DNA from: Flavobacteriales bacterium
GTDB taxonomy: Bacteria > Bacteroidota > Bacteroidia > JANQJC01
Direction: 5' to 3'
Length of the DNA: 63,554 nt
Assembly (NCBI GenBank): GCA_028281825.1
Contig: JANQJC010000015.1
Span: 1 to 63,554 of the forward strand
Below the pieces are notes generated by a model. The model was not told the origin of the DNA and did not search any database. It saw only the letters and a list, made by a program, of their open reading frames with translations. Below are positions 1-63,554 of this stretch, piece by piece (position 1 is the first letter of the stretch; each line of letters opens with the position of its first letter). A program made the position numbers and the translations under genes.

Positions 1-962
1 AACTTCATGCGTAATAAGCTATCATAAGCGAAAAATTTGGGTTGGGAGTAATTGTGCTTCCACAAGTGTCCACGCTTTAATTGTGCCCCAAAGCTTTCCT
101 TAAACAATTGGATATTAAACTGCTTAGAACCCTTTACCGGGTCAATCCTCGCACCTACAAAATCGTAATATTGAATCCCTAAATCTTTCAATTCTTGTAT
201 CTCTACCCAAGTCGTATAATTACCGGCTCCCTTGGCTGGTTTATCAATTCGGCCTGCCCCTAACCCATAGGATGAGTATCTGCTCACTAATCTGAATTTA
301 CCAATCTGAGGCTCATCATCCAGATAAGTCACATAAAGTAAAACGTTGTTCTTAAAATGTTCCAAATACTCCCTATAATAGTCATAGCTGTACAAAAACT
401 GCCTCCCCTTCTTGGCTACATTTTCAAGCAACTGATATACCTGGGGTAATTGATTATGCCCTCTTTTCACTTCTAAGCCGCTTTTCTCACCCTTACGTAT
501 GTTACTTCTACAATCCTTCCTAAAATTAGCGAATATTTCTTCCAGTGTTGGCGTTTGCAAGTCAATCAGGTATGTCCCAAATGGAGCTGAAATGGTATTG
601 TCAGGCACTTGGTCAAAAATGGCCCAGTTGGGTGGTGCTTGTATCCAGTCACACAACTTCTCTTTGCCTATAAAGTCAACTACCTTATTCAGAAAACTCT
701 TTTCAACTTGGGCATTCGGGTTACCCTTCATCCAAATCACATGCGTTTGAAACTGCCCTATTTTAAATACAACCTTTTTACCAACGGTTAATGGTAACAG
801 CAGTCTATTACCTCCTTCTTCTCCAACAATCCAATAAAAGTCTCTACTCTCTGTCTTTTTCAGCCAATCAGCATATATCTGATGTGAGAAAATTGGAGCA
901 TCCTCTAATAGAAATTCATTACCTGGTACGTCATCAAACTTGCTGTATTTATCAATTTTCAT
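1..962 (-). CDS. FemAB/GNAT-like aminoacyl- or acyltransferase, 3' end cut by window edge
   Basis: The reverse strand from the ATG at 962 stays open to the window edge for 320 codons, so the C-terminus is missing. The central part (about residues 145-260) has the FemAB/FemX look: a FRKDCRSNIRKGEK segment, then a KKGRQFLYSYDYYREYL stretch, a GAGRIDKPAKGAGNY loop and later a YDFVGARIDPVKG strand. FemAB-like proteins in Gram-negative glycan loci are thought to transfer amino-acyl or acyl groups onto sugars or peptidoglycan precursors. The donor and acceptor here cannot be read from the sequence. It is divergent from the glycosyltransferase operon that starts at 1049, with 86 bases between them, which supports a role in the same polysaccharide. 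The family call is good; the reaction is unknown. Confidence 0.75.
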   Translation of the reverse strand, partial: MKIDKYSKFDDVPGNEFLLEDAPIFSHQIYADWLKKTESRDFYWIVGEEGGNRLLLPLTVGKKVVFKIGQFQTHVIWMKGNPNAQVEKSFLNKVVDFIGKEKLCDWIQAPPNWAIFDQVPDNTISAPFGTYLIDLQTPTLEEIFANFRKDCRSNIRKGEKSGLEVKRGHNQLPQVYQLLENVAKKGRQFLYSYDYYREYLEHFKNNVLLYVTYLDDEPQIGKFRLVSRYSSYGLGAGRIDKPAKGAGNYTTWVEIQELKDLGIQYYDFVGARIDPVKGSKQFNIQLFKESFGAQLKRGHLWKHNYSQPKFFAYDSLLRMK

Positions 963-1048
963 ATTCAAAGGCCTAATCTCCTCACATTTTAGGTAATCCA
1001 GCGAAAGATAAATATCTTGGCACGAATTTGAAATTTTGCACCCTTTAG

Positions 1049-2347
1049 ATGCAAAAAATACTCTGTATAGCTTATTTTTTTCCGCCTTGCAACCTTACGG
1101 CGTCACAAAGGTCTTATTCCTGGGCTAATTATCTGAAAGAATACGGTTATTATCCTGTTATCATTACCCGTCGATGGGACCATAAAATCAATCGACTTTC
1201 TGATGTTTCAAAAGCCACTCCCAATAAGGTTTTGCATGAGAAAGAAAAGGGTCATGAGGTCTATTACCTGCCTTACCAGCCTAATTTAAAAGACAAGATT
1301 TACGCACAGTATGATGATAAGAAACATGTGGGTCTGCGTAAAATATTGACCTTTATAGAGTTGCTTTTACAGAACTTTACCAACACAGTAATCCAGTACA
1401 AAAACATCTATCAATTCAGTAGAAAGTATTTGAAGGAAAATCCTGATGTAAAATTGATGGTGGTTACTGGAAATCCTTTCAACCTTTTCAAGTTTGGATA
1501 CTTATTACACAAGGAGTTTGGAGTAAAATGGATAGCCGACTACCGCGATGCATGGACTACCAGCGAAATAAACATGATTGGCAAAGGTTTTTTATTCAGG
1601 ATGATAGAAAGGTTGGATAGGATTTTCGAAAAAAAGTGGGTGAAGACAGCCTCGCTTGTTACTGCCAGTTCGCAACCTATCGCAGATGGAGTGACTCGAT
1701 TAGTAGGTGTTGAAGGCCATGCACTTTATAACGGTTTTGTGAAACAAGATTTTGAGGTAGTTACCAATGACCAACCATTTGAAAAGTTTACAATTACCTA
1801 TGTAGGCACTCTTTATGATGGACAGCCAATTGAAGTTTTTTGTGAAGCACTTAAAAAACTAGTTGACGAAACTAAGTCCGATAAGATAAAACTCTTGCTG
1901 CCCGGGTTGGCTTTTTACAAAACCCAAAAAGAAAGGATTGATAAACTCATGTCAGGCTACGAGGCGTATTACGAATGCACCGAACGTATGGAAAGAGCCA
2001 AAATCCTGGAGATTGAAAAGCGTTCACACTTGTTGCTACATGTGGCATGGAAAGGATTTAAAGGTATTATCGCCAGCAAAATCTACGAGTACATTGCCAG
2101 TGGTAGTTATATATTGGTTACACCTTCCGATGAGGGTTCTATCGAACAAATAGTGAACAGTTCAGGGTGCGGAACTACCACCAATTCAGTTGATGAAACT
2201 TACCATTTCCTTAGGCAAGTATGGGAAGAGTACCAAAAAGGAACCAAGCGCCAAAACGATTTGAACAGCCAAAAGGTTAACCAATTCTCAAGGCAATTAC
2301 AGGTAAGTCAGTTGGCGGGATTTCTAAATAAAATCAAAGGCAGTTGA
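1049..2347 (+). CDS. Family 4-like glycosyltransferase
   Basis: This 432-residue protein has a GT-B fold pattern. The N-terminus, KILCIAYFFPPCNLTASQRS, is the typical first Rossmann strand and donor loop of this GT4 subgroup. A DYRDAWTTS motif lies near residue 168, and the C-terminal half contains a KIYEYIASGSYILV segment in the nucleotide-sugar site. It probably adds one sugar at the cytoplasmic face during assembly of a surface glycan. It is the first gene of a plus-strand operon reaching 8310, and its TGA overlaps the next ATG by one base. The same family occurs again at 23425-24726. Sugar specificity is not predictable. Confidence 0.85.
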   Translation: MQKILCIAYFFPPCNLTASQRSYSWANYLKEYGYYPVIITRRWDHKINRLSDVSKATPNKVLHEKEKGHEVYYLPYQPNLKDKIYAQYDDKKHVGLRKILTFIELLLQNFTNTVIQYKNIYQFSRKYLKENPDVKLMVVTGNPFNLFKFGYLLHKEFGVKWIADYRDAWTTSEINMIGKGFLFRMIERLDRIFEKKWVKTASLVTASSQPIADGVTRLVGVEGHALYNGFVKQDFEVVTNDQPFEKFTITYVGTLYDGQPIEVFCEALKKLVDETKSDKIKLLLPGLAFYKTQKERIDKLMSGYEAYYECTERMERAKILEIEKRSHLLLHVAWKGFKGIIASKIYEYIASGSYILVTPSDEGSIEQIVNSSGCGTTTNSVDETYHFLRQVWEEYQKGTKRQNDLNSQKVNQFSRQLQVSQLAGFLNKIKGS

Positions 2348-3585
2348 TGGCTTTCAAAAACCTGATACTTTTTGCAGGTGCCTATCCTTTTCGCGACCTG
2401 AATACATACTTAAACACAGAGATTCAATACCTGGCATCACATTTCGAGAAAATTTATGTGTTAACTAACTCAAAAGAAATACCCAAAATCAGCCTCCCTG
2501 AAAACGTTGAATTACATGGATTAACTGTGTCTCTTTCCCAATCAGAAAAATGGAGTGGGCTGACTGCTATCATCCAACCAGAGGTCTTGAGTGAGTTAAA
2601 GACTTTCTATATGAATTTGAACGCATATAAAAGCATCTTTAATCATTACAATGCAGCTGAGAAATTTGTAGATAGGCTCCAAAGCTTTTTGCAGGAAAAG
2701 AACATTAAAATCATTGACACGCTTTTCTATTGCTATTGGACAGACTATAGGTCCATCGCTTTATGCCTCCTGAAAAAGAAAAATGCTCAACTAAAATTCA
2801 TTACCCGCATGCATGGCTGGGACTTGTATTGGGAGCGCCACTCAGAAGGATATCTACCTTTCAGAAAACTATTGTTTGATGAAACTGATAATATCTTTTT
2901 TATCTCCGAGCATGGCAAGGAATACTTCAAGAAGAAGCTAAAAATAAGGGTCAATGATAAACTGAAACTGAGTTATTTAGGGGTGAGAGACAATGGATTA
3001 AATCCTGAAGACAACACTCCTGGTAAGCTTTCAGTTATAAGCTGCTCTTTTTCAGTGCTGCTTAAGAGGATAAACCTCATTGCAGAAGCCCTGGCTGAAA
3101 TCGATGACATTCAAGTAGAATGGAAGCATATTGGTGATGGACCAAGTCAATCATTCTTTCAGGAAGCGACCCATAGGGCATTGAAGGGCAAAGCCAATGT
3201 AAAATACCAATTCTTGGGAGAGTTAAGTCAACAAAGTGTTTTGCAGCACTATACAGAAAACTACTACGACATTTTTCTCAATGTGAGTGAATTTGAAGGC
3301 ATCCCTATTGGTATGATGGAAGCTCTTTCCTTTGGCATCCCTGTAATAGGCACCAAAACAGGGGGTGTTTCTGAAATAATAGCCCATGAACATAACGGTT
3401 ACTTACTTCATAGGAATCCCTTACCCAAAGAGATAGCCAACAAATTAGTAGCCTATTACCATCTGCCTGAAACCCAAAAAACAGAGTACAGAAACAATGC
3501 CCGGAGAGTGTGGAATGAGAAATTTAATGCCGATAAAAATTACAGTGCGTTTATAAAAGATATTTTTGCCCTACAAGACAACTAA
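2347..3585 (+). CDS. Family 4-like glycosyltransferase
   Basis: This GT-B glycosyltransferase is 412 residues long from the ATG at 2347; a TTG three bases upstream is in frame but less likely. The C-terminal domain carries the E-x7-E signature region of GT4 (SEFEGIPIGMMEALSFGIPV), followed by a TGGVSEII motif that binds the donor nucleotide. The middle contains an RMHGWDLYWERHSEGY segment typical of this subgroup. The start overlaps the upstream stop by one base and the next gene begins three bases downstream, so it is co-transcribed and probably translationally coupled. It likely acts in sequential assembly of the repeat unit; donor and acceptor are unknown. Confidence 0.87.
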   Translation: MAFKNLILFAGAYPFRDLNTYLNTEIQYLASHFEKIYVLTNSKEIPKISLPENVELHGLTVSLSQSEKWSGLTAIIQPEVLSELKTFYMNLNAYKSIFNHYNAAEKFVDRLQSFLQEKNIKIIDTLFYCYWTDYRSIALCLLKKKNAQLKFITRMHGWDLYWERHSEGYLPFRKLLFDETDNIFFISEHGKEYFKKKLKIRVNDKLKLSYLGVRDNGLNPEDNTPGKLSVISCSFSVLLKRINLIAEALAEIDDIQVEWKHIGDGPSQSFFQEATHRALKGKANVKYQFLGELSQQSVLQHYTENYYDIFLNVSEFEGIPIGMMEALSFGIPVIGTKTGGVSEIIAHEHNGYLLHRNPLPKEIANKLVAYYHLPETQKTEYRNNARRVWNEKFNADKNYSAFIKDIFALQDN

Positions 3586-3588
3586 AAC

Positions 3589-5439
3589 GTGTGCGGATTA
3601 GCTGGATATTATTCTAAAGAAAAGGTCTTCACTAAGAGTGATTTGGAGAAAATGAGCGCTTCCCTTGTCCATCGAGGACCTGATGCTGATGGCTTTTTCG
3701 AGCACGAAGGTCTGGGCTTTATACACAGGCGCCTGAGTATTATCGACCTAAGTGAAGCAGCTAATCAGCCCATGTTTTCTGCCGATGGCAACCACGTAAT
3801 TATCTTTAATGGAGAAATCTACAACTACCTTGAGATAAGGGCAAAGCTGGAAACCGAAAAGGGCGTTAAATTTAAAACCAATGGAGATACCGAAGTAATT
3901 CTTGAAGCTTTTGTACATTATGGCGAGACTTTCGTGAACATGCTCAATGGTATGTACGCCATGGCAATTTACAATCAGTTGAATGGAGAGTTATTCATCT
4001 ACCGCGATAGGATGGGTATCAAGCCCCTTTATTACTATTGGCAGGATGGCAACCTGGCTTTTGCTTCAGAGTTGAAAGCCATAAAAACCGTTTCTGATAA
4101 GATTAGCCTCAATATTAATAAGGCCGCCATCAATGAGTTTCTTCATTTGGGTTATATCCCAGAACCTCATAGCATCTATAATGAGGTAAAGAAACTGCCT
4201 TCAGGCAGCTACCTAAAAGCTGATGGAAAAAGCATCAAGATTAAGAAGTACTGGAACGTAAATGAGCAAGTCAAATCAAATGTATTAACTGACGAAACAC
4301 AGGCCAAAGAGCAACTGAAGGAATTGCTTTTCAGCTCCGTAAGGTACCGCATGATAAGTGATGTACCCTATGGCACTTTCCTGAGCGGTGGGATTGACTC
4401 GACGACTGTTACTGCCATCAGCCAGCAGATATCAGACCAACCTGTTAAGACTTTTACCATACGTCTTGATGATGCTAAATTCAACGAGGCCGACCATGCT
4501 AAAAAGATTGCTGAATATTTGGGCACTGACCATCATGAATACACTGTAACCGAAAAGGATGCTATCGAGTTGGTGGACGAGATTACTGATAGGTATGACG
4601 AGCCTTATGCCGATTCTTCTGCCATACCAACCATGCTGGTGAGTAAAATGGCAAGGCAAAACGTTACCATGACGCTCTCTGGTGATGGCGGCGATGAACT
4701 TTTCTTTGGCTACGGTGCTTATCAATGGGCGAAAAGGTTAGATAGCAGTTTGGTAAAAGCCCTGAGAAAACCTGCCGCTTTTGGTTTTTCACAAATGAAT
4801 AACCGCTTTAAACGCATCGCTCGTGTGTTTGATTACGAAACTGAATCCACCAAAAAGAGCCATATTTTCTCACAAGAGCAATACTTCTTCACCCGTCAAC
4901 AAATCAGGGATTTTTTAAAACCTGAGTGGAGAGAGGAAATAAAACTAAAGGAAACTTTTAGTGAGTTGCCCCGCGATTTAACTGCGATGGAGCAACAGGC
5001 TTTATTCGACCTAAACTATTACCTAAAGGATGACCTCTTAGTAAAGGTGGATAGGGCTTCCATGAAATACTCTTTGGAAACAAGGGTACCAGTACTAGAT
5101 TACAGGATAGTTGAATTTGCACTCAATTTGTCTCCTGACTTGAAAATTAAGGACGGACAAACCAAGTATCTACTCAAACAAGTGCTTTACGATTTAGTCC
5201 CCAAAAAGTATTTCGATAGACCCAAATGGGGATTCAGTGTTCCATTAGCTAAATGGTTAAAATCAAACCTAAAATACCTAGTTGATGAGTACCTAAGCCA
5301 AGAAATGACTGAGAAATGTGGGGTTCTCAACTATGCCGAAATAGAAAAGCTAAAGAAATCCTTCTTTGCTGGCGAAGACAATCTTTACAACAGAATTTGG
5401 TTGATTATACTTTTACACAAATGGCTGAGTTCATCTTAA
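3589..5439 (+). CDS. asnB: Asparagine synthetase (glutamine-hydrolysing), glycan-locus type
   Basis: This 616-residue protein has the full AsnB architecture. Translation starts at GTG, placing Cys2 as the glutaminase nucleophile (MCGLAGYY). The N-terminal class II glutamine amidotransferase domain spans about residues 2-215. The synthetase domain follows with the PP-loop SGGIDST at 266-272 and a later SGDGGDELFFGYG motif. Classical AsnB uses ATP, glutamine and aspartate to make asparagine. Copies inside polysaccharide operons are often proposed to amidate a carboxyl group on a sugar acid or its precursor, and the position between glycosyltransferases makes that plausible here (inference). All key motifs are intact. 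The start is three bases after the previous stop. Confidence 0.93.
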   Translation: MCGLAGYYSKEKVFTKSDLEKMSASLVHRGPDADGFFEHEGLGFIHRRLSIIDLSEAANQPMFSADGNHVIIFNGEIYNYLEIRAKLETEKGVKFKTNGDTEVILEAFVHYGETFVNMLNGMYAMAIYNQLNGELFIYRDRMGIKPLYYYWQDGNLAFASELKAIKTVSDKISLNINKAAINEFLHLGYIPEPHSIYNEVKKLPSGSYLKADGKSIKIKKYWNVNEQVKSNVLTDETQAKEQLKELLFSSVRYRMISDVPYGTFLSGGIDSTTVTAISQQISDQPVKTFTIRLDDAKFNEADHAKKIAEYLGTDHHEYTVTEKDAIELVDEITDRYDEPYADSSAIPTMLVSKMARQNVTMTLSGDGGDELFFGYGAYQWAKRLDSSLVKALRKPAAFGFSQMNNRFKRIARVFDYETESTKKSHIFSQEQYFFTRQQIRDFLKPEWREEIKLKETFSELPRDLTAMEQQALFDLNYYLKDDLLVKVDRASMKYSLETRVPVLDYRIVEFALNLSPDLKIKDGQTKYLLKQVLYDLVPKKYFDRPKWGFSVPLAKWLKSNLKYLVDEYLSQEMTEKCGVLNYAEIEKLKKSFFAGEDNLYNRIWLIILLHKWLSSS

Positions 5440-5493
5440 CATTGAGCTATATTAGCTATAATCCCAAACTCCTGCTATTTTTACCCCACCAAG

Positions 5494-6375
5494 ATGCAGA
5501 ATAGCGAACAACATCACAGCAATTGCCTGGTTTGCGGGTCTCCCAAGTTGAAACCGCTCCAAGGCTTTAAGGCAGCACATTTGGTAAAGTGTGGTAAGTG
5601 TGGTTTTGTATTCTCTCATCAAATTCCAACAATTAAGGAGTTAGAAAAGTATTACGATGGCTATGGAAGAAATGATTACCTATCGCCAATTACTATCAAG
5701 CGCTATAATGAGTTACTGGATGTTTTCGAACCCGAGCGCAAGAACAACAAAATCATTGACGTGGGTTGTGGCATCGGCTATTTCTTGGAAGAAGCCATTA
5801 AAAGAAATTGGCAAGCATACGGCACGGAATTTACAGACGAAGCCATGCGTATCAATAATGAGAAAGGCATCAATATGCAAAAAGGGGTTCTTAACCCCAA
5901 GAACTATCAAGCTGGTGAATTTGATGTAATCACTTCTTTTGAAGTAATTGAACACATCAATAACCCACAAGAGGAGATTACCAACTTCAATAAGATATTA
6001 AGAAAAGGCGGACTTTTGTACATCACTACGCCTAACTTTAACTCACTGCTTAGGCATTACCTGAAAAGTGAGTATAATATCATCACCTATCCAGAGCATT
6101 TGAGTTATTATACACCTGCAACTTTGCACAGGTTGCTCAAGACTCATGGCTTTAAAAGGGTTTGGATAAAAACAACTGGTATCAGCTTTACCCGTTTCAA
6201 GCGTAGCACCAAAAGAAGTGATGAAAAGCTGATTTCCAAGACATCTACCGACGAAAAGCTAAGGCAAAGTTTTGAAACCAACCAAGGAATGAATTTCGCC
6301 AAAGATGCCGCCAATACCATGCTTACCCTTATGGGTGCGGGTGACACCATCAAAGCCTTATACAGAAAAGTATGA
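5494..6375 (+). CDS. Class I SAM-dependent methyltransferase with N-terminal zinc ribbon
   Basis: This 293-residue protein starts with a Cys4 zinc-ribbon-like element (C11, C14, C33, C36), followed by a Rossmann methyltransferase domain. SAM motif I is DVGCGIGYFLEE near residue 89, and the post-motif region contains FEVIEHINNP. This layout is common in sugar C- or O-methyltransferases of polysaccharide loci. The substrate is probably a nucleotide-linked or lipid-linked sugar (inference). It follows asnB after 54 bases and overlaps the next start by ATGA, so it is coupled to the FdtA gene. Confidence 0.88.
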   Translation: MQNSEQHHSNCLVCGSPKLKPLQGFKAAHLVKCGKCGFVFSHQIPTIKELEKYYDGYGRNDYLSPITIKRYNELLDVFEPERKNNKIIDVGCGIGYFLEEAIKRNWQAYGTEFTDEAMRINNEKGINMQKGVLNPKNYQAGEFDVITSFEVIEHINNPQEEITNFNKILRKGGLLYITTPNFNSLLRHYLKSEYNIITYPEHLSYYTPATLHRLLKTHGFKRVWIKTTGISFTRFKRSTKRSDEKLISKTSTDEKLRQSFETNQGMNFAKDAANTMLTLMGAGDTIKALYRKV

Positions 6376-6767
6376 GTAAACCACGCATCATTCAGTTTCA
6401 ACACCTAAAGGGCAACGACCTTAGGGATATTAATATAGCTGAAGGGTTAAACCTGCCTTTTAAAGTAAAACGCTTGTTTTGGGTGTATAATGCACCGAGT
6501 GATGAATTGCTTGGAAAACATGCTCACAAGAAATTAGAGCAGGTACTTATTGCCATGAATGGAGCGATAATTATTGAGACTGAGACATTAGATGGTGAGA
6601 AACAAAAGTTCACATTAGATAGCCCTAGTAAAGGGCTTTACCTACCCCCACTCTGTTGGCATCAGATAAGTTTTGGTGAAAATGCTATCATGCTTAGCAT
6701 CACTTCCATGGTGTATGAGGAAAGTGATTATATTCGTGACTACAACCAGTTTACTATTGGCAGTTGA
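6372..6767 (+). CDS. FdtA/QdtA-family cupin (dTDP-sugar 3,4-ketoisomerase-like)
   Basis: This is a 131-residue single-domain cupin. The GKHAHKK motif at residues 48-54 matches the catalytic HxH histidines of FdtA/QdtA enzymes, which isomerise dTDP-4-keto-6-deoxyglucose to the 3-keto isomer before transamination and N-acetylation. A PPLCWHQISF strand and an SDYIRDYNQF C-terminus also fit the family. The last codons and the stop lie inside an inverted repeat (6757-6806), so the natural C-terminus may have been altered. It overlaps the methyltransferase by 4 bases and the next gene encodes a hexapeptide acyltransferase, the usual partner. The expected DegT aminotransferase is absent from this operon. 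Confidence 0.88.
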   Translation: MSKPRIIQFQHLKGNDLRDINIAEGLNLPFKVKRLFWVYNAPSDELLGKHAHKKLEQVLIAMNGAIIIETETLDGEKQKFTLDSPSKGLYLPPLCWHQISFGENAIMLSITSMVYEESDYIRDYNQFTIGS

Positions 6768-6806
6768 CAGTTTACAACTTGCCAACTGTAAACTGCAAAC
6801 TGCCAA
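6757..6806. repeat. Near-perfect inverted repeat inside the polysaccharide operon
   Basis: Two 19-base arms face each other: 6757-6775 and 6788-6806. They pair with two mismatches around a 12-base loop. The text is built from short 'cagttgacagttta' and 'aactgccaact' words, resembling dispersed REP-like repeats known from Bacteroidota intergenic DNA (recalled resemblance, not searched). It spans the end of the fdtA-like gene and supplies its TGA. It also covers the first in-frame TTG of the next gene. It could act as an mRNA hairpin or be a mobile repeat remnant. No second copy was noticed in this window. Confidence 0.7.
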
Positions 6807-7579
6807 CTAATTTGAAATTCAACAACCGCAATATTTCGATTGGCGAGAATGTGACCATCGGAGAAAATGTCAGAATTGGTGACAATACCGTTATTTATGA
6901 TAATGTGACTATTGGCGATAATACCATAATTGCCAACGATTGTATTATTGGAGAGCCTCTGGCAGACTATTACCACAATGAAAATTACCAAAACCCTGAA
7001 ACTGCTATTGGCAAAAACTCATTGATTAGAAGTCATTCCATTCTTTATGCTTCAGTTATTACAGGTGAAGGATTTGCTACTGGTCATCGGGTTACTATCA
7101 GAGAGAAAACAACTTTTGGCAAGCATTGTCATGCAGGTACTTTAAGTGACATTCAAGGATATTCTGAGTTTGGAGATTACTGTCGCTTGCATAGCAGCGT
7201 TCATATATGCCAACACTCCAAAATTGGGAATTACGTTTTTATCTATCCTTTTACAGTATTCACAAATGACCCACACCCACCCTCCAATTGCAACAAGAAA
7301 GGTCCTGAGATAGGCGATTATACACAAATAGCCGTTCATGCTGTTCTTCATCCAGGTGTAAAGATTGGCAACAATTGCCTAATAGGTGCTGGAGCTAATG
7401 TTTTACATGATGTCCCGAACTTTAGTGTGTTTGCAGGCAACCCAGCTAAGTACATAGGCGATGTGGAAGAAATACTATCCAAAGAAACTGGTGAAAACCA
7501 TTACCCGTGGATGAACAACTATGATAAGGGCTTACCATGGGAAGGGCTTGGCTATGAAAAATGGCAAGAAAAACAATGA
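6764..7579 (+). CDS. Left-handed beta-helix (hexapeptide) acyltransferase
   Basis: The protein has up to 271 residues dominated by hexapeptide turns (ISIGEN, VTIGEN, VRIGDN, VTIGDN), then a second helix section ending in a PGVKIGNNCLIGAGANV coil and an AGNPAKYIG cap. It therefore belongs to the LbetaH acetyltransferase family, such as the FdtC/WxcM enzymes that N-acetylate 3-amino-3,6-dideoxyhexoses. An insertion near residue 75 (ADYYHNENYQNP) is common in this group. The start is uncertain. The TTG at 6764 lies inside the inverted repeat and gives a low-complexity N-terminus, whereas the TTG at 6812 starts directly at the first beta-helix coil and is the better biological start. The end overlaps the following GT2 start by ATGA. 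Confidence 0.85.
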   Translation: MTVYNLPTVNCKLPTNLKFNNRNISIGENVTIGENVRIGDNTVIYDNVTIGDNTIIANDCIIGEPLADYYHNENYQNPETAIGKNSLIRSHSILYASVITGEGFATGHRVTIREKTTFGKHCHAGTLSDIQGYSEFGDYCRLHSSVHICQHSKIGNYVFIYPFTVFTNDPHPPSNCNKKGPEIGDYTQIAVHAVLHPGVKIGNNCLIGAGANVLHDVPNFSVFAGNPAKYIGDVEEILSKETGENHYPWMNNYDKGLPWEGLGYEKWQEKQ

Positions 7580-8310
7580 GTAGACTCAGCATCATCATTC
7601 CTTGCTTTTGTAATGAGGGCAATATCCGTGACTTAGGACAAGAACTCTTAGATGAAGAAAAGAACTATCCTCGAGGAACAGAACTAGAATATATCCTGGT
7701 TGATGATGCTTCTGAAGATAATACGTTACAAGAACTTCTAGCCTTTAAAGCCTTGCATCCTTACAGGATTAAAGTCTTGAGATTGGCTGAAAACGTGGGC
7801 TCAAACGATGCAGTTATGGCGGGTTTAAGTATTACAACAGGTGATTGTATGGCAGTAATGGCTGCCGACGGCCAAGACCCACCAAATATGCTACCACCAA
7901 TGTTTAGTCACTGGCAAAAAGGACACAAATACGTAATTGCCTACCGAAAAGTACTAAAAGTGAGTCCTTTCAATAAGATGCTAAGTAACATCTTTCATGT
8001 TACTATGATGACCATAACACTGACTAAAGCCCCATTAAATGGTTTTGACATGGTAATATTTGACAGGGAGTTAGCAACTAGGTTAGAAAATGAAAAAGTA
8101 AAAAATGCCAATCTTTTCTATTGCCTACTTCAAATGAAAAGAGATGCCATCAAAATACCATTCACCAAACGGGAACGCAAGCATGGGCATTCCATGTGGA
8201 CGTGGTCAAAAAAGTTCAGGTTCTTAAACAGCTCAGTATCTTCTTTTATACCCTTTGCGGATTTAATAAAGAGCAAAGAACTTAGATACACTATCGCCGA
8301 ATCTTTTTGA
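7576..8310 (+). CDS. Family 2 glycosyltransferase (polyprenyl-phosphate type), short C-terminus
   Basis: From the ATG at 7576 (ATGA overlap with the previous stop) the protein has 244 residues; an in-frame ATG 15 bases upstream is possible. The GT-A domain is clear: SIIIPCFCNEGNI at the N-terminus, VDDASEDNT, then AADGQDPP in place of the usual DADLQDPP. These match GtrB/PgfS-type enzymes that load a sugar on undecaprenyl phosphate. That family normally continues into two membrane helices after the KFRFLNSS region. Here the protein ends about 25 residues later without a clear helix, inside a 20-base tail-to-tail overlap with the next gene. It may be C-terminally truncated or a soluble variant. 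Confidence 0.85.
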   Translation: MSRLSIIIPCFCNEGNIRDLGQELLDEEKNYPRGTELEYILVDDASEDNTLQELLAFKALHPYRIKVLRLAENVGSNDAVMAGLSITTGDCMAVMAADGQDPPNMLPPMFSHWQKGHKYVIAYRKVLKVSPFNKMLSNIFHVTMMTITLTKAPLNGFDMVIFDRELATRLENEKVKNANLFYCLLQMKRDAIKIPFTKRERKHGHSMWTWSKKFRFLNSSVSSFIPFADLIKSKELRYTIAESF

Positions 8311-9709
8311 TATTACTGGGCAAAGGTGACAAGGGCATCCCTTTGGCATCATTATCTTCTTCTCCTTCAACAGTTTCGTTTACTTCACCTGTAGTCACCC
8401 CCATTAGTTTACTTCTTACTATAAGAATGCAAGCAAGAAAAAAGGGCATCGCAGGTATTTTATATCGAACCAACGAACCAAAGTTAGAGGTCGTCAGCCC
8501 CACAGCAAAAGCGAAAAACACAGCAAAAGAAAAACTAAAAATAATCATAGGCTCACTAAATAAGCTAGAAATAAATTTTACTGGATTATAGCGAACAAAG
8601 AAGTACAGGAACATGAGCATTAATATCAAATTCTCAAGCCCGGAGATAAACATTACAGGGTTATTAGCTTCCCAAATAAAGGGCCTAAACAACCCAGCAA
8701 TAATCGCCTGTGGTGACTTTGACAACATCCCAGGTAATGTAGGTTCAAAATCACCAATATCAAAAGAATTCCCCTCATAAGCCTCCCTCTTAAGGTCTTG
8801 TTGGGTAACAACCGCTTTATTCACAATACTATCAACCGATGAATAGGCACCTAAAAATTCCGAGGTAGAAGAAAACACAAAAGCTGCCAGCACAATAGAC
8901 AACATAAAAATGATGGGTGCCGCCAAAAATCTGATAATAGGATTTGAGATACCCTGCAACCTGCTAAATACCAGCCAAATGATACAACCAGGTATCAGCG
9001 CGATGAATATGTATGGCTTAATAGAAATGATGATATAAGTCATCACAATAATCGTCAGCACATTTTGGAATACTTTCTGTCGCTTTATTGCCAAACTATA
9101 AAAGCTATAAGTAAACCAACATGCAGCGCCAAAAGTAAAAGTATCCTTCAATACACCCGACCCCCAAAAAAGAACCGAAGGGATAAATAAAACTGCTATT
9201 GCTAACTCCTTATGCAACTTTGGATACATTTCCGTGAAGGTTAAATATAATCTCCACACTCCCTTATAAGAAAGCCATGCCACCAACATTACCGTACCAA
9301 TAATGGTCTGAAATGATACCAAAGAGAATACACTCGTGTAGCGCACTACAGCATATGATGTTGGGTCTTTCCAGTAGTAAGGAAAACCAATAGTGTTGAA
9401 GTGGACAAAATTGAGGTAAGTTAAATTCCCAAGCATGATATCAAAATACACCAATGGATAATGAAAAATCATCTTAGAGAGGGTTACGCTACTTTTCCAA
9501 TATTCAATAGTGTCACCGCCCCCGTAGTAAAAGATATAGATAAAAGTAACTGCAATTCCACCTGCTATTTTTGCTAGCAATCCAGTAGTATAGTATTGGT
9601 AGGCAGGATTGGAATCAATGTTCTGTCTCTTTATCTTGTTTGCATTGGATAAAAGCAGTAAAAGAATAATAGGCGCAATAATTATATCAAATACACTGAG
9701 TACGTCCAA
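8291..9709 (-). CDS. Polytopic membrane protein, possible Wzy-like polymerase
   Basis: This 472-residue protein consists of many hydrophobic segments (for example residues 10-21, 48-62, 128-145, 193-205, 227-250, 263-284, 358-372, 388-405) separated by polar loops, with a large loop near residues 290-345. The placement among glycosyltransferases and the topology would fit an O-antigen or exopolysaccharide polymerase, but no diagnostic Wzy motif was recognised. It starts with TTG at 9709, about 30 bases downstream of a TATCTTTG box at 9739-9746 on the same strand. Its C-terminal tail is acidic and proline-rich and overlaps the GT2 gene end by 20 bases. The function is an inference from context only. 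Confidence 0.7.
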   Translation of the reverse strand: MDVLSVFDIIIAPIILLLLLSNANKIKRQNIDSNPAYQYYTTGLLAKIAGGIAVTFIYIFYYGGGDTIEYWKSSVTLSKMIFHYPLVYFDIMLGNLTYLNFVHFNTIGFPYYWKDPTSYAVVRYTSVFSLVSFQTIIGTVMLVAWLSYKGVWRLYLTFTEMYPKLHKELAIAVLFIPSVLFWGSGVLKDTFTFGAACWFTYSFYSLAIKRQKVFQNVLTIIVMTYIIISIKPYIFIALIPGCIIWLVFSRLQGISNPIIRFLAAPIIFMLSIVLAAFVFSSTSEFLGAYSSVDSIVNKAVVTQQDLKREAYEGNSFDIGDFEPTLPGMLSKSPQAIIAGLFRPFIWEANNPVMFISGLENLILMLMFLYFFVRYNPVKFISSLFSEPMIIFSFSFAVFFAFAVGLTTSNFGSLVRYKIPAMPFFLACILIVRSKLMGVTTGEVNETVEGEEDNDAKGMPLSPLPSNIKKIRR

Positions 9710-9738
9710 TTTATCTCAATTTGAGTTAAATATTATCG

Positions 9739-9746
9739 CAAAGATA
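9739..9746 (-). promoter_or_regulatory. Bacteroidota -7 box upstream of the Wzy-like gene
   Basis: Read on the minus strand the bases are TATCTTTG, an exact match to the TAnnTTTG -7 element. It lies 30 bases before the TTG start at 9709. No well-spaced TTG -33 element was found, so only the -7 box is claimed. Confidence 0.5.
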
Positions 9747-9781
9747 GAAGATAAGGTTTGTATCTTGCGCTTCAAGCAATT

Positions 9782-11008
9782 ATGAAAACGCTTTACTTCT
9801 CGTATGACGGCATGACTGACAACTTGGGCCAATCTCAAGTCATCCCGTATTTGTCAGGATTATCAGCTAAAGGATATGAAATCACACTGTTTAGTTTTGA
9901 GAAAGAAGAACGCTATGAAAAGGGAAAGAAAAAAATAGCCTCATTGCTTCAATCAAACAATATTACGTGGAAGCCATTAAGCTATACTAAAACGCCTCCT
10001 ATTATATCCACAATCAAGGATGTGTTGAAACTGCGCGGTGAGGCAAGAAAACTGGCAAAAACTGGTGAATATAAGATTGTACATTGCCGGGGCTACATCA
10101 CTGCATTAGTTGGTTTACACCTTCAAAGAAAATTCGGGTTAAAATTCATCTTTGATATGCGGGCTTTTTATGCGGATGAGCGTGTAGATGGTAATTTATG
10201 GGATACTAATAAGTGGATTTATAAAAAGGTATATGACTACTTCAAGAGGAAAGAGGTAGAGTTCTTATCCAATGCCGATTACTCTATTACTCTAACTCAT
10301 AAAGCTAAATCCATTATTCACGATTGGAAAAACGTGGAAAAGCAACCAGTTCCAATTCAAGTTATCCCATGTTGCGCAGACCTTGAGCATTTCAAGGCAG
10401 AAAAAGTGAATGACTCTCTTAGAGAAAAGTATAGGACAAAATTAGGAATAAAAAAGGATGAATTAGTCATCACCTATTTAGGTTCAATAGGTACGTGGTA
10501 CATGATGGATGAAATGCTGGACTTTTTTAAGGATTTGCAAAAGAGTCGCCATAGTAGTCGCTTCTTATTCATCACTGGAGATGAGCCCGACCAAATACTA
10601 AAAGAAGCATCAGCTAAGGGAATAGATGAAAAAAGTATAAGTATTATCTATGGGCAAAGAGATGATGTCCCTACCTTATTGTCATTAGGGCAACTCTCGT
10701 TGTTCTTTATCAAACCCGTTTTCTCTAAGCAAGGATCTTCTCCAACCAAACATGGAGAGATACTCGGAATGGGCATTCCTGTAATATGCAACGCTGGTGT
10801 TGGCGATGTTGATGATATCATAGAAACCACACAATCTGGTATAGTGGTGAAGGAGTTTAACACTACTGGCTATCAAAACGCAATCCGCCAAATAGACGAA
10901 TATTTGACTAAAGACAAAAGCGTATTCAGAAATGCGGCTGAAAAAGTCTATTCACTCAAAGAAGGTGTCGAAAATTACACTAAAGTGTACAAGGCCATTA
11001 CTAATTAG
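9782..11008 (+). CDS. Family 4-like glycosyltransferase
   Basis: The protein has 408 residues from the ATG at 9782; an in-frame TTG at 9758 would add eight residues but falls in the promoter region. N-terminal KTLYFSYDGMTDNLGQSQV is the usual opening of a GT4 subgroup in Bacteroidota glycan loci. A FDMRAFYADERVDGN motif lies in the middle. The C-terminal donor domain has TYLGSIGTWYMMDEM and a KHGEILGMGIPVICN segment carrying the conserved acidic residue. It probably transfers a sugar to the growing lipid-linked glycan. It is divergent from the membrane protein at 8291-9709 and converges on rlmH with a two-base gap. Confidence 0.87.
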   Translation: MKTLYFSYDGMTDNLGQSQVIPYLSGLSAKGYEITLFSFEKEERYEKGKKKIASLLQSNNITWKPLSYTKTPPIISTIKDVLKLRGEARKLAKTGEYKIVHCRGYITALVGLHLQRKFGLKFIFDMRAFYADERVDGNLWDTNKWIYKKVYDYFKRKEVEFLSNADYSITLTHKAKSIIHDWKNVEKQPVPIQVIPCCADLEHFKAEKVNDSLREKYRTKLGIKKDELVITYLGSIGTWYMMDEMLDFFKDLQKSRHSSRFLFITGDEPDQILKEASAKGIDEKSISIIYGQRDDVPTLLSLGQLSLFFIKPVFSKQGSSPTKHGEILGMGIPVICNAGVGDVDDIIETTQSGIVVKEFNTTGYQNAIRQIDEYLTKDKSVFRNAAEKVYSLKEGVENYTKVYKAITN

Positions 11009-11010
11009 GC

Positions 11011-11481
11011 TTAATCATTATGATAGGGGAAATTGCTGATAATGGTATAAGCCCTATATATCTGTTCCATAAAAATCAACCTGACCAATTGATGTGAAAA
11101 AGTCATTTTTGAAAGAGAGACTGACTTGTATTTAGTTTTTAAATCTTCAGGAAACCCAAAGGCTCCACCTACAGCAAAAATCAAACTCTTTGCTCCCGTT
11201 TGTTGCTGTCTTTCTACGAAACTCGCAAAATCTCTGGAAGCCATTTGCTTGCCATTTTCATCCAACAGCACCAAGGTATCATTATCACCTACCTGCTTCA
11301 GAATCAATTCGGCTTCTTGAGCTTGCAAAACAGCAACATCAAAGGTTTTGCCTTTTTTCACACCAGGTATCTCTATCAAATCAAATTTACAGAAGTAAGA
11401 CAGTTTCTTTTTATACTCTTCTATTCCTTGCAGGATTGACTTCTCCTTAGTTTTTCCTATTACTATTAGTTTAACTTTCAT
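11011..11481 (-). CDS. rlmH: 23S rRNA (pseudouridine1915-N3)-methyltransferase RlmH
   Basis: At 156 residues this is the standard length for the SPOUT-fold RlmH, which methylates the pseudouridine at position 1915 in helix 69 of 23S rRNA using SAM. The N-terminus KVKLIVIGKTKE, the LLDENGKQMASRDFA strand, the LIFAVGGAFGF motif and the C-terminal FSHQLVRLIFMEQIYRA knot with a terminal FPYHN are all family signatures. It is a single gene, convergent with the glycosyltransferase on its left. It marks the left border of a housekeeping block within the polysaccharide locus. Confidence 0.97.
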   Translation of the reverse strand: MKVKLIVIGKTKEKSILQGIEEYKKKLSYFCKFDLIEIPGVKKGKTFDVAVLQAQEAELILKQVGDNDTLVLLDENGKQMASRDFASFVERQQQTGAKSLIFAVGGAFGFPEDLKTKYKSVSLSKMTFSHQLVRLIFMEQIYRAYTIISNFPYHND

Positions 11482-11510
11482 ATTCTTTTACGCTGCTAAA
11501 TTAAAATCAA

Positions 11511-11518
11511 TATTTTTG
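11511..11518 (+). promoter_or_regulatory. Candidate -7 box for the DUF4783 operon
   Basis: TATTTTTG matches TAnnTTTG on the plus strand, 50 bases before the ATG at 11569. No clear -33 partner is visible at the usual distance, so confidence is low. Confidence 0.35.
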
Positions 11519-11568
11519 TGTCAGGCAATTGGCTCGGTTTTTGACAATTACATTTAAAATTATTTTAA

Positions 11569-11955
11569 ATGAAAAGTGTTTTTTTCACAATATTATTTAG
11601 CTTGATAATGCAAGCAGGCTTCGCTCAAATTGGCGAAAAAGTGTCTGCTAGCCTAAAAACTGGTAACTCCAAAGAATTGGCAAAGTACCTTTCTAGTAAT
11701 GTAGAGTTAACCATTATCAGCAAAGAAGGCGTATACAGCAAAGCTCAGGCAGAAGTAATTCTCAAGGACTTCTTTGTATCGCATATTACCAAAGATTTTA
11801 ATGTGATGCATCAAGGTGGTGAAAAAAACCAATCACAATACACCATTGGCACCCTTAAGACCGATAAGCAGGCTTTCAGGGTATTTTACCTAGTAAAGAT
11901 TGAACGAGGTAAGGAAGTAGTAAGCCAATTGCGAATAGAGAACCAAGAAGAATAA
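11569..11955 (+). CDS. DUF4783 family exported protein
   Basis: This small protein of 128 residues has a signal peptide (MKSVFFTILFSLIMQAGFAQ, cleavage expected after AFA-like 'GFA'). The mature part is a single NTF2/SnoaL-like domain of about 105 residues with the motifs LSSNVELTI and VYSKAQAEVIL, matching the Bacteroidota family DUF4783. The function is unknown and no catalytic residues are obvious. It sits just upstream of nadC (6 bases), an arrangement I recall as common in Bacteroidota, which suggests only co-transcription. Confidence 0.8.
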   Translation: MKSVFFTILFSLIMQAGFAQIGEKVSASLKTGNSKELAKYLSSNVELTIISKEGVYSKAQAEVILKDFFVSHITKDFNVMHQGGEKNQSQYTIGTLKTDKQAFRVFYLVKIERGKEVVSQLRIENQEE

Positions 11956-11961
11956 CTCCAC

Positions 11962-12816
11962 TTGGCCAACACTTCAGATTTGGATAAAATTATTGCCCTT
12001 GCGCTTGAGGAAGACCTTGGTGATGGGGACCATACTTCGAATGCTTGCATTCCTGCAGAAGCAAATGGCAAGGCATACGCTCTGGTCAAAGAGGATGGTA
12101 TAATAGCAGGTGTTGAATTAGCCGAAAGAATATTTCATGCCGTTGATAACACTTTAAAAGTAGATGTGCTTATTCAAGATGGCTCTCAGGTAAAAAAGGG
12201 CGATATTATTTTAAAGGTTAATGGTTGCCAACGCTCAATTCTTAGGGCTGAAAGGGTTGTTTTAAATTTCATGCAAAGAATGAGCGGCATAGCAACCAAA
12301 ACGCATCGACTGTGCAATATAATAAGTAAGTATAACACGAAGCTTCTTGACACCCGAAAAACAACACCTGGTCATCGCACAATAGAGAAATGGGCTGTAA
12401 AAATCGGAGGTGGCACCAATCATCGTATTGGTTTGTATGATATGGTTATGCTAAAGGATAACCCCATTGACTTTGCTGGTGGCATAAAAAATGCGATAAA
12501 AACTGTTCACGAATATCTCAAAGCCAAAGGCAAAAATCTTAAAATTGAAGTGGAAGTCCGAAATTTTGATGAATTACAAAAAGTATTGGATTATGGTGGC
12601 GTTGACAGAATAATGCTGGATAATTTTCAACCCGAGAACCTAAAAAAAGCCGTGGACATAGTTGATGGACGCTACGAGACTGAAGCTTCAGGCGGTATTA
12701 CGGAAGAAGTATTGGAACTTTATGCAGCTACCGGTGTTGATTTTATTTCGATGGGGGCATTGACTAATAACATAAAAAGTCTCGATATTAGCCTGAAGGC
12801 TAAAACGTACCCTTAA
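11962..12816 (+). CDS. nadC: Nicotinate-nucleotide pyrophosphorylase (carboxylating)
   Basis: This 284-residue quinolinate phosphoribosyltransferase makes nicotinate mononucleotide from quinolinate and PRPP in NAD synthesis. Diagnostic pieces are LALEEDLGDGDHTS at the N-terminus, LNFMQRMSGIAT, the DTRKTTPGHRTIEKWAV substrate loop, the KIGGGTNHRIGLYDMVMLKDN segment and the C-terminal EASGGITEE and GVDFISMGALT phosphate-binding strands. It starts with TTG. It follows DUF4783 by six bases and precedes the YihY gene by three, forming an operon. Confidence 0.97.
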   Translation: MANTSDLDKIIALALEEDLGDGDHTSNACIPAEANGKAYALVKEDGIIAGVELAERIFHAVDNTLKVDVLIQDGSQVKKGDIILKVNGCQRSILRAERVVLNFMQRMSGIATKTHRLCNIISKYNTKLLDTRKTTPGHRTIEKWAVKIGGGTNHRIGLYDMVMLKDNPIDFAGGIKNAIKTVHEYLKAKGKNLKIEVEVRNFDELQKVLDYGGVDRIMLDNFQPENLKKAVDIVDGRYETEASGGITEEVLELYAATGVDFISMGALTNNIKSLDISLKAKTYP

Positions 12817-12819
12817 AAA

Positions 12820-13767
12820 ATGAGCAAGCTCAAAGAAAAGATACTACAGCTAAAGCCGGTAGTTTTCCTTATCAAGTATTCGAAAAAGATAAAACTGCCA
12901 GGTTTTGAGCGTTTGCCATTATATGATGTATTGGTCTTCTTTTTTCAAGGATTGCAAAAAGGTGCCTTGACAACCAGAGCGTCTTCACTTGCTTTTCATT
13001 TCTTCTTAGCTATTTTCCCCGCAATTATTTTTCTGTTCACACTCATCCCTTACATACCTATTGAAAACTTTCAGGAAGAGTTATTAGCCCTACTTGAAGC
13101 GTTTTTACCTGATGCTGCCTATGAAGCCTCACTTTCTACTCTTGAAGATATCATTAACAGGCAACGTGGCGGATTATTATCAGTTGGTTTTGTTGCTGCG
13201 CTTTATTTTTCGACCAATGGGGTAAATGCCATGTTTGAAGCATTTAACAATACTTACCACTCCATAGAGAGCCGACCAGCAATAATACAGCGATTAATGG
13301 CAGTTGCAATCACAATTTTGTTGTCGGTAATGGTATTGGTTTCTATCTCTATCATAATTTTTGGCCAGTTGTTTTTAGATATGTTGGTGGAGTATGAAAT
13401 TTTGAAGGATGGATGGACCATTTTTATGCTTGCCTCACTTAAGTGGCTTATTACCCTGGCACTCATCTTTTTTATGATATCATTTCTCTACTATGCAGGG
13501 CCAGCGAAAAAAGTGAAATGGCGCTTTTTTTCAGCTGGTTCAACTCTTGCCACAATACTCAGTATCACAACCTCATTGGGTTTTTCTTACTTTGTAAACA
13601 ACTTTGCCCAATACAATAAACTTTATGGTTCGATTGGTACACTTATAGTGATTTTATTATGGATACAATTCAATGCTTTCGCCTTGCTTATTGGCTTCGA
13701 GCTGAATGCCAGCATAGATATAGCGAAACGCCAGAATCAATTAGAGCTTGAAATAAGCGAGCCATGA
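12820..13767 (+). CDS. YihY/BrkB family inner-membrane protein
   Basis: This 315-residue membrane protein has the YihY/BrkB signature: RASSLAFHFFLAIFPAIIFL in the first helix, a middle GGLLSVGFVAALYFSTNGVNAMFEAFN section, and a late YGSIGTLIVILLWIQFNAFALLIGFELNA segment. About six membrane helices are visible. The family is widespread; a transport role has been proposed but no function is firmly established (the old 'ribonuclease BN' name is an error). It is in the nadC operon. Confidence 0.92.
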   Translation: MSKLKEKILQLKPVVFLIKYSKKIKLPGFERLPLYDVLVFFFQGLQKGALTTRASSLAFHFFLAIFPAIIFLFTLIPYIPIENFQEELLALLEAFLPDAAYEASLSTLEDIINRQRGGLLSVGFVAALYFSTNGVNAMFEAFNNTYHSIESRPAIIQRLMAVAITILLSVMVLVSISIIIFGQLFLDMLVEYEILKDGWTIFMLASLKWLITLALIFFMISFLYYAGPAKKVKWRFFSAGSTLATILSITTSLGFSYFVNNFAQYNKLYGSIGTLIVILLWIQFNAFALLIGFELNASIDIAKRQNQLELEISEP

Positions 13768-13815
13768 CCAAGTACTGCCTCTTATTTTGTAATTTTCCGC
13801 CACAAAATCAATTTC

Positions 13816-16800
13816 ATGACCAAAAAGACACTCAGCCTCATTTTAATCACTCTCACTTATATCACATCGGCTTTTGCCCAATACGATGCCTTAAACCCGC
13901 CAAATACATTTCGTAGCAAGGATAATCCATATTACTGGAAAAACAAGCTGCCTCGTGATGGTTATTGGCAGCAAGATGTTCACTATAAAATACAAGCGAG
14001 TATTGATGAGAATACATTGGTAATTGATGGCCAGGAAAACCTTACCTACTGGAACAATTCACCCGATACACTTTATTACGTTTATTTCCATCTGTATCAG
14101 AATGCATTTCAACCAGGTTCTTATTTAGATGACCTTCAAAAAAATAATGGAGTAAAGCCCTACTACGGTTATTATGAAAAAAACAAGCTTGGCACTGTAA
14201 TAGAAGCCATTGACCAAAAGGGAAAACCTGTCAATGGTATAATTGACAATACTGTTCTAAAAATACTACTGAACGAACCTTTACTACCAAATCAATCAAC
14301 TGAATTCAATATAAAATTCAAAACTTTTTTTGACTCGGGCAGCACCCGACGCAGGATGAAGGTTTTTATGGCCTATGGCTACAAACATTTTGATGGTGTG
14401 CATTGGTATCCAAGAATTGCGGTATACGACCACAAATTTGGTTGGAATACCAACCAACACTTAAGCCGTGAATTCTATGGCGACTTCGGCACTTACGATG
14501 TAGAGTTAACCTTTGCGAATAATTACATAGTTGACGCCACAGGTAATATGGTAAACCGCGATGAAGTGCTACCGAAAGACCTGAGGAAGAAGTTGGATAT
14601 TAAAAACTTTAAGGACAAGCCCTGGGGTGAGAAGCCATCTGTGATAGTGCCCTATGACAGTACACTCAAAAAGACTTGGGTATTCCATGCTGAAAATGTG
14701 CATGATTTTGCTTTTACAGCTGATCCAACCTACCGTATTGGCGAAGCTGAATGGAACGGCATAAAGTGCATAGCCTTAGCACAAGAACCACATGCTTCAA
14801 AATGGCAAAATGCTGCTGATTATACGGCAGAAATTATCAAGACTTATTCAGAAAATGTAGGGATGTATGCCTATCATAAAATGATAGTGGCAGATGCGAA
14901 AGACGGAATGGAGTACCCTATGCTTACCTTAGATGGAGGGTCAGACCCTGGCTATCGCGGTCTTTTGTGTCACGAGGTTGGACATAACTGGTTTTTCGGG
15001 ATGGTAGGAACTAATGAAACTTATCGCGCTGCCATGGATGAAGGCTTTACCCAATGGCTAACTGCTTTGGCATTGGAAAAAATTGATGGAGATACCATGG
15101 TTGACAACCCTGCCAAATCGGCCTATGTGAGAAGATACAAAAGACCGAGACTTGCTTGGGATTCTCGCGTATATAACGGATATCTATATGGTGCAACTAC
15201 TGGTGATGAGAGTACTTTAAATACACATTCTGATGGCTATAATGGAGCCTTGCGCCACGGTGGCGGATACAGAAATGTATATTACAAAACTGCTACTATG
15301 CTCAAAAACCTGGAGTATGTATTAGGTGAGGAGCTATTCTTCAAAGCTATGCAGAATTACTTTAACCAATGGAAAATTGCACATCCTTACTTTGAAGATT
15401 TTAGAGCTTCGGTAATTAATCATACCAAGGTTGACCTTAATTGGTTTTTTGACCAATGGTGGGAAACCAGTAAAACCATTGATTATGCTGTCAAGTCAGT
15501 TAAAAAAGGGGAAGGTGAAGATGAATATATCATCACTTTTAAGCGCAAAGGCCGGATGCAGATGCCTATTGACTTCAGAGTTACTTCAAAAGACGAATTG
15601 ACTTATGATTTCCATGTTCCCAATACCTGGTTTGTAAAAAACACCGATGCCATTGTATTACCAAAATGGTTTGGTTGGGATAAAGTAGGTATTACTTACG
15701 AAGCGACTGTTAAGATACCTGGTGGAATCAAAAATGTAGAAATAGACCCATCGCATAGATTAGCTGATGCTTATATGCCAGATAATGCCAAGAAAATGCC
15801 AATCAGGTATTCTTTTGATTCAAAAATTTCTAACGCTCCCGATTGGAAACATTATGAACTCAACAGCCGACCTGACATATGGTACAATAGTTACGATGGA
15901 CTGAAAATAGGCCTGCACCTAAATGGAAACTATCTCAATCATCATCACATATTCAGTGCTAATGTATGGCTTAATACAGGTTTCTTACAGGCCTCCTACG
16001 ACTCTACTGTTCAAGAGAATGAGTTTGATAAAATATCATTCTTGCTTAGATATAGGCACAATCTCGACAAGCTGACAAAAGACGCTTATTATTCCCTTGA
16101 GGCAAAAAGTCTGGATGGCCTTTGGGGTTTCAAGGCTGGTGTTGAGAAAACAGATTTATCAGGAAATAACATTTTTAAGTTGGGCTTCAAGTCAATGTAT
16201 AGACAGGACAGCACAGACTTGGTCTACCTCCTTAATCCCAATGAATGGGGTGTTGACCAGTGGAATAATATCATCAGTGCAGGTTATGAGCATAAATATG
16301 ACTACCAAAAAGGAGATGGTAATATCCAATTAGACCTTCGTTCGTCTACCATTGGTAGCGACTATGACTTTGCACAACTCTCACTTACCGTTATTAATAA
16401 CAATCGCCTTGATAAGTTCTTATTTAAAACAAGGGTCTTTGCCCAAATAGGAACTGGCAGTAACATCCCAAGAGAGTCAGCTTTGATGTTGGCTTCTGCA
16501 AACAATGAAGAATTGATGGATAATAAATTCACTCGCTCAGAAGGTATTCTACCAAGCGATTGGGCTGGGCACAATGAGGTAACCAATAACTTCCATCATG
16601 GTGGAGGGCTTAATTTAAGAGGTTACTCTGGTTATCTGGCTCCATACCTAAATAGCGATGGTGAAATTGTATTAACATACGCTGGGAACAGTGGCGCAGC
16701 TGTTAACGCTGAATTGGAATTTGATGAATACTTCCGAACAAGGTCTAAGTTCTTAGGAAAGTACTTTAAGTTGAATACTTATTTATTTGGTGATATCGGC

Positions 16801-17022
16801 ATCATCAACTCTAGTTTACCAAGTGAAAAACTGACTTTTGCAGATTTTAGAGCTGATGCGGGTGCTGGTGTAGCACTTACCATCAAAAAATGGGGACCAC
16901 TTGAAACCGCAAAGCCACTTACAATCAGGTTTGATATGCCATTTTTCTTAAACCAGACTCCGGCACTTGATCCTGACTACTTTAAATTCCGTTGGGTATT
17001 GGGTGTTAGTAGGGCTTTTTAG
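13816..17022 (+). CDS. M1-family metallopeptidase fused to an Omp85-like outer-membrane barrel
   Basis: The protein has 1068 residues. A signal peptide (cleavage after AFA near residue 21) precedes an M1 peptidase domain with the exopeptidase motif DGMEYP at 363-368 and the zinc site HEVGH at 386-390, with E409 as third ligand. From about residue 655 the sequence changes to alternating polar/aromatic beta-strands. At 927-937 there is HHGGGLNLRGY, like the conserved loop-6 (V/L)RG(F/Y) motif of Omp85 proteins, 134 residues before the end (similar to BamA). The last strands (ADAGAGVALTIKKWGPL, TIRFDMPFF, FRWVLGVSRAF) match the BamA C-terminal pattern and the chain ends in Phe. This implies an outer-membrane-anchored peptidase. 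The peptidase call is firm; the barrel family is by eye. Confidence 0.85.
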   Translation: MTKKTLSLILITLTYITSAFAQYDALNPPNTFRSKDNPYYWKNKLPRDGYWQQDVHYKIQASIDENTLVIDGQENLTYWNNSPDTLYYVYFHLYQNAFQPGSYLDDLQKNNGVKPYYGYYEKNKLGTVIEAIDQKGKPVNGIIDNTVLKILLNEPLLPNQSTEFNIKFKTFFDSGSTRRRMKVFMAYGYKHFDGVHWYPRIAVYDHKFGWNTNQHLSREFYGDFGTYDVELTFANNYIVDATGNMVNRDEVLPKDLRKKLDIKNFKDKPWGEKPSVIVPYDSTLKKTWVFHAENVHDFAFTADPTYRIGEAEWNGIKCIALAQEPHASKWQNAADYTAEIIKTYSENVGMYAYHKMIVADAKDGMEYPMLTLDGGSDPGYRGLLCHEVGHNWFFGMVGTNETYRAAMDEGFTQWLTALALEKIDGDTMVDNPAKSAYVRRYKRPRLAWDSRVYNGYLYGATTGDESTLNTHSDGYNGALRHGGGYRNVYYKTATMLKNLEYVLGEELFFKAMQNYFNQWKIAHPYFEDFRASVINHTKVDLNWFFDQWWETSKTIDYAVKSVKKGEGEDEYIITFKRKGRMQMPIDFRVTSKDELTYDFHVPNTWFVKNTDAIVLPKWFGWDKVGITYEATVKIPGGIKNVEIDPSHRLADAYMPDNAKKMPIRYSFDSKISNAPDWKHYELNSRPDIWYNSYDGLKIGLHLNGNYLNHHHIFSANVWLNTGFLQASYDSTVQENEFDKISFLLRYRHNLDKLTKDAYYSLEAKSLDGLWGFKAGVEKTDLSGNNIFKLGFKSMYRQDSTDLVYLLNPNEWGVDQWNNIISAGYEHKYDYQKGDGNIQLDLRSSTIGSDYDFAQLSLTVINNNRLDKFLFKTRVFAQIGTGSNIPRESALMLASANNEELMDNKFTRSEGILPSDWAGHNEVTNNFHHGGGLNLRGYSGYLAPYLNSDGEIVLTYAGNSGAAVNAELEFDEYFRTRSKFLGKYFKLNTYLFGDIGIINSSLPSEKLTFADFRADAGAGVALTIKKWGPLETAKPLTIRFDMPFFLNQTPALDPDYFKFRWVLGVSRAF

Positions 17023-17096
17023 TGGTTAAAAAGAAAAATCGGTTATTTTTGGCAAAGGAATTGTATATACCTCATAAAAAACTAAAAAAAGGAAAC

Positions 17097-17537
17097 ATGA
17101 AAAAAGTAATTAGTTCATTATTTATGCTCGTTTTTGTAACAGCAATAGCTTCAGCCCAAAGTGGCACAGATATTCTAGGTAAATGGAAAACCATTGATGA
17201 TGAAACTGGTGAAGCTAAGTCGATAGTTGAGATATACGAGAAGGGCGGAAAAGCCTATGGAAAGGTAATTGAGGTGCTTAACCCTGATAGAAAAAATGCC
17301 GTTTGTGAAAAGTGCTCAGATAGTGACCCAAGAAAAGACCAGAAAGTGGAAGGAATGGTAATACTTACTGGTTTGGAAAAAGAAAGCGATGGTTGGGACG
17401 ATGGTCAAATTCTCGACCCAAATAATGGAAAGGTATATGATTGTAAAATATCCCGTAAAGGAGACAAATTAGAAGTTCGTGGTTATTTAGGGTGGTCTCT
17501 AATCGGCAGAACCCAAACTTGGCTTCCTATTAAATAG
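17097..17537 (+). CDS. DUF2147 family exported protein
   Basis: From the ATG at 17097 the protein has 146 residues, with a clean signal peptide ending ASAQ. The upstream in-frame extension to 17022 adds a lysine-rich stretch and is rejected. The mature domain has DILGKWKTIDDETGEAKSIV, an internal CEKC pair and a C-terminal LEVRGYLGWSLIGRTQTW segment, typical of DUF2147. Family members are small secreted or periplasmic beta-rich proteins (lipocalin-like), of unknown function. It follows the M1-barrel gene by 74 bases and is followed by a terminator. Confidence 0.9.
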   Translation: MKKVISSLFMLVFVTAIASAQSGTDILGKWKTIDDETGEAKSIVEIYEKGGKAYGKVIEVLNPDRKNAVCEKCSDSDPRKDQKVEGMVILTGLEKESDGWDDGQILDPNNGKVYDCKISRKGDKLEVRGYLGWSLIGRTQTWLPIK

Positions 17538-17563
17538 ATAACTTCTGCAAAAAAAGTATGAAG

Positions 17564-17593
17564 AAAGGCTGCCAATAATGGTAGCCTTTTTTA
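17564..17593 (+). terminator. Rho-independent terminator after the DUF2147 gene
   Basis: A 10-base stem (17564-17573 with 17580-17589, one G-U pair) encloses an AATAAT loop and runs into a T tract. It closes the plus-strand housekeeping block and abuts the end of the HAD gene on the other strand. Confidence 0.8.
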
Positions 17594-18316
17594 TTAACTG
17601 AAATTGATTCCCTCTAGACTATTAACAATTCCATCTGGCTCAAGGTCACCCTTGAGGTCATCAAACTGCCCCAATCTATCCACTAGTATTGTACGCATCA
17701 ACGCATTTTTACCAGCTAATACATCGCATTCAGGCATATCACCCACTATCACGCAATCTTTTATTTTGAGATTATATTCCCAACACAAACTCACCAAAAA
17801 GCCAGGGCGTGGTTTCCGAAAACCGCAATCACCTGAAACATAAATGCCGCTAAAAAACTTGGCGACACCTAGTTTCTTCAGCATAGTATTTACCTGAAGA
17901 GCTGAAAAATTATTTGCCACAGCATATAAATCCCGCCCTGAGGTCTGTGCTCTTATCAAAAATTCCACTGAATCTTCATAAAGCTCACTTACTTCAATCT
18001 CTGCCTTTATGTATTCTTCCTCCAAGGCTGCATAAATCACATCCTGAAATGGAAGCTTTCTTCCGAATGCCTTTCTAATAAAATCTTCAAAAGGCCATTC
18101 TTTCATGGTATGGGTAATTGCTTCCTGCTTTTTTACCAAGGCATCTAGGGCGCGCGATATAAACTTTTCTCTGTTGCCTCCCGGTTGAATAAAGTCAAAC
18201 ATATACCCTATTCCCCGTTCTGAATGGGTTTCAAAAGGTTCTTTTACTTTAACAAGTGTTCCTTCAATATCAAGCAGGATGTTTGTCTCCTTGATAAAAG
18301 CGTTGTTTTTGTCCAT
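17594..18316 (-). CDS. HAD-superfamily hydrolase
   Basis: This 240-residue protein has the HAD fold. Motif I is LLDIEGTLVK at about 14-23, with Asp16 as nucleophile and Glu18 where most phosphatases have Asp. The DIEGT form is also seen in the enolase-phosphatase MtnC, although the rest does not look like MtnC. Motif IV is VIVGDMPECDVLAGKNA near residue 195, and the motif III lysine is probably in FRKPRPGF. An alpha-helical cap lies between residues 25 and 105. It sits at the edge of the second polysaccharide block, close to a GmhA-like SIS gene, so a sugar-phosphate substrate is possible but not shown. Confidence 0.82.
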   Translation of the reverse strand: MDKNNAFIKETNILLDIEGTLVKVKEPFETHSERGIGYMFDFIQPGGNREKFISRALDALVKKQEAITHTMKEWPFEDFIRKAFGRKLPFQDVIYAALEEEYIKAEIEVSELYEDSVEFLIRAQTSGRDLYAVANNFSALQVNTMLKKLGVAKFFSGIYVSGDCGFRKPRPGFLVSLCWEYNLKIKDCVIVGDMPECDVLAGKNALMRTILVDRLGQFDDLKGDLEPDGIVNSLEGINFS

Positions 18317-18408
18317 GAATTAATTAATAGAATCGATAAAAATCGATTTCAGGGTGTTTGCTCTATTAACTAAAAAAAAGGAGGAATATTATAATTTGAG
18401 GTTGTAAG

Positions 18409-19458
18409 TTATGAACCAGTAACCTCTTTTATCTTGCCAATAAGTATTTGTTCCCGTCTTTCTAAAGGCCATTTGGTTCTTATTCTCTCAACTGCTGCCT
18501 TCGAAAGTTTTTCCTTATCACTTCTTAAGGCTTTGTCCATTAAGTCTGAAAGCGCATTTAAGTCTTTCTTAGAAAGTACGAACCCCGTATCTCCTATAAT
18601 ATCAGGTATTGCAGCAACATCAGAACCGATAGGTATACAGCCACATAGCATGGCCTCGCACAATGCATTGGGAAAACCTTCAGCCATAGAGAGTTGAAAA
18701 TAAAACTCGTGAGATGAATATAGAATTCTGAGTCTTTCTTGACTTACCCTTTCAAATACTTGTACATTAGATGGTAATTGGGCATTATCCAACTTTGGCC
18801 CCCTACCCACTATAGTAAAGTTACAATCTGGCCTTTTATCTGCTATTTCAAGAATTATATCCACTCCCTTCCTATAGTAGGTTGAACCTACAGTATGACT
18901 GGCTACAGTAAGAAATGAAGCATTTGTTCTTTCCAAATCCTCGGGATAGAACATTTTCACATCATAACCATAATTCAACTCAACAACGGGAGCGGTTGCT
19001 TTAGGGCAAAAATGTCGGTATCCTTGGCGTGGGGCACCTTCTTTTGCATAAGTATACTCAGTATCAACTAACTTATTATGCACTGGCATGAGATAGTCTG
19101 CCATTTTAAGGCTCTCTCCCGTAAACCATCCTTGTAAGGTTTTATTAAAGTTGCCATAACTAATTGCAGGAATGCGATAGCATTCAGTTCCACACAGAAT
19201 CATAAACACAGGCTTACCAAATATTTTACCCCAAATAGCAGGTAAGTATGAGTTGTATCCGGCAAAGTCACATACTATTACATCCGCGCTCCAACCATGC
19301 CTTAAAAGGTAAAACACTTGTCTAATAAAAGAAAGCGGCGTTAATATCTTATGACTGGCATCAAACCCAAACGGATAAACCTTGTAATGCTTTTCAAGTA
19401 TCTCTTGGTCTAGCTTTATAAATGTAAACAGCCCTGTATAAATAAACAGTACTTTCAT
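18409..19458 (-). CDS. Family 4 glycosyltransferase
   Basis: This GT4 enzyme has 349 residues. Visible motifs are LMPVHNKLVDTEY, HTVGSTYYRKGVDIIL at the start of the donor domain, FTIVGRGPKLDN, and the signature QLSMAEGFPNALCEAMLCG with the ExxxxxxxE pair, then IPIGSDVAAIPDIIGDTGF. It likely adds a sugar from a nucleotide donor to the lipid-linked glycan. It begins immediately after the methyltransferase stop codon (TAAATG), so the two genes are translationally coupled. Confidence 0.9.
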   Translation of the reverse strand: MKVLFIYTGLFTFIKLDQEILEKHYKVYPFGFDASHKILTPLSFIRQVFYLLRHGWSADVIVCDFAGYNSYLPAIWGKIFGKPVFMILCGTECYRIPAISYGNFNKTLQGWFTGESLKMADYLMPVHNKLVDTEYTYAKEGAPRQGYRHFCPKATAPVVELNYGYDVKMFYPEDLERTNASFLTVASHTVGSTYYRKGVDIILEIADKRPDCNFTIVGRGPKLDNAQLPSNVQVFERVSQERLRILYSSHEFYFQLSMAEGFPNALCEAMLCGCIPIGSDVAAIPDIIGDTGFVLSKKDLNALSDLMDKALRSDKEKLSKAAVERIRTKWPLERREQILIGKIKEVTGS

Positions 19459-20151
19459 TTAAAATCTAGCTAATATGCCCTCAATAAATTTCTTAAAAGG
19501 TGGACGCGGGGTAGGTTTCTTCATTTCTACATACGGCTTCACAATCAACCATTGATACTCAGGCTCGTTATTGCGAATAGAATAAGACTGCAACTGGTAA
19601 AGAAAAAGGCCATTATCATAAATGCGTGGTAATAATTTGTCTGTATACAAAGGTTGGTCAATAACCTGTAAGTCACTTGGGTCATACTTATGCATCCACT
19701 CCAAGGCATAGGGGTATGGAAAGTTAATGGCGATTACCGAATTCTCATGGATGTGTTGAGCCAAAGTGGCAAAAAGTGACTTATGGTCATCCTCTGGTAT
19801 ATGTTCCAATACATCGGGCAATAACACAAAGTCAAACTTTTCAGAATAAGAAAAGTCTGACATATCGGTTACCATGTACTCTACCTGCTTATATTTACCT
19901 AAATGGATTTTAGCCAAAGCTATTGCCTCAGGGCTGATATCAGTCGCTACAACCTTTCCATTGCTCATGTATGGCGCTAAAAGGCTGGTAACCTGACCTG
20001 GGCCGCAACCTATTTCAAGTATTCTATGGTGGGGTTTTAAACCAGCTTGCTTTAGCTTTCTAAAAATGAGCCTGTGCCTGCGATTAATACCCAATTTTTG
20101 CCTGTCTTTTGAAAACTGGTCGTAATAGCTCGCAATGTCTTTTTCTTCCAT
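19459..20151 (-). CDS. Class I SAM-dependent methyltransferase
   Basis: The Rossmann methyltransferase domain has motif I LEIGCGPGQVTSLL, motif II ATDISPEAI, and DFVLLPDVLEHIPEDDH. The first in-frame ATG is at 20166, but a -7 promoter box ends only three bases before it, so transcription should start inside the extension. The ATG at 20151 (230 residues, starting MEEKDIASYY) is therefore chosen. It is coupled to the glycosyltransferase downstream and is probably a glycan-modifying methyltransferase. Substrate unknown. Confidence 0.88.
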   Translation of the reverse strand: MEEKDIASYYDQFSKDRQKLGINRRHRLIFRKLKQAGLKPHHRILEIGCGPGQVTSLLAPYMSNGKVVATDISPEAIALAKIHLGKYKQVEYMVTDMSDFSYSEKFDFVLLPDVLEHIPEDDHKSLFATLAQHIHENSVIAINFPYPYALEWMHKYDPSDLQVIDQPLYTDKLLPRIYDNGLFLYQLQSYSIRNNEPEYQWLIVKPYVEMKKPTPRPPFKKFIEGILARF

Positions 20152-20168
20152 TGATATTGTATTCACAG

Positions 20169-20197
20169 CAAAGTTAAAACTTTAGGTACATTTGCAA
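20169..20197 (-). promoter_or_regulatory. Promoter (-33 TTG / -7 TAACTTTG) for methyltransferase-GT operon
   Basis: On the minus strand a TTG (20195-20197) is followed by an 18-base spacer and TAACTTTG (20169-20176). This matches the Bacteroidota consensus TTG-N17-23-TAnnTTTG. Its position argues for the internal ATG at 20151 as the true start. Confidence 0.7.
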
Positions 20198-20247
20198 AGC
20201 AAAGTTTGGGCTTGCTAATATTGGTGATTACTTAAACTTGATAGTCT

Positions 20248-20255
20248 TAACTTTG
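20248..20255 (+). promoter_or_regulatory. -7 box TAACTTTG for the SIS-domain gene
   Basis: The plus-strand TAACTTTG lies 19 bases before the ATG at 20275 and is a perfect TAnnTTTG match. The nearest TTG upstream gives a 24-base spacer, slightly long. It is back-to-back with the opposite-strand promoter at 20169-20197. Confidence 0.55.
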
Positions 20256-20274
20256 CGTTCTTAAAAAACAGCTA

Positions 20275-20886
20275 ATGCAAACCGAAAATTTTTCTCAAAC
20301 ATACATAGAGCAATTTCAACACACTATTGAAGGGATTGCAGCAACTAATAACGATGGCGAATTAGCTTACCACGAAGCTGTTTCACAGGCACTTAGGTTT
20401 ATTCTTGATACTCAAGTTAAAAATGGTAAGGTTATTATGGTTGGTAATGGCGGGAGTGCTGGTATAGCTAGCCATATGACCGTTGATTACTGGAAAAATG
20501 GGAATATTCGCTCGGTAGCATTTAACGACACATCTCTACTTACTTGTGTGGCTAACGATTTTAGTTATGAAGAAGTATTTTCTACCCCAATTGAAATGTT
20601 TGCAGATGAAGGTGATATACTATTCGCAATCAGCAGTTCAGGAAGCTCTAAGAACATATTAAATGCTGTCAAAGCCGCTCATGAAAAAGGATGTAAAGTA
20701 GTTACGTTCTCAGGATTTGACCCTGATAACCCTTTAAGGTCAATGGGAGATATTAATTTTTATATCCCTGCATCTTCCTATGGTTATGTAGAAATTTTAC
20801 ACAACCTGATTATCCACCAGATTTTGGATACTAAACTCCAACTCATTGATGGAAAGGATGTATTTAATAAAAATCAGGATTTATAA
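20275..20886 (+). CDS. SIS-domain sugar isomerase, GmhA-like
   Basis: This 203-residue single SIS domain has the phosphosugar-binding loops GNGGSAGIASHM (near residue 58) and AISSSGSSKNILNA (near 121), as in phosphoheptose isomerase GmhA, which converts sedoheptulose 7-phosphate to D-glycero-heptose 7-phosphate. The C-terminal helix EILHNLIIHQILD parallels the EHVQEAHQ-type zinc region of GmhA, but only one of the expected histidines is evident, so strict GmhA function is uncertain. It has its own promoter and converges on the sulfotransferase. It may feed a heptose or related sugar into the glycan (inference). No partner nucleotidyltransferase is present here. Confidence 0.8.
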   Translation: MQTENFSQTYIEQFQHTIEGIAATNNDGELAYHEAVSQALRFILDTQVKNGKVIMVGNGGSAGIASHMTVDYWKNGNIRSVAFNDTSLLTCVANDFSYEEVFSTPIEMFADEGDILFAISSSGSSKNILNAVKAAHEKGCKVVTFSGFDPDNPLRSMGDINFYIPASSYGYVEILHNLIIHQILDTKLQLIDGKDVFNKNQDL

Positions 20887-20892
20887 GCAAAC

Positions 20893-21915
20893 TTAGGCTA
20901 CTATCTTCTTGCTTAAGTTCACATCAGACTTCCACTTTTCTCGTGCACTTGGTATAAGGCTCTTTTGAATTTTGGTGTATTCCTCCTGGTTAGCCTCAAT
21001 CACTTGATAGATAATCTCAATATGTTGTTTGTCAAGATTTTGTTTCCAGTTACTCAATGGGTTACCAGTGTGATTATTCATCAACTTTCTACTTCTATTG
21101 AAGAGCTTCTCTTCTTTGTTTCTATGTTTTTTATCCAAATCAAGGAACTCAAACAACCTCTTGAGCACATTATATTGCTCTAATACAAGGTTTTCATAAC
21201 TGATGATAATATATCTATCGTCTCTTAATTGTTGAAGTTCTGATAACGCCAGCTTGTTCAATCTCATCCAAGCCTCAGGGATTAATTCAAAATTCCCAGG
21301 GTAGCACCTGTTCTTGTACATTTCAGGAGTATCCTCTTTCTTTATGATTGACCAACAATCATGGTCATTGTTTGGTAGTAAACCAATTATTCCCTTTGGC
21401 CCCAAGTAACGCTCGAAGTGCATCTTCATACTGCTACTTTGCCCATAGATGGAGCGAACAATAAAAACAAACTTTGCATTAGGATACATTGCACCAATGT
21501 ATCCTATTTTGTTCATCAAGTGGGGCGACTTATTAATTGGTACAATATTGTCCCAATCGTAAAAAATACCACCTGAACCTTGAACCCACCTGTTCCTAAT
21601 CCTTTGTAAGTGCCTGATAGGAGTCTTAGCTTCTCTGATAGACTCAGAAAAGTAATTGGTCATATTATGTGCAAAAGCTAAATCTAAATCATCTGCTGTT
21701 TTATGTTCACATTTATCCGTACACTTGGCTCCACCTATTTCACTCCAGATGTCGTTTAACTCAAAACCAATCTTAAGTAATTGAGGGTGCTCATCAAGGG
21801 TATTGAGCAATAGTGACGTTCCACTACGCATACAGCCAACAACAAACACTGGTTGCCTAAAAGCATTTGGTTTTATCTCCGTTGGTAGATTTAGGGCCTT
21901 ACTAATTATCCCCAT
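20893..21915 (-). CDS. Sulfotransferase family protein
   Basis: This is a 340-residue PAPS-dependent sulfotransferase. The 5'-phosphosulfate loop is VFVVGCMRSGTSLLLNTLDE near residue 24. The 3'-phosphate region is FVFIVRSIYGQSSSMKMHF near residue 149, with the conserved Arg and Ser. The C-terminal part is basic and contains YIIISYENLV. It transfers sulfate from PAPS to an acceptor hydroxyl or amine; in this locus the acceptor is probably the polysaccharide or a lipid-linked intermediate. It is separated from the flippase gene by 58 bases on the same strand and could be its operon partner. Confidence 0.88.
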   Translation of the reverse strand: MGIISKALNLPTEIKPNAFRQPVFVVGCMRSGTSLLLNTLDEHPQLLKIGFELNDIWSEIGGAKCTDKCEHKTADDLDLAFAHNMTNYFSESIREAKTPIRHLQRIRNRWVQGSGGIFYDWDNIVPINKSPHLMNKIGYIGAMYPNAKFVFIVRSIYGQSSSMKMHFERYLGPKGIIGLLPNNDHDCWSIIKKEDTPEMYKNRCYPGNFELIPEAWMRLNKLALSELQQLRDDRYIIISYENLVLEQYNVLKRLFEFLDLDKKHRNKEEKLFNRSRKLMNNHTGNPLSNWKQNLDKQHIEIIYQVIEANQEEYTKIQKSLIPSAREKWKSDVNLSKKIVA

Positions 21916-21973
21916 ATAGCAGTATAGTTAGGGCTGCAAAGATATAGAAATAAAGCATTGAGAAATCAACACT

Positions 21974-23428
21974 TTATGGTATCCATTTACCTACAACAGG
22001 TATCGTTTTGAGGTCGTTTTTGTATAAGAGATAAACACTTGTTACAATGGAAAAAATGACTATTCCGGCAGCAATAAACTGATTGAGTCCATAAAAGTGC
22101 TTGACAAACTCTAACGCTATCGCCAGCAACACAATTAACGTTGGATGCACAATTAGCTTATTCAAATTCCAACTAATACTTATTATTCTTTTCTGATAGA
22201 AATATGTTAATGCAGATGCAAGCGCCTGTGCAACGAGAATTCCAGCGATTGCCCCATAATAACCAATTTTTGGCACCAACAACCAATTGATAAGCACATT
22301 TGCCGCAAATGCAGCTGCATTCATGTAAAATAAAATAATATTGTTTTTCTCGTAAAAAACCGGGGCCGAAAATACCATAAACTGCCCCCTCAATATATAC
22401 CTCATAAGAATTACCACCACTAATGTAGATGCTATTTTCAAATCAGTTTCAAATAAGTAACTGAGGTACATCATGATAGGAATAATAGCCAGTGCTACTA
22501 TTATCTGAATTTGGGCCATCAACACATTTGATATAGTTTTTATATCGCTTTCATTCTCTTTAACCCCTTTTTGTATGTATCCAAATATTTCAGGTTTAGT
22601 CGCATTATTTAAAGCCATAATGATTAGTGCAATACCATAGCCATATTTCAAGGCAGTGTCATAAATACCTAAATCATGTGGGTTAGACTCTAGAAAGTAC
22701 TTATCTATTATAAGTATCCCAGTCTCAAGGATGTTAAAAAGAAACAGTGAAAAGGCATATCCATTCACCCCTTTCATTACCTTCCAATTGTGCTGAAGCC
22801 CTGTCTGCCAATATGTGTATATCAGTACACTTCCCGAAACCAGCCATCCACCAACACAACTACCTACCAGATAACCTATAAAACTCATCTCGTAGAAAAA
22901 TAAGGCGCCTACCTGAAAGCCTACTCTTACAAAACCCATCCCAAGACTCAACCAAATAAAACTTGCTAGTTTCTTTTCATTACGATACTGAGCTGCTGCC
23001 GTAAAATTCACCGCTCTACTTATCCCAGCAATTACTGCTAATACACCATAGCTAGAAAAATCCTGTAAAGCTGGTTGTGAAAAAAACTGCCCTATAAAGT
23101 TATCTGATAATAGTACAATGCCTATCATCAAAGCTCCTCTCATGAGAATGGAATTGTATATCGAGGCTACTACTTTATCAAAACCTTTGCGATTCTCAAC
23201 ATAATCAAAATAAAATCTCCCAATAGCGCCGTTCATACCAAGCATTGCAACAGTAAAGACCAGTGCTGTGATTGTTTCAGCAATGGCCATGTAAGCAAAC
23301 TGGTCCACATCAAGTCTTTCAGGACCCTCTAAAAAAGGCCAAACTATCACTTGCAACACAGGTGGTATTGCCGCAAGTACAGTATAAATGATAGAAAGTT
23401 TGAAGTATTCCTTTACTTGGGGCCTCAA
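21974..23428 (-). CDS. Polysaccharide flippase (Wzx/MATE-like)
   Basis: This 484-residue membrane protein has about 12-14 hydrophobic helices spread along its length, and N-terminal PQVKEYFKLSIIYTVLAAIP. The pattern and central ALKYGYGIALIIMALNNATKPE segment match the polysaccharide-biosynthesis branch of the MOP exporter superfamily. It would flip lipid-linked repeat units across the inner membrane. It starts with TTG that overlaps the upstream glycosyltransferase stop by four bases (TTGA), giving tight coupling. Confidence 0.88.
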   Translation of the reverse strand: MRPQVKEYFKLSIIYTVLAAIPPVLQVIVWPFLEGPERLDVDQFAYMAIAETITALVFTVAMLGMNGAIGRFYFDYVENRKGFDKVVASIYNSILMRGALMIGIVLLSDNFIGQFFSQPALQDFSSYGVLAVIAGISRAVNFTAAAQYRNEKKLASFIWLSLGMGFVRVGFQVGALFFYEMSFIGYLVGSCVGGWLVSGSVLIYTYWQTGLQHNWKVMKGVNGYAFSLFLFNILETGILIIDKYFLESNPHDLGIYDTALKYGYGIALIIMALNNATKPEIFGYIQKGVKENESDIKTISNVLMAQIQIIVALAIIPIMMYLSYLFETDLKIASTLVVVILMRYILRGQFMVFSAPVFYEKNNIILFYMNAAAFAANVLINWLLVPKIGYYGAIAGILVAQALASALTYFYQKRIISISWNLNKLIVHPTLIVLLAIALEFVKHFYGLNQFIAAGIVIFSIVTSVYLLYKNDLKTIPVVGKWIP

Positions 23429-24726
23429 TCTTTATCTTGTATTAAGTTGTCTAAAACTTTAGCTAAGCTAGCTGTTAAACTCTTTCGAGAATACTGTTCT
23501 ATGCTGGAATTATCAACACTTAAATTACCCGACTTATACTGCTCATAATACTCTCCAATTAGCATTACCAGCTTATTTTTAGCGCCAAAATCGATTACTT
23601 GCCCAGCATTAGCCTCCTTCACTATCCGAGCTACATCGCTATTTTCAGAGCCAATACCAATAATTGGCCTTTGGGCGGCCATATATTCATATACTTTAAG
23701 GGGTATTCTGCCAGCATCTTTGGCACCTAGCAATAGCAAGAGTGTTTGAGATGCACAAGCTATTTTCACAGCTTTAGAATGAGACACAGAGCCTACAAAA
23801 CTGGTATTACTCTCTAGCCTATATTTCTCAATATTGGCTTTAAAGGATGCATCAACATCACCGATAAGTTGAAGAGAAAAATCCTCAGCAAAGCCCTTCT
23901 TTGTTTGTGTCAATTCTAATATTGCCATGAATAGCACCTCGTGGCTTCTATCTTTACTGAGATTGCCAACGTGGCTTATGGTAAATTTATTGTCCAAAGC
24001 GGGGCTTTCTACCGGTAGGTCTGTTACATCATAACCGTTGGTTATCACTTCCACTTTTTCGGCTCCCAAGTCTTCAAAGTCTTTACCCCAGGCCCAACTC
24101 ACGGTAGTAGTTACATCGGCACTTTTTAGCACCTCTTGCTCTAGCCCTTTGTGCTTGTTCTCTGCAAATGATGTTAACTTCAATTGGTCAAAATAATCCA
24201 CCTGTGTCCATGGGTCACGAAAATCAGCCAGCCATGGAATATTGAATTGCTTTTTAAGCTCTAAGGCTATCAGGTGGACCGATTGTGGAGAACTACTAGA
24301 TATAATAACATCCACAGGATTCTTTTTCAGGTAATCCTTCAGGTATGTAATCGAAGGCTTTACCCAATACTTGCGTGCATCAGGGATAAAGAAATTACCC
24401 CTAATCCATATCGCAAGATTTTCTGCCAATGGATTTTTCTTGGTTTCAGTGACCAATTCAGGCTTTAGGCTTTCGTCTTTTTTCCTACCTGTAAACTTCT
24501 TATATATGGAATATGGCTCCCAAACTGGTTGGCGTATCACTTCTACTCCTTGTGGCACTTCTTTCTCTAGCTCATGGTCAAGCATTGGATACTCACCATC
24601 AAGAGCTGTATAAACTAAAGGTTCCCAGTCAAATTCTCTTAAATACTTAGTAAACTTAAGCCAACGCTGAACAGCAGCGCCACCACAGGGCGGCCAGTAG
24701 TAAGTTATGATGAGTGCCCGTTTCAT
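23425..24726 (-). CDS. Family 4-like glycosyltransferase
   Basis: This 433-residue protein begins ALIITYYWPPCGGAAVQRWL, the hallmark opening of a GT4 group common in Bacteroidota. Other motifs are WLADFRDPWTQVDYF (compare WIADYRDAWTTS in the gene at 1049), SHVGNLSKDRSHEVLF and KVYEYMAAQRPIIGIG near the nucleotide-sugar site. It is flanked by YfhO (2-base gap upstream) and the flippase (4-base overlap downstream), so it is in the middle of a glycan operon. Donor unknown. Confidence 0.88.
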   Translation of the reverse strand: MKRALIITYYWPPCGGAAVQRWLKFTKYLREFDWEPLVYTALDGEYPMLDHELEKEVPQGVEVIRQPVWEPYSIYKKFTGRKKDESLKPELVTETKKNPLAENLAIWIRGNFFIPDARKYWVKPSITYLKDYLKKNPVDVIISSSSPQSVHLIALELKKQFNIPWLADFRDPWTQVDYFDQLKLTSFAENKHKGLEQEVLKSADVTTTVSWAWGKDFEDLGAEKVEVITNGYDVTDLPVESPALDNKFTISHVGNLSKDRSHEVLFMAILELTQTKKGFAEDFSLQLIGDVDASFKANIEKYRLESNTSFVGSVSHSKAVKIACASQTLLLLLGAKDAGRIPLKVYEYMAAQRPIIGIGSENSDVARIVKEANAGQVIDFGAKNKLVMLIGEYYEQYKSGNLSVDNSSIEQYSRKSLTASLAKVLDNLIQDKD

Positions 24727-24728
24727 GG

Positions 24729-27161
24729 TTAGTCTTCATCTGCCTTTCTCTGCTTGACTTCTTTATAAGCAGCGAAGCCCACAAAGGCAAATAATAGAAT
24801 CGAGCTGATAAGTGATATCCTTTCACCCACATAGTAGGCTTTGGGTTTGAACTTAAACTCAATCTTGTGCTCACCTGCAGGCACTTTCATGGCTCTCAAC
24901 ACAAAATTAGCCCTGAAATGTGGCACAGACTTTCCATCAACAAAAGCATTCCAACCTTTATCATAATATATTTCAGAGAATACTGCCAATTGTTCAGAAC
25001 TTGCAGTTGACTGATAAGTTAAATGGTTAGGTTTATATTCCGTCAACTGAATAGTTGCTGTGCTATCAAACTGAGGAGTAAAACCCTGCAATTGGTCTTC
25101 AAAACTCTTATCAATAATAGCTGTTTTGGCAGCTACAAAACCTGTAAGTGCATTTAACTCTGAATCTGGATTAGCTACTATTTCATATTCAGGCACAAAC
25201 CAAGCATTTCCCATTGCCCTGCCATTTGGTATCGCAATAGGAGCCTGCCCTTCTTTCGTTTGCCTTATCACATACTTAGCATTTAGCATGTTTATCACTT
25301 CAATATTACCTTGGCTAATTTGGTAATCAATTAGCTCTTGATAGCGCTTTAGTTTGGCACCATGATACCCACCAATGTTTTTATGGAAATAAGAAGTTCT
25401 CGCTCCGGCATCTAAACGCTCCGTCATATTATATACCCTAAAGTTAGGGTCACTATCCTGCAAGATTTGTTCATCTGCCGGTGTTTTGTTGTACATTCTG
25501 TCAAGTTGTGTGGTCTTCACAAAATCTTCCTCACTCAAATAGCGTTTATCCACAGGCCACATGTCTACCAACACCAACAGAGACAATGCAAGCATTGTCC
25601 ACTCCTTTTTCAATTTCTCAATGATGAATAACCATATTACTCCAAAAGCCAATAGAATAAATGCCAGTGAACGTAGTGTGTCCATTCTTAACATACTTTC
25701 TCTATCTGAGATAATAGCTTCAAGCAACCAATCTGGATAAGCGTTGCTCAACATTTCAGCATGATAGCCTTCATCATAGGCAAAAGAGCCAGACATCAGA
25801 AGTATCCCGAGTAAGATAACGCCTACTACACCCCCTGCATAAATCATTTTCTTTTTTACCTCTTCGGCATCTATATCTCCTGAAAAAATATTCTTAAGTG
25901 CCAGCAATGCCATTAACGGAAATACCAACTGGGCTATAACTAAGGTCATAGAAACCGCCCTGAACTTATTATAGAGCGGCAAATACTGGAAGACAAAGTC
26001 AGTGAGTTCAGGGAAATTCCTGCCCCAGGAAAACAGAATAGAAACAATAGCTGCAGCCAATAACCACCACCTATCTTCAGTCTTGATAAGAAACAAGCCA
26101 AGGACAAACAAAAAGCAGATAATCGCACCTAAATATACCGGACCAGAAGTACCTGGTTGAGTTCCCCAATAGGTAGGTACACTACTGATGATATTCTCTA
26201 TTTGTTTCTTGGGTATATTTCTATCAACTAAGGTTTTATATGTCTCTGACCTCTCTGATAGTTTTTCACCTGAAGAACCACCCATAAACCTAGGTACCAA
26301 TAGGGTAAAAGTTTCCATCTTGCCATAGCTCCACCTTAAGGCATACTCTTTATCAAGACCATCTGACTCTTTATGGGCGGTTAACTCTGAAGGTCCCCGC
26401 ATAGTGTACTTGCCATACTCTTGCGTTGCCCATAAGTTGCCAATATTAGGCCCAATAGCCAATAAAGCACCAACAGCCAAAAGAACCGTTGTCTGCATAA
26501 AATTGGGTAATTCACCATTCTTGACGGCAGCAATCAGTTTTACTAGGCCCAAAATCACAATAGTGATGAGCAAATAATAAGTTATCTGCAAGTGATTGGC
26601 ACTTATTTGCGCTGAAAGAAACAAAGCCAGTAAAGCGCTTCCCAATAATTTTTTACCTCTATAAGCTAGCAATATGGAACCAATTACTGGCGCCATATAT
26701 GCCATGGCATGCACCTTTGAAGTGTGTCCTACCTCGATAATAATAACCGAATAGGAAGCGAAGGCAAATCCAAAAGCACCTGCGAGTGCCAACTTCCAAT
26801 CAATACCTAACACCACTAGTAAAAAGTAAAAACCCGCCATCAACAGAAATAGGTAATCGGCGGGCCGTGGAAGATATAACCTGAATAGTCGGTCAACCTT
26901 CTTGGTTAGATTAGCATGCCACTTAACTGATATCTGATATGCTGGCATACCACTAAACATGTTATCCGCCCAAAGGGCTTCTTCGCCAGTAGCCTCGCGA
27001 TAGTCAGACACAGATTTGTTCATACCTTTAAACTGAACAAGGTCACTCTGATATACCCGCTTGCCTTCTAACATTGGGCTTAAGTACAAAAAGGAAAGAA
27101 CAAGAAAAAGTGCTAAAGCCCCTAGGTGAGGCAGAATGGTTTTAAAGTCGAAATCTTTCAT
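24729..27161 (-). CDS. YfhO-family membrane protein
   Basis: This large protein has 810 residues, roughly a dozen membrane helices in the first 540 residues, and a C-terminal extracytoplasmic domain closed by a last helix (ISLISSILLFAFVGFAAY). The N-terminal YLSPMLEGKRVYQSDLVQFKG and FSGMPAYQI segments are the YfhO signature, where Asp/Gln residues sit in the GT-C active loop. In Bacillus, YfhO is needed for glycosylation of lipoteichoic acid, so a lipid-linked sugar transfer reaction on the periplasmic side is likely. It overlaps the DUF4834 gene by four bases. Confidence 0.9.
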   Translation of the reverse strand: MKDFDFKTILPHLGALALFLVLSFLYLSPMLEGKRVYQSDLVQFKGMNKSVSDYREATGEEALWADNMFSGMPAYQISVKWHANLTKKVDRLFRLYLPRPADYLFLLMAGFYFLLVVLGIDWKLALAGAFGFAFASYSVIIIEVGHTSKVHAMAYMAPVIGSILLAYRGKKLLGSALLALFLSAQISANHLQITYYLLITIVILGLVKLIAAVKNGELPNFMQTTVLLAVGALLAIGPNIGNLWATQEYGKYTMRGPSELTAHKESDGLDKEYALRWSYGKMETFTLLVPRFMGGSSGEKLSERSETYKTLVDRNIPKKQIENIISSVPTYWGTQPGTSGPVYLGAIICFLFVLGLFLIKTEDRWWLLAAAIVSILFSWGRNFPELTDFVFQYLPLYNKFRAVSMTLVIAQLVFPLMALLALKNIFSGDIDAEEVKKKMIYAGGVVGVILLGILLMSGSFAYDEGYHAEMLSNAYPDWLLEAIISDRESMLRMDTLRSLAFILLAFGVIWLFIIEKLKKEWTMLALSLLVLVDMWPVDKRYLSEEDFVKTTQLDRMYNKTPADEQILQDSDPNFRVYNMTERLDAGARTSYFHKNIGGYHGAKLKRYQELIDYQISQGNIEVINMLNAKYVIRQTKEGQAPIAIPNGRAMGNAWFVPEYEIVANPDSELNALTGFVAAKTAIIDKSFEDQLQGFTPQFDSTATIQLTEYKPNHLTYQSTASSEQLAVFSEIYYDKGWNAFVDGKSVPHFRANFVLRAMKVPAGEHKIEFKFKPKAYYVGERISLISSILLFAFVGFAAYKEVKQRKADED

Positions 27162-27409
27162 TTATCGTCTCTTATTTCTTCAAAGTCTACATATTCACCT
27201 TCATCGGGGTTGTACTTTGTATTTTGCCCTTTCTTAACTTGTACCGTTATTTCTCCTTCCTCTTTTTCGGGGCCATATTGCTGTTGATGCATCCTATCTT
27301 GTGCTTTGTCCACTACTTTTTTTACCAGATAGGGCATTATTAAACGGGAAATAAACTTGATAGCGTAGTAAACAACCAAGATGATAAGAATAGTTCTTAA
27401 TATCTGCAT
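27158..27409 (-). CDS. DUF4834 family small membrane protein
   Basis: This 83-residue protein has one N-terminal membrane helix (about residues 4-22) and a charged C-terminus ending in YNPDEGEYVDFEEI, matching DUF4834, a Bacteroidota-specific family of unknown function. It has an unusually strong Shine-Dalgarno sequence (27413-27422). It overlaps YfhO by four bases and I recall the pair as frequent neighbours in related genomes, so it may assist YfhO or be only co-transcribed. Confidence 0.85.
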   Translation of the reverse strand: MQILRTILIILVVYYAIKFISRLIMPYLVKKVVDKAQDRMHQQQYGPEKEEGEITVQVKKGQNTKYNPDEGEYVDFEEIRDDK

Positions 27410-27412
27410 TTG

Positions 27413-27422
27413 CTCCTCCTTT
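27413..27422 (-). promoter_or_regulatory. Strong Shine-Dalgarno sequence of the DUF4834 gene
   Basis: Read on the minus strand, AAAGGAGGAG lies three bases before the ATG at 27409. The GGAGG core is rare in this window, where most genes have no recognisable ribosome binding site. The spacing is short when counted from the last G. Confidence 0.65.
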
Positions 27423-27460
27423 GTCTATTTAACCCATAATTTTAAGGAATAGTGCTTAAA

Positions 27461-30277
27461 CTACCTGCTTAAATAGAGATTTCTTTCACCATATACTTCC
27501 TGAAAGAACTCGTCTTGTAAATTATCTATGAAACGAATGGCTTCTCCAGTAGACTTCATCTCAGGGCCTAACTCTTTATTTACATCTGGGAATTTGTTAA
27601 ATGAGAACACAGGTATCTTTATGGCAAAGCCCCTTCTTTTTGGCTGGAAATTGAAATCTGTTACCTTTTTCTCACGAAGCATTACTTTGGTGGCATAGTT
27701 CACATAAGGCTCATCATAGGCTTTGGCTATAAAAGGCACCGTTCTAGACGCTCGCGGGTTAGCTTCAATCACATAAACTACTTCATCTTTTACGGCAAAT
27801 TGTATGTTGATTAATCCCACTGTTTGAAGCGCAACGGCTATTTTCTTGGTATGTTCTTCAATCTGCTTGATAACGTTATCACTTAAGTCAAATGTTGGTA
27901 ACACCGCATATGAGTCACCAGAGTGGATACCAGCAGGCTCAATATGCTCCATAATACCTATGATATAAACATTCTCCCCATCACATATCGCATCAGCTTC
28001 TGCTTCTATAGCCTTATCCAAAAAGTGGTCTAAGAGGATTTTATTCCCTGGTATATCTCTGAGAAGATTAACTACATGATGTTCCAGTTCTTCCTCGTTG
28101 ATAACGATTTTCATACTCTGCCCACCCAATACATATGAAGGGCGAACCAAAAGTGGGAAACCTAGTTCTCTTGATACTTCCACGGCATTCTCAGCATCTT
28201 CAGCCACTCCAAATTTTGGATATGGGATATTATTGTCCTTGAGCAGGTTGCTAAAGCTTCCCCTATCCTCTGCCAGGTCAAGTGCCTTGTATGAAGTACC
28301 TATTATTTTAATACCATATCTTTCGAGCTTTTCAGCCAGTTTCAAAGCCGTTTGCCCCCCGAGCTGAACTATCACACCTTCAGGTTTTTCATGAAGGATG
28401 ATATCATATATATGCTCCCAAAATACTGGTTCAAAATACAGCTTATCAGCAGTATCAAAGTCAGTAGATACAGTTTCAGGATTACAATTAATCATGATGG
28501 TTTCGTAACCGCATTCTTTAGCAGCCAATACGCCATGTACACAGCAATAATCAAATTCAATCCCTTGCCCTATCCTATTTGGGCCTGAACCCAGTACAAT
28601 TACCTTTTTCTTATCACTTGAAATAGACTCATTCTCATCTTCAAAAGTTGAATAGTAGTAAGGTGTTTGAGCTTCAAACTCAGCGGCACAGGTGTCCACT
28701 AGCTTATATACCCGCTTGATACCCATGTCATTCCGCTTGTTATAAACCTCACTTTCAAAACATCTTAACAAGTGAGCTACTTGTCTGTCTGCATAGCCTT
28801 TTTGCTTGGCTTCATACATCAACTCTCTCGGCAGGGTATCTAAACTGTGGCTTTCAATTTCTTTCTCAAGAAGAATTAGTTCTTCAATTTGACTCAAAAA
28901 CCAATTATCAATTCGTGTTATTTGATGTACTTTTTTCAGTGGAATGCCCATTTTCATCGCATCGTACACATGAAAAAGCCTATTCCAGCTTGGTTTTTTA
29001 AGGCTTTCCAGCACTACGTCTTGGTTAGTCAGCTCTTTGCCATCGGCGCCAAGGCCATTTCTCTTTATTTCAAGAGATTGACAAGCTTTCTGCAATGCCT
29101 CTTGGAAAGTACGTCCAATGCCCATTGCCTCGCCTACAGACTTCATCTGGAAGCCCAATCTTCTATCTGAACCTTTGAACTTATCAAAATTCCAACGAGG
29201 GATTTTAACAATTACGTAATCTAATGTTGGCTCGAAGAAAGCTGATGTATTTTTGGTAATTTGATTTTCCAGCTCATCCAAGTTGTATCCTATTGCCAGT
29301 TTTGAGGCAATTTTCGCAATTGGGTAACCAGTTGCTTTTGAAGCCAAAGCTGATGAACGAGACACCCTCGGATTAATTTCCACTGCTATTATATCCTCAC
29401 TGTCATCAGGATTTACCGCGAACTGCACATTACAGCCTCCTGCAAAATTACCGATGGCACGCATCATCTTGATAGCCAAATCACGCATCTTTTGATAAGT
29501 GGTGTCGCTCAGCGTCATTGCAGGTGCAACGGTAATTGAGTCTCCCGTATGGATACCCATTGGATCAAAGTTCTCAATTGAACATATAATCACTACATTA
29601 TCATTACTGTCACGCAAAAGTTCCAATTCAAACTCTTTCCAACCAACTACCGCTTTGTCTATTAGCACTTCATGGATAGGGGAAGTATGCAAACCTCTGT
29701 TCAGGGCTTTTTCAAATTCTTCCTTTTCATATACTACAGCACCACCACTACCACCCAGGGTAAAAGATGGGCGAATAACCAAAGGCACTCCAAATTCCTG
29801 GGCAACTTCCTTTCCTTCAAGAAAAGAAGTAGCTACCTTTGAAGGAGCCATACCAACACCTATACTTTCCATTTTCTCACGGAACATCTCCCTATCTTCG
29901 GTTACTTCAATTGCTTGAACGTCAACTCCAATCATTCTCACACCAAACTCTTTCCACAACCCCGTTTCTTCGCATTTGATAGCGAGATTAAGCGCAGTTT
30001 GTCCTCCCATAGTGGGGAGTACTGCATCAATCTTATGATTTTCAAGGATTTTCCTGACTGATGCAGGAGTAAGCGGTTCTAAATATACATTATCAGCAGT
30101 TACCTTATCCGTCATTATTGTAGCCGGATTGGAATTAATGAGTGTAACTTCTATGCCTTCTTCTCTTAGTGACCTGGAAGCTTGTGAACCTGAATAGTCA
30201 AACTCACACGCCTGACCAATAACAATTGGACCACTTCCTATTATTAGAACCGATTTGATTGAATTATCTTTAGGCAT
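27461..30277 (-). CDS. carB: Carbamoyl-phosphate synthase large subunit
   Basis: This 938-residue protein has two tandem carboxyphosphate/carbamate ATP-grasp halves. The N-half starts at SVLIIGSGPIVIGQACEFDY and the C-half at VIVLGSGPNRIGQGIEFDY near residue 562; each has its own VIRPSFTLGGSGG / VRPSYVLGGQSM loop and EINPRVSRSSAL / EANPRASRTVPF metal site. The enzyme makes carbamoyl phosphate for arginine and pyrimidines with a CarA partner, which is not in the window. The chain stops where the C-terminal MGS-like allosteric domain of the E. coli enzyme (about residues 936-1073) would begin, so UMP/ornithine control of that type is absent. Short forms are, as I recall, usual in Bacteroidota. 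Confidence 0.96.
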   Translation of the reverse strand: MPKDNSIKSVLIIGSGPIVIGQACEFDYSGSQASRSLREEGIEVTLINSNPATIMTDKVTADNVYLEPLTPASVRKILENHKIDAVLPTMGGQTALNLAIKCEETGLWKEFGVRMIGVDVQAIEVTEDREMFREKMESIGVGMAPSKVATSFLEGKEVAQEFGVPLVIRPSFTLGGSGGAVVYEKEEFEKALNRGLHTSPIHEVLIDKAVVGWKEFELELLRDSNDNVVIICSIENFDPMGIHTGDSITVAPAMTLSDTTYQKMRDLAIKMMRAIGNFAGGCNVQFAVNPDDSEDIIAVEINPRVSRSSALASKATGYPIAKIASKLAIGYNLDELENQITKNTSAFFEPTLDYVIVKIPRWNFDKFKGSDRRLGFQMKSVGEAMGIGRTFQEALQKACQSLEIKRNGLGADGKELTNQDVVLESLKKPSWNRLFHVYDAMKMGIPLKKVHQITRIDNWFLSQIEELILLEKEIESHSLDTLPRELMYEAKQKGYADRQVAHLLRCFESEVYNKRNDMGIKRVYKLVDTCAAEFEAQTPYYYSTFEDENESISSDKKKVIVLGSGPNRIGQGIEFDYCCVHGVLAAKECGYETIMINCNPETVSTDFDTADKLYFEPVFWEHIYDIILHEKPEGVIVQLGGQTALKLAEKLERYGIKIIGTSYKALDLAEDRGSFSNLLKDNNIPYPKFGVAEDAENAVEVSRELGFPLLVRPSYVLGGQSMKIVINEEELEHHVVNLLRDIPGNKILLDHFLDKAIEAEADAICDGENVYIIGIMEHIEPAGIHSGDSYAVLPTFDLSDNVIKQIEEHTKKIAVALQTVGLINIQFAVKDEVVYVIEANPRASRTVPFIAKAYDEPYVNYATKVMLREKKVTDFNFQPKRRGFAIKIPVFSFNKFPDVNKELGPEMKSTGEAIRFIDNLQDEFFQEVYGERNLYLSR

Positions 30278-30390
30278 TCGATTAAGAGGGTTTTTATGTT
30301 CATGAAAAGTGGTGCGAATTTAGGTATTTTTGACCGTTTGAATAGATAGAAAAGCACTGAATTGTAAACATTATTTCCACATTTACAGCA

Positions 30391-31191
30391 TTGGAAAGTT
30401 TCACAAAGTTTAAAAGACAGAAAGTTTATTACCATACTATTGGTAATGGCAGCAAAACTATGCTTGCTTTTCATGGGTTTGGGCAAGTAGGAAAAGACTT
30501 TGAAGCCTTTGAGAATACTCTCGGTCAGCAATTTACTATCTATAGCTTTGATCTTTTTCATCATGGACAAACGACCTATGATGGTAAACCAATCACTAAG
30601 GAAGAACTCAAGGAATGGATTGAAAGTTTTTTAAAGGGAAAAGAGGTGAGCCAGTTTTCACTAATAGCTTTTAGTTTGGGTGGCAGGATAGCTTTTACTT
30701 TAATGGAGCTTTTTGAAGATAGGGTTGAGTACGCTTTTCTTCTGGCACCCGATGGAATGAAAATAAACCTAGCTTATCGCTTTGTGGCTAACACCCAACT
30801 AGGGGCATGGGTTTACAAAGCTTTGGCAAACAATCCAGGTTTGTTCTTCGGCCCTCTGAAGCTTTTTAAAGCCAGCGGTATAATCAAGGATAAGCTTTAT
30901 CAGTTTTTCATCAACCAAATGCGCACCTCTAAGAAACGCCTGATGGTTTATGAAGTATGGGTTACTTTTAGGGAGATTATACCTAACCTCAAGAACGTGC
31001 AAAGAATAGTGAATGAGAAAAAAGTTAATTTTCACCTCATACTCGGCGAAAAAGATTTGGTTATCAGGGTTGCATTCTCAAAGAAACTAATGAGGTGTAT
31101 TAAAGACAAAAATGTATTGCACGTAATAAACTCAGGCCATTATATGTTTACACCTGAGATAGGTATTTATATATCGAAGTTGGTAAAATGA
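30391..31191 (+). CDS. Alpha/beta hydrolase
   Basis: This is a 266-residue alpha/beta hydrolase. The oxyanion region is LAFHGFGQ near residue 26; the nucleophile elbow is AFSLGG with Ser95; the acid is probably the Asp in LGEKDLVI (around residue 224), and the histidine lies in NSGHYMF. The substrate cannot be predicted. It begins with TTG because no ATG exists before the catalytic core. It is divergent from carB, and the terminator of rpmH overlaps its stop. Confidence 0.85.
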   Translation: MESFTKFKRQKVYYHTIGNGSKTMLAFHGFGQVGKDFEAFENTLGQQFTIYSFDLFHHGQTTYDGKPITKEELKEWIESFLKGKEVSQFSLIAFSLGGRIAFTLMELFEDRVEYAFLLAPDGMKINLAYRFVANTQLGAWVYKALANNPGLFFGPLKLFKASGIIKDKLYQFFINQMRTSKKRLMVYEVWVTFREIIPNLKNVQRIVNEKKVNFHLILGEKDLVIRVAFSKKLMRCIKDKNVLHVINSGHYMFTPEIGIYISKLVK

Positions 31192-31216
31192 AAAAGGCGC
31201 TACGATTGTAGCGCCT
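31191..31216 (-). terminator. Rho-independent terminator of rpmH
   Basis: A perfect 9-base stem (31195-31203 with 31208-31216) with a GATT loop is followed on the minus strand by five T. It lies 27 bases after the rpmH stop and directly abuts the TGA of the hydrolase, so the hairpin may also stop plus-strand transcription, though that side lacks a T tract. Confidence 0.8.
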
Positions 31217-31242
31217 CTATATAGGTTGGAAATACATTTGTA

Positions 31243-31398
31243 TTACTTGTGACCGATTTGATCAGACACGGTCAATGACTTACGCCCCTTAGCGCGTCTT
31301 GAAGCCAATACCCTACGACCATTTTTAGAGGACATTCTTTCTCGGAAGCCGTGCTTGTTCTTTCTTTTTCTATTAGATGGTTGAAATGTTCTTTTCAT
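31243..31398 (-). CDS. rpmH: 50S ribosomal protein L34
   Basis: This 51-residue highly basic protein was found by translating the reverse strand. It begins [20 protein letters not shown] and has the [20 protein letters not shown] core, which is the universal L34 sequence. It carries a short C-terminal extension ([11 protein letters not shown]) beyond the usual 44-46 residues. It is monocistronic with its own promoter and terminator; rnpA, its neighbour in many bacteria, is not adjacent here. Confidence 0.97.
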
Positions 31399-31421
31399 CT
31401 CGCCTGTTTTTTTGAGGACTG

Positions 31422-31450
31422 CAAAAGTAAGGAGTTTTTTCTTTTCTCAA
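31422..31450 (-). promoter_or_regulatory. Promoter of rpmH (-33 TTG / -7 TACTTTTG)
   Basis: On the minus strand TTG (31448-31450) is spaced 18 bases from TACTTTTG (31422-31429), a full match to the Bacteroidota promoter. The leader to the ATG at 31398 is about 17 bases. Confidence 0.75.
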
Positions 31451-31492
31451 AACTTTTTGTCATATAAATCTCTCAAAAGTAAGTTTATTTTT

Positions 31493-31867
31493 TTATTGCA
31501 ATCGTAGACAGTTCTTTACAGCTATCGGTAATCTCGACAATCGATCCTTTAGCAGATAATCTTCAAAGCCTATTTTTGCTATTTCAGCTGCAAATGAGTC
31601 ATTTAAAACATTTGTCAGAAGTATAAATGGTACATTCAAATCCCTATCTTTCAAATCAAGATATGCACTCAATCCACTAAAACCATTCAATTGATACTTT
31701 GACAATACTAAGTCTGGAGCTTGTTTCTCTAATGCGTCAACATAATCACATCGTTCTGATACAACTGTTAGATTAAAATCAAAGTCACCATCCTTCAAGC
31801 AGTGCTCCACTTGTTTAACATCTCTTACGCTATCCTCCAATAAAAGTATTTCTATACTTACACTCAT
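31493..31867 (-). CDS. Degenerate response-regulator receiver protein (phospho-acceptor Asp replaced by Lys)
   Basis: This 124-residue protein is a stand-alone receiver (REC) domain: acidic pair E11-D12, hydrophobic strand with PDLVLSKYQLNGFSG, T85 in FILLTNV and K107 in DYLLKDRL. In active receivers the strand is DLxLSDY; here the aspartate position is Lys57 (codon AAG at 31697-31699). It cannot be phosphorylated normally and may be a constitutive or binding-only module. No histidine kinase or output domain is adjacent. It lies between rpmH and a T9SS-secreted protein. Confidence 0.85.
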   Translation of the reverse strand: MSVSIEILLLEDSVRDVKQVEHCLKDGDFDFNLTVVSERCDYVDALEKQAPDLVLSKYQLNGFSGLSAYLDLKDRDLNVPFILLTNVLNDSFAAEIAKIGFEDYLLKDRLSRLPIAVKNCLRLQ

Positions 31868-31969
31868 TGTTAAAATATTTCTTTACATGTTAACAATGAA
31901 TTGCTCATTTTGTTTAAAAAAACAAAATCTAAACTATTAAAGCTTTGATTCCAATTACAAATGTGTCAT

Positions 31970-31994
31970 AAAAAAGGGGCGTAAGCCCCCTTTT
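31970..31994 (-). terminator. Terminator after the giant T9SS protein
   Basis: AAAAGGGG (31972-31979) pairs with CCCCTTTT (31987-31994). On the minus strand the hairpin is followed by a T run, 22 bases past the stop codon of the gene ending at 32016. Confidence 0.75.
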
Positions 31995-32015
31995 CTAAAA
32001 TCCCGAAAGTTCGTC

Positions 32016-35000
32016 CTACTTAATCAGTATCTTCTCACTACTGTACACAGAGTTAGCACTAATATTAACCAAATAGGCTCCACTGCTTAAGCCCTCAAGA
32101 TTAATTACATTATTACCTAACGACAAATCTACACCTTGCTTTGAGTATACCTCTTTGCCAAGCATGTCATATATCTTCAAAACTGCATCTTTCTCAGCAG
32201 AGCCATCGCTGGTTATAATCAACTTGTTATCCCAATAGTAAGTATATATGCTGCTGGTAGCTTCCTCTATATCAGTAATGGTTGGATTGAAGTAAAGGAA
32301 GAACCTATCAAAGGCATCAGCAACTGTAACACTCGTTGTGTAAGAAGTATCTGCAGTAATATTGTGCATCACCCCTATATAGTCATCATATAGATAAACC
32401 TGGTTGCTATTAAGGTTCTCGTGTCTGTCCAGCTTAAACACACCAGTACCATCAGTATCAAGCCTCAGGTGCAGTGGTACTACTCTTCCTATAGTATTAT
32501 CAGGGAATGCTGCAATCATAAATTCATCTGATTGTTTTACAATGGATAGTGACATTTCATTTAATGCACTCACCTTGTATGCATCGTATTGTTCACTTCT
32601 GGTCTCAGTAGCATCAGGCAAGAAACCAACCAACACCTCATTGTATAGGTTGTCCTTCTCAAAGCTTATCCACACTTTCAAATCTTGCTGTGGGCTTGCC
32701 AACCTAAAGAATTGACTGTTATTTGTTCTACGCATACTATTAGTGAAAGTAAGCGTATTGGTGGAGGAAGCTTCTACATAAAAACCCTGACATGAACCAA
32801 TAAAGCCATTAGGGGTGTGCCCACCACCACCTGCCGAACCAGTACCGTTCCATACTGCAAAATCGGCAGCTGAATACCCATTACCGCCAGACAGGTCATC
32901 ATCCCAAAAATACAATGAGCTTGTAATGATACCTGTATTACCACCCGTTAAGCTATTAGCTGATATAGCCGATGGGTATGGATTACCAACCAAATTAAAT
33001 TTACTACCCTGATTAAGTGAATTCATTGGATGAGTAGACGTGACCACATTAGTAGTTTTGTTTCCGTTATTTGGCGCTCCGTAGAATGATGAATTACCGC
33101 CATTGGTTGAGATATATCCCTTACCCACTGCCATATTACCTGAATATGAAGACCAACCTGGGTCCGGACCCGGGTTATCGTCGGTAGTAGAGTGAGTACC
33201 ATTAGCTGATATATACTGATATACGTTACCACCTGGAGTAACAGCTGTTGCCACTGGTGTTGACCACATGTTATATATACTTGGGCTACTTGAGCCATTT
33301 CTCTTAACCGTGACATAGCCTGAAACACTTCCACCAGCGCCCGTTGTGCCAGAACCATGCATCAGTGACGCACCATTTTCCAAGATTAGCCCGTTATTGG
33401 TAACCAGGGTTGCACCTGTGGCAACACTTACGACTCCACTAACACTCAAGCCACCTGTTAGCGTGGAATTTCCAGAGGTTTGTATACTAAGTGTACCATC
33501 ACCTAATACCGAATTACCATTAGCTGCAATATCACCATTGACTGAAAGTGTCAAACCACTATTGATAGTTAATGTAGCACCAGAAGCTAAATTGATATCC
33601 TTACAGGTAGCTCCATTGGCAGTAACAACAGGGTCGTTAGTCACATCTGGAATGGTGATATCATCAGATGAAGTAGGTAGTTGGCTTGGTGTCCAGTTTT
33701 GGCTACTAAACCAGTTTGTGCTTACTGAACCATTCCAAGTCAAGCCCTGGTCTATAACAGTCAACACCTCAGAATTTGAGGTGACACTAGGGGTACACGT
33801 ACCAGATATTATACACCTATATGAATACCCGTCCATCGCAAGAGTAGCTCCAGTAATAGTCAGGGTGGCTGTTGATACGCCAGAATACACACTTGTATTA
33901 CCAAGATTGGTAAAACCACTACCGGTATTCACCTGCCACTGATATGTCAATCCCGCTCCCGTAGCCGTCACAGCAAAGCTTGTATCAAATCCTGCACCTA
34001 CTGAAGCTGCTACGGGCTGCACAGTAATAGTCGGCTGCCCGTTTACTGTTAAGGTAGCGGAAGAAGATGTGGCTGTTGGATTACAATCACCAGTTACAAC
34101 ACATTGATAGATATATCCATCCATACCAGCTGTTGCTCCCGTAATGGTCAACTCATCTGTTAATGCTCCAGAATATACCCCAGTATTGGTAACATTCACA
34201 AATCCACTCCCAGTATTTACTTGCCACTGGTATGTCGGGTTAGTGCCTGATGCTTCAATACTGAATGTTGTATTAGCACTCTCACAAATTGTTGCGTCAC
34301 TTGGGTCAGTATCCACTGTTGGAGGTGTACATGTTGTAATTTCATCTGCACCAATATCTGGTGTTGAAACATCTCTTGTATCACCATCAATGTCAACAGT
34401 GATACCGCCAGCAGGTGTTCCATATCCATCAATTCCATTACCTGCGGCGTGCAGGTCAACATTAGATGTAAATACTGGGTCTGCATTCACTGAATTAACA
34501 TCCATGCCGCTTGCTGATTGCAAAGCAGACAAACTGGTTGCAGCTCCACCCCAGTGAGCAAAATAGCTACTACCAGGTGCATAGAAATTGTTGTAATCAG
34601 AACTTGTTATAGCACTGGAAATACTATTGTAGAAACAATACCCACCATTGCTGGATTCAAAAATGTTGTTTCTAAGATAGATGCCTGCATTTGATGGACC
34701 ATTCAAGTAAAAAGCCCTTGAAGTAGTGGCATTACCGCTTGTAGACAGCCAACTATTAAAATAAATGTACTTGTGTGTGGTACCATTCATATATATACCG
34801 TTGGTTGTTCCTGTGCCATTGCCAGCACCAGAAGAAGACTCAGATTGACTGCTCCCTACAGCCACCATATTATTGGCTATTGTACCAAAATAGGAACTAC
34901 TTCCTTCACATGATAAAAGTTCAATACCCGTGACATTACTCCCGCGGTTTAGGTATATCTCATTTCTTTGTATGGAGAGGGCATCATCCAAATGTAAAGC

Positions 35001-37481
35001 ACAGATACCTTGCGTTCCACCAGGGTTGTATGAAGCCGCATTTATGATACGATTGTCATCAATGGTAGTACCATCAATATAGCGTAAATACATACCATAA
35101 CGATAACACTCAAACAAGTTATTTGTTATAGATATGTTACTCTTCATATTGCTTAAAGTACCCTCATACCATATACCAGCCGAGCCATTTAAGAAATGGT
35201 TATCGTCAAATGAATTATCGGAGTTGCCGGCGTCATCTTCCGCAGCCCATACCAGTGCAGCATTCTGAGCAGAAGAACCTGTCCTACCCTCAAATATATT
35301 ATTGATGAATTTATTGTTTGAGGCGTTACCGTGCATTTCAACAACGTGGGTGTATGTATTATTGCCCGTCCTTTTGATAGTCATATCCCTGAAGGTGATG
35401 TAATCTGCACCATTCAGGTCGATTGCATAGTTATCACCGATGGTATTACTTCCTGGATATGTAAGTGTAACACTTGTATTATCTCCTGTTAAGGATTTAA
35501 ACACAATATCGTCTGATGATGAAGCTCCGGTAATCTCACTAATGCTGAATTGCTCGGTATAGGTTCCAGCATGAACATTAACAGTGATAGCTCCATCAAT
35601 ACCTGGCCCATGGAAATAATCGGGAGCGTCAGTACGAGTGCCGTTCACCATGTCTGATACCACGTCAGAAAAACTATGATAATTATTACAGTTGGCAGGA
35701 CTTCCTGGATTAATAGTATAAGTACCTGCAAAAGAACCAGTACACCAGGTTGAGACTCCCGTTAATGCTACCAAACGCTCAGAAGCACCAGTACTGTTAT
35801 GTGTGATATTACCGCTATGCGAGCCAGCAGAAGCTGGATTGTAACGCACCTCAATTGTTGTAGTAGATACAGTACCCAGAGTTGGAACCAAGGTAACCAA
35901 TGAGCCAAATACACCTATTCCCTGTTGCCTGATTTGCCAATTTGTAGGTGGAACAATTAAAATCGGTGTGGTTAAGTTTTCACCTTCCACCGTATAAGTT
36001 TGGGTTGCTGAAGGTGTGCCCACCGAAGTGACAAACTGGTTTAGTGAAGACGGATTCACTATTATATTAGGTGATGTACCCGCACCATTCTCGTGAGCAC
36101 CAATAGTAGTTGGATTTTGCCTACTATTGGCATCAACATCTTGTGTTAAACCTAAATTAGTTCCATCACCTGTTAAATCATTAGCAGTTGCTTTCCAACC
36201 AACACCTGACACAAACAACATTTCAGGGTCAATATTTACTGAATTACTTTCTCCCGTAGCACCTGTCCACGAGCTAAAATCAGTATAGTTAGAACTATAT
36301 CTACCTCTAAATGGATTACCAGTATTTTCTGTATAATAACAGTTATAGTCTATCGCACCTACCCCACTAGCATTACCAATATACACAGTTTGATTAGCAC
36401 TGCTGCTAGTGCTGCTTCCTGCATGGCAGAAAACATTATTTTGGATTTTGGTATCATCAGTAGATGTAAATGAACGATAGCAGTATGATGATGAACTAGT
36501 ACCTCCTGAGACGTAAATAGTGTTAGAGTATATATTCCAATACTCAGATGTACTTGTTTGGTCAATACCATAAGCGGTTCCTGAACCATTTTCAAGCTGA
36601 ATGGAATTATTGCCACATGTCGCATTGTTGCCTGAAGTTGATGATGAGCCATTCAAATAAACACCATAAGCTATTTCACCTGAACCAGTGGTATAAACAT
36701 AATTTTGTGTTACCTGGCTTTGCCCGTCGCAGTTGTTCAAATAAACACCGTAAAAAGTATTGTTGGTAATACTTCTGTGTATTGAGTTTCCATTAATGTT
36801 TGGTGCTCCCACATCGCGTGCGTACACCCCTCCTGCGGCATTATCAATAAACTCACACCCCTGCACGTTAAAACCACCTGGTTGTGATGAACTCATATCA
36901 AAATAAATACCATAAGAACCATTTGAGATTTTAGTATTTTGAAGGGTAAAATTGTCACAATCATTACCTGAAGAAGATTCACTGGCATAAATAACAGAAG
37001 CAGTAAAAGTGCTTGATGTGGAACTCGAACCGTTAAGTATGCAATCTTGAATAGTTACATTATCAGAATTATCCCGAACCTCAATTGCACTATAGGATGA
37101 AGCCCCAGTGTAACTTATTGTCAACTCATTGAAAGTAACGTAGCTGCACCCTTGAAGGATAATGACATCTGCAAAAGATGAACTACTAATAGTAACCAGA
37201 CTAGCATCCAAATTCTCAGACTGAAAAACTATAGGATTGGAGGATGTACCAGTTGCTGTTATGGTAACGTTACCAGCTTGTACGCCATCCCTTATGTTAA
37301 AAGTAACCCCACCAGAACCAACTCCGACAGAGTTTAGTGCAGTAACAGCATCAGCAAAGGTTGAATAATCAGGTGCTGTGCCACCAATTGTTTTAGTGCC
37401 CGTAAGTTGTGCAAAACCACTTATACTAAAGGCAGTAAGCACAAATAGTATAGTGAAAATTTTGAAGTAGAATTTCCTCAT
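32016..37481 (-). CDS. Giant secreted beta-helix/Ig-like protein with T9SS sorting domain
   Basis: The protein has 1821 residues and a signal peptide ending FAQ. Residues of about 30-480 and 580-1045 are two right-handed parallel beta-helix regions with many NNxI and S/T/N-rich turns. Between them is a small beta-sandwich (about 480-580). Two very similar Ig-like domains follow (about 1050-1145 and 1147-1240), both containing YQWQVNTGSGF. Next comes a repetitive region starting WNGSVSTNWFSSQNW, then a low-complexity glycine/serine stretch. The last 80 residues (IYDMLGKEVYSKQG ... SSEKILIK) form a type A T9SS C-terminal signal, so it should be exported by T9SS and attached to the surface. A polysaccharide-binding, lyase-like or adhesive role is possible; no catalytic residues were recognised. 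Confidence 0.9.
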   Translation of the reverse strand: MRKFYFKIFTILFVLTAFSISGFAQLTGTKTIGGTAPDYSTFADAVTALNSVGVGSGGVTFNIRDGVQAGNVTITATGTSSNPIVFQSENLDASLVTISSSSFADVIILQGCSYVTFNELTISYTGASSYSAIEVRDNSDNVTIQDCILNGSSSTSSTFTASVIYASESSSGNDCDNFTLQNTKISNGSYGIYFDMSSSQPGGFNVQGCEFIDNAAGGVYARDVGAPNINGNSIHRSITNNTFYGVYLNNCDGQSQVTQNYVYTTGSGEIAYGVYLNGSSSTSGNNATCGNNSIQLENGSGTAYGIDQTSTSEYWNIYSNTIYVSGGTSSSSYCYRSFTSTDDTKIQNNVFCHAGSSTSSSANQTVYIGNASGVGAIDYNCYYTENTGNPFRGRYSSNYTDFSSWTGATGESNSVNIDPEMLFVSGVGWKATANDLTGDGTNLGLTQDVDANSRQNPTTIGAHENGAGTSPNIIVNPSSLNQFVTSVGTPSATQTYTVEGENLTTPILIVPPTNWQIRQQGIGVFGSLVTLVPTLGTVSTTTIEVRYNPASAGSHSGNITHNSTGASERLVALTGVSTWCTGSFAGTYTINPGSPANCNNYHSFSDVVSDMVNGTRTDAPDYFHGPGIDGAITVNVHAGTYTEQFSISEITGASSSDDIVFKSLTGDNTSVTLTYPGSNTIGDNYAIDLNGADYITFRDMTIKRTGNNTYTHVVEMHGNASNNKFINNIFEGRTGSSAQNAALVWAAEDDAGNSDNSFDDNHFLNGSAGIWYEGTLSNMKSNISITNNLFECYRYGMYLRYIDGTTIDDNRIINAASYNPGGTQGICALHLDDALSIQRNEIYLNRGSNVTGIELLSCEGSSSYFGTIANNMVAVGSSQSESSSGAGNGTGTTNGIYMNGTTHKYIYFNSWLSTSGNATTSRAFYLNGPSNAGIYLRNNIFESSNGGYCFYNSISSAITSSDYNNFYAPGSSYFAHWGGAATSLSALQSASGMDVNSVNADPVFTSNVDLHAAGNGIDGYGTPAGGITVDIDGDTRDVSTPDIGADEITTCTPPTVDTDPSDATICESANTTFSIEASGTNPTYQWQVNTGSGFVNVTNTGVYSGALTDELTITGATAGMDGYIYQCVVTGDCNPTATSSSATLTVNGQPTITVQPVAASVGAGFDTSFAVTATGAGLTYQWQVNTGSGFTNLGNTSVYSGVSTATLTITGATLAMDGYSYRCIISGTCTPSVTSNSEVLTVIDQGLTWNGSVSTNWFSSQNWTPSQLPTSSDDITIPDVTNDPVVTANGATCKDINLASGATLTINSGLTLSVNGDIAANGNSVLGDGTLSIQTSGNSTLTGGLSVSGVVSVATGATLVTNNGLILENGASLMHGSGTTGAGGSVSGYVTVKRNGSSSPSIYNMWSTPVATAVTPGGNVYQYISANGTHSTTDDNPGPDPGWSSYSGNMAVGKGYISTNGGNSSFYGAPNNGNKTTNVVTSTHPMNSLNQGSKFNLVGNPYPSAISANSLTGGNTGIITSSLYFWDDDLSGGNGYSAADFAVWNGTGSAGGGGHTPNGFIGSCQGFYVEASSTNTLTFTNSMRRTNNSQFFRLASPQQDLKVWISFEKDNLYNEVLVGFLPDATETRSEQYDAYKVSALNEMSLSIVKQSDEFMIAAFPDNTIGRVVPLHLRLDTDGTGVFKLDRHENLNSNQVYLYDDYIGVMHNITADTSYTTSVTVADAFDRFFLYFNPTITDIEEATSSIYTYYWDNKLIITSDGSAEKDAVLKIYDMLGKEVYSKQGVDLSLGNNVINLEGLSSGAYLVNISANSVYSSEKILIK

Positions 37482-37482
37482 C

Positions 37483-37512
37483 TGAAAAAATATATAAAGT
37501 GTTATAACTTTG
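37483..37512 (+). promoter_or_regulatory. Candidate promoter (TG-N20-TAACTTTG)
   Basis: A perfect TAnnTTTG box (TAACTTTG, 37505-37512) with a TG 20 bases upstream faces right. It sits 15 bases before the ATG of a 23-codon ORF and about 165 bases before the ABC transporter. It could drive either, or be chance. Confidence 0.35.
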
Positions 37513-37526
37513 TTTTTAAGTTTAAC

Positions 37527-37598
37527 ATGAAAGTCAAGAATCCTAAAATAGGGAAATATTTTATTTTACTGTTATGTTTTTGTTTGGTAATTCTTTAA
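37527..37598 (+). CDS. Possible 23-residue membrane micropeptide
   Basis: An ATG-initiated ORF encodes MKVKNPKIGKYF followed by a hydrophobic stretch ILLLCFCLVIL and a TAA stop. Four lysines precede the hydrophobic segment, as in a signal anchor. It lies 15 bases after a -7 box, which matches the short leaders of other genes here. Nothing else supports it and it may be chance, or a decayed signal peptide. Confidence 0.2.
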   Translation: MKVKNPKIGKYFILLLCFCLVIL

Positions 37599-37659
37599 TT
37601 CTCCATCAGACGACAAATGGTAGACACTAAAAATGCAGCCTAATTTGTAAGAATTAAAA

Positions 37660-37667
37660 TACCTTTG
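37660..37667 (+). promoter_or_regulatory. -7 box TACCTTTG for the ABC transporter
   Basis: TACCTTTG matches TAnnTTTG and lies 10 bases before the ATG at 37678. No TTG is at a usual distance upstream, so the -33 element is weak or absent. The leader would be only a few bases. Confidence 0.5.
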
Positions 37668-37677
37668 CAGCCGTTTT

Positions 37678-39480
37678 ATGGCAAAAAGAGGATTTAATAA
37701 TACAGAAGGCAGCGAAGACGAGCCTCCAAAAAAGAAACTCACCGCCGAAAACCTAAAGAAAGGTTTAAGGATATACTCTTTTTTGGGACCGCATAAGGCC
37801 AAGTTTATGTTGGGGCTTTTGTTCTTGGCATTAACCAGTGCAACCGCTTTAGCTTTTCCATGGCTAATGGGCGAATTGGTTAATACTATTGAACAGAAAG
37901 ACCTTGACAGGGCCAACTTTCTGGGAATGATATTGATTGTGATTTTGATAGCACAATCATTTTTCAGCTTCATGCGCATTTATCTTTTTGTGAACGTAAC
38001 CGAAAATACCTTAAGAACCTTAAGACAAAGGGTATATTCCCACTTAATTACCCTGCCTATGACCTATTTTGGCAATCGCAGGGTGGGTGAACTCAACAGC
38101 CGCATGTCTGCCGATGTAATGCAGTTGCAAGAAACTATGACCACCACAGTCGCTGAGTTTTTGAGGCAGTTTATCATCATCATTGGTGGTATTGCCTTAC
38201 TCACCTACTTATCACCAAAACTCACCTTACTAATGCTAGCCATAGTGCCCTTGATGGCGTTGGCAGCAGTTTTTTTCGGCAGGTTTATCAGGAAATCATC
38301 CCGTGAGGTACAAGACAAAATTGCAGAGTCGAACACCATTATTGAGGAAACCTTGCAAGGCATTGCCAATGTAAAGTCCTTTGCCAATGAATTGTTTGAG
38401 ATAGTGCGTTACAACAAAAGCACGGACGAAGTAGTGAATAAAGCACTAGTAGTTGGCCGCTATCGTGGTATGTTTGCCTCTTTTATCATTTTCTGCATTT
38501 TCGGTGCATTGGTTGTGGTTGTATGGTATGGGGTTGTGCTTTCAATACAGGGGCCAATGGAAACCGGCGACCTTGTTTCTTTTGTGCTTTATTCTGTATT
38601 TGTAGGGGCCTCAATAGGTGGTTTTGCAGAGCTATACACTCAAATTCAAAAAGCTATTGGTTCTACTGAACGCCTTTTAGAAATATTGGACGAAACCCAG
38701 GAGAGCATTGACCTAAATTATAAGCCAGCTGCACGCATTCAAGGTAGTGTAGCTTTTGAGAATGTAGCTTTTCGTTACCCGTCACGGCCAGATATGCTAG
38801 TGTTGAAAGATATTTCTTTTACTGCTAATCGAGGTGAAACCATTGCCATTGTGGGCCCAAGTGGGTCTGGTAAGTCAACCATGGTATCATTGATATTGCG
38901 TTTCTACGACCCTGATAGTGGTAAAATCACAATTGATGGCAAAGATGCCAATAACTTCTCTTTAACCGAACTAAGGAACCAAATGGCCATTGTGCCGCAG
39001 GATGTATTATTGTTCGGCGGCAGTATAAGAGAGAACATTGCTTACGGCAAGCCCGATGCCACAGAAGAAGAAATAAGAGAAGCTGCCGCCAAAGCCAATG
39101 CGCTGACCTTTATTGAAGGTTTTCCTGAAAAATTGGATACATTGGTAGGAGAACGTGGAGTGAAATTATCTGGCGGGCAACGCCAACGTATTGCCATAGC
39201 ACGAGCTGTTTTGAAAGACCCCGCCATCCTTATATTGGATGAAGCTACCAGTTCGCTGGACTCCGAGTCAGAAAGACTTGTTCAAGAAGCATTGGACAAG
39301 TTGATGCAAGGCCGTACTTCGTTTGTGATTGCCCACAGACTTTCTACTATTCGCAATGCCAATAAAATTATCGTGATTGATAATGGAAGTGTTGTGGAAA
39401 CAGGCACCCACGAAGAACTTATTTTGAAAGAGGATGGTTTGTATAAGAGCCTTAGTAAGTTGCAATTTGAGAATGCCTAG
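37678..39480 (+). CDS. ABC exporter, fused membrane and ATPase domains (MsbA/BmrA type)
   Basis: The protein has 600 residues. Six membrane helices span about residues 38-310. The ATPase domain follows with Walker A GPSGSGKST at 393-401, Q-loop PQDVLLFGG, signature LSGGQ at 497-501, Walker B AILILDEATSS near 520 and the H-loop IAHRLST. It would work as a homodimeric exporter. In Bacteroidota such genes may move lipids or drugs; the substrate is not inferable. The N-terminus carries an acidic/lysine-rich cytoplasmic tail. Its TAG stop shares CTAG with the stop of rsmG on the other strand. Confidence 0.92.
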   Translation: MAKRGFNNTEGSEDEPPKKKLTAENLKKGLRIYSFLGPHKAKFMLGLLFLALTSATALAFPWLMGELVNTIEQKDLDRANFLGMILIVILIAQSFFSFMRIYLFVNVTENTLRTLRQRVYSHLITLPMTYFGNRRVGELNSRMSADVMQLQETMTTTVAEFLRQFIIIIGGIALLTYLSPKLTLLMLAIVPLMALAAVFFGRFIRKSSREVQDKIAESNTIIEETLQGIANVKSFANELFEIVRYNKSTDEVVNKALVVGRYRGMFASFIIFCIFGALVVVVWYGVVLSIQGPMETGDLVSFVLYSVFVGASIGGFAELYTQIQKAIGSTERLLEILDETQESIDLNYKPAARIQGSVAFENVAFRYPSRPDMLVLKDISFTANRGETIAIVGPSGSGKSTMVSLILRFYDPDSGKITIDGKDANNFSLTELRNQMAIVPQDVLLFGGSIRENIAYGKPDATEEEIREAAAKANALTFIEGFPEKLDTLVGERGVKLSGGQRQRIAIARAVLKDPAILILDEATSSLDSESERLVQEALDKLMQGRTSFVIAHRLSTIRNANKIIVIDNGSVVETGTHEELILKEDGLYKSLSKLQFENA

Positions 39481-40103
39481 GCAGGCAAGTAGACCACTTT
39501 TTTAGTCTCGAAGAACTCTTCCTGAAAATAGTCGGACAGTGGATAAACAACCGCCCTATTCTCCCATCTCGCTAGCTCTTCAGTTAAGTCACCTCCTTTT
39601 AGGTAAAGAATGCCATTAGGTAAGGTGTTAATGCCTTCTTTCTTAAATTTACCCCTTGTCCAGGGCATGAAATCATTTAGGTTAGTAACTGCACGGCTAA
39701 CAATAAAATCATATTTATCTTTTACTTGCTCCGCTCTGCTATGTTGGCTGGTAACGTTCTTTAGACCAATAGCAGTTGCAACTTCATTCACCACTTTTAT
39801 CTTTTTGCCAATCGAGTCTACCAAATGGAAATGAGTTTCGGGAAACAATATGGCCAATGGAATACCCGGGAAACCACCCCCTGTGCCAATATCCATTACT
39901 CTTGACCCAGGCTTGAATTCCATCACCTTGGCTACCCCCAGAGAATGTAGTACATGACGCTCATAAAGTTGCTCAATATCTTTTCGGGAAATAACATTAA
40001 TGCGCTCGTTCCACTCGCTGTAAAGCGCTTGTAATTGCTCAAATTTTGAGATTTGAGGTGGAGTGAGGTCGGGAAAATACTTTTGAATGAGTTCTACACC
40101 CAC
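39477..40103 (-). CDS. rsmG: 16S rRNA (guanine527-N7)-methyltransferase RsmG
   Basis: At 208 residues the length is normal for RsmG (GidB), which methylates N7 of G527 in 16S rRNA. The SAM-binding loop is MDIGTGGGFPGIPLAI, preceded by the FEQLQALYSEWNERINVIS segment and followed by VDSIGKKIKV and the FIVSRAVTNL motif. It is the last gene of a GT2 - ECF sigma - rsmG operon (6 bases after the sigma stop). Its stop TAG is the reverse complement of the ABC transporter stop within one CTAG. Confidence 0.96.
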   Translation of the reverse strand: MGVELIQKYFPDLTPPQISKFEQLQALYSEWNERINVISRKDIEQLYERHVLHSLGVAKVMEFKPGSRVMDIGTGGGFPGIPLAILFPETHFHLVDSIGKKIKVVNEVATAIGLKNVTSQHSRAEQVKDKYDFIVSRAVTNLNDFMPWTRGKFKKEGINTLPNGILYLKGGDLTEELARWENRAVVYPLSDYFQEEFFETKKVVYLPA

Positions 40104-40108
40104 AGCTT

Positions 40109-40717
40109 TTAAATCTTGCCTGCAGTGTTTTTCATCAGGTTGAAGAGAAATTCCCTTGCACGGAAAAGTTGGGCTTTTACAGTACCTAACGGTAAGTCAA
40201 GCTCCTGGGCAATTTCCTCGTAAGAATACTCTTTGAAGTAACGCAACTCGACTAATGTTCTATAGCGTGGTTTTAGTTTCTGAACTACTTCACGCATCAC
40301 CTTGTGCTTTTGCTGTTTCATCAAGGCTTCTTCAGGGTCAAGTCCACCTGATTTTACATCTATCTTAAGGTCACTCCCTTCTTCATTATCCAATGGCTGG
40401 TCAATAGAAATAGTAAGTGCTTTCTTCTTACGGATAAAATCGATACAATTGTTTGATGCTATCTTAAACAACCAAGTACTGAATGCGTAGTTGGGAGTGT
40501 ATTGATGTAATTTGTTGAATGCCTTACCAAATGCCTCAATAGTCAAATCATCAGCATCATCGCGGTTGTTCACCATTTTTAGCAACATGAAATAGATGGA
40601 ATCCCTGTAACGATCCATCAGCTCAGCATAGGCCTTCTCATCTTTTTCATCCATCGCCCTTTTTACCAACTGGTAGTCGTATTGGGCTTTGTCTGATAAA
40701 TTGGCTACTACTTCCAT
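40109..40717 (-). CDS. ECF-type RNA polymerase sigma factor
   Basis: This 202-residue sigma-70 family protein contains region 2 (AYAELMDRYRDSIYFMLLKM ... ADDLTIEAFGKAFNKL) and region 4 (KLKPRYRTLVELRYFKEYSY, EEIAQELDLPLGTVKAQLFRAR). Regions 1 and 3 are absent, as in extracytoplasmic-function sigmas. No anti-sigma gene is adjacent, which is unusual; it is sandwiched between a membrane GT2 and rsmG, overlapping the GT2 end by ten bases. It may respond to envelope state, but the signal is unknown. Confidence 0.93.
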   Translation of the reverse strand: MEVVANLSDKAQYDYQLVKRAMDEKDEKAYAELMDRYRDSIYFMLLKMVNNRDDADDLTIEAFGKAFNKLHQYTPNYAFSTWLFKIASNNCIDFIRKKKALTISIDQPLDNEEGSDLKIDVKSGGLDPEEALMKQQKHKVMREVVQKLKPRYRTLVELRYFKEYSYEEIAQELDLPLGTVKAQLFRAREFLFNLMKNTAGKI

Positions 40718-41844
40718 GTTCTAGGTTTGATAAACAGGTTAGTTATTGATAAGAGAATGTTAATCAATGGTAATATCAAATCCAATACTGGCGAAATTAG
40801 CCATAAATCTCCCTCTTTAAGTTTGCTCATAACGGACTTATTAACAATCAATTGTGGAATGAGTCTAAGTGAATATAGCGAAATTGCTACCAAATACTTG
40901 TCAGAAATCGACAAAATAGCTACAAACATGAGATTAAATGCAATTTGGCTAAGATGAAAGAAACCTAATAAGACTTTGTGCTTCCACCTGTAATAGAAAC
41001 CAGTGGTTAAGTGTCGCTTCTTCTGGTGGAACCATTCCCCCCAGGTTAGTTTAGGCTCAGAGACAGTATGCGCTTCATAATCTATTTCTATCCGCACTTT
41101 GGCCTTTAATGCCACCTTATTAATGAACAAGTCATCATCACCTGAAGCAATATGATTATGTGAACCGAAACCTTTATTATCAAAAAACAAGTGTTTGCGA
41201 TAAGCCATATTTCTGCCTACACCCATATAGGTGAGACCCGCCAAGGCATATGAAAAGTACTGCAACGCAGTTAAAAAAGTATCATATCTAATCAACCAAT
41301 TTAGCAAACTTCCTTTTCGGGCATAGCCTCCGTAGCCAAGTACAATATCCACATCTTCAGAGAAGTTACTCTTCATGCGGGCTAACCACTTATTGGTTGT
41401 TGGCCGGCAATCAGCATCCGTCATCAACAAAATGTCATATTGAGCTTTCTTGATACCCAAAGTCATGGCAAACTTTTTACCTTGGGCCTTGATGTACTCG
41501 TCATCTTTTATCTCAACTATCTTCAGGTGTGGATACTCGCCTGCATATTCTCTCAAAATGTCTTGGGTGTCATCGACTGAGCGGTCGTTAACAATTATTA
41601 CCTCATAATCGGGGTAATCTTGTTCTAAAATTAAACTAAGGTTATTCCTTAGGTTATCATCCTCATTTTTGGCACAAATGATAACTGAAACAGGTTCTAC
41701 GCTTTTATCAACTTCTTTCTTTTTATAAAATGCCAGTCGAAAGAAAAAATAGAAATAGTAATACAATTGCAGGAGTAGAAAGAAGGCAAAAGTTCCTAAC
41801 AATATCCAATCCACCAACGTAAACTCTTTTAGGTATTCTTGCAT
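40708..41844 (-). CDS. Membrane-bound family 2 glycosyltransferase
   Basis: From the ATG at 41844 the protein has 378 residues. It has an N-terminal membrane helix, a GT-A domain (PVSVIICAKNEDDNLRNN, IVNDRSVDDTQ, LLMTDADCRPTTNKW with the DxD) and two or three C-terminal helices. The later QKKRHLTTGFYY resembles the QxxRW region of processive GT2 enzymes, although W is not at that position. An upstream TTG at 41877 is in frame, but a full promoter (41860-41887) lies within that extension, so it is rejected. It is the first gene of the operon with the sigma factor and rsmG. Product unknown. Confidence 0.88.
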   Translation of the reverse strand: MQEYLKEFTLVDWILLGTFAFFLLLQLYYYFYFFFRLAFYKKKEVDKSVEPVSVIICAKNEDDNLRNNLSLILEQDYPDYEVIIVNDRSVDDTQDILREYAGEYPHLKIVEIKDDEYIKAQGKKFAMTLGIKKAQYDILLMTDADCRPTTNKWLARMKSNFSEDVDIVLGYGGYARKGSLLNWLIRYDTFLTALQYFSYALAGLTYMGVGRNMAYRKHLFFDNKGFGSHNHIASGDDDLFINKVALKAKVRIEIDYEAHTVSEPKLTWGEWFHQKKRHLTTGFYYRWKHKVLLGFFHLSQIAFNLMFVAILSISDKYLVAISLYSLRLIPQLIVNKSVMSKLKEGDLWLISPVLDLILPLINILLSITNLFIKPRTWK

Positions 41845-41859
41845 AACTAAATAATGAAG

Positions 41860-41887
41860 CAAAACTACATTATCCAATCGCCTTCAA
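41860..41887 (-). promoter_or_regulatory. Promoter (-33 TTG / -7 TAGTTTTG) for GT2-sigma-rsmG operon
   Basis: On the minus strand TTG (41885-41887) and TAGTTTTG (41860-41867) are 17 bases apart. The leader to the ATG at 41844 is about 9 bases. It nearly overlaps the tgt -7 box on the other strand (41893-41900). Confidence 0.7.
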
Positions 41888-41892
41888 ATACC

Positions 41893-41900
41893 TATCTTTG
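41893..41900 (+). promoter_or_regulatory. -7 box TATCTTTG for tgt
   Basis: A perfect TAnnTTTG match 20 bases before the ATG at 41921. No clear -33 TTG at proper spacing. Confidence 0.55.
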
Positions 41901-41920
41901 GAAAACTTTTTAACAGTAGG

Positions 41921-43051
41921 ATGGTATTCGGGATAACCCACAGGGACAAGCATTCCAAAGCAAGGGCAGGTACAATATCGACAGATCATGGGGTTATTGA
42001 GACCCCAATTTTTATGCCTGTAGGTACGGCAGGCACGGTAAAAGCTGTTCATCACCACGAACTTGAAGACGACATCAAAACCCAAATAATATTGGGAAAC
42101 ACTTATCATCTTTACCTGCGTCCAGGAATGGAAATTATTGAAAAAGCTGGAGGGCTTCATCAGTTCATCAATTGGCAAAAACCCATGCTAACCGATAGCG
42201 GTGGCTATCAAGTTTACTCTTTGGCCGACCAAAGAAAATTGACAGAGGAAGGGGCAAAATTTCAATCGCATATAGATGGTAGCAGGCACTTCTTTACTCC
42301 TGAAAACATCATGGATATCCAACGAACCATTGGCGCTGATATAATCATGGCCTTTGATGAGTGTACACCCTACCCTTGTGAGTACGACTACGCCAAAAAG
42401 TCAATGGAGATGACTCATCGCTGGCTAAAAAGGTGCATTAACCGTTTTAATGAGACCGAACCAAAATACGGTCATGAGCAAACACTCTTTCCAATTGTGC
42501 AGGGAAGTGTTTATGGTGACTTAAGAAAACAATCAGCGGAGTTTGTAGCTGCACAGGATTGTAAAGGCAATGCTATTGGCGGCTTGTCAGTAGGAGAGCC
42601 TGCCGAAGAAATGTACGAAATGTGTGAGTTGGTTTGTGATATTCTACCTGAGGACAAACCAAGATACCTAATGGGTGTGGGCACTCCCGCCAATTTACTG
42701 GAGAATATTGCCTTGGGAGTGGACATGTTTGACTGTGTAATGCCAACGCGCAATGGAAGGAATGGTATGCTATTTACTTCAGAAGGCATTATCAATATCC
42801 GTAATAAGAAGTGGGAAGCTGATTTTAGCCCGATTGACCCTGATGGTACATCGTTTGCGGATACCAAATTCAGTAAATCATATTTGAGGCATTTGTTCGT
42901 TTCAAATGAGGTTTTGGGCTTGCAAATTGCAAGTATCCACAACCTTGCTTTTTATTTGGAATTGATGAGACAAGCCAGAGAACATGTTATTGCAGGTGAT
43001 TTCGCCGAGTGGAAAGAAATAACAGTAAAGAAAGTAGAAAACAGGTTATAA
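41921..43051 (+). CDS. tgt: Queuine tRNA-ribosyltransferase (TGT) lacking the zinc cysteines
   Basis: This 376-residue TIM-barrel enzyme exchanges guanine 34 for queuine precursors in tRNAs with GUN anticodons. Asp271 in DCVMPTRNGRNG is the nucleophile and the substrate-site Asp146 lies in MAFDECTPYP. The strictly known zinc motif CxCxxC is missing: the aligned segment is GTSFAD at 309-314, between IDPD and KFSKSYLRHL. The downstream IHN motif, which carries the histidine ligand, remains. The loss looks genuine as flanking family sequence is perfect, and may be a lineage feature. It is followed by an LptF/G gene 7 bases later. Confidence 0.95.
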   Translation: MVFGITHRDKHSKARAGTISTDHGVIETPIFMPVGTAGTVKAVHHHELEDDIKTQIILGNTYHLYLRPGMEIIEKAGGLHQFINWQKPMLTDSGGYQVYSLADQRKLTEEGAKFQSHIDGSRHFFTPENIMDIQRTIGADIIMAFDECTPYPCEYDYAKKSMEMTHRWLKRCINRFNETEPKYGHEQTLFPIVQGSVYGDLRKQSAEFVAAQDCKGNAIGGLSVGEPAEEMYEMCELVCDILPEDKPRYLMGVGTPANLLENIALGVDMFDCVMPTRNGRNGMLFTSEGIINIRNKKWEADFSPIDPDGTSFADTKFSKSYLRHLFVSNEVLGLQIASIHNLAFYLELMRQAREHVIAGDFAEWKEITVKKVENRL

Positions 43052-43058
43052 TACTGCT

Positions 43059-44135
43059 TTGAGAATACTCGATAAATATATCATCAAGAACTTTCTGGGG
43101 ACTTTCTTTTACACCATCTCCCTTATCCTGGTTATCGTTATTGTGTTTGATATCTCTGAAAAGATTGATGACTTTATTGAGAAGCAAGCCCCAATGCAGG
43201 CTATTTTCTTCGAGTATTACATCTACTTTATTCCCTATTTCGCCAACCTGTTTAGCCCATTATTTATTTTCATTGCGGTTATCTTCTTTACTTCAAGATT
43301 AGCATCCCGTACAGAGATTACAGCCATTTTGAGCAGTGGGGTAAGTTTTAAAAGGTTAATGGTTCCTTACATGATATCAGCAACCATACTAGCTAGTTTA
43401 TCTACCTTGCTAAATAATTTCATTATCCCACCTGCCAATGCCAAAAGGCTGCAATTTGAGTGGACATACATCAACAACCCCTTTAGGTATGCCGGTAAAA
43501 ACGTTCATGCCCAAACATCCCCAGGGGAATTCATTTATTTTGAAAGTTTCAACAACCAGCGAGGCATTGCATACAAGTTTTCTTACGAAAGGTTTGAAGA
43601 AAATGAGCTTAAATTTAAGTTGATGGCTGACCATATCAAATGGGACTCTCTTGAGCAGAAATGGATAGTGAGAAATTACCATATCCGAACCATTGACGGG
43701 ATGAAAGAGACGGTAATCACGGGTGCTGAGATGGATACAACCTTTAGAAACTTTGACCCTGCTGATTACAGCAAACGGGTTACATTGATAGAAACACTCA
43801 ATTATTTTGAACTCAACAACTACATTGAGGAACAAAAATCCAAAGGCTCCCAAATTGAGTATTACCTAGTGGAGAAATATAAACGTTTTTCTTTACCCTT
43901 TGCAACTTTTATTCTCACTATTATCGGGGTGAGTTTTTCAAGCCGAAAAGTGAGAGGTGGGATTGGCCTACACATTGCCATTGGTACGCTCATCAGTTTC
44001 TCTTACATTCTGTTTATGCAAGTAGCTAATACTTATGCAGCTAGTGGCAATGCACCAGTATTATTGGCTGTCTGGACGCCCAACATTATATTCGGGATAT
44101 TAAGCCTAATAGTTCTCAGAATGGCTCCTAAATAA
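43059..44135 (+). CDS. LptF/LptG-family permease (YjgP/YjgQ)
   Basis: The protein has 358 residues with an N-terminal helix pair (RILDKYIIKNFLGTFFYTIS), a helical region to about 125, a periplasmic beta-rich domain (about 130-270) and three C-terminal helices from about 285. This is the LptF/G layout of the lipopolysaccharide export ATPase complex LptB2FG. Which of the two it is cannot be decided here. It starts with TTG, is seven bases after tgt, and its end overlaps the aroA end by eight bases on the opposite strand. Confidence 0.88.
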   Translation: MRILDKYIIKNFLGTFFYTISLILVIVIVFDISEKIDDFIEKQAPMQAIFFEYYIYFIPYFANLFSPLFIFIAVIFFTSRLASRTEITAILSSGVSFKRLMVPYMISATILASLSTLLNNFIIPPANAKRLQFEWTYINNPFRYAGKNVHAQTSPGEFIYFESFNNQRGIAYKFSYERFEENELKFKLMADHIKWDSLEQKWIVRNYHIRTIDGMKETVITGAEMDTTFRNFDPADYSKRVTLIETLNYFELNNYIEEQKSKGSQIEYYLVEKYKRFSLPFATFILTIIGVSFSSRKVRGGIGLHIAIGTLISFSYILFMQVANTYAASGNAPVLLAVWTPNIIFGILSLIVLRMAPK

Positions 44136-45330
44136 GCTTCTCTAGCTCCTCCCAAAAATTAGGATAAGACTTGTTGACTACTTCAGCATCTTCAATCTTT
44201 ATCTCCCCACACAGCAATGCTAAAGGTGCAAAAGCCATAGCCATCCTATGGTCTTGATATGTTTTGATGGTTTGCACAGATGGCTGAAATTTCCCACTCA
44301 GAGAATAGGTTTCACCTTCATTGACCAGTTCTTTGCCAAATTTCTTGAGTTCAATCTTCAGGGCAGCAATCCTGTCTGTTTCCTTGATTCTAAGTGTTTG
44401 CAGACCAGTAAAAGTGGCTTCAATGTCAAGTGCTGCACACAGTACTATTATGGTTTGTGCCAAGTCTGGATTAGCAAGAAAGTCCAAATTCGAAGGCTTT
44501 TTCTCAATTGACTTCTTTTTCAATAGAAGCCCATCAGCTTCCTCAATAGTTTCTACACCCAAACTTTTCATCCAATGATGAACAATAGTATCACCCTGTA
44601 TAGATGATAACTTCAAGCCATGTAAAAAGATATCACTGTTATCACTCAAAGCAGCAATGGCATACCAATAAGAGGCAGCACTCCAATCTGGCTCAACGAT
44701 TTGTATTGGTGGAGATGCTTTTCTCTCTGAATTAACTTGAATTGTTGAATTTGATGTTCGGTTCACCTTAAAACCTAACCCCTTCATCAAGGAAATAGTC
44801 ATCTCCAAGTAAGGCTCAGAAACTAAGCCATTAGTTATTTCCACCTTCAAACCATAAGGTAATGAAGGGCCTATCATAAGCAAGGCTGAGATATACTGAC
44901 TGCTGGTATTCCCGGGAATTGACACCTTACTTCCACTCAGTTTCGCTGCATTTATTCTTGCAGGAGGATAACCATCATTCTCAAGATAATTTATGTCTGC
45001 CCCTAGCTTCCTGAGAGCGTCCACCAAGGAACCAATGGGCCTTTCCTTCATTCTCTCAGAACCCGTCAATATCTTTGTTTCGCCTTTTGTCACATAATAA
45101 GCCAATAGAAAACGCATTGCTGTGCCTGCAGCACCAACGTCAATGGTTTCATCATTGCCTGATAGTGCTTTCTTCAAAAGCATGGTGTCTTCAGCTTCTG
45201 AGAGGTTTTCTATTGCAAAACCGCCATACAAAGCCTGAAGTATAAGCAAACGGTTACTGATGCTTTTTGACGCGGGTAATTGAACACTACCAGAAATAGA
45301 CCTATCCTTAAAGCTGATAGTTTTGAGCAT
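44128..45330 (-). CDS. aroA: 3-phosphoshikimate 1-carboxyvinyltransferase
   Basis: This 400-residue EPSP synthase transfers the enolpyruvyl group of PEP to shikimate 3-phosphate. Motifs are LPASKSISNRLLIL, DVGAAGTAMRFLLAYY, GSERMKERPIGSLVDAL, VEPDWSAASYWY, IKETDRIAAL and YQDHRMAMAFAPLAL. The length is slightly short of the usual 430. It is the last gene of an aroC - DAHP synthase/chorismate mutase - aroB - aroA operon and directly adjoins aroB. Eight bases overlap with the LptF/G gene on the other strand. Confidence 0.96.
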   Translation of the reverse strand: MLKTISFKDRSISGSVQLPASKSISNRLLILQALYGGFAIENLSEAEDTMLLKKALSGNDETIDVGAAGTAMRFLLAYYVTKGETKILTGSERMKERPIGSLVDALRKLGADINYLENDGYPPARINAAKLSGSKVSIPGNTSSQYISALLMIGPSLPYGLKVEITNGLVSEPYLEMTISLMKGLGFKVNRTSNSTIQVNSERKASPPIQIVEPDWSAASYWYAIAALSDNSDIFLHGLKLSSIQGDTIVHHWMKSLGVETIEEADGLLLKKKSIEKKPSNLDFLANPDLAQTIIVLCAALDIEATFTGLQTLRIKETDRIAALKIELKKFGKELVNEGETYSLSGKFQPSVQTIKTYQDHRMAMAFAPLALLCGEIKIEDAEVVNKSYPNFWEELEKLI

Positions 45331-46395
45331 CTATTTGAATACAGATTTAGCATAATTGAAAGCTTCCATTACTTCCTCCCTTTCACAATTCACATCAATT
45401 TCAGCTTTACCAATGCTGCGTATAAGTGCAAAATTCACTTTGCCTCTTTCATTTTTCTTATCGTGCTGCATCAGTTGCCACAGTTCTTCAAAAGCATCTG
45501 CAGGTGGTAATTCAATCTCAAAATGCCTAGTGATTACTTCAGAGATTTGAGTCAATTCAGTCTCACTCAAGTCACACTTGTTTTTTGACAAGAAAGCTTC
45601 GGCTACCATCCCGATTGAGATAGCCTCACCATGAAACAAAGGCAGAGTATCGTGTTGCAAAGAATAACTTTCAATTGCATGTCCAATGGTGTGCCCAAAA
45701 TTTAGAGACTTTCTAATATCCTTTTCTTTGAAATCCCCACTAACCACTTTCATCTTTATCTCTACGGAGCGGGAGACAAAATCAGAGAGTATTTTAGCAT
45801 TTACATCTTCTAGCGCAAATAACTTACTCCAATACTTCTTATCCGCAATCAAACCATGTTTCAGCATCTCAGCAAAACCACTCTTCACATGACGGATATA
45901 AAGTGTATTGACAAAAGATGGATCTATGTATACATTATTTGGAAGCGAAAAGAGGCCTAACTGGTTCTTAAGAACACCGTGGTCAACACCTACTTTACCA
46001 CCTAATGAAGCATCAACCTGAGCAAGTAATGTGGTAGGGATGTGGATAAAATCTATCCCCCGCTTGTATACAGAAGCCACAAAACCTCCTAAATCACATA
46101 CTACTCCACCTCCCAAATTAATAAGCAGCGACTTACGTGTAGCCCCTTGCTCTGCCAATGAAATCCAAAGCTGCTCTGCTATTTCAAGCGTTTTGTTTTC
46201 CTCACCGCTCTCAATCTCTAATACTTCAGCATGCCGCAAATCAGAAATTTTAGTCATAAGCAAGGGAATACAGTGCTGCATAGAATTTTCATCTACAAGA
46301 ATGAAAATCTTGTCATAACTGTTATCTTGAAGTAAATTGATTAACTGCCCAAAATCGGCAGAAAGGAAAGTAACTGGATGAAGTTGACTACTCAT
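45331..46395 (-). CDS. aroB: 3-dehydroquinate synthase
   Basis: This 354-residue enzyme forms 3-dehydroquinate from DAHP using NAD and a metal. NAD-binding and active-site motifs are LINLGGGVVCDLGGFVASVYKRG, IHIPTTLLAQVDASLGGKVGVDHG, the KSGFAEMLKHGLI segment, and metal ligands in LNFGHTIGHAIE and the later LFHGEAISIG. It overlaps the upstream DAHP synthase gene by eight bases and abuts aroA. Confidence 0.97.
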   Translation of the reverse strand: MSSQLHPVTFLSADFGQLINLLQDNSYDKIFILVDENSMQHCIPLLMTKISDLRHAEVLEIESGEENKTLEIAEQLWISLAEQGATRKSLLINLGGGVVCDLGGFVASVYKRGIDFIHIPTTLLAQVDASLGGKVGVDHGVLKNQLGLFSLPNNVYIDPSFVNTLYIRHVKSGFAEMLKHGLIADKKYWSKLFALEDVNAKILSDFVSRSVEIKMKVVSGDFKEKDIRKSLNFGHTIGHAIESYSLQHDTLPLFHGEAISIGMVAEAFLSKNKCDLSETELTQISEVITRHFEIELPPADAFEELWQLMQHDKKNERGKVNFALIRSIGKAEIDVNCEREEVMEAFNYAKSVFK

Positions 46396-47482
46396 CGTTC
46401 TTTGCCAATTTTTGGTTCATTACATCAGTTTGTAACCTGATGGACTCCTCATGTATCAGTTGATAGACTTGTTTAACAAATTCAATATTCACTTCTGAAT
46501 TTTCAGCTTGGGCTATCATATTTTTGAGAATCTCCTTCCAACGCTCTATCTGCAATACAGTGATATCATTGTCCTTCTTATACAAGCCAATTTCTTCCAC
46601 TATTTGCATACGGGCCGAGAGCAGGTCAATAATATCAAGATCTATCTTGTCTATCCGTTTACGTAATTGCTCCAGACGATTCAAAAACTCAAAATTGCTA
46701 CTACGTGCTGAACGAAACACCAATTGGTCAAGAGTTTCAGCCAATTGTGCTGGAGATACTTGTTGTCTTGAATCTGTCTTAGCATTCTCAGGGTCGATAT
46801 GGGTTTCAATCATCAGGCCGTCGGTATCCAAATCAATGGCTCTTTGCGATACCTCCAATATCATTTCGCGCCTACCCGCAATATGACTAGGGTCACATAT
46901 TACAGGTACTTCAGGCATTAAGGATTTAAACTCTATTAGCAATGCCCAATTGGGATAGTTACGATACTTGTTTTGGCTTAGTGAAGAGAAACCACGATGC
47001 ACAGCTATCACATTCTCCAAGCCAACTTTCTGCAAACGCTCAACTGCTCCCACCCAAAGTTGAAGGTCAGGATTTACAGGGTTTTTTACCATTACTGGTA
47101 TATCCGTTCCTTTTAAAGCTTCAGCCAATTCTTGAACCATAAAGGGGTTCACAGTAGTTCGTGCACCCAACCACACCATATCAATATCGTGTCTCAAAGC
47201 AGCCTCAATGTGATTTGTGTTGGCCACTTCAATGGTAGTAAGCAATCCCGTCTCCACTTTTGCTTTCTTGAGCCACTCCAAAGCCGTTTCTCCAACACCT
47301 TCAAAATGACCTGGCCTTGTTCTTGGTTTCCATACCCCACTGCGGAATACCTTTACCCTACTATCTTTGCTAATAAGTCTTGCGGTCTCCAAAACCTGTT
47401 CCTCAGTTTCTGCACTGCAAGGCCCTGCCACTATAAATGGTTCCTCAGGTCTCTTTATCCACTCTTTGATTGAAAAACTCAT
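46388..47482 (-). CDS. Bifunctional DAHP synthase / chorismate mutase
   Basis: The protein has 364 residues. The N-terminal domain (about 1-265) is a type I DAHP synthase of the KDO8P-like subgroup: EPFIVAGPCSAETEEQV, FRSGVWKPRTRPGHFEG, MVKNPVNPDL, and VICDPSHIAGRREM. The C-terminal 90 residues are an AroQ-type chorismate mutase (LEQLRKRIDKIDLDIIDLL ... VKQVYQLIHEESIR). Fusion of the first and a branch-point enzyme usually lets chorismate or prephenate binding regulate DAHP synthesis. It overlaps aroC upstream by four bases and aroB downstream by eight. Confidence 0.95.
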   Translation of the reverse strand: MSFSIKEWIKRPEEPFIVAGPCSAETEEQVLETARLISKDSRVKVFRSGVWKPRTRPGHFEGVGETALEWLKKAKVETGLLTTIEVANTNHIEAALRHDIDMVWLGARTTVNPFMVQELAEALKGTDIPVMVKNPVNPDLQLWVGAVERLQKVGLENVIAVHRGFSSLSQNKYRNYPNWALLIEFKSLMPEVPVICDPSHIAGRREMILEVSQRAIDLDTDGLMIETHIDPENAKTDSRQQVSPAQLAETLDQLVFRSARSSNFEFLNRLEQLRKRIDKIDLDIIDLLSARMQIVEEIGLYKKDNDITVLQIERWKEILKNMIAQAENSEVNIEFVKQVYQLIHEESIRLQTDVMNQKLAKNDE

Positions 47483-48558
47483 TTCTGATATACCTTATTT
47501 CTCAATACATGGTCGGCAACCACCAAAGCCGTCATTGCTTCTACAATTGGCACAGCACGAGGCAACACACAAGCGTCATGGCGCCCTTTACCTTCAATTT
47601 CAACTTCTTTACCTTCACTATCCACACTCTTCTGGTTTTGCATCAAGGTAGATACTGGCTTGAAGGCCGTATTGAAATAAATATCCATACCGTTGGAAAT
47701 TCCGCCTTGAATTCCGCCAGAGTTATTGGTTTGGGTAACTACCTTGCCATTCCTCTCTTCAAAAATATCATTCTGTTGCGAACCTCTCTTATAAGTGCCA
47801 GCAAAACCAGAGCCTATCTCAAAACCTTTAACAGCATTAATACTCATCATAGCCTTAGCCAATTCTGCATGCAATTTATCAAACACAGGCTCACCCAACC
47901 CAACAGGGCAGTTTTTCACCACACCTGTTATCGCGCCACCCACTGTATCACCTTCTTGCTTCACTTTTTCAATCAACGCAATCATCTTCTCAGCAACCGT
48001 AAGGTCAGGACAACGAACCAGACTTTTCTCAATATCATTCTTAACAACCGCTGAAGGATTAAGTTCAGTTGCTACATCTGCTACCCTTGATACATAAGCC
48101 AGTACTTCAATACCTGATTGAGCCAATAGCAACTTAGCCACAGCACCAGCAGCAACACGAGCAGCCGTTTCTCTTGCCGACGCCCTTCCACTGCCCCTAT
48201 GGTCACGAATACCGTATTTTGCCTGATAAGTAAAATCCGCATGAGAAGGACGGTACTTATCACTGATGTGGCTGTAGTCAGAAGGTTTTTGGTCCCTATT
48301 ACGTATGAGAATGGTTAGTGGGGCTCCAGTAGTCTTGCCCTCAAAAACACCTGAGACTATTTCAAAAGTATCTTCTTCCTTTCGCTGAGTAGTGATAGCA
48401 GACTGCCCAGGCCTGCGCCTATCCAACTCTCCCTGGATAAAGTTTTCATCAATTTTAAGATTGCTTGGACAACCATCAATCACTACGCCAATCATTGGGC
48501 CGTGAGACTCACCAAAGGTGGTAATTCTAAAAAGCTGTCCGAAAGAATTGCCAGGCAT
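47479..48558 (-). CDS. aroC: Chorismate synthase
   Basis: This 359-residue enzyme uses reduced FMN to make chorismate from EPSP. Signatures are GQLFRITTFGESHGPMIGVV, the RRPGQSAITTQRKEED segment, DYSHISDKYRPSHADFTYQ, GSGRASARETAARVAAGAVA and NNSGGIQGGISNGMDI. It is the first gene of the operon, with a TACCTTTG box 17 bases upstream of its ATG. Confidence 0.97.
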   Translation of the reverse strand: MPGNSFGQLFRITTFGESHGPMIGVVIDGCPSNLKIDENFIQGELDRRRPGQSAITTQRKEEDTFEIVSGVFEGKTTGAPLTILIRNRDQKPSDYSHISDKYRPSHADFTYQAKYGIRDHRGSGRASARETAARVAAGAVAKLLLAQSGIEVLAYVSRVADVATELNPSAVVKNDIEKSLVRCPDLTVAEKMIALIEKVKQEGDTVGGAITGVVKNCPVGLGEPVFDKLHAELAKAMMSINAVKGFEIGSGFAGTYKRGSQQNDIFEERNGKVVTQTNNSGGIQGGISNGMDIYFNTAFKPVSTLMQNQKSVDSEGKEVEIEGKGRHDACVLPRAVPIVEAMTALVVADHVLRNKVYQK

Positions 48559-48575
48559 AAAGTGCAGACTTGCTA

Positions 48576-48583
48576 CAAAGGTA
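48576..48583 (-). promoter_or_regulatory. -7 box TACCTTTG for the aro operon
   Basis: Exact TAnnTTTG match on the minus strand, 17 bases before the aroC ATG. No well-spaced -33 TTG was found. Confidence 0.5.
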
Positions 48584-48824
48584 GCTAATTTGAATTATGA
48601 CTGCTAAAACACTGATAATTAAAAACTTAAAACCCGTTTACGTTGTTTTTTGACACCCAAGATTTTCCGTGAGTCGAAAAGGGAGTATAAATTTTTCAAT
48701 TCACACCTTGTTATTTTTCAACAAGACGCAAATCAAAATATAAATATTACTTAAAAAATTAAATATTATAATCAAAATAATAAATAATATACTAACCTAT
48801 AAAAACAATTCTCATAACAAGCGT

Positions 48825-48832
48825 TATATTTG
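48825..48832 (+). promoter_or_regulatory. -7 box TATATTTG for the T9SS M1 peptidase
   Basis: Exact TAnnTTTG match 19 bases before the ATG at 48852, at the right end of a 293-base AT-rich intergenic region in which nothing else was recognised. No good -33 TTG. Confidence 0.5.
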
Positions 48833-48851
48833 AGGAAACCTCTTTCCACTT

Positions 48852-51182
48852 ATGAATAGGATTTTGCTTCTAGTATTTCTATTGGCGTCGTCTGCAATTG
48901 GCTCAGCCCAATCTTCATTTGACGTAAAGCATTACGATATCTCAGTAGATACCATTGACTTTGCAAACAAAGAAATCACTGCCCATGTAAGTGTTCGTAT
49001 CCAAGCCATTGGCGGACAAACTAGTGGAATAGAACTAAGCTTGCTTCAATTTCAAGTAGACTCCATTAAGCAAGGCACCCAAACCCTCGCCTTCAATTAC
49101 AATGATACCATTTTGGATATCAGTCTGGCTCAGCCATTGAGCAATGGTGACAGTACTGAAATTACTATTTATTACAACGGCCACCCCCAAGAGGACAACT
49201 CAGGCTTTGGTGGCTTTTATTTTCAAGGTAATACTTATGCTTTCAATATTGGTGTTGGCTTTGAGGCTAATCCCCACAACTACGGTAGAGTGTGGTTTCC
49301 ATGCGTAGATAACTTCACTGACAGGGCAACATACAGTTATCATATTAGGGCACTAGATACCTACAAAGCTTTCTGCAATGGTGAACTAACCAGCGTTGAT
49401 GACAATGGTGATGGAACCTTCACCTATAACTGGTATATGTCCTACTCCATCCCCAGCTACCTGGCTTCAATGGCGGTTGCACCCTTCTATAGCATCAATA
49501 GAAACTATCACAACATTCCTGTAAGCATTGCGGTACTTCCATCCGACTCAAACAATACCATTAACACCTTTCAAAATTTGGAGAATTGTGTTGGCACTTT
49601 CCTTAATAATTATGGCCCATATAAATGGAACAAGATTGGTTATGTGGCTGTGCCATTCAACGCAGGTGCAATGGAGCATTCTACCAGCATACACATCGGC
49701 AAAGCATACATCAATGGAGCGCTAACCTATGAAACACTTTGGGCTCATGAGTTGGCACACCAATGGTGGGGCGATTTGGTTACTTGTGAGCGCCAAGAAG
49801 AAATGTGGCTCAACGAAGGTTTTGCTGCATACAGTGAGGCCATCTTTCTGGAAGGCAGGTATGGAAGAACCCGATACAAGAATTACGTGCGAAGTAATCA
49901 TAGAAAAGTGCTTCAATTTGCCCATATAATAGATGACGGATACAGACCACTGAATAATATCCCCCACGAATACACTTACAGCACTACCGTGTATGACAAG
50001 GGTGCCGACATTGCCCATACCTTAAGAGGCTTTATGGGTGATAGCGCTTTCTTCAATGGGTGTAAACACTACTTTGATGTAATGGCCTACCAGGATGCAA
50101 GTAGCGAAGATTTAAGAGATGCCCTCGCAACTTCATCGGGCATTGATATGACTCGCTTCTTTGAAGATTGGATTTTTACAGGTGGCTTTCCTCACTTTTC
50201 TGTTGATTCCTTTAATGTGGTAAATGCTTCAGGCGGTACTTTTGACGTAACAATTCATACCAAGCAAAAGCAAAAAGGCAACAGCCACATCTATAAAATG
50301 CCCCTGCAATTTACCTTTAGGAACAGTACCAATGAAGCTACTGAAACTTTTACTATTGATGCTGCTACCAACACTTTTCAAACCAATTTGAGTTTCAGTC
50401 CAAGCATGGTTACCATAGACAAAGAGGAGTTAATTAGCGATGCAACAACGGACTATGAATTGAAAGTTTTTGGAACTGGTAATTATGACTTTAAGGAAAC
50501 CAATGCTAGCATCAATGTAATAACTGATGGAAATGATTCATCATTGGTGAGAATCGAGCACAACTGGGTAGCACCCGATGATTTTATTAATCCACCCGCC
50601 AACATAAGCCTTTCCGATTATCACTATTATACAGTAGATGGCATTTTCTCTCCTGGCTTTAGGGCTTCTGTTACTTTTAATTATAATGGCATGAATAATC
50701 AAAATGCTGGCTACCTGGATAATGACCTGATAACTGGCCTTGAGGATGGTCTATTATTATTTTATCGACCTAGTGCAGGTCATGAATGGCAACAAGTGAA
50801 TGCCACGGTCAATTACATGGGAAGCCACACAGATAGACGAGGAAAATTTGAAGTAGATACACTCCAAAAAGGGCAATATGCCTTTGGGTACGATGCCACT
50901 GCTTCTTCAATAAAGAATAAAAAGGTAAAAAAAAACGATAGACTAGTCGTATTCCCCAATCCATCAAGTGGTTCTTGCACTATTCAGCTTGATTTAAACA
51001 GTTTGCAAGAGGCGTACGTGAAAATTTATAGTCCTGATGGAAAGTTGGTTCATACCCAACAAGTAAAGGCAACAGAAAAACAATTCATCTGGAACCATTC
51101 AAGCTTTTCGGCTGGCACTTATTCCATTGCCTTAGAAGGAAAATCAGGTTTAATAGCCAGCACCCAGGTAATAATCAAGTAA
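48852..51182 (+). CDS. Secreted M1-family aminopeptidase with T9SS sorting domain
   Basis: The protein has 776 residues. A signal peptide (cleavage after GSA near residue 19) is followed by the M1 N-terminal beta domain and the catalytic domain: exopeptidase motif GAMEH (compare GAMEN), zinc site HELAH at 299-303 with E322 in WLNEGF. The C-terminal 75 residues (VVFPNPSSGSCTIQL ... IYSPDGKLVHTQQV ... STQVIIK) are a type A T9SS signal, so the enzyme should be secreted to the surface or medium. It probably trims peptides for nutrition. It is unrelated in architecture to the M1-barrel protein at 13816. Confidence 0.93.
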   Translation: MNRILLLVFLLASSAIGSAQSSFDVKHYDISVDTIDFANKEITAHVSVRIQAIGGQTSGIELSLLQFQVDSIKQGTQTLAFNYNDTILDISLAQPLSNGDSTEITIYYNGHPQEDNSGFGGFYFQGNTYAFNIGVGFEANPHNYGRVWFPCVDNFTDRATYSYHIRALDTYKAFCNGELTSVDDNGDGTFTYNWYMSYSIPSYLASMAVAPFYSINRNYHNIPVSIAVLPSDSNNTINTFQNLENCVGTFLNNYGPYKWNKIGYVAVPFNAGAMEHSTSIHIGKAYINGALTYETLWAHELAHQWWGDLVTCERQEEMWLNEGFAAYSEAIFLEGRYGRTRYKNYVRSNHRKVLQFAHIIDDGYRPLNNIPHEYTYSTTVYDKGADIAHTLRGFMGDSAFFNGCKHYFDVMAYQDASSEDLRDALATSSGIDMTRFFEDWIFTGGFPHFSVDSFNVVNASGGTFDVTIHTKQKQKGNSHIYKMPLQFTFRNSTNEATETFTIDAATNTFQTNLSFSPSMVTIDKEELISDATTDYELKVFGTGNYDFKETNASINVITDGNDSSLVRIEHNWVAPDDFINPPANISLSDYHYYTVDGIFSPGFRASVTFNYNGMNNQNAGYLDNDLITGLEDGLLLFYRPSAGHEWQQVNATVNYMGSHTDRRGKFEVDTLQKGQYAFGYDATASSIKNKKVKKNDRLVVFPNPSSGSCTIQLDLNSLQEAYVKIYSPDGKLVHTQQVKATEKQFIWNHSSFSAGTYSIALEGKSGLIASTQVIIK

Positions 51183-51206
51183 TCTATCGTATCCGACCCA
51201 CTTTAT

Positions 51207-51409
51207 TCGCGGGTCTTCGCCCGCGATCTAAAACTACAAACCCTTTGAGGGTTATAATACCTTCTATGTCGCTGCGCTGCAGCTCTTGATTAGTAGCTGA
51301 CTATTACTTGCTATTAATATAACGCCACCCTGTGGCTTAAAAAGCAGCTGCGGAGCAGCGAAATATTAATAGCCTGAGCGACATATCGGGCCCAAAGCCC
51401 CAGCGGGGC
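51207..51409. repeat. Hairpin-rich intergenic repeat element
   Basis: Six small GC stems occur in 203 bases: 51207-51226, 51239-51253, 51271-51283, 51324-51336, 51347-51359 and 51397-51409. Three are directly followed by GCGACAT or GCGAAAT-like words. Larger inverted pairs enclose them: ATGTCGCT (51266-51273) with AGCGACAT (51377-51384), and GCTATTAATAT (51310-51320) with ATATTAATAGC (51363-51373). This nested palindrome contrasts with the AT-rich surroundings. It resembles dispersed, non-coding repeat elements in Bacteroidota genomes (recalled, unverified). It lies between two convergent genes, and its hairpins might stop transcription. Confidence 0.75.
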
Positions 51410-51433
51410 GACATCTAATATTTCTTCAAAAAA

Positions 51434-52207
51434 CTAGGTCTTCTTCGGTGGTGCTGGAATAAAGGCACTAGTCTGTTTAATGTATTCCTGGTACTCAGGG
51501 TTATCATCATACTTTTTCTCAAGCATGGTAACGCCTGAAACCCTCAACAGCAGAAAAGTCAACAACACAGGACTCACCAAATTAAGTAATGGATTGCCAT
51601 TGCCTATTGATATGAGAAAAATCCCCCACCACATCACAACTTCACCAAAATAGTTGGGATGCCTGGTATATCGCCACAATCCATATTTCATCACCTTTCC
51701 TTTATTTTCAGGTCTTTTCTTGAAACTATACATTTGGTAATCACCCACAGCTTCAAAAAAGAAACCCGTTAACCATATGACGATGCCAATCACCTCAAGA
51801 AGTCCAAGTTCGTCTTTAGCGGAAGTTATGATGCTTATCACGGGTATTGCAACAAGAAACATCACGGCACCTTGAAGCATAAACACTTGAAGCCAGCTTC
51901 GCCAAACTACATTCTTACCCCATTCTTCACGCCATTGCTTATATCTAAAATCCTCTCCCTTGCCCCTGCTTCTTTTGGCTATATACCCAGCTAGCCTTGC
52001 ACCCCATATCAATACTAATGCAAAAACTAGTAAGGCTTCAATGCTAAAATTTTGACTAGTATACAAAGCTATTAAACTCACCACAATAAATCCTATTCCC
52101 CAGCCAATGTCTACAATACTATTGTCCTTTTTGGCAATAGCTACTAAAAAGAAGACATTCATATAGGTGAATATCCCCATAGCACAATAAAGCATAACGT
52201 CGGTCAT
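51434..52207 (-). CDS. DUF1295 / steroid 5-alpha-reductase-like membrane protein
   Basis: The protein has 257 residues, about six membrane helices and the C-terminal signature [19 protein letters not shown], diagnostic of DUF1295. The family is homologous to 3-oxo-5-alpha-steroid reductases and isoprenylcysteine methyltransferases; bacterial substrates are unknown. It is the last gene of an operon with a FAH-family hydrolase, an exonuclease and a PD40 protein. Confidence 0.9.
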
Positions 52208-52210
52208 ACT

Positions 52211-52822
52211 TTACTTAACATTAAAATCTAGTAAAAGTTCTCCTTCAAGATAAGCCTGTACATGGTCGTCTATTTTCACAGGCCCCACGCCAGCAGGTGT
52301 TCCCGTAAAAATCAAATCGCCTTTTTTCAGCATCACATACTTAGAAACTTCAGCAATAATTTGGGCACAACTATATATCATTTGTGAAGTATTGCCTTCC
52401 TGCACCGTTTGTCCATTAATTTCAAGGTGAAAGTTCAGGTTATTAATATCGCCCACTTCACTCAACAGCTTCATCTTGCTGGCTGGCGCCGATTGGTCAA
52501 AAGCCTTGGCTTTCTCCCAGGGCAAGCCTTTTTCCTTACACTTCTTTTGCACATCGCGGGCTGTAAAATCGACACCAACACCCACTTGGTCAAAATACTT
52601 GTGGGCAAACCGCTCTTCAATATACTTACCGTGTTTGTTGATACGGATTACTACTTCCACCTCGTGGTGTACATCTTGAGAAAAGTCAGGGTAAAAAAAC
52701 GGATTATTCTTTTGAAGTAGGGCTGTTTCTGGCTTCATAAAAAAAACAATATCCTCGGGTATAGGATTATTAAGCTCCTTTGCATGGTCGGCATAGTTCC
52801 TGCCAATACAAATAATCTTCAT
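52211..52822 (-). CDS. Fumarylacetoacetate hydrolase-family protein (FAHD1-like)
   Basis: At 203 residues it is a single FAH domain. It has IICIGRNYADHAKELNNPIP at the N-terminus, FMKPETALL, metal-binding EVEVVIRI, VGVDFTARDVQ, KAFDQSAP and FTGTPAGVGPV. FAHD1-type enzymes hydrolyse acylpyruvates or decarboxylate oxaloacetate. Spacing is 3 bases to DUF1295 and 2 bases to the exonuclease, so it is co-transcribed. Confidence 0.92.
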   Translation of the reverse strand: MKIICIGRNYADHAKELNNPIPEDIVFFMKPETALLQKNNPFFYPDFSQDVHHEVEVVIRINKHGKYIEERFAHKYFDQVGVGVDFTARDVQKKCKEKGLPWEKAKAFDQSAPASKMKLLSEVGDINNLNFHLEINGQTVQEGNTSQMIYSCAQIIAEVSKYVMLKKGDLIFTGTPAGVGPVKIDDHVQAYLEGELLLDFNVK

Positions 52823-52824
52823 AA

Positions 52825-53622
52825 CTATTTGTTAAAACCCTTTAACCGTATTTCAGTCAGTACTTTCTTGGTGTACTGAGGAAAATCAGCATCCATCATC
52901 CAATTATAATACGATGGCTCCCTTTCCAACACTTCTAATATTGGTTTACCTCGGTGTTTACCAAAGTTGAATACCTCCACACCCTCATCGTTCAATGAGA
53001 AACAGCCCGCAAAGTCAATATTCTTGTTTCGGGTAGTATACTCGTCCAAAAACTTCACATCATTATCCAGGTCATCATATCTCTGCAGTTGAGCCTTCAA
53101 TATCTCATAAGTTGCCACTGTATCGGCTTCAGCACTGTGGGCCTTATCCAGGTTTTTGTCGCAGTAAAATCTGTATGCCGCGCTCAAGGTCCTTTCCTCT
53201 TTCTTATGGAAAATATTCTGCACATCCACTATCTTCCTGCCCTTCATGTCAAACTCAACGCCCACTCTCAAAAACTCTTCCATTAACAGGGGTACATCAA
53301 AATTTCTGCAATTGTACCCTGCCAGGTCTGCGTCCTTTATAAAGTTCGCCACCTCATGAGCCAGTTCCTTAAACAATGGTTCATCTTTTACATCCTCGTC
53401 ATATATACCATGTATTGCAGATGAGTCAGCTGGTATTGGCATATCAGGATTAACCCGCTTAGTATAAAGTTTGGTACTCCCATCAGGAAAAGCCTTAAGG
53501 ATAGAAATCTCTACTATTCTGTCATTGGCTACATTCACGCCTGTTGTTTCAAGGTCAAAAAAAGCCAACGGGCGATTGAGTTTTAAATCACCTCCACTAA
53601 AAAAATCGAGTTGCTCTGTCAT
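52825..53622 (-). CDS. DEDDh 3'-5' exonuclease (DnaQ-like) with C-terminal DUF3820-like domain
   Basis: The protein has 265 residues. The DnaQ-type domain shows FFDLETTG (Asp23, Glu25), IHGIYDEDVKDEP, LAGYNCRNFDVPLL and the HSAEADTVATYEIL box with catalytic His and Asp. Residues of about 205-260 form a small extra domain with VFNFGKHRGKPILEVL and YYNWMMDADFP, like DUF3820 found attached to exonucleases. It overlaps the PD40 gene by four bases. A DNA or RNA trimming or repair role is expected. Confidence 0.93.
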   Translation of the reverse strand: MTEQLDFFSGGDLKLNRPLAFFDLETTGVNVANDRIVEISILKAFPDGSTKLYTKRVNPDMPIPADSSAIHGIYDEDVKDEPLFKELAHEVANFIKDADLAGYNCRNFDVPLLMEEFLRVGVEFDMKGRKIVDVQNIFHKKEERTLSAAYRFYCDKNLDKAHSAEADTVATYEILKAQLQRYDDLDNDVKFLDEYTTRNKNIDFAGCFSLNDEGVEVFNFGKHRGKPILEVLEREPSYYNWMMDADFPQYTKKVLTEIRLKGFNK

Positions 53623-55532
53623 TTGGGAATTTCCAAATCTTCATCATAAAGGATAACGTCACGGGTGATTACCCGCTGATATTCACTTTTATCCCATACA
53701 CCTAATACTTTGGTATAAGGATGATACCCTTCCACTTCAATAGTCAATTTATACTTACCAGGGTCTAAGGCCAATGTATAATTACCTGTCCTTCGATTAG
53801 GAACAAAAGTACCCACCATTTCTCCTGCCTCGTCAGTCACCGTTATGTTGACACTCAAATCAGGCCTGTCTGCCAATGATATGGTCTTGGGTTCAGGCTT
53901 TTTAAACCCGGCAACGGGCACCTTTTGCGAAGATATCCTCATAAACTTAAAAGAAGGATTGTCTTTGGGCACTGTACCCTTTCTATACTTGCCTACTTGT
54001 CCATCAACTTCTGCAATCACAGATAATAAATAGCTATAGCCATCTGGGATTTCTTCTTCCTCAGTTTTTACATATTTCCATGAAGGATCGTTATCAGGCA
54101 CATAAATATCCTTTGTGAATTTTTCCCTTTTTCCGCCTTTCTCGTATATCTCCCAGGTAATCGCATTTTTATCTGGAGCTTCAACCAATGTAATTTGGCC
54201 TACAACCGCTGATATCCGTTGCTCTACTTCATTAAAAACTACTTGGTATAAGTCCAAATCACCAAAACCTTCTGGCCTTAATGCTGACACATAACCATGT
54301 CTGCCGTTCTCACTCAATGAAAAGGTAAAGTTATCGTGGGTGGTATTCAGCGGATAACCTATGTTTTCTGGCCTCGACCATCTCTTTAACCTATCGTCCC
54401 ACCTTGAACGGAATACATCATATCCACCCATACTATTATGCCCCTTCGAAGCAAAATAAAGTATCTGCCCATCATGCGATATCTGTGGAAAGTCCTCATC
54501 ATACTGGGTATTGATGGTAGGACCAAGGTTCACAGGTTCAGTCCACTCACCATTGGGCAACTTGCGACAAACATAGATATCTGTACCTCCAAATCCTGGA
54601 AAAAGCACAGGTGTTCGCGCAAAGTACAAAGTCTGCCCATCGGGTGATAAGCTACCTGTAGTTTCAGCTTCCTCAGAGTTTATTGATGGCCCTAACGAGT
54701 ATGACTTTTGCCATGACATCCTATTCCTTTTCTTCTTAATTTCTGAAATCCAGATATCATCGTAGCCATCATAATTATCTATCGATACCAGAAGATAATC
54801 CCCATTTGCAGATAGTCCCGCCACTTCTTCTACCCATTCACTATTAATCAAAGCTCCCACACTTTTCGCTTTATCAAACTCTCCATCATCCACATCTGAA
54901 TAAAAGATATCCGCTGGCTTAAAACCGTCAAAATCCACATTACCACCTGTAGCCTGCTTTCTCTTCGTACTAAAGACAAGAAAATCTTCACTCGCAGGCA
55001 CTAATGGGTTATAATCAGGTTCATCGGAGTTTACACGTTTACCAAGATTCACAAATGTTACATCGAGTGGTACCTCCATGAACTTCTTGGCGCTATTGCA
55101 CATTTCTATCTGGCGAACTGCTCTTACTTTTTCTGCGTTGTCGTTAGTTTGCTGCTTATACCTACTAAAGCATTCAATGGCCTTATCCAGGCTATCACAA
55201 TAGTGATACGCCATTCCCAGCTCAAAAAGTGCCTCAGGCATAAACTTGGCTTTTTCAACCGTTTGCCTTAGATATGAAATAGCATAACACTTATCAATAT
55301 TGGTATTAAGGTAGCATACCCCGATTTTGTAGTTGTACTCGTCATTATCGGGTTTGTCCTTCAATAACTTAAGATACTCACGCATTGCATCTTTATAGTT
55401 CCCAAAGTCCATGAACTGCTTGGCAGCAGCGGCACCAGTAAGCGTTGGGTCAGGCTCTTGAGCGTATACCCCTATTACTGAAATTAATAGCCCTAGTATT
55501 AGGATTGACCTATACAAAAAACCTTTGTTCAT
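53619..55532 (-). CDS. Exported TPR / PD40 beta-propeller protein without OmpA domain
   Basis: The protein has 637 residues with a signal peptide ending YAQ. TPR-like helices (about 28-155) are followed by a WD40-like (PD40) propeller with the blade motifs DYNPLVPASEDFLVFSTKR, SLSPDGQTLYFAR, QISHDGQILYFASKGHNSMG and SLSENGRHGYVSA, then a beta-sandwich CRD-like part. It is a clear paralogue of the 762-residue protein at 59822, but stops where that protein has its peptidoglycan-binding OmpA domain. It may therefore be soluble in the periplasm or partner with an OmpA protein. It heads the operon with the exonuclease. Confidence 0.88.
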   Translation of the reverse strand: MNKGFLYRSILILGLLISVIGVYAQEPDPTLTGAAAAKQFMDFGNYKDAMREYLKLLKDKPDNDEYNYKIGVCYLNTNIDKCYAISYLRQTVEKAKFMPEALFELGMAYHYCDSLDKAIECFSRYKQQTNDNAEKVRAVRQIEMCNSAKKFMEVPLDVTFVNLGKRVNSDEPDYNPLVPASEDFLVFSTKRKQATGGNVDFDGFKPADIFYSDVDDGEFDKAKSVGALINSEWVEEVAGLSANGDYLLVSIDNYDGYDDIWISEIKKKRNRMSWQKSYSLGPSINSEEAETTGSLSPDGQTLYFARTPVLFPGFGGTDIYVCRKLPNGEWTEPVNLGPTINTQYDEDFPQISHDGQILYFASKGHNSMGGYDVFRSRWDDRLKRWSRPENIGYPLNTTHDNFTFSLSENGRHGYVSALRPEGFGDLDLYQVVFNEVEQRISAVVGQITLVEAPDKNAITWEIYEKGGKREKFTKDIYVPDNDPSWKYVKTEEEEIPDGYSYLLSVIAEVDGQVGKYRKGTVPKDNPSFKFMRISSQKVPVAGFKKPEPKTISLADRPDLSVNITVTDEAGEMVGTFVPNRRTGNYTLALDPGKYKLTIEVEGYHPYTKVLGVWDKSEYQRVITRDVILYDEDLEIPK

Positions 55533-55630
55533 AGTTCTAGTTGTCCCCCTTCACACTTACAAACATAAACAATTTGGCTTTTTGACCAACATCATTACAG
55601 CAAAGAAACTAAAAGATTAAAACCTATTGG

Positions 55631-58600
55631 TTATTCCTTCTCCTGAAAGCCTTGCACACCTAGCTTAAATAGCTCCTCGGTGATTGGAATATCACTGTTC
55701 TTAAAGTGGAATTGTCCTCCCCAATTCCAAACTTTTTTCTCGTATACCGTCACCTTTCCATTCTCATTGTATACAAACCTGAATAATGTGTACTCAGCAG
55801 CATCTACACGCTCTTCTGTTAAGCCTTCAGGGTATATTCTTGCCAATTGCGAAAGGAATGCTTCCCTTCTCTTAGCCTCATCAGCTTCTTGCTGGCTCAA
55901 CTGAGTCAATAATGCGTCAAACTTAGCCTGTCTCTCTTGAGCAGACAATAACTTTGCCAAAGAATCTGCTGCTGCCAACTCACGCTCTAGCAATCGCTCT
56001 GCCTCTGCTTGGCGCTCCTTTGGATAACTCTCTTCAGGCTTGGTAGTTGAGGCATCTTTGTATGCCTGAATCGCCACTTCATACAAACCACCATTAAAAG
56101 CATCATCACCTTTGGCTATATAGTTTTTGTAATCTTTCTCCCTGGCTGCAATCTGAGCCTCACGCTCTTTACGCTTGCGTTCTTCTTCTTCCGCTCTTGC
56201 AATCCTAATCATCTCGTTAACCTTCTCTATTTGTTCGCCAGGGTAGCTTTCTTCCGGTTTAACTTGCGCTGCCTTTTGATACAAATCTTTAGCTTTTTCT
56301 AAGAATTTATTCTTCAATGCACCATCGGCATCTGTTATCAAATCGCTGTATTGGGCATCACGACGTGCTATTTCAGTTAACCTGTCATCAACCTCTTTAA
56401 TTTTATTTTGATGGTAAGTTTCATCAGGCAATATTCGTCCAGCCTCCTGATATTTGTTTTTAGCTGTTAGATAGTCCGCACTGCTGTATAGCAAATCACC
56501 CTCATCTGTAAGCGCATCATACTGTCTTTTCTTCTCAGCCAATTCCGCAGCGGCTTTTTCTTCTCTAGCCTTTCTGGCATTTTCTTCAGCTATTAAGCCT
56601 TCAACTTCCGTTAATTTAGCTTTTGGAGTGCTTAGTTCAGGGTATAGGTCAGAAGCCTGGGTATATAAACTCTTCGCCTCCTGCAAATAACTATTCGCTA
56701 GTGCTACGTCAGCTTCTGACATTAGTTTATCAAACTGCTGCTTCTTAATTTCCTCTTTTCTGGCGGCGTCTGCAGCAGCTAATTCAGCCTCTCTCTTCTC
56801 TTTCACTAGCTTGCCAATCTCTTCAATTTTTGCCTTGGCTACGCTGTCATCGGGTTTGATATCAAGCGCTTGATTGTACAATTGCTTTGCCTCATCATAC
56901 TGTTCAAACTCCATAGCATGTTGAGCATTCGTCATCGTCTTATTATACTGTTTCTCTCGCTCAGCAGCTTTCGCCAATCTGGCTTCCTCGTCCGCTTTTG
57001 CTTTGGCTAATTTAGCAGCCTCATCTGCTTCAGCCTTAGCTAGCAGCCTATCCATTTCCTTTATCTTCTCCTTAGGGAACGACTCTTGGGGATAAATCAA
57101 AGATGCCTCAGCATAGAACACCTTCGCCTCCTCATACAACTGACTATCAGCAGCATCATTACCCAAGCTAATAAGCTCACTAAACTCTTCCCTCTTTGCT
57201 CTTTCTTTGGCATCTGCTTCCTCTTTTGCTTTGGCTTCAGCCAATATTTGCTCTGTAGACTTTTGGTCTGCACTAGCCACGGCAATTTGTTCCTCATACA
57301 CAGCAATCTCCTTTTTCTTCTCCTCGGTTTTTGCCGCGAGTATTTCTTCTTGTTGTTTCTGTATTTCTTGTCTTCTAGCTTCTTGCTGTTGTACTTCCTC
57401 AGCTCGCTTAGCCTCGTAAGCTTTTTGCAATTGCTCCAGTTCTACCCTATCCGCAGCAGCAAACAAAGATTCGTAATCTATACCAGCCGTGGTTGAACCA
57501 CCCTTAAACTGCTCGGTGTTTTTCATGTGCTGCTCATACATGGCAACTGCCCTTTCCTCAGGATATTCGGCATCGTCTGGGAAAGTCTTCATCAATGCTT
57601 TCACCGTAGCTTCAGCATCACCTCCACCTTTCTCAAATGCATTTCTTATGGCACTATATTTTTTTAGCTTTTGCTTTCCTTTTTCTGTATTGTGCACCTT
57701 TTCAGATACTGCACCTACTTCTTCGCGTTTCTTATCTAGAGATTCACGCTTACTTTCAAAAGACTTGTGTATTAACTCTTGTCTCTCAGCTTCTGCTTTT
57801 TCTTTTTCAAGTCTTGCATCTTCCAAAGCTTCTTTTTCGGCTTTCTCAGCGGCGGCAAATAGTGACTTATAATTTACAGAAGCGTATGTTCTTCCTGACT
57901 TGTTAAGCTCACTCTCTTTTGTGTACATATCAAAAAGAGCGTTTGCTTTTTCTTCCTTCATGGTTTCATCACCAGGAAAACTCCTTACCAAAGCTGCTAC
58001 GGCCGCAGACCTGTTATCCGCATTTTCCGCAATCGTTGATTTTTCAGCTACATACTTGTCATACAATTTCTCAGCGTTTTGCTCCCTATTGGGGTCACCC
58101 GGAGGCAATACTTTCTTTAACTCATCAACAATTTCGACTCTGGTAAAAGCTTGTTTAGAAGAAGTTCCACCCTGCGATGGTAAAGCGCGATCCTTCTCAT
58201 ACTGGGCATACATTGCTTCAGCTTTCTCATGTTTAAATTTGTCATTACTATCAAAGGTCCTTTCAAATGCGCTTATCAACCGCTCCTTGTCACCTGCATG
58301 CGACTGGATAGCATCTTCTATCTTCTTGATAGCCTCTTGCTCTTCTTTTTGCTTGCGATTTTCCATCTTAGCAACAAGCTCATCAAACTTGGCCGCTTGT
58401 TGCGCTTTCTCGTCTTCTCTCTTCTTTTCTTTTGCAACCAGTTCAGCTCTTTCCGCAGCATTAAAAAGCGACTTAAAATCCATATTGGCCTTAGTCTTTC
58501 CCGTTTGCCTCAAGCGTTCATATTCTTCATAAATTCCCACTGCCTTTTCTTCTCTGAAGTTGTCATCCTTAGGAAAAGTCTTGGCTATCTCGGCTACCGC

Positions 58601-59737
58601 AGTTCTTTTATCGCTTCCACCTCTGTCTATGGCAGACATCCACCCGTTAAAAGTCTCTTTTTCTTCTTTTTCTTTCCTAGCTTTTTCTTCAACAGCGGCC
58701 TTAGCCAATTTTTCCTTCATCTCAATCTGTTCCAGCTCTTTTTTCTTTTCCAGAGCTTCTTCCTCTAATCTTTTGGCTTCAAGCTTTTGCTGTCTTACTT
58801 TCTCTTGCTCGGCAGCTACTTTGGCCTCATATTCTTCTTTAGCATCTTTCTCTACCTTTTGAGCTACCTTAAATAGTGAGTTATAGTCAACTTCGGCTTT
58901 AGTCTTTCCGCGAGTAACCGTCTCAAGTACATACTCATCATACATGGCCATCGCCTTCTTTTCTCTCAAAGTGTCCTTTTCAGGAAATATCTCTGTAAAC
59001 TTTTGAATGACACGTTGCTTATCACCCTGCCCCATCTGGATGGCCTCTTGTATACGCGTTTCCATCATTTGGGCTTCGCTCTCAATCAACTCCTTAGCTT
59101 GCAATTGTTCTTCAGCTTTCTTTTCGGCAGCTATTCTTTGCAACTCCAATTGTTCCAGCCTTTCACGCTCCTGGCGCTCCCACTCATCTTGCTCTTCCTT
59201 AGAGTAGTCTAGCTCATAATCAAACTCGTGTTTCTTGGTATGGAAAAACACGTTAGCTACTGGCCCCAGGTATGCAAAACCATCATCTGGCACCATGTCA
59301 ACAATAAACGCAAACTCATGTTTCTTGTTGCCTTCCTCATACACATCAGTATCAAAAGTTACCTTCTTGCTTGAGAAGCCACCTTTAGCCACCTCAACCA
59401 TGTATCGGCTATACAAATCAAGCTCAAACTTAAATTCGCCTTTCTTATTTGATACACCTTTGGCCACCTCAACCCAACTATTGGTATGCATAGGGTCTTC
59501 ATAAAGCACAACTAACACCTCACGTAGGTCTTTTGCTTGCTCTTTGGTATGGCCTTGTAAAGTCAGCTTGTACTCAGAGATTTTTGGCTTTTCTTCCTCA
59601 TCTTTGGGTGGTTGCGCAAAGGCAATATTCACCGAAGCTACCATAACAATTGAAGCTACCATAACAATTATGGTTGCAAAAAACTGTCTCAGTAATTCAA
59701 CTCTGCCCTTCAAACTATTGATTGTAAAACTTTTCAC
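55631..59737 (-). CDS. Giant exported coiled-coil protein with two repeat families
   Basis: The protein has 1368 residues. A signal peptide (cleavage near AFA-Q41/42) contains an exact in-frame 18-base duplication (IVMVAS twice). A CRD-like beta domain (52-150) comes next. Then six copies (226-295, 366-435, 472-515, 533-565, 573-637, 695-767) of a module with consensus GDK..v...F...FP.dd...eEKA..mYe.Y, usually ending in a DYkSLFaAAe motif, joined by charged coiled coils. Six TPR-like units of about 52 residues follow (852-1252: YdEAKqLYnqA...kP.es..), and a conserved-looking C-terminus ends WNWGGQFHFKNSDIPIT. The first module family was not recognised. It lies between two TPR/PD40 genes. It may bridge envelope components. 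Confidence 0.85.
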   Translation of the reverse strand: MKSFTINSLKGRVELLRQFFATIIVMVASIVMVASVNIAFAQPPKDEEEKPKISEYKLTLQGHTKEQAKDLREVLVVLYEDPMHTNSWVEVAKGVSNKKGEFKFELDLYSRYMVEVAKGGFSSKKVTFDTDVYEEGNKKHEFAFIVDMVPDDGFAYLGPVANVFFHTKKHEFDYELDYSKEEQDEWERQERERLEQLELQRIAAEKKAEEQLQAKELIESEAQMMETRIQEAIQMGQGDKQRVIQKFTEIFPEKDTLREKKAMAMYDEYVLETVTRGKTKAEVDYNSLFKVAQKVEKDAKEEYEAKVAAEQEKVRQQKLEAKRLEEEALEKKKELEQIEMKEKLAKAAVEEKARKEKEEKETFNGWMSAIDRGGSDKRTAVAEIAKTFPKDDNFREEKAVGIYEEYERLRQTGKTKANMDFKSLFNAAERAELVAKEKKREDEKAQQAAKFDELVAKMENRKQKEEQEAIKKIEDAIQSHAGDKERLISAFERTFDSNDKFKHEKAEAMYAQYEKDRALPSQGGTSSKQAFTRVEIVDELKKVLPPGDPNREQNAEKLYDKYVAEKSTIAENADNRSAAVAALVRSFPGDETMKEEKANALFDMYTKESELNKSGRTYASVNYKSLFAAAEKAEKEALEDARLEKEKAEAERQELIHKSFESKRESLDKKREEVGAVSEKVHNTEKGKQKLKKYSAIRNAFEKGGGDAEATVKALMKTFPDDAEYPEERAVAMYEQHMKNTEQFKGGSTTAGIDYESLFAAADRVELEQLQKAYEAKRAEEVQQQEARRQEIQKQQEEILAAKTEEKKKEIAVYEEQIAVASADQKSTEQILAEAKAKEEADAKERAKREEFSELISLGNDAADSQLYEEAKVFYAEASLIYPQESFPKEKIKEMDRLLAKAEADEAAKLAKAKADEEARLAKAAEREKQYNKTMTNAQHAMEFEQYDEAKQLYNQALDIKPDDSVAKAKIEEIGKLVKEKREAELAAADAARKEEIKKQQFDKLMSEADVALANSYLQEAKSLYTQASDLYPELSTPKAKLTEVEGLIAEENARKAREEKAAAELAEKKRQYDALTDEGDLLYSSADYLTAKNKYQEAGRILPDETYHQNKIKEVDDRLTEIARRDAQYSDLITDADGALKNKFLEKAKDLYQKAAQVKPEESYPGEQIEKVNEMIRIARAEEEERKRKEREAQIAAREKDYKNYIAKGDDAFNGGLYEVAIQAYKDASTTKPEESYPKERQAEAERLLERELAAADSLAKLLSAQERQAKFDALLTQLSQQEADEAKRREAFLSQLARIYPEGLTEERVDAAEYTLFRFVYNENGKVTVYEKKVWNWGGQFHFKNSDIPITEELFKLGVQGFQEKE
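59634..59669. repeat. 18-base exact tandem duplication within a signal peptide
   Basis: Bases 59634-59651 are repeated exactly at 59652-59669. In the minus-strand gene they encode two IVMVAS blocks in the hydrophobic core of the signal peptide. The reading frame is kept. It looks like recent slippage. Confidence 0.85.
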
Positions 59738-59821
59738 TACCCAATCAACTTAATTAAACCCTAAGTTAAGATTTTTATCATTCTAATTCAATAAACGCAG
59801 CTTTAACAAAAAGCTACCAAA

Positions 59822-62110
59822 TTATCTATCCTCCGTAGTTAGGATAGTCTTGCCATCAACACTCAATATTCTTAATTCAATCCTTCTGTTCATCTGTCTT
59901 CCCTCAGGATTATCTGAACCATCAGGATTAATGTTATCTGCTATAGGCCTTGATTCGCCATAGCCCTTGGCCTGAACACGTTTCGACTTAATTCCACGTT
60001 TCTTCAACCAACTAACTACAGACTTAGCCCTGTTTCGTGATAACTGTAAGTTATAATCATCTGAACCTTTTGAATCTGTATGTCCGGATATCTCAACTAT
60101 CACTTCAGGGTTTTGATTCAAGAAGGTATAAAGTTTTGACAATTCCACTACAGACTCATCGCGAATGTCATACTTATCAAAGTCAAAGTAAATCCTCTCT
60201 AAAATTATCTTATCACCAATCTTAAACTTCTTGTTCGGGTCAGTCAAGTTCAATAGGTCAGGATTGTAGCCTAAGTCTTTATTCTTGTCAAACTCTTCCA
60301 ATTCTGCCTCCAGTGCTGCAATTTGTTCCAACAACTTCTCTTCGTCTGTTAAGTCAACATCCCCTTCTTCCTTCGGAAGTTCAGGTTGAGTCCAACCCCG
60401 GCTTTTCCTTCTTGCGTTGGGGTCAGGCCTCAATGTAAAGTCCTTCACTATTTCAGTCACGAATGACTTCTTATCATATATCTCTACCACTGCAGATGTA
60501 TCAAAAAACATTGGAGATTCTATATACACACAATACTCACCAGTAGGCAGTATTGAAATATAGTTACTCGTCCTCTTATTGGGCCTGTAATAACCTATCA
60601 ACTCATTGGTCTCGTTATCTGTGATAGTCATTGTGTAGTCATCAATCTCAGAATTTGGTGACAGCTTCAGAGTATCGGCAATGTTGGTAATAGAACCCCT
60701 CAATAAGGTAGTGGGAGCAGGAACTGAATTGAATGTAATCCTGTAGATATCTCTCTCACCAAACCCATCCGGCCTAAAGTAGGCTCCGTAACCATACCTA
60801 CCAGTTACTGAAAATGAAATATTATAGTCATCATCAACAGTATTAGCTGGATATCCAATATTTCTTGGTGTTGACCATGTCTCGGTCAACTCATCCCAAG
60901 TCGAAGTAAAAATATCAAAGCCACCCATACTTGTATGCCCTTCAGAGCAAAAGTAAAGGGTTTTCATATCTGCCATCAAGTGAGGGAAACTCTCATTATA
61001 TTCAGTGTTAATAGTTTCGCCTACATTTTTTGGCTTTCCCCACTTACCATTAGGTAATCTTCTTGCCATATAAATATCAGTACCGCCCCTGCCTCCAGGA
61101 GCTTCCCTTGATAAAAACAACAAACTGCCATCCACGGACATACTCGCAGCTACTTCTACATCATCACTATTAATGTTATCTCCTAACGATACATATTCAT
61201 CAAAAAAGCGCCCCTTTCTCGGAGATACGTATATATCATCATATCCATCAAAGTTGTCAATATAAATCAATAACTCTGTTCCGTCAGCGCTGATACCAAC
61301 ACACTCCTCAACCCACTCGGTATTTACTGATGAACCGATGTTTCGTGCTTCAATAAATTTCCCTCTTCTTTCCCGAGCCCTATAAACATCAGCTGTTTTA
61401 TATCCATCATAGTCCAATTGAAGCCCCAAACAATCAGGACGTTTGGTGGTAAAAACCAAAAACGACTCATCCTCAGGTATAAATGGGTTAAACTCAGGGT
61501 ATGGAGTGTTGACACTACTACCCAAGTTCTCAAAAGTCACATCTATTGGATATTTGGCCAACTCCTTGGCATTAAAGGCCATCTCAATACACCTGTCCCC
61601 TGGTATAATATTATCATCTTTGCCCCTCTTAAAATCTTTGTATTTATTATAAGCCACAATAGCATCGTCAAACCTATGGGCAAAGTGGTATGCCCTACCT
61701 AATTGATAAAGCGCTTCCTTGTCAAACTTCTCCTGACTGGTCACAAACTCCAGATATTCAATGGCCTTTGTCTTATCAATATTGGTTTCCAGATAGCAAC
61801 ACGCAATAAAGAAATTCATATCCGTATTCTGAGGGTCTTGCGGTAATAGCAAAAGAAACTCATTAAGCGCAGCCCTAAAGTCACCACCCCAATAAGAATC
61901 CATAGCCTTTTTCATATTAGGCTTGTACTCCTTCTCTTTTTTCTTCTTCTTTTTCTTCTTGCCGTCGTCAGTTTGCAGGCTATCCGGGATAAATTCTGAT
62001 TCATCCAGCTTCTTAATATCACCAGATTGAGCGAACACAAAACTTTCATTTGCCACTAAAAGCATAGTGACAACAATTGTGAAAATCGTTTGTATCCTAC
62101 GTTGGTTCAT
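59822..62110 (-). CDS. TPR / PD40 propeller / OmpA protein, PorE-like
   Basis: The protein has 762 residues, with a signal peptide ending VFAQ and a polylysine stretch at 51-61. TPR helices lie at about 63-170, a PD40 propeller at about 205-470 (CVGISADGTELLIYID, SMSVDGSLLFLSRE, HLMADMKTLYFCSEGHTSMG), a CRD-like sandwich at about 490-590, and a peptidoglycan-binding OmpA domain at about 645-755 (FDFDKYDIRDESVVELSKL, EISGHTDSKGSDDYNLQLS, NRAKSVVSWL, GEGRQMNRRIELR-like end). This order is that of PorE, a T9SS component linking the secreton to peptidoglycan. Orthology is not proven since such paralogues are numerous in Bacteroidota. Confidence 0.9.
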   Translation of the reverse strand: MNQRRIQTIFTIVVTMLLVANESFVFAQSGDIKKLDESEFIPDSLQTDDGKKKKKKKKEKEYKPNMKKAMDSYWGGDFRAALNEFLLLLPQDPQNTDMNFFIACCYLETNIDKTKAIEYLEFVTSQEKFDKEALYQLGRAYHFAHRFDDAIVAYNKYKDFKRGKDDNIIPGDRCIEMAFNAKELAKYPIDVTFENLGSSVNTPYPEFNPFIPEDESFLVFTTKRPDCLGLQLDYDGYKTADVYRARERRGKFIEARNIGSSVNTEWVEECVGISADGTELLIYIDNFDGYDDIYVSPRKGRFFDEYVSLGDNINSDDVEVAASMSVDGSLLFLSREAPGGRGGTDIYMARRLPNGKWGKPKNVGETINTEYNESFPHLMADMKTLYFCSEGHTSMGGFDIFTSTWDELTETWSTPRNIGYPANTVDDDYNISFSVTGRYGYGAYFRPDGFGERDIYRITFNSVPAPTTLLRGSITNIADTLKLSPNSEIDDYTMTITDNETNELIGYYRPNKRTSNYISILPTGEYCVYIESPMFFDTSAVVEIYDKKSFVTEIVKDFTLRPDPNARRKSRGWTQPELPKEEGDVDLTDEEKLLEQIAALEAELEEFDKNKDLGYNPDLLNLTDPNKKFKIGDKIILERIYFDFDKYDIRDESVVELSKLYTFLNQNPEVIVEISGHTDSKGSDDYNLQLSRNRAKSVVSWLKKRGIKSKRVQAKGYGESRPIADNINPDGSDNPEGRQMNRRIELRILSVDGKTILTTEDR

Positions 62111-62222
62111 AAACTTTTATGCCATCTGTTTCTTGCTAGCAATACATACAAATAGTTTCGGTATCAATTCTTTCACTAAGGTATTATTACTATTGATTCC
62201 TTTAAACTTTTTGTCTTCTTGT

Positions 62223-63554
62223 TCAAGATTTCGGTTCCATTCCTGAAGGAACTTCAATCTTTTCTACTTTAACATTCCCTTTATAATTCAAAAGCCTTAA
62301 TTCAATTCTTCTATTTAGCGCCCTACCTTGTGGGTTGTCAGTTCCATCAGGGTACTCATTTGCGGCTACAGGCCTTTTCTCTCCGTATCCCCTTGGTATC
62401 AACCTAGAAGACCTAATCCCTCCTTTACTCACCAGATATTCAACAACCGCTTGGGCCCTTGAGTTAGACAGCCTCAGGTTATACTCATCATTACCCCAAG
62501 AGTCTGTATGCCCACTTATCTCCAACTTCACACTTGGATTGGCATTTAAGAACTTAGCCAACCTCTCCAATTCTGTTCTTGAGTTAGCCTTAATGTTAGC
62601 CTTATTATAGTCAAAGAAGATGTTCTTCAGCACAATGGGCCTACCCGATTTCAACTCCTCTAGGTTGGTCATCACTGGCCTATCCTTATTCATATCAACA
62701 TTGGCAGGGTCTACGTAAGCCTCATTGTATACACTTGCATCTCTTTCAATAAGAGCATCTAACTTATCCTCAATACTACTCATCTTGCTTTTCAGCTCTC
62801 TATTTTCTTCTCTCAATATCTCTGCAATTTGCTTAGCATCCTCACCACTGCTCGCGGCCGCCATTGTTCTCTCCGATTCTCTATTGTCTTTTTCTATTCT
62901 AAGCTCTGCTTCTGCTTTTTCTGCTCTTTGCTCAGCAGCAGCTATTGCAGCATCTTTTTGCTCTATGATAGCATCCTTCTCCCTTATTATCTCATCCTTT
63001 TTATTCAACTCTACCTTCAACTCAGCAATTTCCTTTTTCTTTTCAGCCAGCTGAGCTTCGTAGTCTTGCTTGATTTGGTCTATAGTAAAAGATTGACTTT
63101 CAGACCCTCTGGTCTCCGCCGCTAGCTTAGCGTCAGCAGCCTCTTTGTCTTTTCTCTCTTGCTCTAGGTGTGCAGTCTCTGCAGCTTCCTGGTCTTTACG
63201 CTCTTGTTCCAACCTGGCAGCTTCTGCCGCTTCTGCATCTTTTCTTTCCTGCTCTTTTTTGGCTGCAAGTGCCGCAGCAGCATCCTCTTGCTCTTTCTTC
63301 TCTTGTTCCAACCTGGCAGCTTCTGCCGCTTCCCTGTCTTTTCTCTCCTGTTCTAATCTCTTAGCTTCAATAGCCTCAGATTGAGCTAAACCAGAAGCTT
63401 CGGTCTTACGTTTTTCAAGTTGAGCTACTTCATTGCCACAATCTTTAGCCTCCTGCCTTAACTGCCTCTCCTTGCTTTCAACTTTGCTCAAATTGGCCTG
63501 AGCTACATCAAGCTCCGCTTTTACAACATCAGAAGCCGCTCTGGCATCGTTTGC
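62223..63554 (-). CDS. OmpA-family protein with long coiled coil, 5' end beyond the window
   Basis: The reading frame is open to the right edge of the window, so the N-terminus is missing; the internal TTG at 63491 is not a plausible start. The visible 443 codons encode an alanine/glutamate/lysine-rich coiled coil with imperfect EAARLEQERKDxEAAE units, a second coiled coil with EIAELKVELNKKDEIIREKD, and a C-terminal OmpA domain (IFFDYNKANIKANSRTELER, EISGHTDSWGNDEYNLRLS, GYGEKRPVAA, RRIELRLL). It probably ties the outer membrane or a periplasmic machine to peptidoglycan through a long rod. It lies upstream of the PorE-like gene on the same strand. Confidence 0.9.
   Translation of the reverse strand, partial: ANDARAASDVVKAELDVAQANLSKVESKERQLRQEAKDCGNEVAQLEKRKTEASGLAQSEAIEAKRLEQERKDREAAEAARLEQEKKEQEDAAAALAAKKEQERKDAEAAEAARLEQERKDQEAAETAHLEQERKDKEAADAKLAAETRGSESQSFTIDQIKQDYEAQLAEKKKEIAELKVELNKKDEIIREKDAIIEQKDAAIAAAEQRAEKAEAELRIEKDNRESERTMAAASSGEDAKQIAEILREENRELKSKMSSIEDKLDALIERDASVYNEAYVDPANVDMNKDRPVMTNLEELKSGRPIVLKNIFFDYNKANIKANSRTELERLAKFLNANPSVKLEISGHTDSWGNDEYNLRLSNSRAQAVVEYLVSKGGIRSSRLIPRGYGEKRPVAANEYPDGTDNPQGRALNRRIELRLLNYKGNVKVEKIEVPSGMEPKS

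Follow-up and report, generated by a model that had tools for sequence, protein, structure and literature searches.

Proteins of the Omp85 superfamily assemble outer membranes or maintain them. Within the 63,554-nucleotide contig of a Flavobacteriales bacterium analyzed here (JANQJC010000015.1, hereafter the window), one open-reading frame joins a barrel of this type to a zinc peptidase and, as a second enzyme-Omp85 case beside PlpD, raises the question of what the barrel does for the enzyme attached to it. The predicted protein begins with a Q-rule signal peptide, continues with a complete M1 (gluzincin) peptidase and ends in a 16-stranded barrel; its features are listed in Table 1. Full-length orthologues with ~ 38–63% identity recur in dozens of independent genomes, so the fusion is not an assembly artefact. 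Judged from its sequence, the signal peptide is of the Bacteroidetes Q-rule signal-peptidase-I type and not a lipoprotein box, with an AxxQ-type pattern (a small residue, then Gln) at the predicted cleavage site in 55 of 61 relatives; the Q-rule places Gln at position +1 of Bacteroidetes signal-peptidase-I substrates (PMC10653852). A search for a T9SS C-terminal sorting domain gave no Por_Secre_tail match in the fusion, whose C-terminus is strand 16 of the modelled barrel.

Table 1 Features of the M1-Omp85 fusion, with positions in the window
Feature	Residues	Position	Strand	Basis or remark
M1-Omp85 fusion ORF	1068 aa	13816-17022	+	ATG start; full-length orthologues
Sec signal peptide	1-21	13816-13878	+	Predicted cleavage between AFA and Q22; helix 2-19 in AlphaFold model
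M1 module	~48-650	13957-15765	+	PF01433; Foldseek
HEVGH zinc motif	386-390	14971-14985	+	Catalytic H, E, H in 33/33 relatives
Third zinc ligand	E409	15040-15042	+	33/33 relatives; spacing HEXXH-x18-E
Tyr aligned with the catalytic Tyr of E. coli PepN	Y489	15280-15282	+	phmmer; 33/33
16-stranded Omp85-type barrel	680-1066	15853-17013	+	AlphaFold, Foldseek, hhalign
Loop 6 (L6), between strands 11 and 12	884-959 (76 residues)	16465-16692	+	AlphaFold
L6 tip motif HHGGGLNLRGY (R935 = BamA R661)	927-937	16594-16626	+	Conservation
Strand 12 counterpart of BamA E717	E966	16711-16713	+	32/33 fusions, 27/27 standalone barrels
Strand 13 counterpart of BamA D740	D993	16792-16794	+	33/33 fusions, 27/27 standalone barrels

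As a sequence-only reading of this locus had proposed on the strength of HEVGH and E409, the fusion carries a complete M1 peptidase with a predicted intact active site. PF01433 matched at 8.3e-12 (45.6 bits against a cut-off of 27.7), and Foldseek with the M1 module returned IRAP, ERAP1, and ERAP2 at 4e-21 to 2e-18 as well as an aminopeptidase N from Toxoplasma. No variation was observed at H386, E387, H390, E409, E366, or Y489 across 33 relatives. Like the M1 aminopeptidases PepN, ERAP, and IRAP, the module is built from an N-terminal beta saddle, a catalytic domain, and a C-terminal beta-sandwich (residues 557–643) and has both the HEXXH-x18-E spacing and the catalytic Tyr, but the helical domain IV of the larger M1 enzymes is absent and the barrel comes after the beta-sandwich instead. 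A further difference from these enzymes lies in the GxMEN exopeptidase motif, which reads DGMEY in the fusion, with the Glu invariant among the 33 relatives and the Asn replaced, so that aminopeptidase specificity is not assured.

The C-terminal region was modelled with AlphaFold from a 33-row alignment, both as the barrel alone and within the full-length protein. Sixteen strands were obtained in each case (pLDDT 80 and pTM 0.77 for the barrel alone, pLDDT 81 and pTM 0.77 for the full-length fusion), with L6 and the C-terminus of the fusion modelled at low confidence (pLDDT ~ 45–65). The strand number anticipated by the sequence-only reading was thus recovered, the HHGGGLNLRGY stretch that it had taken for the loop-6 motif fell between strands 11 and 12, and the terminal Phe to which it had drawn attention is near-universal in the fusion family (RAF, RSF, RCF, RTF). 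The L6 motif is strongly conserved in the fusions: GGG and R935 occur in 33/33 and G936 in 32/33, while residue 937 is always Y or F, and LRGY at residues 934–937 follows the (V/L)RG(F/Y) pattern that marks L6 in the Omp85 superfamily. The L6 motif RGF of E. coli BamA touches two acidic residues, E717 of strand 12 and D740 of strand 13 (PMC3871556), with a salt bridge linking R661 to E717 (PMC12505904). All three residues of this R/E/D contact set have counterparts here, the Arg being present in every one of the 33 fusions (as R935) and in all 27 standalone barrels described below.

Assignment of the barrel to a superfamily by direct sequence comparison was not productive, as Pfam detected Omp85 in none of the 33 fusion barrels, and Pfam, NCBIfam, and PDB sequence searches with the barrel returned nothing useful; matches to Nanovirus_C8 and similar entries (E 0.02–0.3) were dismissed as chance. 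One standalone relative (L155) does score against PF01103, at E 0.0019 and 18.2 bits, under the curated cut-off of 24. Structural comparison was more informative, in that the best 50 matches listed by Foldseek against the PDB are all BamA or TamA (E 3e-10 to 2e-8), at modest TM-scores (0.37–0.49 by query and up to 0.59 by target). We also compared a profile of the barrel family by hhalign with Omp85 proteins from the same genomes, using FadL, PorP/SprF, and DUF5686 as controls. The Omp85 comparisons scored 42–48 (E 2.7e-4 to 4.7e-5), whereas 100 column shuffles gave 17.2 ± 3.0 with a maximum of 26.4 and the reversed profile gave 17.3, indicating that the likeness is not due to chance. The three controls scored 20–28 against the fusion barrel. 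A profile of the standalone barrels, however, reached 34 (E 0.0013) against PorP/SprF, which is above background, while the fusion and joint profiles did not rise above it, so membership could not be decided on profile scores alone.

Taken with the strand count, the place of L6, the PDB folds, and the R935/E966/D993 set, these scores agree that the predicted barrel belongs to the Omp85 superfamily, and the assignment made in the sequence-only reading is upheld. The absence of Pfam or PDB sequence matches to the fusion barrels and the weak TM-scores are what one would expect of a 16-stranded outer-membrane barrel from some other family, serving as a mere anchor and bearing an RGY by chance, but we regard that explanation as very improbable, because the L6 position, the charged residues on strands 12 and 13, the profiles, and the fold search all point to Omp85 and the FadL, PorP, and DUF5686 controls lie near background against the fusion barrel. 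The barrel resembles BamA and TamA, its best PDB folds, in its 16 strands, in the placement of L6 (between strands 11 and 12), in the (V/L)RG(F/Y) motif, and in the R-E-D contacts, and departs from them in being attached to an enzyme, in lying below Pfam recognition at the sequence level, and in lacking POTRA domains. No POTRA match was found in the fusion, and in the model the all-beta M1 sandwich occupies the region ahead of the barrel. Classes of Omp85 proteins without POTRA are already accepted (PMC4104836).

Fusions were present in 27 of 40 sampled genomes of the same class, the source genome included, some copies being cut by contig ends. A scan with one genome per species yielded 38 fusion loci, most of them full-length and mostly labelled Bacteroidetes or Bacteroidia; the Saccharibacteria and KSB1 labels among them may reflect mis-binned contigs. 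In a tree of M1 domains, the fusions group together, with low support for the deep branch. On this sequence evidence, the M1-Omp85 fusion is a POTRA-less Omp85 variant that is real and widespread in one bacterial class. BrkB and nadC often lie upstream of the fusion and DUF2147 sometimes downstream, an arrangement read as inherited housekeeping context since it is found in a minority of loci, and the gene neighborhood of the fusion gave no functional clue.

In a phylum-wide sample, the barrel occurs mostly alone. The 27 standalone open-reading frames fetched are 400–465 aa long, and those inspected have an N-terminal leader of their own and no M1 gene within ~ 1.5 kb on either side. These standalone barrels (L144-L167, L169-L171) carry NLRGY or similar motifs, come mostly from one family of the phylum, and often adjoin a NUDIX-like gene. 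Their sequences suggest undescribed Omp85 proteins of the "noNterm" type that fall below Pfam detection. No plasmid record carries the barrel. A 614-aa protein from another genome (L028; genome G004, contig C11) has the same barrel after an N-terminus of ~ 190 aa in which no relation to M1 could be detected. The idea that L028 is an M1 protein with its catalytic core deleted was rejected, as its N-terminus, compared by profile, scored lower than shuffles do on average. The existence of L028 and of the standalone forms indicates that the barrel is a module retained in evolution whether or not the peptidase is attached.

Among known proteins, the closest in plan is PlpD, the patatin-Omp85 protein of P. 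aeruginosa, which likewise combines in a single chain an N-terminal hydrolase and, at the C-terminus, an Omp85 barrel of 16 strands. The enzyme of the fusion differs in being a zinc peptidase and not a patatin lipase, the two domains being unrelated, and no POTRA stands between enzyme and barrel. The survey of Heinz and Lithgow from 2014 described ten Omp85/TpsB architectures, none with M1 (PMC4104836). Its "noNterm" and "Metallo" classes are likewise POTRA-less barrels, and the latter has a metal-dependent hydrolase domain, but that domain is PF00149 and not M1, and the term peptidase is absent from the survey text (PMC4104836); "noNterm" proteins have no enzyme, and it is the standalone barrels that they resemble. 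No description of an M1-Omp85 protein was found in the literature searched, which agrees with the earlier suggestion that the architecture is undescribed, most subscription papers being outside the scope of that search and absence from it not amounting to proof. Given that Pfam does not see the barrel, annotation has probably overlooked it and labelled the protein simply as an aminopeptidase.

The long loops of outer-membrane barrels face outward. In the barrel model, the loops after odd strands total ~ 154 residues and the turns after even strands ~ 46, with the short turns on the side of the termini and the long loops opposite, which would place both barrel termini and the M1 module in the periplasm. 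A position of the M1 module on the inner side of the outer membrane is therefore more probable than exposure at the cell surface. This runs against the sequence-only reading, in which PlpD served as the parallel for a surface-anchored protease that its own Omp85 barrel delivers or tethers. The parallel is sound for a hydrolase and barrel on one chain and fails for surface placement, as a re-examination of PlpD in 2024 found the enzyme domain to be exclusively periplasmic (PMC11116518).

Elsewhere in the window, a 776-aa protein (48852-51182, + strand) is a second M1 peptidase, with PF01433 at 1e-32, Peptidase_M1_N, and Por_Secre_tail at 3e-9, and from these domains is probably a surface or secreted enzyme; because of its T9SS tail, the organism appears to have another route for M1 export to the outside. 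An 1821-aa protein (32016-37481, − strand), which has a T9SS sorting tail in addition to immunoglobulin-like domains, is probably also a large surface or secreted protein.

Transport of the M1 domain to the outside by its own Omp85 barrel, giving a surface-tethered or released peptidase as in the type Vd model, would match the original model of PlpD in its N-terminal enzyme and C-terminal barrel, and surface peptidases are useful to Bacteroidota. We nevertheless think it unlikely, given that PlpD itself is periplasmic, that a folded globular enzyme of ~ 600 residues would have to pass through a plugged barrel, that an M1 peptidase with a T9SS tail is already at the disposal of the organism, and that the barrel persists without M1, which is not predicted for a dedicated delivery barrel. 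Survival of the barrel without M1 also disfavors a role for it solely as an anchor or solely as a delivery pore.

We consider it likely that the protein is instead a POTRA-less Omp85 protein in which an M1 zinc peptidase replaces the POTRA domains, faces the periplasm, and is tethered to the outer membrane. Such a protein would be exported by Sec and its barrel inserted by BAM; with both barrel ends facing the periplasm, the M1 module would stay folded beneath the barrel and would most likely trim the free N-termini of peptides or of stalled envelope proteins beside the outer membrane. As the standalone barrels and L028 suggest, the barrel may keep a role of its own, be it in assembly or in lipid or local-membrane work of the kind known for other Omp85 proteins.

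A narrower form of this tethered-peptidase explanation, and one compatible with it, is that the fusion is a quality-control factor for outer-membrane proteins, in which the barrel is itself an insertase or works next to one and M1 trims or clears stalled substrates, much as BepA does beside BAM in E. coli. An Omp85 barrel with a conserved L6 latch, a peptidase located under it, and wide conservation across a phylum whose BAM is unusual are all consistent with such a role, but there is no POTRA for substrate binding, and the fusion does not figure among the subunits reported for the BAM complex of F. johnsoniae, so that we hold this form only tentatively. The fusion was also considered directly as a Bacteroidota BAM subunit and set aside, as the F. 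johnsoniae BAM paper, in which BamM is a surface lipoprotein, makes no mention of a peptidase.

The periplasm-facing, tethered peptidase would be a concrete candidate for a source of aminopeptidase pressure in the periplasm, in a phylum whose exported proteins are capped with pyroglutamate. Pyroglutamate stabilizes exported proteins, and N-terminal peptidases have been argued to be the threat, the enzymes named being dipeptidyl-peptidases in P. gingivalis and no M1 enzyme (PMC10653852); a tie between the fusion and the Q-rule is speculation. A broader proposal, to which we assign a low probability, is that M1-Omp85 proteins form a widespread unrecognized subfamily in which the tethered peptidase and a functional insertase-type barrel cooperate on outer-membrane proteins, for example in removing N-terminally unprotected envelope proteins. 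Such cooperation, if real, would connect M1-Omp85 with the selective pressure that lies behind the Q-rule of Bacteroidota.

A second M1 family of ~ 1000 aa with a barrel-like C-terminal region (L031/L183/L219) was found in all 23 of the same-class genomes tested, the member in the source genome lying on another contig (C82, ~ 42238-45280, − strand). Its C-terminal region showed no detectable relation to Omp85 when compared directly and is related to the barrels described here (hhalign 1e-5 to 3e-6; 2.5e-6 with the standalone barrels). This region also contains a conserved G..G.qDYlYD stretch.
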